This document shows positions 1-35,400 of a stretch of DNA of 35,400 nucleotides, piece by piece. Every line of letters starts with the position of its first letter. Position 1 is the first letter of the stretch. The translations under genes and the position numbers were made by a program. The DNA comes from Planctomycetota bacterium (lineage in GTDB: Bacteria > Planctomycetota > Phycisphaerae > Phycisphaerales > UBA1924), in NCBI GenBank assembly GCA_024275365.1, contig JAJRZG010000255.1, positions 1 to 35,400 on the forward strand, read 5' to 3'. The notes under the pieces were generated by a model. It did not search any database and was not told where the DNA came from. It saw only the letters and a program-made list of their open reading frames with translations.

Positions 1-1017
1 CTCACCACCCGCTCGACAACGCTCACCCTCCCCGGCGGGCGCCGCGTCGAGGTGCGAGGCTCGATCGAGTGCCTCAGCACCATGCACCGCCCCTACGGCC
101 TCATGCACCGGATCGTCCAGGATGCTCGCGAGGGGGTCCGGTCACTCTTCCGCTGGGGCGTGGTCGATGTGCTCGAACAGTGCGAAAGGGATCGGCCCTG
201 CGAGTCGTGCAACCTCCACCCCGAGTGCCTCGGGAGGGCCAAAGACCGGCGCGATGCTGGGCACATCAGCATTGAGGACGCGGTGCGGATGAAGTCCCGC
301 GTCGGGGCAGCGACCTGGGATGCCGAGATGCTCTGCCAGAGACCCAGCCGGAGCGATTCGGTCTTCCCCGAGTTTGACCGCGCGGTGCATGTCGTCGGCG
401 AGGGGGACACCTGGCAAGCGCCCAAGGGCGAGCTGTTGGCGGGGATGGACTTTGGCTTTCGCGCCCCGACGGTGGTGCTCTGGACAATCCACGACGAGCA
501 CGGCGTGCTCTGGGTGATCGCCGAGCGCGTGCAGGCCGAGACGGTGCTCGCCGAACACACCCGGGCGATCGTGGAGGGACCGGGTGTTGACGGGATCGAA
601 GGTCCGCCCTCCTGGATCGGGGTTGACCCAGCGGGCAGACAGCGCAACGACCAGACCGGCCTGAGCGCCTCAGCCGCCCTGCGCAAGGCCGGGCTGACGG
701 TCAAGGATCAATCTCTCGGACAACAGGCCGGGCTCTCGCTTGTGCGCGCAAGGCTCAAACCAGCAGCCAGCGCAGACCAAGGCGCGAGTGCCGGCGCGGG
801 TGCGGGTGCGAGACCGGACACAGCCGCCCCGCCGCGACTGTTTATCCATGCCCGATGCACCCGCCTCATCGAGTGCCTCGAACGGTACCACTACCCGGCA
901 GACCGCCCCGAGTGCCAAAAGCCTGAGAAGGATGGCTTTGACCACGCCCCGGACGCGCTGCGGTACCTCATCCAGGGTCTTGATCGTCCGTTTACCTGCA
1001 AGTTCAGCTCCTACTAG
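1..1017 (+). CDS. Phage-type terminase large subunit, C-terminal part (5' end outside window)
   Basis: Frame is open from base 1 through the 52..1017 ORF. The protein has a RNase H-like nuclease pattern (LLAGMDFGFRAPTVVLW, WIGVDPAGRQRND, C-terminal DGFDHAPDALRYLIQ) typical of terminase large subunits. It also has a Cys cluster, CERDRPCESCNLHPEC. Confidence 0.75.
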   Translation, partial: LTTRSTTLTLPGGRRVEVRGSIECLSTMHRPYGLMHRIVQDAREGVRSLFRWGVVDVLEQCERDRPCESCNLHPECLGRAKDRRDAGHISIEDAVRMKSRVGAATWDAEMLCQRPSRSDSVFPEFDRAVHVVGEGDTWQAPKGELLAGMDFGFRAPTVVLWTIHDEHGVLWVIAERVQAETVLAEHTRAIVEGPGVDGIEGPPSWIGVDPAGRQRNDQTGLSASAALRKAGLTVKDQSLGQQAGLSLVRARLKPAASADQGASAGAGAGARPDTAAPPRLFIHARCTRLIECLERYHYPADRPECQKPEKDGFDHAPDALRYLIQGLDRPFTCKFSSY

Positions 1018-1122
1018 GGGTTATACCACTGAACTATGGATTTCTTCTCTATGGGATATGGTCCAACTGCCGAACAAATAGGCCTGTAGAGTGGTAAAAA
1101 GGTTGAGAGTACTGCAAGAGAA

Positions 1123-1410
1123 GTGGTAGTATTCGGAGTTATGGAACTGATGGAACGGACACACCGAACACAACGCACCACAGCTGCCAGGCGGCAGGCT
1201 ATTGGCTATGAATGTCCGACAGGCCGCCCGTTGGATTTCCGCTGGCTAGACACCGCAGCACAAGCACACAGCCGAGTTGACCAATCCGGCAGATACGCAG
1301 ATTCCCGCAAGATGGCCGAGTTTCTTGCTGCCGCGGTTGCCACAGCGGCAGTCTCCGCGGCTTTTCTCAGCGCACTCGAAGCCCTGAGCCGGAGCATGGA
1401 TCGGCGATGA
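1123..1410 (+). CDS. Small hypothetical protein
   Basis: ORF whose stop overlaps the next start (ATGA at 1407-1410). The true start may be ATG 1141. Confidence 0.4.
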   Translation: MVVFGVMELMERTHRTQRTTAARRQAIGYECPTGRPLDFRWLDTAAQAHSRVDQSGRYADSRKMAEFLAAAVATAAVSAAFLSALEALSRSMDRR

Positions 1411-1862
1411 GCGAGCCCGACGAACAGACAAAACTTGATCGAACAGAGAATCCCGAGACGGCTTCACAAGATGTGCAAGGCATGCCCGAAGATATGGCGG
1501 ATGTCATGCGAGGAATGCCGCCACAGGTTGTGAAAGCAATGATGACCTCGTTCACGATGGGTCCACTCCCTAACCCCATCATGGACAAGATCAACGAGGA
1601 ACACATCAGCAAGGCGTTGGGTCTCGCGTCACAAGCGGTAGAGAACAACTACAAGCTTGATAACCGTGAGATTGACATCAAAAGCTCGAATCGCTGGTTC
1701 GCTTTAGCTGTTCTGGCCATCATCCTCGGTGTTCTTGTGGCTCTTGTGATAGTGCTTCAGGATAAGCCGGATGTGCTTCTCCCCACGATCACCGGTCTCG
1801 TCGGGCTCGGAGCCGGGGCATTAGGCGGGTATGGCTACGGCAAGTCCAAAGCCGACTCCTGA
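1407..1862 (+). CDS. Small membrane protein, two predicted C-terminal TM helices (DUF2335-like layout)
   Basis: Hydrophobic segments WFALAVLAIILGVLVALVIVL and LLPTITGLVGLGAGALGGYGYG follow an acidic N-terminal region. Overlaps the preceding ORF. Confidence 0.55.
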   Translation: MSEPDEQTKLDRTENPETASQDVQGMPEDMADVMRGMPPQVVKAMMTSFTMGPLPNPIMDKINEEHISKALGLASQAVENNYKLDNREIDIKSSNRWFALAVLAIILGVLVALVIVLQDKPDVLLPTITGLVGLGAGALGGYGYGKSKADS

Positions 1863-1871
1863 GACCTTTGC

Positions 1872-2174
1872 CTACTCCGGCATCGGCAGCAACATCGGTA
1901 CCGCAACCTGGATAAACAGGTACGACCCCACGCCCAGCAGGATCATCGCCAGCACCACCTGGAAGGTCAGGATGAGCACCTTCAGCCAATACTTCTCGAA
2001 GGTTGCCACCCGCACCGCCCGGTAGGTCAGCGATATCCCAAACGCCAGCGGGATCAGCAGCAGGAACCACTGCCGATGCAGGTCGATTGGATCAAGGAAC
2101 GGCCTCCACCCGGTCGAGGCGAGGGGCAACTCGAGACCCATGAGGATGGAACCCGGACTGAAGGGGCCAATCAT
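1872..2174 (-). CDS. Hypothetical membrane protein
   Basis: Inner start MIGPFSPGSILMGLELPL. Two hydrophobic segments. The ATG overlaps the stop of the upstream ORF at 2171. Confidence 0.55.
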   Translation of the reverse strand: MIGPFSPGSILMGLELPLASTGWRPFLDPIDLHRQWFLLLIPLAFGISLTYRAVRVATFEKYWLKVLILTFQVVLAMILLGVGSYLFIQVAVPMLLPMPE

Positions 2175-2689
2175 GACACACGCCCCCGCCGCACTCGGCC
2201 CGCAGATGGGAACGCTGCGTCGATCACCACAATCAGGTTCAGCATCCCGGCAATGGTGCAATAGAGAATCCCGATCTCGTTCATTTTTGCAAGGCTCTTG
2301 CTGATCGGAGGGCGGGACCCAGCCGGGCCGACCACCCACTCCCCGGTGGACGGGTCTTTGATCTCACCAGGCTTTGGGCTCCGGGGCACGCCGGTCACCG
2401 GATCAAGGGCCTTGAAGTGGTTCTGATGGACGAAATCGGTCGCCAGGGCAACCGGGCCGACGAGCACCTGCCCCATAAACCACAGCCGATCCTGCCTTGA
2501 ATCGATGACATCGATGCCCCCGATGAGCAGCCCCCCAAAGAAAAGCCCCAGGATGCCGCCCGCGACCAGCAAGGCCCGTTTGAGCTGTCCTTGATACAAG
2601 TGCCCAGCCCCGGGGAGGATGATTGCCAGAATCCCGGCGATCGGGTCCAAAGGCGGGGTCTCGAGGTGGTCGTGTGTGGTGGGGTTCAT
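2171..2689 (-). CDS. Membrane protein with TM2/DUF6677-like N-terminus
   Basis: PLDPIAGILAIILPGAGHLYQGQLKRALL motif (PGxGHxYxGQxxRxxL) and several TM segments. Confidence 0.65.
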   Translation of the reverse strand: MNPTTHDHLETPPLDPIAGILAIILPGAGHLYQGQLKRALLVAGGILGLFFGGLLIGGIDVIDSRQDRLWFMGQVLVGPVALATDFVHQNHFKALDPVTGVPRSPKPGEIKDPSTGEWVVGPAGSRPPISKSLAKMNEIGILYCTIAGMLNLIVVIDAAFPSAGRVRRGRVS

Positions 2690-3018
2690 AGGGCAGATCA
2701 GGGGGTGGAGAGGGTCAAACTAGGGATGGTCTTGGGGAGCCGGGCAGCAGGCCGGTGGGCATCAGAACAACATGACTCAGGAGCAATCGAGCGGGCAAGA
2801 CAGAAGATCGGGACGAACCCCATCGCGGGGACAACATCGTGCGTATGCTCCGCGCCCTGAGTGACAAGGGTACGCGGTTTGGAAGTGTACCGCGAAAAAC
2901 AGGCGGGGCATTCAGCCGGGGCGTCCACCCGCAAGAAGCCCGTCAGAACAAAGACATCCCCCCAGAAAAGGGGGACGGGTCGGTAAGGCGATCCGGGGAC
3001 CGTGCAGGAAGGTGCATC

Positions 3019-3243
3019 ATGGCGATGGAGCAGGTTATGGACTCGTGCGAACTACTGGAAAGGGCCGTGCAACCGAACTGGTCACGCGCTGCGACATTCA
3101 TCCTCGGCCAGGACGGGGACGAGGAAGAGTTTGACGGCTTTGACGACTTTGACGATGATGACGACGACGAAGCCTTCGATGAGTTCGGGGATGACGACGA
3201 TGACCTCGATGACGACCCCGTCGATGACGATGATGATCTCTAA
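3019..3243 (+). CDS. Small protein with extremely acidic poly-Asp tail
   Basis: Inner start MAMEQVMDSCELL. Tail is DEEEFDGFDDFDDDDDDEAFDEFGDDDDDLDDDPVDDDDDL. Confidence 0.55.
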   Translation: MAMEQVMDSCELLERAVQPNWSRAATFILGQDGDEEEFDGFDDFDDDDDDEAFDEFGDDDDDLDDDPVDDDDDL

Positions 3244-3251
3244 CGCCCATC

Positions 3252-3719
3252 GTGCATAACGGTGCGGCGGGGAGAGATCTCATGCCAGCCGCCAACAACA
3301 CGCCCGAGAATGAATCCCTGCCACAGGGGGTCACCCATGACCGCCGATCGGGAGAGGACCGCCGCGATCTCCAGACCGAAGACACCGGCTTTGCGCGCCG
3401 TCGAGGGCCTGGTCGGCGACTCAGTGACTTTGTCAAAGCCGCAGAAGAAGGCGAGATGACCCCCGAACAGTTCCTGTTCCTGGTCGCGATCGATGCCTTC
3501 AAGAAAACCAACAGCGTGGCGTACCCGAGCTGGACCGATGTGCTCGAAGTTGTGCGTCTGCTTGGGTACCGCAAAACGATGCCCTCAGAAATTGAGTTCA
3601 GGAACGCTGAAGACTGGCGCGAGCAGCCTCATACCGAGTCTGGCGTACGCCCCCAACGCTGGCACGAACGGTTCACACCCGGTGAACTCGGGCAGAAGCA
3701 CAACAACGACGCGGCGTAA
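3252..3719 (+). CDS. Conserved-looking hypothetical protein
   Basis: Globular segment EEGEMTPEQFLFLVAIDAFKKTNSVAYPSWTDVLEVVRLLGYRKT. Likely start at the inner MPAANN (3282). Confidence 0.5.
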   Translation: MHNGAAGRDLMPAANNTPENESLPQGVTHDRRSGEDRRDLQTEDTGFARRRGPGRRLSDFVKAAEEGEMTPEQFLFLVAIDAFKKTNSVAYPSWTDVLEVVRLLGYRKTMPSEIEFRNAEDWREQPHTESGVRPQRWHERFTPGELGQKHNNDAA

Positions 3720-3731
3720 CCACTCTCCCGC

Positions 3732-3981
3732 TGGCTCGGTTCCCGGTGCAACGGCTCTCCGAGCCGTGCATGTCGCGTGCGCACCTCTTTTTTTGAACGC
3801 CGATACTCCATGTTTTTACGAGCCCCGAGCGCAAGCCCGAGAGAAGGGAATGTCCAGCATCGCAGACAAAGCCCGACCCTGTGCTCGCGTACAGGGCTCG
3901 TAGAGACACACACAAAGTCACACAATCCGTATCACACGCACGGCTCGGAGAGCCGTCCCACCGGGGACCGGATTCCGCACA
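3732..3981. repeat. Nested inverted repeat: family A outer arms with a complete family B element inside
   Basis: Left arm ctggctcggttcccggtgcaacggctctccgagccgtgcatg; right arm is its near reverse complement (cacgcacggctcggagagccgtcccaccggggaccgg). Family B element lies at 3817-3902. Confidence 0.8.
3817..3902. repeat. Family B dyad repeat, copy 1 (86 bp)
   Basis: TACGAGCCCCGAGCGCAAGCC...CCCTGTGCTCGCGTACAGGGCTCGTA with terminal inverted repeat TACGAGCCC/GGGCTCGTA. Confidence 0.85.
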
Positions 3982-4140
3982 CTTCCCCAATCCACTCAGC
4001 CCGGATACGCATCACACCCCGTCCCTGCACGCAAGATGGGCTGCACGAATGCTCGCCCTGCCCTTCCCTGTTTGGCACATATTCACTGTGTGCCGGGCGC
4101 TGGGTCTGGCTGAATCTGGGCTCCTGGGGAGGGGTGAAGT

Positions 4141-4539
4141 ATGTCCATGCTGGAAGAAGTGCCGTCGGCTTCGGAACTAGTCTCTGTGCTCGATGTCGGG
4201 ATGGTCAAACCATTTGCGATGGTCACGGTTCGCCCCGATGCGCTCCGCGAGCATCAGGTTTCGCTGCTCCGTAATGAGCTTGCCGATGTCGTTGATCGCT
4301 CGTGCGGGCAGGTGTTGCTGCGGTTTCGAAATAATGCCGATGTGTGCGTGAGCTGTCTCAATGAGCTGATCTGTGAGTCCCATCGGTGTGAAGCCCTCGG
4401 CGGCCGCATGTATATCGTCGGCCTGAGTCCAGACATGCGGCACATGCTCAAGGGCACCGGGCTCGATCAGCACCTGCACCTGGCCCACGATACCGCGGAT
4501 GCCATGCGGCACTTTGACCGCAGGCATCTTGCAGCCTGA
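4141..4539 (+). CDS. STAS-domain protein (anti-sigma factor antagonist-like)
   Basis: MVTVRPDALREHQVSLLRNELADVVDRSCGQVLLRFRNNADVCVSCLNELICESHRCEALGGRMYIVGLSPDMRHMLKGTGLD has the STAS fold pattern. Confidence 0.75.
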   Translation: MSMLEEVPSASELVSVLDVGMVKPFAMVTVRPDALREHQVSLLRNELADVVDRSCGQVLLRFRNNADVCVSCLNELICESHRCEALGGRMYIVGLSPDMRHMLKGTGLDQHLHLAHDTADAMRHFDRRHLAA

Positions 4540-4566
4540 TGCGAGCTCCGTATCGGCATCTGCCAG

Positions 4567-4932
4567 CTAATGGCACTTCCGCTCGGGTTGTCGTTTGACT
4601 TCTACCGGCTCGCCCCCGACGGTGAGCGTCGCGCGCGTGCTGCTGCGCGTGCGGTGCCTGGAAAAGAGCGACGAGGGGAGCACCCGCCGAAGCAACCACG
4701 CGCCCGCGCACAATGCCGCCAGCGTCACGAACCAGAACTGCGGGTCGGCAAAGGGGAGCTGTGTATTCGTCACGCTTTCTGCCGGGGCAGACTCCTGGGC
4801 CGCCATCGTGATAGGAGCGAGCACAGAGCACTGAGCAACAAGGCTGATGGCTAAGCAAAACCAAGAGACTCGCACACTATCCCTCTCGGGCGTTGCGCAT
4901 TGCCCCTGCGATTGTATCGCGATGCTGTTCAC
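4567..4932 (-). CDS. Small membrane protein translationally coupled to feoB
   Basis: GTG start overlaps the feoB TGA (GTGA). Signal/TM-like N-terminus, second TM FVTLAALCAGAWLLRRVL, basic tail. Confidence 0.6.
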   Translation of the reverse strand: MNSIAIQSQGQCATPERDSVRVSWFCLAISLVAQCSVLAPITMAAQESAPAESVTNTQLPFADPQFWFVTLAALCAGAWLLRRVLPSSLFSRHRTRSSTRATLTVGGEPVEVKRQPERKCH

Positions 4933-6986
4933 CCAACCACCTTCATAACCTGAAACACCGCTCCCGAGAACACATACGCGAGCCCACACATCCAGCCCAG
5001 TTGCAGGACAGCCCACTTCCAGTGCCCCGCCTCCTTGGCGGTCACCACGAGCGTCGGCAGGCACTGCATCGCAAGCACATAATAGATCAGCAGCGACCAA
5101 CTCGTCGCGGCTGTAAAGATGAGCGTTTTGCCATCATCACGCTTTGCGACCGCGAGAGACTTGAGAAACCCGTTTCCCTCATCGGTCCCTGCGGTCTGCA
5201 CCGCCATCGTCGAGACAAACACCTCTCGTGCTGCAAAGCTCGCAAGCACGCCGATGGTCAGCTGCCGGTCATACCCAAGCGGTGCAAAGATCGGCTCAAC
5301 CGTCGCCCCCAGCCGTCCCAGATAACTGTACCGCGAGGCGTGCTTGGCTTCGAGAATATCTGCCCGAGCGAGCAACTCCTCAGAGGTTGCTCCCTCCTCT
5401 CCCCCTTCTTCATTTGCCATGTGCCCATTTGCCCGCTCCCGCAGCTCCACCGCCTGCGCCGGAGGCTCAACGATCGGATACGCATTGAGCCACCACAACA
5501 CCATCGTGATCGCCAGGATCGCAGTCCCTGCATTCTGCAAAAAGAGCACGCCCCGGTTCCGGGCTGTGAGCAGCGCGTTCCACATGCTCGGCGCACGATA
5601 GCTCGGCAGCTCCATCACCATCGCCCTGCTCTTGCCCGGCAGGATCGTTCGCCTTGCAATCATCGCGCTCACCACGCCCGCAAACACGCCAAGCACATAG
5701 CACCCGCTAAACGCAAGCGCCTGCATCCCGGGGCTCTCCGGGAACAGCAACCCCGTCAGCAAAACATAGACCGGGATCCGCGCGGTGCAGCTCATAAAGG
5801 GCGCAGCCAGGATTGTTGCCAGCCGATCCCGCCTGTCTGGCACGCCACGCGCCGCGATGATCCCGGGGATCGCGCACGCATGGCTCGATAAAAAAGGCAC
5901 AAACGCGTGCCCGCTCAGCCCAAACGGGCGGAGCACCTTGTCGATCACGAACGCGGCCCGGGCGAGATACCCCGTGTCCTCGAGCAACGAGATCAACAAA
6001 AACAATATACATATCTGAGGCACAAAGATCAGCGTCGAGCCCACCCCCGCGAGCACGCCATCAATGAGAAGATCATGCACCGCGCCGGCTGGCAACACCC
6101 CACTCAGCCAGCCCCCGAGGTGCCCAAAGAGCATGTCGATCCAGTTCATCGGATAGGCTGCGAGCTTGAAGATGACCCAGAAAAGCCCGGTCATCACCGA
6201 GACAAATGTCAGCACGCCAAGCATCGGGTGCGTGAACGCCCGGTCGAGCCGATCCGTCAGCGTGTCGGGCAGCGGCGGGGCTGTGCCGGCTGCCATCTGG
6301 GCATAGAGCTCGTCGGCCCAGTCGGAGAGCCCCTCCTCGGTGCCCGGCGGGCTCTCGCGCGGGATACGGGGTGTGGCGAGAGTCTCGCAGAGTGTGTCCA
6401 CGCCCTCGCCGGTGCGCGCGCTGCACACCACCACCCCAACGCCCAACCGATCGGCCAGCACCTTCTCGTCGGCGTGGATGCCCCGCTTGCGCGCTTGATC
6501 GACGAGGTTGATCGCCACCACCATCGGCAGGCCCCGCCGGGTTGCCTCGCCAACGAGCATGAGGCTGCGCGAGAGATTCGTCGCGTCGGCGACGACCACG
6601 ATCGCGTCGGGCTCTGCGAGCGATTCACCCTTGAGTGCGAGTTCTCCGGCGAGCACGCTTCGGCAGATCTCGGCCTCGCTCTGTTCGAGTTCGAGCGAAT
6701 AGATGCCGGGGAGGTCGATGAGTTCGCTGCCTTCGGGCAGGCCTCGGGGCGCGCCGACGCGAGATTCCTGCGTGGTGCCGGGGAAGTTGCTCGTCTTGTG
6801 CCGCACACCACAGAGCCGGTTGAAGAGGCTCGTCTTCCCGGTGTTGGGGTTGCCAAGCAAGACAACCCTTCGGGGAGCATCGGGTGCTCCTGATCCGACG
6901 CTTTGCTCGAAGACTCGCTCAGCGTCGGCGTCCGAGCGAGCAGGTGATGTATCATCGGCGTGATTGGCGGCAGAAGGGCTCGTCAT
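4929..6986 (-). CDS. feoB: Ferrous iron transport protein B
   Basis: G1 GNPNTGKTSLFNRLCG, G3 DLPGIYSL, FeoB membrane core (GYLARAAFVIDKVLRPFGLSGHAFVPFLSSHACAIPGI). Confidence 0.97.
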   Translation of the reverse strand: MTSPSAANHADDTSPARSDADAERVFEQSVGSGAPDAPRRVVLLGNPNTGKTSLFNRLCGVRHKTSNFPGTTQESRVGAPRGLPEGSELIDLPGIYSLELEQSEAEICRSVLAGELALKGESLAEPDAIVVVADATNLSRSLMLVGEATRRGLPMVVAINLVDQARKRGIHADEKVLADRLGVGVVVCSARTGEGVDTLCETLATPRIPRESPPGTEEGLSDWADELYAQMAAGTAPPLPDTLTDRLDRAFTHPMLGVLTFVSVMTGLFWVIFKLAAYPMNWIDMLFGHLGGWLSGVLPAGAVHDLLIDGVLAGVGSTLIFVPQICILFLLISLLEDTGYLARAAFVIDKVLRPFGLSGHAFVPFLSSHACAIPGIIAARGVPDRRDRLATILAAPFMSCTARIPVYVLLTGLLFPESPGMQALAFSGCYVLGVFAGVVSAMIARRTILPGKSRAMVMELPSYRAPSMWNALLTARNRGVLFLQNAGTAILAITMVLWWLNAYPIVEPPAQAVELRERANGHMANEEGGEEGATSEELLARADILEAKHASRYSYLGRLGATVEPIFAPLGYDRQLTIGVLASFAAREVFVSTMAVQTAGTDEGNGFLKSLAVAKRDDGKTLIFTAATSWSLLIYYVLAMQCLPTLVVTAKEAGHWKWAVLQLGWMCGLAYVFSGAVFQVMKVVG

Positions 6987-7031
6987 CGCGGGGTTGCTTT
7001 CTCACTCAAAGAACGAGACGAGTCAGTGGCT

Positions 7032-7430
7032 TCACAACGCTGCACCGTTCACCGAGCCGGGGAGACTCTCGTTGACCTCGACCTGCACCTGCTCGGCAAG
7101 CTCACGCGCAAGCCCGATGCGGCTCGCTGGCCCGCCCTGGCACCCCACCTCGACGATCCAAGGCCCATTCGCCCGGCAGAGCCTGATCCGCTGATTGGGA
7201 CGAAGACCCAGTGCCCGCAGATACGCCGCGTCGGCCCCGGCAGCAGACAAGCCTCGGATGATCCCGCACTCGCCGGACTCCATGCAACAGAGCCCGACGA
7301 TCCGCCCCGAGCCCTGCTTGCCGCAACAGGCGTTCTCACGGCCACAGCCCTCGGGCTCGCCCGCGTGCCCCGCCTGACCTGCCTGGTCCTTGCGAGTTGG
7401 ATTCTGGTTATCCCGAGTCTGCTCAGCCAC
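7032..7430 (-). CDS. feoA: FeoA-domain protein
   Basis: LRALGLRPNQRIRLCRANGPWIVEVGCQGGPASRIGLARELAEQVQVE FeoA/SH3-like pattern, immediately upstream of feoB. Confidence 0.85.
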   Translation of the reverse strand: MAEQTRDNQNPTRKDQAGQAGHAGEPEGCGRENACCGKQGSGRIVGLCCMESGECGIIRGLSAAGADAAYLRALGLRPNQRIRLCRANGPWIVEVGCQGGPASRIGLARELAEQVQVEVNESLPGSVNGAAL

Positions 7431-7668
7431 GCTCTACGCCTTCCAGCGGCCCAATCGGACCCGCCGGGGGAGTATAGCCGGGGGATTGAGACTCAGTCGC
7501 AGATAGCCGGGGTATCTGCTGAACTCTTGCGTTACCCGTTCCCGCTCGACGACCCTACCTGCCAAAGAATGCATGTTCGACAGATTCCGAGTCACCGAAG
7601 CGGAGGCAGAAATGATGCGAGCCACATGGTATGAACGCGATGTGAAGTACTTTTGGCGACTCAGCGAT

Positions 7669-8952
7669 TCAGTCCAGCATCGCCTCCATTGCCTGAAACG
7701 CCGGATGGTCCGGGTATTCCGAAACCACCATTCCGGCAATCACCGCGGCCTCGTCATGCTCTCCGAGTCTGGCGTAGGTCAGAGCGAGTGTGCAGAGCAC
7801 ATTACTTCGCACCGGTTCAGACATCCATCTCTCGGACTGCTGGTCCCCTCCAAGCAATGGCGCACTCGCGATTATGTCGGCCTCGGCCAGTTCCGCGGGG
7901 TGGGCCAAGACGCTCTCGAGCAAATCTACCGCCTCCTGAAGGCGCATTCGATTACTCGGAGGGAAGTTTGCAAGATGGAACGCGAGCATGTACGCAAGAT
8001 GGGCCTCAGCACTGCCCCAGTCTTCCGCTTGGGCAAGCCATGCTCGGGCGAATCCTTCACGGAAGCTGCCAAGTGGGGTTACATCACCTGCGCACAACAG
8101 GGCATGTTCTCCAGCCCCTGCTCGCCGAACACTCAGACCGTTGATCTGTATTAAAATACCGATCGCACCATCGAGGTCGCCGGCATCGACCCGATCCCGT
8201 GCGGTATCCTGCAGGCACTGATCGGCCCACCAAGACCAAGCGAGCGACTGCTGCACAGACTCCGGCAACCCTCTCACGAAACTGGCGGACTCCTCAAGAA
8301 GTGAGGCAGATGCCTCAAAAGCCCCGGCTGCCCGTTCACCATGTGATGCAACCCGGAACAAACGCTGCACGCTCAGCACGGAAACCGGGTCTACTTGAAA
8401 GAGAGGATCGTCCAGTGTGGAACGCACAACACCCAGTGCCTCTATTGCAGTCTGTAGCGTGGCATCCCGATCCTCGTCACTACCAGTTCGTGCCGCCGCT
8501 GTTTCGCGTAGGGCAACTCGCTGATCCCAGTACGCCAGACGATCCTGCAACCGAAGAGCATACATCGAGCCATCAACAGCGATAACCTCTGCCAGAACAA
8601 AGTCCTCGACACCGTTTGCCAGTGCAAGACATGTAAAACGAACCGATTCTGGTGCCTGATTCGGCGGTGTCCGCTCGTATTCTGTAAATAGGAGACCGAG
8701 CCAATCCCGATAGAACTGGATGCGGTCGTCACGAGTTGGATTGCTCCTTTCAAACCTCCTCGCAGCTTCGGAGTACGCACGAAGCAGGGAGTTCGCATCA
8801 TCATCTCCCGGATCAGAGGTTCTTGCACCCGCCAATACCACGCTGGTTATGGCCACAGCGACAAGGGACATGGCAAGGCGAGATCGGAATAACTTCCGAA
8901 ACAGCTGGGCGGGGTTCATGCTTCGCATGTATAGGTTCCTTTCCCGAAACAT
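7669..8952 (-). CDS. Secreted/membrane-anchored TPR-like hypothetical protein
   Basis: 427 aa, N-terminal signal/TM (LAMSLVAVAITSVVLAG), helical repeat-like body, C-terminal TPR-like LALTYARLGEHDEAAVIAGMVVSEYPDHPAFQAM. Confidence 0.7.
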   Translation of the reverse strand: MFRERNLYMRSMNPAQLFRKLFRSRLAMSLVAVAITSVVLAGARTSDPGDDDANSLLRAYSEAARRFERSNPTRDDRIQFYRDWLGLLFTEYERTPPNQAPESVRFTCLALANGVEDFVLAEVIAVDGSMYALRLQDRLAYWDQRVALRETAAARTGSDEDRDATLQTAIEALGVVRSTLDDPLFQVDPVSVLSVQRLFRVASHGERAAGAFEASASLLEESASFVRGLPESVQQSLAWSWWADQCLQDTARDRVDAGDLDGAIGILIQINGLSVRRAGAGEHALLCAGDVTPLGSFREGFARAWLAQAEDWGSAEAHLAYMLAFHLANFPPSNRMRLQEAVDLLESVLAHPAELAEADIIASAPLLGGDQQSERWMSEPVRSNVLCTLALTYARLGEHDEAAVIAGMVVSEYPDHPAFQAMEAMLD

Positions 8953-8964
8953 ATGTCCACACGA

Positions 8965-9701
8965 TCACTCAAGAGTCTCACAATCGACCTCTGAGAGGAG
9001 CGAACAACTGCCGTTTGCCCAGAGATTGGCAACACCGGTGGATGTCCCGTCGCCACATGGCTGCTGCCACGGGTTCCCAAGAATCGAGCAGGTACACCAT
9101 GTATAAGTGTTGCCCCATGTGCCGCCGGTACTCCACGAGTGAGTCATTTCGACAGTCTTTCCCATGGTACCCAACAGAGTTCCCGAGATTGTCGCGATCT
9201 TGCAAGGAGGAGTCGAGTATGTGCAATCGCTCCGTATTTCAACTCAACCGTGGTGCCAATCGTCACCCCAAGGGCAGCACCAAGCGACGCCTCAATCCCG
9301 GGCACGCCCACAGTGACTTCGGAACTGATGGTCGCCGTTGCTGACTGTGTTTGAGAAAGCTTGGTTCCCAAAGTGCAGGTTAACGGGCCGCTGGGCGGAT
9401 TGTCAGGGCAGCCTGGGTCTGCTTCCTCGTTACAGTTTTTGCACAATAGCGAGCCCGCGACAACAAGTGGCGTTCCAGGGAGTGTGACAACGGGTGTGCC
9501 ATCAACCCGACGGCACCATGTTTGGTTCGGTGTACAACAGAAATCGTTGTCGTGAGGGAGCATGCAAGTACACTCGGAGAGCGGTACGATCATCGCCCCA
9601 CCGCCCGGCCCACCCCCGACTTGTGCAGATACCCCCGCTGTCATGAAACTCATACCAACACAGGCTGCCATGAGATTCCGTCGAGTTCGAAATGTCCTCA
9701 T
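8965..9701 (-). pseudogene. Secreted Cys-rich protein gene with an apparent frameshift near 9225-9247
   Basis: ORF 9144..9701 carries a signal peptide and CxC/CC motifs. After ~9240 its frame loses Cys-rich character, while another frame continues DCTYSTPPCKIATISGTLLGTMGKTVEMTHSWSTGG...CTCSILGNPWQQPCGDGT...CSLLSEVDCETLE to 8965, 12 nt before the next gene. Confidence 0.6.
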
Positions 9702-9859
9702 GTATCTTGCCCCTTCATCTGCTCGGATGAGCTATGACTCAGATATCGGACAGACTACCCCCCACCCCCCCCCCCAACCTGTCAAGGCAAAAACCTCTTA
9801 TTTTAGTTGCATTTTAGAACCTAGTGTTTTTAAGGGGTTACAATTATACATGTCCAGTA

Positions 9860-9960
9860 TCAACCTCCCGCCGACCCCACCAGTTCACCGCTACCCTCGA
9901 ACCGCTTCATCGCTGCGAGCAACTGCTCGACCTGCTGGGGCGGCTTCATGTTCATGAGCT
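9860..9960 (-). pseudogene. Fragment of a second, diverged rho gene (C-terminal ~33 codons plus stop)
   Basis: Reverse complement encodes LMNMKPPQQVEQLLAAMKRFEGSGELVGSAGG*. The intact rho ends LMNMKPPQQVEQLLAAMKRFESNAMLVGSAAGKQA*. Confidence 0.85.
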
Positions 9961-10170
9961 AACGGCGAGAACTCCAGCTCGGCCTACCTCTTCCACCCCG
10001 TGCCCTGCAGGGCCGACCTCACCGGCGACGGTGTGGCAGACATCCTGGATTTCCTCGGGTATTTCGCGTTGTGGACAGCCCACGACCCCAACGCCGATTG
10101 GAACAGCGATGGTAAAATTAACACCCTCGACTTCATCGCGTTTCTGAGAAACTGGGCAGCGGGGTGTTAG
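9958..10170 (+). pseudogene. C-terminal fragment of a dockerin/EF-hand-tailed protein
   Basis: Frame has no start: ANGENSSSAYLFHPVPCRADLTGDGVADILDFLGYFALWTAHDPNADWNSDGKINTLDFIAFLRNWAAGC*. Two DxxGDG/DxNSDGKI-type loops, TAG at 10168-10170. Confidence 0.75.
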
Positions 10171-10344
10171 AGCACGATGCCGCTGGAGCCTCAGACGGGC
10201 CTGATTGACGGAAAACGGGCGATCCGTGCGGCTATTTCAAAGTCAGACTTTGGAACAGCCGCAATACTCGTCGATGACCATCAATCGTGACCTGCCCCCT
10301 CTTTCCGCACGGCTGCACTAAGAAGCGTGGTGCGGCGAAAGCGT

Positions 10345-11580
10345 TTAGGCTTGCTTGCCCGCTGCCGACCCCACCAGCATGGCATTGCTCTCAAACCGCT
10401 TCATCGCGGCTAAAAGCTGCTCGACCTGCTGGGGCGGCTTCATATTCATCAGCCGACGCCGGAGGGCGGTGATGGTCGCGAGGGTCTGGGGGTCGAGGAG
10501 TTTCTCATCTTTGCGGGTGCCGCTGGCAGCGAGGTTGATCGCGGGGAAGAGCCGCTTCTCGCTGATCTTGCGGTCGAGGATGAGTTCCATGTTGCCGGTG
10601 CCCTTAAACTCCTCGAAGATCACCTGATCGCCCTGGCTTCCGGTATCGACAAGACAGGTCGCCAGAATAGTCAGGCTGCCCGCTTCTTCGGTGTTGCGGG
10701 CAGCGCCAAAGAGCAGCTTGGGCACTTCGAGCGCCTTCGAGTCGATCCCGCCACTGAGAGTTCGGCCCGAACTGGCGTGCTGTCTGGATCGGTTAAACGC
10801 CCTGCCGACACGGGTCAGCGAGTCGAGCATGATGACCACATGCTTGCCGGCCTCGACCATGCGCTTTGCCCGCTCGACGGTCGTGGTGCTGACCGCCACA
10901 TGCCGCTCTGTGTCGTGGTCGTTGCTCGAAGCGATGACCTCGATCCGGTCGCCCCAGGGCGGGGATTTGCGAGACTGCTTGCCGGTGTCGGGGTCGCGAG
11001 TCATCGGCCCGAGGAACGACCGCTTGAAGTCGGTCACCTCTTCCGGCCGCTCGTCGACGAGCAGCATGAACACATACAACTCGGGGTGGTTGGTCAGTAG
11101 GCCTGTTGCGATATCTTTAAGGAGCGTAGTTTTGCCGGCCTTGGGAGGCGACACGATCAAGCCGCGTTGCCCGCGCCCAATCGGGCAGAACAGATCAATC
11201 AATCGGCATGAGTCCGGGCAGCCCGGGTGCTCAAGAGCCAGCATCGGCTCAGGATCGATCGAGGTCAGGTCGGCAAACTGGGGTCGTGTGCAGAACTCCT
11301 CGGGAGGCATCCCCTCGATCGAGACAAACGACTCGACCACCGGGCGCGGGGGCCTGGGAGCGTTGTTCTGCTTGTGCTTGCCCGCCCGACGCCGCCGGCG
11401 GGGCTTTTTCATGGTCACGGTAACAGTGACCTCGAGCCCGTTGCGCAGGTTGAACTGCTCGCCAAAGGCAAGGGGGACAAAGGGGTCGTCAGCGTGTTCG
11501 AGGATGTTCGCGTCCTGCAACTGGCGAACACGACCCTCGGCGCGCTGAGGCCACTCAAGGATACCGGTCAGCGTTTCCAT
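10345..11580 (-). CDS. rho: Transcription termination factor Rho
   Basis: LIVSPPKAGKTTLLKDIA (Walker A), LLVDERPEEVTDF, VVIMLDSLTRVGRAFN, SGGIDSKALEVPKLLFGAARN, LILDRKISEKRLFPAINLAASGTRKDEKLL. Likely start METLTG (11580). Confidence 0.95.
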   Translation of the reverse strand: METLTGILEWPQRAEGRVRQLQDANILEHADDPFVPLAFGEQFNLRNGLEVTVTVTMKKPRRRRRAGKHKQNNAPRPPRPVVESFVSIEGMPPEEFCTRPQFADLTSIDPEPMLALEHPGCPDSCRLIDLFCPIGRGQRGLIVSPPKAGKTTLLKDIATGLLTNHPELYVFMLLVDERPEEVTDFKRSFLGPMTRDPDTGKQSRKSPPWGDRIEVIASSNDHDTERHVAVSTTTVERAKRMVEAGKHVVIMLDSLTRVGRAFNRSRQHASSGRTLSGGIDSKALEVPKLLFGAARNTEEAGSLTILATCLVDTGSQGDQVIFEEFKGTGNMELILDRKISEKRLFPAINLAASGTRKDEKLLDPQTLATITALRRRLMNMKPPQQVEQLLAAMKRFESNAMLVGSAAGKQA

Positions 11581-11808
11581 ACGGTCTCTGCACTCTGCCC
11601 TGGATGCGGTATACAGCAACCACACGCACGGGGTGAAAACCCCGCCTGTCAGAGTCGGCTTGGTGGCACTCTTTCGTAGTCACCCCCACGCCAACACCAC
11701 TATCAGACCCGCTTCAACCCGGTTTGTCAAGCCCGGGCTTGTGGGTCTCTGGCAAGAATGGGTCCACAGCCGCTACCATGCAGCCTAGAAAGGACCCCAA
11801 CGCCCTCC

Positions 11809-13578
11809 ATGCAGATTCTCCAAGGCATCCCTGTTTCGTCGGGCATCGTTATCGGGCGGGTCTTCGTGCTCGACCACGACCCCCACCGCGTCGCCCGCTG
11901 GACGGTCAGCCCGGATCGTGCTGAGGACGAGGTCGCCAGGTTTGATACCGCGATCGAGCAGTCTCTGGCCGATCTCGATGGTGTCTATGCCGAGGCTGAA
12001 GCCGAACTGGGCATCGAAACGGCCAAGATATTCCTCTTCCACAAGGGCATGCTCAGCGACCCCTCGCTCATCGATCCCATCCGCGAGATGATCCGCCAGG
12101 AGCGGGTCAACGCCGAGCACGCGGTTGTGGTGGCCTTCGACGCGCTCGCCCGGGCCTTTCGTCGGCAACGAAACTCCGCCTTTCGCACGAAAACAGACGA
12201 TATCCGCGACCTCGCCACCCGCGTGCTCGACCACCTCATGGGTTCTGGACCCGCCCGGCTTGCTGAGCTTGAGCACCCCGCGATCATTGTCGCCACCGAC
12301 CTGACCCCCTCCCAGACCGCAGCCTTTGACCGCGAAACCATCGTCGGGTTTGTCACCGACCTGGGCGGCAGGACAAGCCACACCGCCATCGTCGCCAACG
12401 CGCTCGAACTCCCTGCGGTCGTCGGCTGCCGAAATATCACCATGACCGCAAAGGCCGGGCACACCGCCATCATCGACGGCGACCGGGGTCTGGTCATCCT
12501 CGACCCAGAGCCTCAGGAACTCGAAAAATACCGAGGATTCATCGAGCAGCGACGCACCTACCAGCTCTCGCTGGCCGAGGTCGCCGATCTGCCCAGCATC
12601 ACCCGAGATGGCATCCACATCCGAATCTTCGGGAATATCGAGTTTCCTGAAGAATGTACCACCACCATCGAAAAAGGCGGCGAAGGAGTCGGGCTCTACC
12701 GCTCTGAGTTCCTCTACTTTGCTGGCGGCGAGAGCGAGCCCACCGAGGAAGACCACTTCAATGCCTATACAGAATGTCTCGATCGGCTGCATGGCAAGCC
12801 CCTGACCATCCGCACCGTCGATCTCGGGGCTGACAAATATACACAGTCACAGGCAGTAACGCCCGAACGAAACCCGGCTCTTGGGCTTCGCTCGATCCGC
12901 TACAGCCTTGCAGACAAACCCGCGTTTGTCAGGCAACTCCGAGCGATCCTCCGGGCCAGTGCGCTCGGGCCGGTCAAAGTCATGTTCCCCATGGTCACAA
13001 CCATCGGTGAGCTCAGGCAAGCCAAGCATATCCTCGGGGATGTCATGGAAGACCTCGATGATCTCGGGGTCGAGTTTGACCGTGGGATCGAGGTCGGGGT
13101 GATGATCGAGCTCCCCGCAACAGCCCTCACAGCCCCCACCTTTGCCCAGGAGGCCCAGTTCTTCTCAATCGGGACAAACGATCTGGTGCAATACACCCTG
13201 GCGGTCGATAGAACCAATGAACGGGTCTCGTCGCTCTATCAGCCGGCCCACCCCGCGGTCGTCCAGCTCATCCGCATGATCGTCAAAGCTGCCAATAAAG
13301 CAGAGATCGAGGTCTCCTGCTGCGGCGAGGCAGCGGGCGAGCTAGACTACGCCCTCTTGCTGATGGGGCTGGGGCTCCGGACCCTCTCGGTGCCCGGCAA
13401 CTCCATCCCCCACCTCAAACGGCTGGTGCGGAGTGTTTCGATACAGCAGTGCGAGCGGATCGCCCGAAAGGTGCGGTCGTTCTATTCGGAAGTCTTGGCC
13501 GCGACCTATCTGCGCGACCAGACACGGAAATTGGTCCCCGAGGCCTTCGACGGGCGTGCTGTCGAAGCAAGGGATTGA
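11809..13578 (+). CDS. ptsI: Phosphoenolpyruvate--protein phosphotransferase (PTS enzyme I)
   Basis: GIPVSSGIVIGRVF, FVTDLGGRTSHTAIVANALELPAVVG (phospho-His site), GVGLYRSEFLY, FFSIGTNDLVQYTLAVDRTNE, SCCGEAAGE. Start at MQILQGIP. Confidence 0.95.
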   Translation: MQILQGIPVSSGIVIGRVFVLDHDPHRVARWTVSPDRAEDEVARFDTAIEQSLADLDGVYAEAEAELGIETAKIFLFHKGMLSDPSLIDPIREMIRQERVNAEHAVVVAFDALARAFRRQRNSAFRTKTDDIRDLATRVLDHLMGSGPARLAELEHPAIIVATDLTPSQTAAFDRETIVGFVTDLGGRTSHTAIVANALELPAVVGCRNITMTAKAGHTAIIDGDRGLVILDPEPQELEKYRGFIEQRRTYQLSLAEVADLPSITRDGIHIRIFGNIEFPEECTTTIEKGGEGVGLYRSEFLYFAGGESEPTEEDHFNAYTECLDRLHGKPLTIRTVDLGADKYTQSQAVTPERNPALGLRSIRYSLADKPAFVRQLRAILRASALGPVKVMFPMVTTIGELRQAKHILGDVMEDLDDLGVEFDRGIEVGVMIELPATALTAPTFAQEAQFFSIGTNDLVQYTLAVDRTNERVSSLYQPAHPAVVQLIRMIVKAANKAEIEVSCCGEAAGELDYALLLMGLGLRTLSVPGNSIPHLKRLVRSVSIQQCERIARKVRSFYSEVLAATYLRDQTRKLVPEAFDGRAVEARD

Positions 13579-13926
13579 GCCGGGCTACACCGGGCAGAAT
13601 GAGCCCGCCCCCGGCACAACCCCCTCCAACGGGCACAGAACAACACGGCGTGACGCCCATTTCGGTGTCGTGCCGGGACGAACCACTCCGGGCTCTTGGT
13701 TGGACACCCAAGACCCGACACTCGACGAGCGTTCCACCCGGAATCGGATGCCGGACCTCGACGAGAGCATTCCACCGCCACGAGCGCACCGCGCTTTGGG
13801 GCGGCACAGTGCGCAAGGCTCCCATGCCGACCTGAGGCACGGGAGGAGAGGCAAGCACCCGCACGAACCCCCCTTGGGCAGCTCGCTGCAGCGCGACCAC
13901 AAAGCGGTCGTAGCGGAAAGGCGACG

Positions 13927-16494
13927 ATGCCAGAAACTTCTATGATTATCAACTATGTCCCCGGCGAAGAGTGCCGGCTTGCGATCGTCTGCGACGGGAT
14001 GCTCGAAGAGTTCCACGCGGAGCGCACCTACGCGGTGAGCCGGGTCAACAACATCTATGTCGGCAAAGTGACCAATGTCGAAGCGGGCATTCAGGCTGCC
14101 TTTGTTGACTTTGGGCTCGAAGACAACGGCTTCCTCCACATCTCTGATCTCCACCCTCGCTACTTTGTCGAGGACGACGCGACCGAGCGGGTCGGGAAAA
14201 AGACCCCCCGCCGCGAGAGGCCGCCCATCCAGCACTGTCTCAAGCGCGGGCAGGAGATCATCGTCCAGGTCCTCAAGGAAGGCGTGGGCACCAAAGGCCC
14301 GACACTCACCAGCTACCTCTCCATCCCCGGTCGCTATCTGGTGATGATGCCTCAGATGGACAAGGTCGGCGTCTCGCGCAAGGTCGAGGACGAAGAAGAT
14401 CGCACCAAGATGCGCGACATCCTCAACGAGCTCGACCTGCCCGAGGGCTTTGGGTTTATCCTCCGCACCGCCGGCTTTGACCGCACCAAGACCGACCTCA
14501 AGCGCGACCTTGCCTACCTCATGCGGCTCTGGAAGGACATGGAGGCCAGCCGCAAGAAGGCCGGGAAGCGGACCCGTTTGCTCTATACCGAGAGCGACCT
14601 GCTCGTCCGTGCGCTCCGTGACCTGGTCACCAACGACATCTCGCGGATCATTGTCGATGACGAGGGTGCCCTCGCCCGGGCTGCCCAGTTTATGAAAATT
14701 GTCGCGCCGAGATCGAGCGTCAAGGTCATGCGGTATACGGGACGCCGACCCATCTTTCATGCCTTTGGTATCGAGCAGCAGCTCGCCCTCTCGCACGCTC
14801 GCGAGGTGCCGCTGCCCTCGGGCGGTCGGCTGGTCATCGACGAGACCGAGGCCATCATCGCGATCGATGTCAACAGCGGCAAGAGCCGATCGGCACGCGA
14901 TGCCGAGACCAACGCCTACAAAACCAATGTCGAGGCGGTCGAGGCGATCTGCCGTCAGCTTCGGCTGCGAGATATCGGTGGCATCGTGATCAACGACCTC
15001 ATCGACATGCGCCAGTCGAAAAACCGCAAGTCGATCGAGTCGCTCTTCCGCGACCGCCTCAAGCGCGACCGCGCCAAATCGAGCATCGCCCCGATCTCCC
15101 CCTTTGGCATCCTCGAAATGACCCGCCAACGCATGAGAGGCAGCCTCCGGAGCCAGCACTACACCGACTGCCCAACCTGCCACGGCAAGGGACTCGTCCA
15201 ACGCCCCAACTCGGTCTCGAGCGACGCGCTCCGTGAGGTCGCGGTCCTGCTCGAACACGAAAAAGTCGAACGGGTCGAACTTGTGGTCAGCTGGCGCATC
15301 GCTGGCGAGTTGCTCAGCAACCGACGCAGCAGCCTCAACCGGCTCGAACGCGCAAACAGCAAGCAGGTGCAGGTCCGTGTGAGCGAAACCCTCGGGATCG
15401 ACCGGTTCAGCATCTACGCCTATGACGCCAACGGCTCGGATGTTGACCCCTCAAGGCTGCCCAAGCCCAAGAGCCCTGAGAGCCAGCTCGAAGTGGTTGA
15501 ATCTGCCGCTGTGCCCGATGGGTGGGCGGTCGATCCGATCGAATCACCCGCAAATCTCGACGATGATGCCCCGCCCGCACCCGAAGGCCCCACGCTCCAT
15601 CCCATCGAGATGGAGGTTGGCGAAGAGCGCGCCAGCGACACCGAGAATGGAGAAGGCACCAGCAAAAAGAAACGCCGCAGAAGACGCCGCCGCTCGAAGA
15701 AGCCGGGCGAGGGTGAGGCTGGTACCGAAACCACAGAAGCCGAGACCACCCAGGCCCAGCCCACCGAGAACACGACACCGCAGGATTAAACCACAGCGGT
15801 TCCCGAACAACCGGACGCGGGTGAAGCAGGCGAGAGTGCATCGGCAGATGGCGAAGCGCCCAAGAAAAAGCGTCGCAGGCGCAGACGGGGGAAGAAATCC
15901 AGCACGACAACAGAGACTGCTGCAACCACCGAAGGCCAATCCACAGCCGAGGTGCCGACAACCGAGTCGGATGCCAACGCGGGGGGCCAGGCACAGAACA
16001 ATGCACCGACTGACGAGGCAACCGACGAAGTAACACCCGAAGGCGAAGAACAACCCAAGAAGAAAAAACGGAACCGCCGTTCTCGCCGGAAAAGAAAGCC
16101 ATTTGCCACCGAAGATGCAGATGCACAGACCGAGACCGCCGAAGCAACACCGGCATCTGCACTGGCCGAATCTGCCTCGGATGAGACCGCTTCCCTGAGC
16201 ACCGACACGACTGGAGCAGAGCCCGCCAACTCAGAGCCTGTTGCCAAGAAAGTTAAAAAGAAGCGTCGCCGTCGAAAGCCTGCGGGTGAGACCGCGAGTG
16301 AGTCCCCGAGTGGCTCGGTGAGCAACTCCACCGTTGAGACCAAGCCCGTCGAAGCAAATGCGAAAAAGACAGCAAAGAAAGCCGCCAAGAAGGCTGCGAA
16401 AAAGACTGCTGCCAAGAAAGCCCCCCGCACACTCTACGGCTCCACCCGCCGCAAGATCGGTCCCTCAGAATCCTCCCGGGCACACGAGGAATAA
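13927..16494 (+). CDS. Ribonuclease E/G family protein, interrupted by one in-frame TAA at 15787-15789
   Basis: N-terminal Rne/Rng S1 and catalytic signatures (AERTYAVSRVNNIYVGKVTNVEAGIQAAFVDFG; IAIDVNSGKS; GGIVINDLIDM; CPTCHGKG). The Arg/Lys-rich tail continues in the same frame after the TAA to 16494. Confidence 0.85.
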
Positions 16495-16524
16495 CGCGGT
16501 GTACGAAGAGTTCATGGGTGTCTT

Positions 16525-16610
16525 TACGAGCCCCGAGCGCAAGCTCGGGTTTGTGAATGGCCGATTGTCACAGGCATGTCCCAATCCTGTGCTTGCGCAC
16601 AGGGCTCGTA
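16525..16610. repeat. Family B dyad repeat, copy 2 (86 bp)
   Basis: TACGAGCCCCGAGCGCAAGCTCGGG...CCTGTGCTTGCGCACAGGGCTCGTA. Same length and termini as the 3817-3902 copy. Confidence 0.9.
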
Positions 16611-16639
16611 GAAACACACGAGCTATATTCGCAATCTCT

Positions 16640-17401
16640 TCACCCACCATACCAATATCTCGCCAAATCCTCGGAAAACGCAGCATCAAACTCCGCGTCG
16701 AGATCGGGATCGATGTGGTCGAGGCTCTGCCCCGTCGCGCCTTTGTTAAGAAACATCGCCTCCCGCGCGAGCGATTCCCGCCCACCCCGGAAGAGGCTCT
16801 CACCGCCTCGGGCCTTCTCTTTGCGTTCGATCTCTCTCATGCGCCAAAAGTCAGAAAGCTCGACAGCACGGGCGACCTTCGCCTCGTCGATCGCCTCACC
16901 AGCAAACTCGAGCATCGTCCGAAGCTCGCGGGCAGTGTCGGCCTTGATCGCCTCGTAGCTGGTCACGAGCACGGGGAATCGGTCGGTTGTCGTCCAGCTC
17001 TCGGCGTGCTGTGTCCAGGAGCCAAAGCCCATCTCGATCCATGTCGGGTCGCCGCCACGGTCGATGAATGTGCGCGCATAGGAGGTCGCATCAAGCCGGG
17101 ATGCCTGTTCGAGCCGGGCGTAGTTCATGCCGCTGAGCAGGATGTCCTTTGGGTGACGGGTGATAACAATCGCCCTGTCTGTCATGCCGAGATAGGGCAG
17201 GGTGTCAGTGAGCACAAAGTGTGTTTTCACGAATAGTTTTTCGCTCGAAGTGTCAATTCGCCCTGCGGGACGGTGCAAATCCGGGATGCGGCGGTTGAGA
17301 TCGAGTGAGTTGCGGGGCTCACCCCACAAATAATGGTGCAGCAGGAACCGCACCCAGGTGTTGCCGCTCTTGGGATAGCTCGCAAGCCAGACGACCTTCA
17401 T
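16640..17401 (-). CDS. Sulfotransferase domain protein
   Basis: WLASYPKSGNTWVRFLLHHYL (5'-PSB loop), VKTHF, AIVITRHPKDILLSGMNY (3'-PB), PVLVTSYEAIKAD. Confidence 0.85.
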   Translation of the reverse strand: MKVVWLASYPKSGNTWVRFLLHHYLWGEPRNSLDLNRRIPDLHRPAGRIDTSSEKLFVKTHFVLTDTLPYLGMTDRAIVITRHPKDILLSGMNYARLEQASRLDATSYARTFIDRGGDPTWIEMGFGSWTQHAESWTTTDRFPVLVTSYEAIKADTARELRTMLEFAGEAIDEAKVARAVELSDFWRMREIERKEKARGGESLFRGGRESLAREAMFLNKGATGQSLDHIDPDLDAEFDAAFSEDLARYWYGG

Positions 17402-19155
17402 CGGGTGGCTCCCTGTGCTCGCACCAATGCTGCGTACGCCCCGTGCAGCCTGTCACAAAACGCGGTCTGGTCCATCAAGTACGAGGCCTTCATGCGCGCG
17501 CGCAGCGAAGTACGGAGTGTTGCGAGCTTCTCCATATCACTTGCCAACGCCGCAGCGATCTCGATGTACCGTTCCGTATCCGACGCGATGCACTCCTCCA
17601 ACCCCACCGCAAAGAGCAGCGAGACCCCCACCCGCCCCGCGTGCAACTGCCCGGAAAGCGTGACGACGGGCACACCCATCCACAACGCCTCGCAGGTGGT
17701 CGTTGTCCCGGCATAGGGGAAGGTATCGAGTGCGATATCGACATGCGCGTAGGCTGCCATATGGTCGGCGGTGTCACCAGTCGGGGCGAGCGGCTCGATG
17801 CGATCGACCTCGACACCCCGGGCGGTGAGTTCTCCCACGATGCTCGCTCGCGTCGGCTCATCGGTGAACGCCGCGTTTTTCAGAACGAGCCTCGAACCAG
17901 GCACTCGCGCGAGCAGCCTTGCCCAGACATCGAGCACACCCGGTGTGGTTTTGGCGAGGTTGTTGAATGAGCCAAACGAGATGCGCCCCCGCTCGATCGC
18001 TGGCAGAGGCAAGACTTGCGGGGCGTGTTCGGGCTCGCTATAGCACCACGCGCAGGGGTCGAGCCTGATGAGTCTTTCGCTGCACCACACCTCGGCACCA
18101 TCGGGATCGGTTCGGCTGTCCACAACGCGAGCATCGATCGCGGGGTTGCCCGTCGTTGCTGGATAGCCCAGCATGCTCACCTGTACCGGTGCCATGCGGG
18201 CAGCAAGGGCGGTCTGGCGGTTGCCGACCGAATGGCCGGAGAGCTCGACGAGCAGGTCGATCCCGTCGCTTCTGGCCATGCTGACCAGTTCGGCATCGCT
18301 GAGGCTGGCAGCCTCTCTCCATGTCACGGTGCGGGCGCGCAGCCGTGCTGACCACGCATCTTGATGAGGTGTCGTGTCATAACAAAAGACTTCGACCCGG
18401 TCATCGCTTGCCAGTGCGGGCTCGAGAAACGCTGCGACGGGGTGGTCGCGGAAGTCGGCTGAGAGGTACCCGATGCGGAGTCGGGGGGCACTCGGATCGA
18501 TCGTCTTGAGCTCTGGCAGGTCGCCAGCAAATCGCTTCGCTGCAAGCGTGTGCAGGCGGCCGAGTGTGCGGTGGGTTTCGAGGAGTTGCTCGGGTGTCGA
18601 TGCGTCGTCATAGTTCATCGCAGCGGTGAGCAGCGTGTTGAGCGTGATGCTCGGGCCGAGCGTGTCGATCGCAGTGCGGAGTGCTTTGACCGCTTCGTGC
18701 GCGCGCCCGGTGACGATGAGGCACGACCCGAGGTTGGCAGCCGCCTCTGGGTTGTCGGGGGCAAGTCGGTGCGCCTCTCTGGCCTCGTGCTCTGCATCGC
18801 AGAGCCGACCCAGGCTGAGCAGCACCCCGGCGAGCCCGACGCGGGCTGGGGCGTAGGCATCGTCGGCATCCAGCGCGAGCCGATAGTGTTCGAGCGCTTC
18901 TTCCATTCGGCCTGCGCTTGTCAGCACGCCGGCATGGTTGCTCTCAAACTGCGGCCTGCCGGGGGCCATTTTCGAGGCCCGTTCGAGGTTGAAGAGCGCC
19001 TGGTCGAGCCGCCCGATACGGCTCTGGAGCACGCCTAGGAAGTGGTAGGCATCAGGCGGGGCACCGCGTTTCTGTGTCATGCGTTCGAGCACCGCGATGG
19101 CGGGCTTGAGCCGCCCCTGCTGGGACATGGCGAGGGCGTGCTGAATGGTCTGCAT
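17398..19155 (-). CDS. TPR + O-GlcNAc transferase-like glycosyltransferase (GT41/SPINDLY-type)
   Basis: N-terminal TPRs, then RIGYLSADFRDHPVAAFLEP, DLLVELSGHSVGNRQTALAARMAPVQVSMLGYPATTGNPAID, FGSFNNLAKTTPGVLDVWARLLARVPGSRLVLKN, DTFPYAGTTTTCEALWMGVPVVTLSG. Likely start MQTIQHAL (19155). Confidence 0.9.
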   Translation of the reverse strand: MQTIQHALAMSQQGRLKPAIAVLERMTQKRGAPPDAYHFLGVLQSRIGRLDQALFNLERASKMAPGRPQFESNHAGVLTSAGRMEEALEHYRLALDADDAYAPARVGLAGVLLSLGRLCDAEHEAREAHRLAPDNPEAAANLGSCLIVTGRAHEAVKALRTAIDTLGPSITLNTLLTAAMNYDDASTPEQLLETHRTLGRLHTLAAKRFAGDLPELKTIDPSAPRLRIGYLSADFRDHPVAAFLEPALASDDRVEVFCYDTTPHQDAWSARLRARTVTWREAASLSDAELVSMARSDGIDLLVELSGHSVGNRQTALAARMAPVQVSMLGYPATTGNPAIDARVVDSRTDPDGAEVWCSERLIRLDPCAWCYSEPEHAPQVLPLPAIERGRISFGSFNNLAKTTPGVLDVWARLLARVPGSRLVLKNAAFTDEPTRASIVGELTARGVEVDRIEPLAPTGDTADHMAAYAHVDIALDTFPYAGTTTTCEALWMGVPVVTLSGQLHAGRVGVSLLFAVGLEECIASDTERYIEIAAALASDMEKLATLRTSLRARMKASYLMDQTAFCDRLHGAYAALVRAQGATR

Positions 19156-19190
19156 GGGCGTTGGCACGGGGGAGGGTATGGAGTTGAATG

Positions 19191-19251
19191 GTGGCACGGC
19201 TCTCCGAGCCGTGAGGGAATCAAGACACACGGCTCGGAGAGCCGTGCCACC
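19191..19251. repeat. Family A inverted dyad
   Basis: GTGGCACGGCTCTCCGAGCCGTG (19191-19213) and CACGGCTCGGAGAGCCGTGCCACC (19228-19251), followed by a partial third copy. Confidence 0.9.
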
Positions 19252-19274
19252 AGAAAGCCGTGCCACCGAAACAT

Positions 19275-20267
19275 CTACGCCCCTTTACGGATTGACTCGG
19301 CGCACCCTGGGATCAGGTCGGCAAGCTCGCTTGCAAGCAGGCCAGCCGAGGCTTTGTGCTGCTCGGCCCAGCGTTCGCCAGCGAGGGCATGGACCAACAC
19401 ACCGGCGCGGGCGGTCTCGAAGAGATCAGAGGTATGTACCGGCTGGAAGCCGGTCCCACGGGCTGAAACCGCCTGGACGCCGGTCCCGCATCCTGCAACA
19501 CCCTGCCCGATCAGCCCTGCAATCACGCCGGTGAGCACATCGCCTGTGCCGGCGGTGCCCAGGCAGGCGTGCCCCCTCGGGCAGACCCACAAGCGGTGGC
19601 CATCGGTGACGACTGTGCCCGCGCCCTTGAGCACCACGATGCACCCGAGCTTCTGGGCCATCGCTTGGGCAGCAGCCGGGCGTTGGGCGGGGTCGGTCGG
19701 GTCGAGCGTGATCTTGAGCGGCCCAGCCAGCCTTCGGAACTCGCCGGGGTGGGGTGTCAGGACAGCAGAGGCCCGGAAGTCGCGGGCAAGCTCAGGAATG
19801 CCGGCAAGGGCGTTGATCGCGTCGGCATCGACAACAACCGGGAGGGTGTCCTGCATCACCGCGCGGAGCGTGACCGCTTCGACTCCCTGGCTACCCTCGG
19901 TGTCACTCCCCAGCCCAGGCCCAACGGCGAGGGCATCGCACGAAGCAAAGACCGAATCAAGCAGGGCGGCTGCCTCGTGGGCGATGATGGTGCCCGTCGA
20001 GTCTGTCGGCAGCACGACTCCCGTTGCTGAGGGCGTGATGGCGAGCGCCCCGGCAAGCACGGGCTCGGGGCAGACAAGCCGGGCGAGCCCAGCGCCAGCC
20101 CGGAGCGCACCGAGGGCTGCGAGGGCGGGCGCACCGATCATCATCGCGCCACCCGAGACACACCCCCCGATCACCGCGATGGTGCCAAACGATCCCTTGT
20201 GCCCGAGGGGGTCACGGGCAGGCAGGCAGGGCTCTGGGAGGTCTGGTTCGGGGGGGTCTCTTGTCAC
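19275..20267 (-). CDS. nnrD: ADP/ATP-dependent NAD(P)H-hydrate dehydratase (YjeF C-terminal type) with in-frame repeat insertion
   Basis: KGSFGTIAVIGGCVSGGAMMIGAPALAALGALRAGAGLARL, LTPHPGEFRRL, VVLKGAGTVV, CLGTAGTGDVLTGVIAGLIGQG. Family C insertion at 19438-19484. Confidence 0.9.
   Translation of the reverse strand: MTRDPPEPDLPEPCLPARDPLGHKGSFGTIAVIGGCVSGGAMMIGAPALAALGALRAGAGLARLVCPEPVLAGALAITPSATGVVLPTDSTGTIIAHEAAALLDSVFASCDALAVGPGLGSDTEGSQGVEAVTLRAVMQDTLPVVVDADAINALAGIPELARDFRASAVLTPHPGEFRRLAGPLKITLDPTDPAQRPAAAQAMAQKLGCIVVLKGAGTVVTDGHRLWVCPRGHACLGTAGTGDVLTGVIAGLIGQGVAGCGTGVQAVSARGTGFQPVHTSDLFETARAGVLVHALAGERWAEQHKASAGLLASELADLIPGCAESIRKGA
19438..19484. repeat. Family C repeat, two direct hairpin units inside nnrD
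   Basis: ACCGGCTGGAAGCCGGTCCCACGGG and ACCGCCTGGACGCCGGTCCCG. Translated on the minus strand as TGVQAV...TGFQPV. Confidence 0.85.
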
Positions 20268-21739
20268 TTGACCTCCTCGATGTCGATCTCGAGTGTACCA
20301 AGGAGCGGTGCGATGCCCGCAAGCGAGCTGACTGCCTTGCCCTCTTTGAGGCTGCTGACACCAAAGGCGATGTGGGTCGCGTCAAACGGGATGCGATCGC
20401 TCAGAGTTGCGTCGAGGTCGATCCACGCTGGGCCTGCGTCGGTCTCAAGGAGTGCCTGCGTCCACATGTGGTAGCCAAAGACATTGCGCTGCCCGGCAAA
20501 GCGATCGACATAGACCACCCCCACCGCGACGCGCGAGGGGATGCCCGCCGCCCGCAACATGGCTGCCAGCAGCACACCGTGCTCGGAGCAGTCGCCCTTG
20601 CTCGATCGGGCGGTCTCCGAGGCGGTTGCAAAGGCGGTGCCGAGGTTTTTGTCGGAAATATAAGTGAATACGAACCGACGCAATGCCTCCGCCTGGACAC
20701 GAGGCGCATCACCCGCGCTTGCAAGAGCCTGAGCAGTCAGCTCCTGGATCAGCTCATCATCTGCATCGGCATAGGTCGTCGAGGCGAGGAAGAGCTGACG
20801 GTCGGTGTCGCCCGCGGGCACGGGGTTGTTCATGTCCACCGTCACCCGCACCTCGCCGCCAGCGAGCAGCTCGACCTGCTGATACGCCGAGGTCGGCAGC
20901 TCGGGCATCGTCCCCTCGCTCAGACGGACCCTGTAGACCCCCCGCTGTTGCAGGCGGGCAGCACGAATCACCTTGTCCGGCTTGATAAAGGTCGAGACCA
21001 GTATCTCGGCGGGGTCGGCCTCTTCGAGGGCTCGCTCCCGGGTCGAGGCAATCATGGTCATCTCAAGCCCGCCGAGGTTTGTTTCGTTTCGCAGCATCGC
21101 TCCATCAATGGTCAGCCACTCCTTTGCCTCCAAGGTGACCGCGCCGACCTTGGTCGTGCTGGTGACACTGAAGCAGTCTGTCTCTCTCCCGAGCACCTCG
21201 ATCTCTGTCGGGGTGATCTGCGTTCTGACTATCTTGACGATCGCCAAGCCGTTGCTGGGGTCGAGCGTGTGGCTGGTGATCTCGGTCGCACCGGATGCCA
21301 GCCGCTTGGCAAGAAACCGCGACGCCGCAGCCGGGGGGAGCCAGTCACTCTTGGGCAACGGCATGGAGGACTCCCGGGTCTTGCCGTCCTGGGTGCTGGT
21401 GATGTGTACTTCGCCATCTTGGAAGACATAGCGTGTTTCGATGGGAACCTGGCCGAGCGACTGGCTGACAGTCATCTCGATGGGTTCGCCCTTGAGCGAT
21501 TCAACGAACGAGCTGGTTGTCCGGATGGTGATTGCCTGGTCGGAGCGGCCAACCGACATCGACATCTCGGAATATGTGGTGATGGTGTCTTCATCAGTGG
21601 TGACGGTCTCGTGCGACCACCCCGACCGCGAATCGGATATCCATATCTCGTACCAGCGGTCGGTGTCCTGGGCGCTTGCGCGCGACACGAGCACGGGGAG
21701 GAGCAGGAGGACACACGCGAGACAGGGGTGGATCTTCAT
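20264..21739 (-). CDS. Transglutaminase-like domain secreted protein
   Basis: Signal peptide MKIHPCLACVLLLLPVLVSRASAQ; catalytic region SSKGDCSEHGVLLAAMLRAAGIPSRVAVGVVYVD...HMWTQALLETDAGPAWIDLDAT. Overlaps nnrD by 4 nt. Confidence 0.85.
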   Translation of the reverse strand: MKIHPCLACVLLLLPVLVSRASAQDTDRWYEIWISDSRSGWSHETVTTDEDTITTYSEMSMSVGRSDQAITIRTTSSFVESLKGEPIEMTVSQSLGQVPIETRYVFQDGEVHITSTQDGKTRESSMPLPKSDWLPPAAASRFLAKRLASGATEITSHTLDPSNGLAIVKIVRTQITPTEIEVLGRETDCFSVTSTTKVGAVTLEAKEWLTIDGAMLRNETNLGGLEMTMIASTRERALEEADPAEILVSTFIKPDKVIRAARLQQRGVYRVRLSEGTMPELPTSAYQQVELLAGGEVRVTVDMNNPVPAGDTDRQLFLASTTYADADDELIQELTAQALASAGDAPRVQAEALRRFVFTYISDKNLGTAFATASETARSSKGDCSEHGVLLAAMLRAAGIPSRVAVGVVYVDRFAGQRNVFGYHMWTQALLETDAGPAWIDLDATLSDRIPFDATHIAFGVSSLKEGKAVSSLAGIAPLLGTLEIDIEEVK

Positions 21740-21830
21740 GGGGAGAGTCTATCGCGTTATGAGAGGTGCGCCTTGGTGGGTATGGCGTCCCTCTTTTGTT
21801 TTTTTAGAAACAGGCATTGCTCAAAGACAC

Positions 21831-22121
21831 TTTTTTACCGCAGAGGACGCAGAGTTGCGCTGAGGAAAGGCATGAAGATATTTTTAACCACAGATGAACA
21901 CAGATGAACACAGATAAAGGCAAGAAGATGAGTGGTGGCACGGCTCTCCGAGCCGTGCGAGTTGGATAATGCCCGAAACTCACGGCTCGGAGAGCCGTGC
22001 CACCATGTCCTTCATCTTTCTTCATCTGCCTTTATCTGTGTCAATCTGTGTTCATCTGTGGCAATACTGCCTTTTTCCTCTGCCTTCACTCAGCGAAACT
22101 CTGCGTCCTCAGCGGTAAAAA
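21831..22121. repeat. ~290-bp nested palindrome with three concentric inverted shells
   Basis: Outer TTTTTTACCGCAGAGGACGCAGAGTT.../...AACTCTGCGTCCTCAGCGGTAAAAA; middle ACCACAGATGAACACAGATGAACACAGATAAAGGCA.../...TGCCTTTATCTGTGTCAATCTGTGTTCATCTGTGG; inner family A dyad 21934-22004. Confidence 0.9.
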
Positions 22122-22137
22122 TAGAGATGTATCGCCC

Positions 22138-23439
22138 TTACTGCTCGAGTGCATCGAGCCAGTCGAGCAGCGCGGGGGCTTTGGCGGGCAAATACGCCAA
22201 GAAGAGCACCTCGTGCCCGACCGGGGCTGCCCATCGTTCGGGCTCGCCGAGGCGTTGCCAGAGCAGGTCGCCAGTTGCTGCGGGCACCGCCTTGTCTGTG
22301 CTGCCGTGGAGCATGAGGATGGGGATATCAGCCATGCGCGGGGCGGTGTGGTAGCTGTCGAAGGGGGCAGCGTCGAGGTAGAGCTTGGTGAAGCGGTCGG
22401 CTGCATCAGAGAGAGCCGGATCGCGCACGGCTCGGAGAGCCGTGCCACCGTCGGCATCGTCAGCCCATTCGATGCGCACCGCGTTGATCCAGTCGGCGTA
22501 GTTGCTCTCCATCGCGATGGCAGCAAAGTCACACCCCGCCCCGATAAAGACGGCCGCCTTGTATGGACCGGGCTCCCGGGCGACAACGGTGGGCAGGAGC
22601 ATCCCGCCGCCACTCATGCCCAGAGCAACGCGGGTGTCGATCGGGATTTCGGGGCGGGTGTCTGCGATAAAGGCACAAACCGCTTCGGTCGCAAGGGCGT
22701 TCTCGACCGCGCGGTCGCCGAGCTCGTCTGCGATCTCGCGGGCGATGGCTTCGAGGTTGCCCTCGGGGTCGAGCGTGTACGACACTCGTTCTGTAAAGCG
22801 GGAGGAGTGGGTGAGCATGCGGAGCACATGCCAGCCGCGATCGCGGAGCATCCCGACGAGGCTGTCGATCATGGCTTCGGGTGTGCCGAACATCCCGGGG
22901 AGGAAAACAACCACGCCCTTTGATGGTGTCGCGTCTCCTGTACGGGGCGCATAGAGGGCAAACCAGGTGCGTTGGAGTTGCACCGTGTCACCTTCGCGTC
23001 GGTCGGCAGAGAGGTATTCGTAGGCTGCCATGGGCTTTCCTGCCAGGCGAGCGGTGCGCGAGAGCTTGCCCTCGGGCATGCGCACGACGACGGATCCCTC
23101 GCCCTCGAAGCGGACCGTGCTGTTCTTGAGCATGTCGGTTATCCGCGTCGCGTCGGCGACATCGGCCTCCTCCCAGCCCATGCCGAACTCGCTGACCCAG
23201 CGCAACGCCCATGGCCCGACCTTGAGCTCTCGCACCAAAACTGCTTCCCGGGTCGGCCAGGGGAGGGGCTCGGTGGCTGCCGCGGCTGGGGGTTCGGGCT
23301 GATCGGGCTGATCGGGCTGAGTGGCGCACGCAGCCTGAGAGAGTGTCGCTATCGCGGCGAGCAGGAGACACGCGATCCCCCTCCTCCTTGAGGAGGGGGT
23401 GGTCGCGCCAGTGACCGGGGGAGGTGCGGAACTGCACAA
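22138..23439 (-). CDS. Alpha/beta hydrolase lipoprotein (start uncertain; ORF is open to 23733)
   Basis: Lipobox-like ACLLLAAIATLSQAAC, GVVVFLPGMFGTPEAMIDSLV, VALGMSGGGMLLPTVVA, ILMLHGSTDKAVPAATGDLLWQRLG. Contains family A repeat in frame (GGTALRAV). Confidence 0.7.
   Translation of the reverse strand: MCSSAPPPVTGATTPSSRRRGIACLLLAAIATLSQAACATQPDQPDQPEPPAAAATEPLPWPTREAVLVRELKVGPWALRWVSEFGMGWEEADVADATRITDMLKNSTVRFEGEGSVVVRMPEGKLSRTARLAGKPMAAYEYLSADRREGDTVQLQRTWFALYAPRTGDATPSKGVVVFLPGMFGTPEAMIDSLVGMLRDRGWHVLRMLTHSSRFTERVSYTLDPEGNLEAIAREIADELGDRAVENALATEAVCAFIADTRPEIPIDTRVALGMSGGGMLLPTVVAREPGPYKAAVFIGAGCDFAAIAMESNYADWINAVRIEWADDADGGTALRAVRDPALSDAADRFTKLYLDAAPFDSYHTAPRMADIPILMLHGSTDKAVPAATGDLLWQRLGEPERWAAPVGHEVLFLAYLPAKAPALLDWLDALEQ
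22426..22449. repeat. Single family A hairpin inside the hydrolase CDS
   Basis: CACGGCTCGGAGAGCCGTGCCACC, encoding GGTALRAV on the minus strand. Confidence 0.9.
23377..23430. repeat. Family E GC-rich repeat
   Basis: CCCCCTCCTCCTTGAGGAGGGGGTGGTCGCGCCAGTGACCGGGGGAGGTGCG. Same layout as 26261-26314 and 34950-35000. Confidence 0.8.
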
Positions 23440-23529
23440 ACACCCAAACCCAATGACTTTCGCAGACAATGCACGGATTGCAGCAGAATACGGTGTGGAG
23501 CGAGGCACGCGGGTCGATGTAGAGTGCCG

Positions 23530-23644
23530 CACCTCCCCCGGCCATCGCTTCGCTCGGCCACCCCCTCCGCAGGGCGGAGGGGGCTCGACGCACCTCCCCC
23601 GGCCATCGCTTCGCTCGGCCACCCCCTCCGCAGGGCGGAGGGGG
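23530..23644. repeat. Family E: two identical 54-bp direct copies, 61-bp period
   Basis: CACCTCCCCCGGCCATCGCTTCGCTCGGCCACCCCCTCCGCAGGGCGGAGGGGG at 23530-23583 and 23591-23644. Confidence 0.95.
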
Positions 23645-23690
23645 ATCGGGCGGGCGAGATGCCCGCCCCACTGGAGGGGAATGCAGCAGG

Positions 23691-24719
23691 TCATGATGCG
23701 TACCCGTTGGGGTGTTCGCTGAACCAGTGCCATGCGGTTGCGACAGCCTCGTCGAGGTTGGTGTATTTCGCTGACCAGCCAAGCTCAGCCTTGATCTTGG
23801 CGGGGTTGGCAAAGAGCTCGGGTGGGTCCCCCGGCCTGCGGTCGCCCTTGCGGACCTCGAAATCTTTCCCAGACACGCGGCGGACGCTCTCGATTACCTC
23901 GCGCACGGAGTATCCATTCCCGATGCCGAGGTTGTAGGCTCTTGATTGGCCGGGCTTGAGGTAACGCATGACCGCGACATGCGCATCAATCAGGTCATCG
24001 ACATGGACATAGTCGCGGATGCAGGTGCCATCGGGTGTGGGGTAGTCCTCACCAAAGATCGTGATGGCGTCTCGCTGGCCCAGGGCAGCCTGAATGATGA
24101 CGGGGATGAGGTGGGTCTCGGGGTCGTGGTCTTCGCCGATGAGCCCGTCAGGGTCAGACCCCGCGACATTGAAATATCGCAGGGCGGCAAAGCCGAAGTC
24201 CCTGCCCTCTTTGGCAGCAGCAGCGCAGGCATCACGGAGCATGTGCTCGACATGGAGTTTGCTCATGCCATAGGGGTTGATGGGGGCTTGGGGGCAGGAC
24301 TCGGGGATGGGGATGAACTCGGGGGTCGGCTCGCCATAGGTCGCGCAGGTTGAAGAGAAGATGAACCGGCTGACCCCGGCTTCGAGTGCTTCCTCGATGA
24401 GGGTGAGTGCTGAGGCCGTGTTGTTGCGGTAGTACCGTAACGGCTGCTCGACGCTTTCCCCGACCTGGGCGAGGGCTGCAAAGTGCATGATCGAGTCGAT
24501 CTTGTGGTCTCGCAGGGTTGCCCGGACCTGCTCGCGGTCGCCGATGTCTGCCTTGACAAACGAGAGGCGGCCGTCGGCGATGGTCTTGAGGGCTTCGATT
24601 GCCTCGAGATGCCCGACGGAGAGGTTGTCGAGTGCGACGACGGTTTCTCCCTCTGCCAGGAGGCGTCTGACCGCGTGAGATCCGATGTAGCCTGCGCCGC
24701 CTGTCACGAGGAAAGTCAT
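23691..24719 (-). CDS. galE: UDP-glucose 4-epimerase
   Basis: MTFLVTGGAGYIGSHAVRRLLAEGETVVALDNLSVGH, SSTCATYGEP, NPYGMSKLHVEHML, ALRYFNVAGSDPDGLIGEDH, DGTCIRDYVHVDDLIDAH. Confidence 0.96.
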   Translation of the reverse strand: MTFLVTGGAGYIGSHAVRRLLAEGETVVALDNLSVGHLEAIEALKTIADGRLSFVKADIGDREQVRATLRDHKIDSIMHFAALAQVGESVEQPLRYYRNNTASALTLIEEALEAGVSRFIFSSTCATYGEPTPEFIPIPESCPQAPINPYGMSKLHVEHMLRDACAAAAKEGRDFGFAALRYFNVAGSDPDGLIGEDHDPETHLIPVIIQAALGQRDAITIFGEDYPTPDGTCIRDYVHVDDLIDAHVAVMRYLKPGQSRAYNLGIGNGYSVREVIESVRRVSGKDFEVRKGDRRPGDPPELFANPAKIKAELGWSAKYTNLDEAVATAWHWFSEHPNGYAS

Positions 24720-24761
24720 TGGTGCTCCTTTGTGTCCCCGCATCATAGAGGTTTCTGCGGA

Positions 24762-24848
24762 GCGAGCCGGGCTCTGTGCGCCCGGTTTCTGTGTCTCTCC
24801 GAAGTCTCCGGGAATATGGGGAAACCGGACCCACAGGGTCCGGCTCGC
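24762..24848. repeat. Family D inverted dyad
   Basis: GCGAGCCGGGCTCTGTGCGCCCGGTTTC and GAAACCGGACCCACAGGGTCCGGCTCGC (28-nt arms, 24/28 complementary). Confidence 0.85.
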
Positions 24849-24854
24849 GTTGGG

Positions 24855-26180
24855 TCAGAGTGACGACCTTGCAAACTCTCGGGCGGTTGCATCGAGCGTT
24901 AGGACCTCTTCGAGCGTTTCGGGCATTCGTGGGACCGGCTTCCAGCCGGTGCGTGCGCGTTCCTGTTTCGATGTGGTCTGCTTGGAGCCTAAACTCAATC
25001 GATGCGCACCGCCTGGAAGGCGGTCCCACGGGGTGTCTCCTACTGGGATATTTCGGAGCGCGGCTTCCACAATCTCGACGATCCGCCCGAAGGGGATCGT
25101 GCGGTCAAGGAATGCCTGCACCGCGACCTCGTTGGCTGCATTAAAGACCGTGCCCGCTCCGCCGCCACGACGGATGACCTCATAGGCAAGCCCGATTGCG
25201 GGGAACCGCTCCGGGTCGGGCTCGGTAAAGTCGAGGCTGGTGAGTGTGCGCCAGTCAAGCTGCGCAGCACACCCGGGCAGGCGCATCGGCCAGGTGAGGG
25301 CGAGCTGGATGGGGCTCCGCATGTCGGGGGTCGAGAGCTGGGCGATGCTTGAGCCGTCAGCAAGCTCGGCGATGGCGTGAACGATCGACTGCGGGTGGAT
25401 CAGCACGCCCAAATGATCGGCATCAAGTTCAAAGAGCCAGCGGGCCTCGATGAGTTCGAGCCCCTTGTTGACCATCGTCGCCGAGTCGATGGTGTTCTTT
25501 TTCCCCATGCTCCAGGTTGGGTGGGCGAGGGCTTCTTCGACGGTTGCGGTGCGCATCGTGTCGATGGGCGTGGTGCGGAAGGGGCCACCAGATGCAGTCA
25601 GGATCGCCCGGGTGAGGATCGGAGGCACAACACACGGGGGCACAAGATGCTCGCCCCGTGGGCAGAGGCCCTGGAGGCATTGCCACAAGCCGGAGTGCTC
25701 GCTGTCGATGGGGAGCAGCCTGCTGCCAGCCCGGCGGGCGAGGGGGACAACCAGATGCCCGGCTGCGACGAGTGTTTCTTTGTTGGCAAGGGCAATATCA
25801 ATGCCCAGCTCGGCAGCAGCCAGGGTCGCGGGCAGGCCGGCAGCCCCGACCATCGCCGCGACAACCAGGTCGGGGCGGGTCTCGCGGACGAGCTGCTCGG
25901 GGGCATCGCGGCCTTGAAAGCTGCGGGCGGGGATGTCGAGTGCCGTGTCGGGGTTTGCCAGCGCAACGAAAGGGACGCTGAAACGGTGGGCCTGCTCAGT
26001 AAGAAGCTCAGCACGCGTCCCGGCAGCAAGGCCGACCACCTCGAACCGCTGACGCGATTGGCCCGCATCGGCAAGGGCGTTGAGGTGGGCGATGGTCTCG
26101 AGGGTCTGGGTACCAATCGAACCAGTCGAACCAAGCACCACGACCCGGCGATGGATGATGTGTGAATCTGGGAGACTCAT
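24855..26180 (-). CDS. dxr: 1-deoxy-D-xylulose 5-phosphate reductoisomerase with in-frame repeat insertion
   Basis: VVVLGSTGSIGTQTLETI, ALANKETLVAAGHLV, LPIDSEHSGLWQCLQG, ILTASGGPFR, HPTWSMGKKNTIDSATMVNKGLELIEARWLF. Start MSLPDSHI (26180). The 26975 start is an antisense extension. Confidence 0.93.
   Translation of the reverse strand: MSLPDSHIIHRRVVVLGSTGSIGTQTLETIAHLNALADAGQSRQRFEVVGLAAGTRAELLTEQAHRFSVPFVALANPDTALDIPARSFQGRDAPEQLVRETRPDLVVAAMVGAAGLPATLAAAELGIDIALANKETLVAAGHLVVPLARRAGSRLLPIDSEHSGLWQCLQGLCPRGEHLVPPCVVPPILTRAILTASGGPFRTTPIDTMRTATVEEALAHPTWSMGKKNTIDSATMVNKGLELIEARWLFELDADHLGVLIHPQSIVHAIAELADGSSIAQLSTPDMRSPIQLALTWPMRLPGCAAQLDWRTLTSLDFTEPDPERFPAIGLAYEVIRRGGGAGTVFNAANEVAVQAFLDRTIPFGRIVEIVEAALRNIPVGDTPWDRLPGGAHRLSLGSKQTTSKQERARTGWKPVPRMPETLEEVLTLDATAREFARSSL
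24930..25031. repeat. Family C inverted dyad inserted in the dxr CDS
   Basis: GGGACCGGCTTCCAGCCGGTGCG...GCGCACCGCCTGGAAGGCGGTCCCACGGG. Confidence 0.9.
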
Positions 26181-26227
26181 GGCTGCATTGTTGTCCTGGT
26201 TCCGCAGTGGAGCGGGCGGCCCACTCG

Positions 26228-26412
26228 TCCGATCCAGTGGGGTGGGCGTCTCGCCCGCCCGATCCCCCCCCGCCCTGCGGAGGGGGTGGTTGCGCAGCAA
26301 CCGGGGGAGGTGCGAGACGCTCAAAGACCAGTCCCGGTCGGCTCGACTCCTCAGACACACCTCCCCTGACCATCGCTTCGCTTGGCCACCCCCTCCGCAG
26401 GGCAGAGGGGGA
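26228..26412. repeat. Family E inverted pair with flanking GGGTGGGCGTCTCGCCCGCCC hairpin
   Basis: CCGCCCTGCGGAGGGGGTGGTTGCGCAGCAACCGGGGGAGGTGCG and CACACCTCCCCTGACCATCGCTTCGCTTGGCCACCCCCTCCGCAGGGCAGAGGGGG. Confidence 0.85.
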
Positions 26413-27204
26413 TCACGCCTGCGCATACCCAAGCAGTCGGCAGGTCTGGGCGTAGTCGTCGCTGGCCTCGAAGAACTCGCGGGTGGTGGGGTCGAGCGTG
26501 CGTCGGGCAGCCGGTCTGATTTCGCCGATGGCTTTGGCAAGTGTTGCCTCGTCGCCGGTGGTGTTAGCATAAGTTCGGTAGCGATCATGCCAGGTCGGGT
26601 CATACACAACACCCAGCCCTTCGCAGAGGCTGGCAAGCTCGGCATCGGGGTCGAGTGTGAAGTCTTCATACCGGACGAACCCGACATCTGTGGCAAGCTC
26701 GGCAAAGGCCCGGCAGCCACGGAGGTAGACCGCGGGATCGACCCTGCCCCGAAGCATGTCGAGCCGTTGCTGGCTGACCCACTGGTCGGCGGGGTGGCGG
26801 ACTGTGGCGAATCGAGAGATCGCAAATCGCGAGCCCAGCAGCTGCGACGATCGGCTGGTGAAGCCGGGCTCTGTGAAGGGTGTGCCGAGGAAGTCCAGGT
26901 GCGACCAATCGCGGATGAGGAGGGCTTTGCCCGTGTCGCGTGCGCGCTTGGCGAGCAGGAGCATGAGTTCGTCATATCGGCCCCGCCCGCTGCGCCATGT
27001 GGATATCTCAGCGGGCTTGAGCAAGCCGTGCCACCGCATCGCCTGCTCGGCTGGGTCGATCATGCGGACACCCAGCGGGTGGACCTCGCTGAGCAGCGCG
27101 ACACCTTCCATACACCCGAGGCACCGGCTGATGAGCGTGCCGCCGGAGCGGGCGAGGTTGAGCCAGAGGGCCAGGTGGGGTGGGGTTGGGGGTGAGGGAG
27201 GCAT
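26413..27204 (-). CDS. Sulfotransferase-like protein
   Basis: LWLNLARSGGTLISRCL (PSB-like loop), RFATVRHPADQWVSQQR (PB-like), VRYEDFTLDPDAEL. Confidence 0.7.
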   Translation of the reverse strand: MPPSPPTPPHLALWLNLARSGGTLISRCLGCMEGVALLSEVHPLGVRMIDPAEQAMRWHGLLKPAEISTWRSGRGRYDELMLLLAKRARDTGKALLIRDWSHLDFLGTPFTEPGFTSRSSQLLGSRFAISRFATVRHPADQWVSQQRLDMLRGRVDPAVYLRGCRAFAELATDVGFVRYEDFTLDPDAELASLCEGLGVVYDPTWHDRYRTYANTTGDEATLAKAIGEIRPAARRTLDPTTREFFEASDDYAQTCRLLGYAQA

Positions 27205-27369
27205 GAAGGAGAGCGTAGGAGAAACAGGTCATGGGTGCCTCGGTCTGGCCGGAGGGTTGAAATACGGATTTCATAAAGAATCCGTGCTCCTGGGTACTTC
27301 GCTCCTCCGGAGCGATTCTACTTTTCTCCTCATCTGCTGGACGAGTTTGTTGTGGGATTCGTATTTTCC

Positions 27370-27545
27370 TTTGAGCCCTGGCTCATTGCTTTGAGCCTTG
27401 GCTCTTTGCCTTGAGCCCTGGAAGGGTTCCGGTTCATAGCCCCATTCGGGGCTTGGGGCACGGGCTCTCTTCGGACAGCACCTAGGGCTTGGAGGACGGG
27501 CTCTCCACGGGCTGCGCTCGGGGCTATGGACCTGTGCCCCACATC
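27370..27545. repeat. Cluster of short tandem and inverted repeats
   Basis: TTTGAGCCCTGGCTCATTGC / TTTGAGCCTTGGCTCTTTGC / CTTGAGCCCTGG, then CATAGCCCC...GGGGCTATG (27435/27520). Confidence 0.7.
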
Positions 27546-27599
27546 TGGAGCTGTCTCTGGCTAGCACCAGCGAGAAGAGAGGCAGATAGACTCCACGCC

Positions 27600-29906
27600 A
27601 TGCACCGCTTGCAACAACACACACCCTGTCTGGCCTTGGTCGCAACCGCGACGATCTTGTTGCTGTCCGGCTGCTGGCGGGAGGATGTCTCGCATACCGA
27701 TACGACATCTTCGACCCAGGAATCGACCTACCTCGGCCGCGATGCCTGCCTTGCCTGCCATCAGGCAGAGTTTGATGCCCACGCCGGCTCACACCACGAC
27801 CTTGCCATGCAGCCGGCAACCGCTGAAACCGTGCTCGGGGACTTTGACAACGCCGAGTTTGTGTACTTCGGCGTCGTGAGTCGTTTCTTCACACGCGACG
27901 GCAACTTCTATATCAAAACCGACAGCCCCGATGGAGGGCTGCGGGAGTACAGGGTCGAGTACACCTTTGGTGTCGATCCACTTCAGCAATACCTCGTCGC
28001 GCTCCCGGGTGGGCGGCTTCAGGCGCTGCCTCTGTGCTGGGACACGCGACCCAGAGCCGAGGGCGGGCAGCGGTGGTTCCACCTCTACCCTGATGAAGCA
28101 ATCCTGCCCGGGGATGAGCTGCACTGGACCGGGCGGAACCAGAACTGGAACTTCTCGTGCGCCGAGTGTCACTCGACGAACCTGCACAAGGGCTACGACC
28201 TGAGCACAGATACCTTCCACACCACCTGGTCCGAGGTCGATGTTTCGTGCGAGGCGTGCCACGGCCCGGGGTCGGGGCATGTCGCGTGGGCTGAGGAAGC
28301 GGGCGAGGGTGCAAATAAAGCCGATGCGCTGGACGCAGGGCTTGTCATCAACCTTCCGGATGAGGATGGGGGCAAGTGGAGATTTTTGCCGGGTGCCCCT
28401 ACAGCGGTCCGCAGCACGCCCCGAAGTGTGCGCACTGAAGTCGAGATGTGCGCTCGATGCCACTCCCTGCGGGCAGCCCTGACCGATGAGTATCAGCACG
28501 GGGCTCCGATTCTTGATTCTCACAGGGTGTCCCTGTTGACTGCGCCCGAATATTTCCCCGATGGGCAGGTGCTTGAAGAGGACTATGTCTATGGCTCGTT
28601 CCTCCAGAGCCGAATGTATGCTGCGGGGGTGACCTGCACAGACTGCCACGACCCGCACACCGCGCAGCTGCGGGCGACGGGTGATGCGCTGTGCTTCCAG
28701 TGTCACCAGCCGACGGTCTTTGGTGTCGAATCACACAGCCGCCATCCGTCGGCGGGTGGGGTCGATTCTGCGGGTAGGTCTTAGGTAAGTTGCGTTGAGT
28801 GCCACATGCCCGTGCGCACCTTTATGGTCGTGGATGATCGGCACGACCACAGCTTCCGCGTGCCTCGGCCTGATCTATCTGCTGCGCTTGGGACTCCCAA
28901 TGCGTGCAATGCCTGCCACGATGACCAGAGCCCCGAGTGGAGCGCGGGGCATATTGCCGAGTGGTTTGGAGAGGGTCGTCGGCAGGAGTGGCGCTTTGGC
29001 GAGGCGTTGCACGCGGGGCGCAACGGGCAGCCGGGGGCGGTTGATCTGCTTGCGAGGCTTGCCAGCGACCCCGACCAGCCGGCGATCGCGCGGGCGACGG
29101 GGCTTTCCCTCTTTGCCCGGTATCCGGGGCAAGAACTGGTGGAGGCGGTGCGTGCGGGGGTTGCTGATACTGACCCGCTGGTGCGGCTGGGGGCTCTGGC
29201 GGCTCTGGGTGGTGTTGCGCCCCCAGAGCGTGTGCCACTAGCGGGTGCTCTGCTGCATGACCCGGTGCTCGCGGTACGGGCAGAGGCGGTGAGGGTGCTT
29301 GCGCTTTCGATGAGCGAGGCAGCGTCGCCCGTCGTGCAGCGTGCGTTCGAGGCGGCGATGGAGGACTTTATCGCTACGCAACTCGCAACCGCTGAGCGAC
29401 CAGAGTCTCACATCAACCTCGCGGTGGTGTATACCGATCTGGCTCGGCTTGAGGACGCTGAGCGCGAGTACCGCACAGCACTGGGGCTCGACCCGGCAAA
29501 CATCGCGGCTGCGGTCAACTTTGCCGACCTGCGCCGGATGCAGGGACGAGATGAAGAGGGGGAACAGATACTCCGGGAGGTGCTCAAGCAAACACCCCGA
29601 AGCGCGGCTGCCCGGCATGCGCTCGGGCTCACGCTCATCCGGCTGGGGCAGCGGGAGGAGGCCCTGGCTGAGCTTTCGCGGGCGGCAGAGTGGGCACCCG
29701 AGGTCGCCCGGCATGGGTATGTCTATGCGGTGGCGCTCGACTCGATGGGGCAGCCTGGACGGGCGCTCAGGGTGATGCGGGGTGCCCACGAGACGCACCC
29801 TTACGACCGGGACATCCTCGAAGCGTTGGTGGGGATGTGTCGGCAGCGGGGACTAGACGAGGAGGCTGCCCGGTATGCCCGGAAGCTCGAATCGCTGACG
29901 CAATAA
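27600..29906 (+). CDS. Octaheme c-type cytochrome with C-terminal HEAT/TPR region, interrupted by in-frame TAG at 28782-28784
   Basis: Lipobox ATILLLSGC. Six CxxCH before the stop (CLACH, CAECH, CEACH, CARCH, CTDCH, CFQCH) and two after it in the same frame (CVECH, CNACH), followed by TPRs. Confidence 0.85.
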
Positions 29907-29926
29907 GCGGGTTATCGACTTCCCCC

Positions 29927-30030
29927 GCGAGCCGGCCCCTGTGGGGCCGGTGGGTGTGCGTGCATGCGCAGAGGTGTCGCACTTGCGGGCGCATCCAGAA
30001 AGAGACTCGGCCCCACAGGGGCCGGCTCGC
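29927..30030. repeat. Family D inverted dyad
   Basis: GCGAGCCGGCCCCTGTGGGGCCGG and CGGCCCCACAGGGGCCGGCTCGC. Confidence 0.9.
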
Positions 30031-30066
30031 TACACTGCGCGTGTACCTTGCACGGAGACTTTACCT

Positions 30067-30876
30067 ATGCGTCAAACACACCACCCGATCGCTGTTGTTG
30101 TACTCGCTTCTCTCTCCAGCGTCGTCATGGCGCAGGGCGTTGGCTATACCGACACGCCGAAGCTGCCCGGGCAGGAATGGAAAGTCCACGACAAGGACCG
30201 CCCCAACCCGCCGGTGATCGATCCCGGCCCGGCAGCCTCCGAGCCCGCGCCGCCGCCGAGTGATGCCATTGTGCTCTTTGATGGCACCAACACCGATGCC
30301 TGGCAACACGCAGGCGGACGCGATGCAGAGTGGATCGTCAAAGACGACGGCTCGATGCAGGTCAAGGCGGGGAGTGGCGACCTCCTCACCCGACAAAGTT
30401 TCGGTGATTGCCAACTGCACATCGAATGGGCAACACCAACAACAGTGATCGGCGAGAGTCAGGGACGGGGTAACTCGGGGGTGTTCTTCTTCGGCATGTA
30501 CGAAATTCAGATCCTTGATTCGTATGACAACACCACTTACGCTGACGGGCAGGCGGCGGCTCTCTATGGGCAGTACCCGCCCGAGGTGAACGCCTGCCGA
30601 GCGCCGGGCGAGTGGCAGACCTACGACATCATCTTCGAGGCGCCGCGGTTTGACAGCAAGGGCAACCTGGAGAAGCCCGCCTTTGTGACAGTGATCCACA
30701 ACGGTGTCGTTGTGCATAACCGCCGGGAGTTTCTCGGCAGGACCGCGCACCGCGCGCTGCCCAGCTATGCACCGCACAAGGCGAAAGGCCCGATCAAACT
30801 CCAAGACCACGGCAACCCGATGCGGTTCCGGAATATCTGGGTAAGGCCACTGGTATCCACACCAGAGAATACCTGA
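30067..30876 (+). CDS. Secreted DUF1080 (3-keto-disaccharide hydrolase-like) protein
   Basis: Signal peptide; IVLFDGTNTDAWQHAGGRDAEWIVKDDGSMQVKAGSGDLLTRQSFGDCQLHIEWATP; RGNSGVFFFGMYEIQILDSY; GPIKLQDHGNPMRFRNIWVRPL. Confidence 0.92.
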   Translation: MRQTHHPIAVVVLASLSSVVMAQGVGYTDTPKLPGQEWKVHDKDRPNPPVIDPGPAASEPAPPPSDAIVLFDGTNTDAWQHAGGRDAEWIVKDDGSMQVKAGSGDLLTRQSFGDCQLHIEWATPTTVIGESQGRGNSGVFFFGMYEIQILDSYDNTTYADGQAAALYGQYPPEVNACRAPGEWQTYDIIFEAPRFDSKGNLEKPAFVTVIHNGVVVHNRREFLGRTAHRALPSYAPHKAKGPIKLQDHGNPMRFRNIWVRPLVSTPENT

Positions 30877-31033
30877 GAACACTCGCGGTGATGCAAAAAA
30901 TATCTTTATCCTGCCAGAGTGGCAGAACTTGTGTGGCATGGTTTGTGCATCGTGACTTTCGTGCGCCGGTATCGCTGAAAGAGTGAAACCTCAGCGGCTC
31001 GGATACGAATGAGAGTGTGACAAGGATACTGCC

Positions 31034-31273
31034 ATGCGGAACGACGACGACTTTACTATTGACCCCATGCGACTGATCGACGCTGCCGATGCGGTCGGGG
31101 TTGCGCTTGCCGAGGTCGCTGACGCATCGACAGGGCGATGCCCGTATCCGCCTGCCATGCTCGAGATGGACGAGCACCCTGAGTGTCTCGATGAGTTCAC
31201 CAGTGAAGAGCTCGAAGAGGCGACTGCCTTTCTCTGCCGACTGGGGTTCCTGGTGCGCCGGCCCGACCGATAA
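31034..31273 (+). CDS. Small hypothetical acidic protein
   Basis: 79-aa ORF with plausible composition (MRNDDDFTIDPMRLIDAADAVGVALAEVADA...). Confidence 0.5.
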   Translation: MRNDDDFTIDPMRLIDAADAVGVALAEVADASTGRCPYPPAMLEMDEHPECLDEFTSEELEEATAFLCRLGFLVRRPDR

Positions 31274-31353
31274 CTGCTGCCCGTGCTGCCACCTTGCGTG
31301 ATATGCTCTCCTGACACCCGCGGGCGCCTGCTCGCCAAGTTAGGGGGTGCATT

Positions 31354-31857
31354 GTGCGCGCACGCTTTTTCCTTGCTGTCTGTCTGTTGGGTTCGTTTGC
31401 TGTCTTGGTGCTTGCGGGTGCTGGGGGTGCTGGGGGTGCATCCATGACCAGCCTCTCCCGCGGCGGCTCGATCTCTGAGGTGCTTGACGACTTTCATGAT
31501 GCTGCAGCCCATGCCGATGAGGCCCGGTACTTTGGTCACTTTGCCCAGGACGCGGTGTTTTTGGGGACAGACCCGACCGAGCGGTGGACCCTTGCGGAGT
31601 TTCGCGTATGGGCCAAGCCATACTTTGCGCGCGACGAGGCGTGGACCTATCGCGCGGTCGAACGCCACATCGAGATCGCCCCGGGCGGCAAGGTCGGGTG
31701 GTTTGATGAAGTTGTCCGCAACAAGTCCTATGGCGATCTGCGGGGCACGGGGGTCGTGCTGCAAGTCGAGGGCGAGTGGAAGATCGCGCAGTACAGCCTG
31801 ACCTTTATGGTGCCCAATGAGGATGCCGGTGCGGTGCTCAAGATCATCAATGACTAA
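31354..31857 (+). CDS. SnoaL/NTF2-like secreted protein
   Basis: Signal peptide; VLDDFHDAAAHADEARYFGHFAQDAVFLGTDPTERWTLAEFRVWAKPYF...VGWFDEVV...GTGVVLQVEGEWKIAQYSLTFMVPNE. Confidence 0.85.
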   Translation: MRARFFLAVCLLGSFAVLVLAGAGGAGGASMTSLSRGGSISEVLDDFHDAAAHADEARYFGHFAQDAVFLGTDPTERWTLAEFRVWAKPYFARDEAWTYRAVERHIEIAPGGKVGWFDEVVRNKSYGDLRGTGVVLQVEGEWKIAQYSLTFMVPNEDAGAVLKIIND

Positions 31858-31880
31858 GAGTAACGAGGGGCTCGATTGTG

Positions 31881-32050
31881 GTGCAGGCTTCCAGCCTGCA
31901 TCGGCGTTGTGTGTCATCTCATTCTGGCTGTGTGAGCGTCAGGGATGGCAGCGTGCAGCCGCACACGGCCAAGATGTCCGTGGCACACAGTGCATGATTC
32001 TGCAAGATGCTCTCGCCAATGGAGAATGTGCAGGCTGGAAGCCTGCGTCA
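31881..32050. repeat. Family C inverted dyad with ~120-bp interior
   Basis: GTGCAGGCTTCCAGCCTGCATCGG (31881-) and TGTGCAGGCTGGAAGCCTGCGTCAC (32027-). Confidence 0.85.
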
Positions 32051-32059
32051 CAACCTTGA

Positions 32060-32998
32060 TTATTCCGGGTCCAGAATCCGGAGCGAAAGCCCGTTTTCGT
32101 GCAGCTTCTCGCGGACCTCGACGAGTGATGTTGCGCCAAAGTTTTTGACGCCCATCAGCTCGGCTTCCGTGTGGCTCGCCAGGTCGCCGATGGTCTGGAT
32201 ATTGAGCAGTTGCAACGCCCGGCGGGCACGCACCGACAGGTTCATATCGGTCACGGGCTTGGCGAGCATTGCCTCGTTGCCCGAGCCTTTGAGCTGTTCC
32301 ATGATCGCCCGGCGGGCAGCACGGTGGGCGTCTTCGAGCCCCTGCCCGAGCCGAAGCCCCTTCATCGTGAGCATCCGCTTGATCTCGGTCAGGCTCGACT
32401 CGCCGAAGTTTTTGTAGCTCATCAGCTCGGCTTCGGTGATGCGGAGCAGATCGCCGAGCGTGCGGATGCTCATCTTCTTCAAGCATGTCCGCGCCCGGAC
32501 CGAGAGCTCAAAGTCTGTCACCGGGGTATCGAGCAGGGCCTTGCGCTTGAAGATATCGCGGTCCTGCTCTTCCTCGATCACCATCTCGCGGCTGGCCTGC
32601 ACATCCTTCATAAAGAGCACCGCCCGCGCGTGCGTGGGGTTGGTCTCGAGGATCTGCCTCAGGCATCGCTCGGCCTTGACATACTGCCCGCGGTCCTCAT
32701 AGAGCACCGCTGCGTTCATCAGGGCGTTGATCGGCGCGGGCTTGAACTCGCACACCCGCTCATAGAGCGCGATCGCCTCGTCGTCCTGCCCTGCCATATC
32801 GAGCAGGAAGGCAAAGCGGAACATCACCGCTGCGTTGGTCGGGTCGGCAGCGACCGCCTTGCTGTATTCTTCGAGCACCAGCTCGTGCTCGCCCTCGGCC
32901 TCAGCTGCCCGGGCAGCCTCGGCGTGCTTGAGGGCGGCCTCGGCATCGCGCTTGGCAGACTCCACACCGATCATCATGTCCATCGGGTCGTTTGACAT
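32060..32998 (-). CDS. TPR protein with two tandem RNA polymerase alpha-CTD domains (no alpha-NTD)
   Basis: TPR region, then TPVTDFELSVRARTCLKKMSIRTLGDLLRITEAELMSYKNFGESSLTEIKRMLTMKGLRLG and KPVTDMNLSVRARRALQLLNIQTIGDLASHTEAELMGVKNFGATSLVEVREKLHENGLSLR. Likely start MSNDPMDMM. Confidence 0.88.
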   Translation of the reverse strand: MSNDPMDMMIGVESAKRDAEAALKHAEAARAAEAEGEHELVLEEYSKAVAADPTNAAVMFRFAFLLDMAGQDDEAIALYERVCEFKPAPINALMNAAVLYEDRGQYVKAERCLRQILETNPTHARAVLFMKDVQASREMVIEEEQDRDIFKRKALLDTPVTDFELSVRARTCLKKMSIRTLGDLLRITEAELMSYKNFGESSLTEIKRMLTMKGLRLGQGLEDAHRAARRAIMEQLKGSGNEAMLAKPVTDMNLSVRARRALQLLNIQTIGDLASHTEAELMGVKNFGATSLVEVREKLHENGLSLRILDPE

Positions 32999-33127
32999 GG
33001 AAACTCCTTGCAGCAGTTCGTCTTGATACCCGTCCCCCCACTTGGCAGGGGGCAGACCACGGGCACGCAACCGAATGCTGTCAGCATCAATAATAGAACC
33101 CAAGCTGGGCAGTCTCCAGCCCCGGGG

Positions 33128-34762
33128 TCAGACTTCCCCAGGCAAACCACTAGCCAAAGCCTCGGTCGGGGCAGGAAACTCTTCGTTTGGAGGGCCACCG
33201 GTCGCCGAGGCACCGAGCACATCGATCGTTTTCCACCGCCCGGCCATGAACCGGATGAGGAAGAGTACCCCAAGCAGGATGATATAGGTGCTCGCCCCGA
33301 TCCAAGGCCCGAGCGACCCGAGCTGGGGGGCGAAGACGAGCGCCAGGTGCCCGATCCCGATGATGCACGCCCAGGAGACGATCACCGTCACCACGCCGGG
33401 CCAGACGGTGTCGCCCGCGCCGCGGAGGGCACCGCTGATGGTGATGGCGATCGCATCAAAGACCTGGAAAATGGCGGCTGCGATCATCACGCTCGCGCCG
33501 ACACGGAGCAGTGCCTGTGCGGCTTCCGGGTTGGTCTCGTGGAGTTGGTCGGAGACAAACACATCCACAAGCTGCTCGCGGAAGATCACAAAGATCAGCG
33601 CGCAGATCCCCATGTACGCAACTGTCAGCCTCATGCCAAGCCAGGCGCGTTTCTCAGCGAGGTCGGGTCGGCCCATGCCCATGTACTTGCCGACGATCGC
33701 GGTGACTGCGATCGACATCCCGACTGCGGGCATAAACGAGAGGTGCATGTAGCGCAGGGCGATCCACCCGGCGGTGTTGGCGGTGGTCATCGCCTGATCG
33801 ACCGCAGCATCAAGCTGCTCGGGGGGCAGGTCGGCGAGCTTGGCCTTGGCAGCGCCGCCCATCGGAAGCATGACCGCCATGAGATACGCCCAGCAGAGCA
33901 TCTCGTTGGCAAACATCACCCCCGCCGGCCACCCGAGGCGGAAGATGTCGCGGAAGTGGGCAAGCGAGGGCCTCCAAGCGCTACGGGTCTTGTATGTGCG
34001 GTTCATCCACGGGCTGAGAAAGACCACAAACGGGATGAGCAGTTCGATCGCTGCGCCGCAGACGGTGCCGATGGCTGCCCCCGCAACACCCATCGGCTGG
34101 AGGTCGAGCATCACCGCGAGGGATTGAATATGCGTGCCGAAAGGCACCCAGCTCGGTGGCCCCTGGTCGCCATAGATGAGCAGGGCGTTGAGTATGATGT
34201 TCATGACATTGGCGATGAGCGCCGAGATCATGATGACCGAGGGTTTGTGCAGGCCGTAGAAGAAGTGGGCGATGCCCCGCGACCCGAGCACAAAGAAGGC
34301 CCCCACGAGGTTGATCTGGGCGTACTGGGTTTCGAGCTCGACGAGCCGCTCGGGGTGGCCCATGTTCGCAAAGAGCGTCGGGAGATAGAGCCCGAAGGGG
34401 ATGAGAACGATCGCCCAGATGAGCGACATCCAGAGGGCTGTCCAGCCGTAGGCGCTGCCCCGTTCGGGCGTGCCCTGGCCGAGGTTTTGCGAGACGAAGG
34501 TGTTGATGACGCCCATTGCGCCCAGCGCCAGACTGAGTGCGAGCCAAACGGCCATGCCCCCGTTCCCCTGGGCAGCGACATAGACCGAATCGGCAGGTGT
34601 GATTTCGCTGACCATTTTGCCATCGATAAACTGCATGACGGTATAGCTCGTCATGGTGACGATGGAGGGAGCCGCGATGATGACCATCTCCATCAGCGGG
34701 CTGCGCTGTTGGAGGCGCTTGAGGGCGCGCAGGGGCTCGGTTGTCTCACGGGGAGATGACAT
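33128..34762 (-). CDS. MATE family efflux transporter
   Basis: About 12 hydrophobic segments; APSIVTMTSYTVMQFIDGKMVS, MGVINTFVSQNLGQG, and second-half motif AVGMSIAVTAIVGKYMGMGRPDLA. Confidence 0.9.
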   Translation of the reverse strand: MSSPRETTEPLRALKRLQQRSPLMEMVIIAAPSIVTMTSYTVMQFIDGKMVSEITPADSVYVAAQGNGGMAVWLALSLALGAMGVINTFVSQNLGQGTPERGSAYGWTALWMSLIWAIVLIPFGLYLPTLFANMGHPERLVELETQYAQINLVGAFFVLGSRGIAHFFYGLHKPSVIMISALIANVMNIILNALLIYGDQGPPSWVPFGTHIQSLAVMLDLQPMGVAGAAIGTVCGAAIELLIPFVVFLSPWMNRTYKTRSAWRPSLAHFRDIFRLGWPAGVMFANEMLCWAYLMAVMLPMGGAAKAKLADLPPEQLDAAVDQAMTTANTAGWIALRYMHLSFMPAVGMSIAVTAIVGKYMGMGRPDLAEKRAWLGMRLTVAYMGICALIFVIFREQLVDVFVSDQLHETNPEAAQALLRVGASVMIAAAIFQVFDAIAITISGALRGAGDTVWPGVVTVIVSWACIIGIGHLALVFAPQLGSLGPWIGASTYIILLGVLFLIRFMAGRWKTIDVLGASATGGPPNEEFPAPTEALASGLPGEV

Positions 34763-34822
34763 GGGAATATCCGGTTCTTGGGGAGCAGGCGGGCAGAAAG
34801 TCTAGGCCGACACCCCGGGATA

Positions 34823-35027
34823 GAGCCCCTCGCGCACGCGAGGGCTTGATCCCCCTCCGCTTTGCGGAGGGGGTGGCCGAGCGAAGCGATGGTCGGGGGA
34901 GGTGCGTCTTGGGGGTTGATCTGACGGCAACTGCACTTTGGACAGTTCGCACCTCCCCCGGTCGCGTGCGCGACCACCCCCTCCTCAAGGAGGAGGGGGA
35001 GCAACCCCTCGCGTGCGCGAGTGGTTC
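34823..35027. repeat. ~205-bp composite inverted repeat (family E arms plus outer CTCGCG hairpins)
   Basis: CCCTCGCGCACGCGAGGG...CCCCCTCCGCTTTGCGGAGGGGGTGGCCGAGCGAAGCGATGGTCGGGGGAGGTGCG / CGCACCTCCCCCGGTCGCGTGCGCGACCACCCCCTCCTCAAGGAGGAGGGGG...CCCCTCGCGTGCGCGAGTGG. Confidence 0.9.
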
Positions 35028-35043
35028 AATACCAAAGAAAACC

Positions 35044-35096
35044 TCACGGCTCGGAGAACCGTGTCACCATCTCACGGCTTGGAGAACCGTGCCACC
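35044..35096. repeat. Two direct family A copies (29-bp period) overlapping the pdxA 3' end
   Basis: CACGGCTCGGAGAACCGTGTCACC and CACGGCTTGGAGAACCGTGCCACC. Confidence 0.9.
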
Positions 35097-35400
35097 TTTT
35101 GGGCCATCTTTGCTGCCAGGAGCATCGCAGCCTTCATACTCCCTGCATCAGCAACATTGCGCCCCGCAATATCGAAGGCGGTGCCATGGTCGGGGCTTGT
35201 GCGCACCGTCGGCAACCCCACGGTGACATTGACCGCTTCATCACGGTAGAGCAGCTTGAGGGGGATCAGCCCTTGGTCGTGATACATCGCCACGACGAGA
35301 TCGAACTTTGCCCGTCGGCCCTCGGGGCTGGGGATTGCGTCGCGGAAGACCGTATCGCCCGGATAGGGCCCCGAGGCCTCGATGCCATGCCCGCGGGCGA
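35072..35400 (-). CDS. pdxA: 4-hydroxythreonine-4-phosphate dehydrogenase, C-terminal part (continues beyond window)
   Basis: [12 protein letters not shown]...[64 protein letters not shown]. Confidence 0.93.

Follow-up and report, generated by a model that had tools for sequence, protein, structure and literature searches.

The window, the 35,400-nt stretch of DNA analysed here as a whole, carries on its minus strand nnrD (19275-20267), an NAD(P)H-hydrate dehydratase gene named by similarity, with orthologues in 41 of 41 genomes and 74% identity to that of G003. An earlier note on this DNA had proposed that a palindromic unit lies in frame in this gene at 19438-19484, in two copies of direct orientation. 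Both copies were found, one exact and the other decayed; the interval covers both cores, but the GTGG heads and the ends of the units fall outside it. Unit 2 (19435-19461, minus strand) has the exact 17-nt core at 19438-19454 and a GTGGG head at 19455-19459, encodes RGTGFQPVH, and matches the 27-nt consensus of the family, CCGTGGGACCGGCTTCCAGCCGGTGCG, except for the last 3 nt. Unit 1 (19465-19491, minus strand), a repeat-family match of 74% over 39 nt in direct orientation, has its core at 19468-19484 and a GCGGG head, and encodes CGTGVQAV. The two palindromes, 30 nt apart and in the same orientation, encode about 18 residues; the stretch of NnrD in the window reads RGTGFQPVHTSDLFETAR. The segment is thus a direct pair of one decayed and one intact repeat.

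The AF2 model of NnrD, built with 24 aligned sequences, was confident nearly everywhere (mean pLDDT 90.7), except at residues 258-275, the sole segment with pLDDT below 50. This loop (19443-19496, minus strand), between helices 241-256 and 282-304, is the repeat-encoded peptide. When the three genomes of the window's genus were aligned, their loops were free of the repeat and 2-7 residues longer, with 32 (G001), 31 (G002) and 27 (G003) residues against 25 in the window, and had a common DPxxxxLPEQARRALG-like motif. Across relatives the length of this loop is hypervariable. A clean insertion was therefore rejected for nnrD: because the congeners carry a repeat-free, longer loop at the same place, the alignment indicates that repeat DNA has overwritten an ancestral variable loop, as a replacement with no net added length. 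The loop is thus ancestral and the palindrome is not, which bears half-way on the circumstance that the earlier note had named against itself, an ancestral segment without the palindrome. In the simplest reading, the model suggests that the site is probably a tolerated, disordered surface loop.

The same unit was found in dxr (24858-26060, minus strand), encoding DXP reductoisomerase, in which Pfam found DXP_reductoisom, DXP_redisom_C and DXPR_C on one ORF, and which is 77% identical to that of G003 as far as the insertion. Here an exact copy, GTGGGACCGGCTTCCAGCCGGT (24929-24950, plus strand, antisense to the gene; core 24934-24950), is read as RTGWKPVPR, and a decayed inverted partner (25008-25033, minus strand), identified as a repeat-family match, is read as TPWDRLPGGAHR; the translated pair is TPWDRLPGGAHR...RARTGWKPVPRM. 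It adds 37 residues between EIVEAALRNIP and ETLEEVL, which are absent in G002, G003, G009, G013 and G016. By this alignment the inverted pair in dxr is a clean in-frame insertion. The earlier note was right that the units are direct in nnrD and inverted in dxr, and that a modular unit is independently present in two enzymes; its view that both are independent in-frame insertions holds for dxr but not for nnrD, where a loop was replaced without gain in length.

The repeat was then counted in the window genome, a 3.2-Mb draft of 350 contigs that is 85% complete. The 17-nt core, ACCGGCTTCCAGCCGGT, occurred 53 times exactly and 70 times with at most one mismatch in the whole draft, and its reversed pattern did not occur in these 3.2 Mb; the match in nnrD is therefore not due to chance. 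A 22-mer gave 87 copies with at most two mismatches, and 0 in the controls. Alignment of the 53 copies yielded the 27-nt conserved unit, and all of them had a GTRG head (48 GTGG and 5 GTAG). The family has three features of a REP: a short imperfect palindrome (20-40 nt in REPs; here a 17-nt core within the 27-nt unit), GTRG 5' of the hairpin, and a high dispersed copy number. GTRG-headed repeats are the signature of REPs recognised by RAYT (TnpAREP) proteins (PMC8266576, PMC3733652), and the nnrD unit is a GTRG-headed REP of this kind. Neither this identity nor the probable spreader, a RAYT, was in the earlier note. No stop codon was present in any of the six frames of the 27-nt consensus, because the head is mostly GTGG rather than GTAG; a GTAG head would give TAG in one frame, and GTAG REPs are described in PMC3733652 as often supplying the stop codon to flanking ORFs.

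At least 16 of the 53 exact copies were in frame within 11 protein genes with recognisable domains, a lower bound, since the ORFs spanning each copy were extracted and the likeliest were scanned with Pfam. Two exact copies each were present in rdgB, mfd (C181), a sulfotransferase (C202), rnhB (C308) and a FAD-oxidase/Fer4 protein (C65), and one each in nnrD, dxr, aconitase (C109), purH (C328), a DeoC-type aldolase (C329) and a class V aminotransferase (C16). The recurring, tolerated in-frame placement that had been suggested from two genes was therefore seen in at least 11 genes of this genome; comparison with empty relatives covered nnrD, dxr and rdgB. Other exact copies lay just upstream of tyrS, DHOD, an epimerase, BtpA and DAHP synthase. 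Four tandem 20-nt REP units (ACCGGCTTCCAGCCCGTGGG) were also observed at L003 (G000:C21:10171-10252), and such an array is perhaps an intermediate of the kind that yielded the direct pair in nnrD.

A search of the window genome for Y1_Tnp (PF01797) gave three matches. One, on contig C149, was a RAYT at 12338-12898 between inverted exact REP copies at 12347 (plus) and 12876 (minus), within one open frame of 555 amino acids that runs RdgB-N, RAYT, RdgB-C. The frame reads ...GARFVCVMVLAN-RGTGFQPVP...[RAYT]...HRLEAGPTV-QANTRGTFEGRLG..., with RdgB/HAM1 on the flanks, and Pfam placed Ham1p_like in two stretches around Y1_Tnp. The two RdgB halves around the RAYT were the only rdgB matches in the 85% complete draft, and no second rdgB was found in it. 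In an AF2 model of the 413-aa RdgB::RAYT protein of this genome (mean pLDDT 72.6; 14 aligned nested RdgB proteins), the whole chain matched the HAM1 structure 3tqu (TM 0.81 by target) and the middle part matched the RAYT-REP complex 4er8 (TM 0.69 by target, E 1.4e-8; Foldseek), with the REP-encoded linkers in low-confidence parts. Both an RdgB and a RAYT fold are thus predicted in one chain.

The RAYT closest to that of C149 was the nested one of G002 (74% identity). G002 had the REP of the window genome 74 times (at most two mismatches), and four exact copies flanked its RAYT; the same REP was not found in G003, whose RAYT is distant. This correlation suggests that the C149 RAYT is most likely the cognate mover of the REPs in the window genome, and the GTGG hairpin CGTGGGACCGGCTTCCAGCCGGTGCG would, by analogy with known RAYTs, be its candidate substrate.

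Nesting was not peculiar to this genome. RAYTs in long stop-free frames inside rdgB, valS, leuS and miaA were seen among 61 relatives. When 400 genomes of the order were searched, 81 strong matches to the RAYT clade (E below 1e-39) were obtained in about 70 genomes, and 75 of the 81 were in frame inside identified housekeeping genes: valS (37), rdgB (19), leuS (16), miaA, dnaK and kbl (1 each). To stand alone, with a start and a stop of its own, is usual for a RAYT gene though not strictly defining, and 75 of the 81 departed from this. Stand-alone copies were few (G110, the second copy of G093, and G056); the count of 75 leaves out these as well as the second copy of G273, G390 and G269. In G043 three different RAYTs (L076, L164, L165) were nested at once in rdgB, valS and leuS.

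There was no stop codon in any of the 73 nested RAYTs examined, and dN/dS of the RAYT part was 0.08-0.15 in the seven pairs of relatives with measurable divergence, an eighth pair being nearly identical and uninformative. These ratios indicate that the nested RAYTs are under purifying selection. The HUH motif (H55-V56-H57) and Y119 were invariant in the 14 members of the seed alignment; the valS-nested copy of G006 aligned without the catalytic Tyr. Inverted palindromes, mostly with GTRG-like heads, flanked the RAYT in 70 of 73 nested members, exceeding all 60 shuffles, and were not detectable in the other three. Where checked, there was no extra copy of rdgB and none of valS above the cut-off. 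Nesting was also present in single-contig genomes (G001, in rdgB; G093 and G099, in valS), and therefore is not an artefact of assembly.

On the RAYT tree, the host-gene label changed 9 times, compared with 35.7 times after shuffling of the labels (none of 200 shuffles gave so low a number), and most copies therefore stay with their host gene. The four rdgB genes of the window's genus formed one clade (support 99/97) in a host tree that took in 24 genes, many having been missed by the motif finder. The RAYTs of the genus, on trees built from about 142 columns and weakly resolved at depth, did not form one clade: G000 and G002 grouped with G231/G254, G003 with G360/G102 (both starred on the RAYT tree), and G001 elsewhere. 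This discordance suggests that the same rdgB loop probably received RAYTs more than once. The loop was also occupied in unrelated genera, and rdgB of G009, with a plain 14-residue loop against 225 residues in its congeners G360 and G102, provided an empty site within a genus.

Outside the order, other Planctomycetota had a longer-headed group of RAYTs in open frames reading alaS (G444, G465, G514), purH (G560) and fabZ (G444), and also in oxidoreductase and DNA methylase frames. BLAST of these phylum-wide hosts against valS, leuS, rdgB and miaA gave no match; reading showed the other hosts, which were identified by eye except for purH and fabZ. A scan of GTDB genomes found more distant RAYTs, from Verrucomicrobiota and other taxa, in alaS, recG, thrS, ileS, metH, gcvP, purH and RarA-type ATPase frames. 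Pfam found the host domains together with Y1_Tnp in examples of alaS, recG, thrS, ileS, metH and gcvP, and fell short in the FabZ case (L287) and in L305 and L310, with FabA on one side only or Y1_Tnp below threshold. Judged from these reading frames, RAYTs are repeatedly nested in frame in essential enzymes of several bacterial phyla. An intein with protein splicing was rejected as a candidate: no Hint domain appeared in Pfam scans of 15 ORFs (the RdgB fusion of the window genome and 14 others), 13 of which had Y1_Tnp, all but L305 and L310.

We propose that the REPs in nnrD came from a cognate RAYT, and that the REP-RAYT-REP unit is itself nested in frame in housekeeping enzymes and expressed as a domain of the host enzyme, a reading to which we give a probability of about 0.8. 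The RAYT of the genome would most likely disperse the REPs as 27-nt, GTRG-headed single-strand hairpins, by a cleavage and transfer of single strands like that known from TnpAREP biochemistry; on the same analogy, intragenic insertions would survive only where they keep the reading frame and fall in surface loops. There an in-phase REP would be translated as a flexible Gly/Pro-rich linker, and could be translated and survive because the consensus is stop-free in six frames. The RAYT would exploit the same tolerance, sitting as REP-RAYT-REP in frame within a housekeeping enzyme (here rdgB). We infer from the open frame that it is translated as part of that enzyme: a nested RAYT with no stop of its own should therefore be made as a host-enzyme domain. 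Lodging in an essential gene would protect the RAYT from frameshift loss, because a frameshift there would also destroy the enzyme, and the GTGG head may have been favoured since it avoids TAG. More broadly, though with distinctly less assurance, we favour the view that a widespread RAYT clade persists as an in-frame domain of essential enzymes (ValS, LeuS, alanyl-tRNA synthetase, RdgB, RecG, MetH and others), the host gene giving expression and insurance against frameshifts, and the hairpin heads avoiding stops and so being translatable.

The copies in nnrD and dxr could instead be plain intragenic REPs without consequence, and the RAYT in rdgB an unrelated coincidence. Frame-keeping intragenic REPs have already been described in several species (PMC3733652), which makes this conceivable; however, exact copies of the very same REP border the nested RAYT, its closest relative has that REP too, and most of the clade (75 of 81) is nested, so we consider such a coincidence unlikely. 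Slightly less likely again is domestication, in which the inserted RAYT would now serve the host enzyme as a functional domain, for instance in regulation by single-stranded DNA. That the RAYTs are under strong purifying selection and persist at orthologous sites would agree with domestication. Against it stand their spread over six or more unrelated host enzymes within the order, with further hosts elsewhere, and the polyphyly of the rdgB-nested RAYTs within one genus, and the intact HUH and Tyr residues suggest ordinary RAYT activity. Since many of the genomes are draft metagenome assemblies, the nested RAYTs might be chimaeras of assembly, or pseudogene scars in a dead host enzyme. We regard this as very improbable in view of the single-contig cases, the stop-free frames with low dN/dS, the lack of another rdgB or valS copy over the cut-off where checked, and the use of the same loop in unrelated genera. 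Least credible is convergence, by which the DNA of an ordinary NnrD loop of variable length would have come to resemble the repeat without any mobile element. Although this loop is hypervariable in length and longer in congeners, unit 2 with its GTGGG head exactly matches a 53-copy repeat whose reversed control is 0, which already contradicts convergence.

Rickettsia palindromic elements (RPEs) are likewise palindromic repeats in frame in protein genes; they are set apart by a different taxon and the greater length of RPE-1, and no RAYT is known to be linked to them. Inteins with nested homing endonucleases likewise place a mobile DNA-processing enzyme in frame at tolerated positions of conserved enzymes, but they splice via Hint, whereas the scanned ORFs here showed no Hint domain and gave no sign of protein splicing, and the insert is expected to stay in the enzyme.

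The closest known systems are REP/BIME repeats with their RAYTs, or REPtrons (PMC3733652, PMC8266576, PMC6006769), which likewise have GTRG-headed short hairpins in many single, direct or inverted copies and a HUH/Tyr transposase with the same hairpin, inverted, on its two sides, and 4er8 is matched by the fold predicted here. Most known REPs, however, lie outside genes and have GTAG heads, and known RAYTs form genes of their own, whereas here many REPs are inside genes and the RAYT, which lacks its own stop, lies within the frame of a housekeeping gene. Frame-keeping short palindromes in presumed flexible regions also appear in the relevant sections on intragenic REPs of Opitutus terrae, Thauera and others (PMC3733652) and on REPs that lie within subclass 2.4 tnpAREP genes (PMC6006769); those sections describe short repeats only, and nesting of a transposase in host enzymes is not described there. 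According to PMC6006769, TnpAY1 proteins longer than expected were set aside there as fusions or annotation errors, and this may be the reason that nesting escaped notice. In openly licensed papers we found no account of RAYTs nested in frame in core enzymes. The nnrD feature therefore belongs to the already known frame-keeping intragenic REPs, and the novelty lies in the in-frame nested RAYT.

RAYTs are usually single-copy and are kept over long periods with no obvious transposition; the cause of their persistence is an open question. Living in frame within an essential gene would answer it in a concrete and testable way. This reading predicts that chimaeras are numerous among tRNA synthetases and other core enzymes, which databases may treat as annotation errors, and offers natural examples of core enzymes that tolerate insertions of about 190 residues.

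The window also contained other repeats. A second GTGG-headed palindrome family (GGTGGCACGGCTCTCCGAGCCGTGC) was present at 3745-3770, 3934-3962, 19188-19251, 21934-22006, 22424-22449 and 35042-35099, and its copy at 22424-22449 kept the frame of an ORF that resembles an alpha/beta hydrolase (ADDADGGTALRAVRDP). A third family of palindromes, of greater length (CCCCCTCCGCAGGGCGGAGGGGG plus CGAGCGAAGCGATGG...GGGGAGGTGCGG), occurred at 23373-23408, 23526-23656, 26228-26433 and 34829-35033, and read PPPCGGGGRAKRWPGEVR in translation, near the N-termini of open frames. Between genes, 21832-22121 consisted of nested inverted repeats with arms of 41 and 35 nt (90-94%) made from CACAGATGAACACAGATAAAGGCA and TTTACCGC...GGACGCAGAG motifs. 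A repeat of 52 nt (81%) at 3860-3911 and 16568-16619, which contains a CTGTGCTTGCGCACAGG palindrome, is possibly a fourth short repeat family. Finally, a 98-nt stretch (9870-9967 compared with 10364-10461) shared 80% identity with the 3' end of rho, the neighbouring gene, and is perhaps the remnant of a partial duplication.
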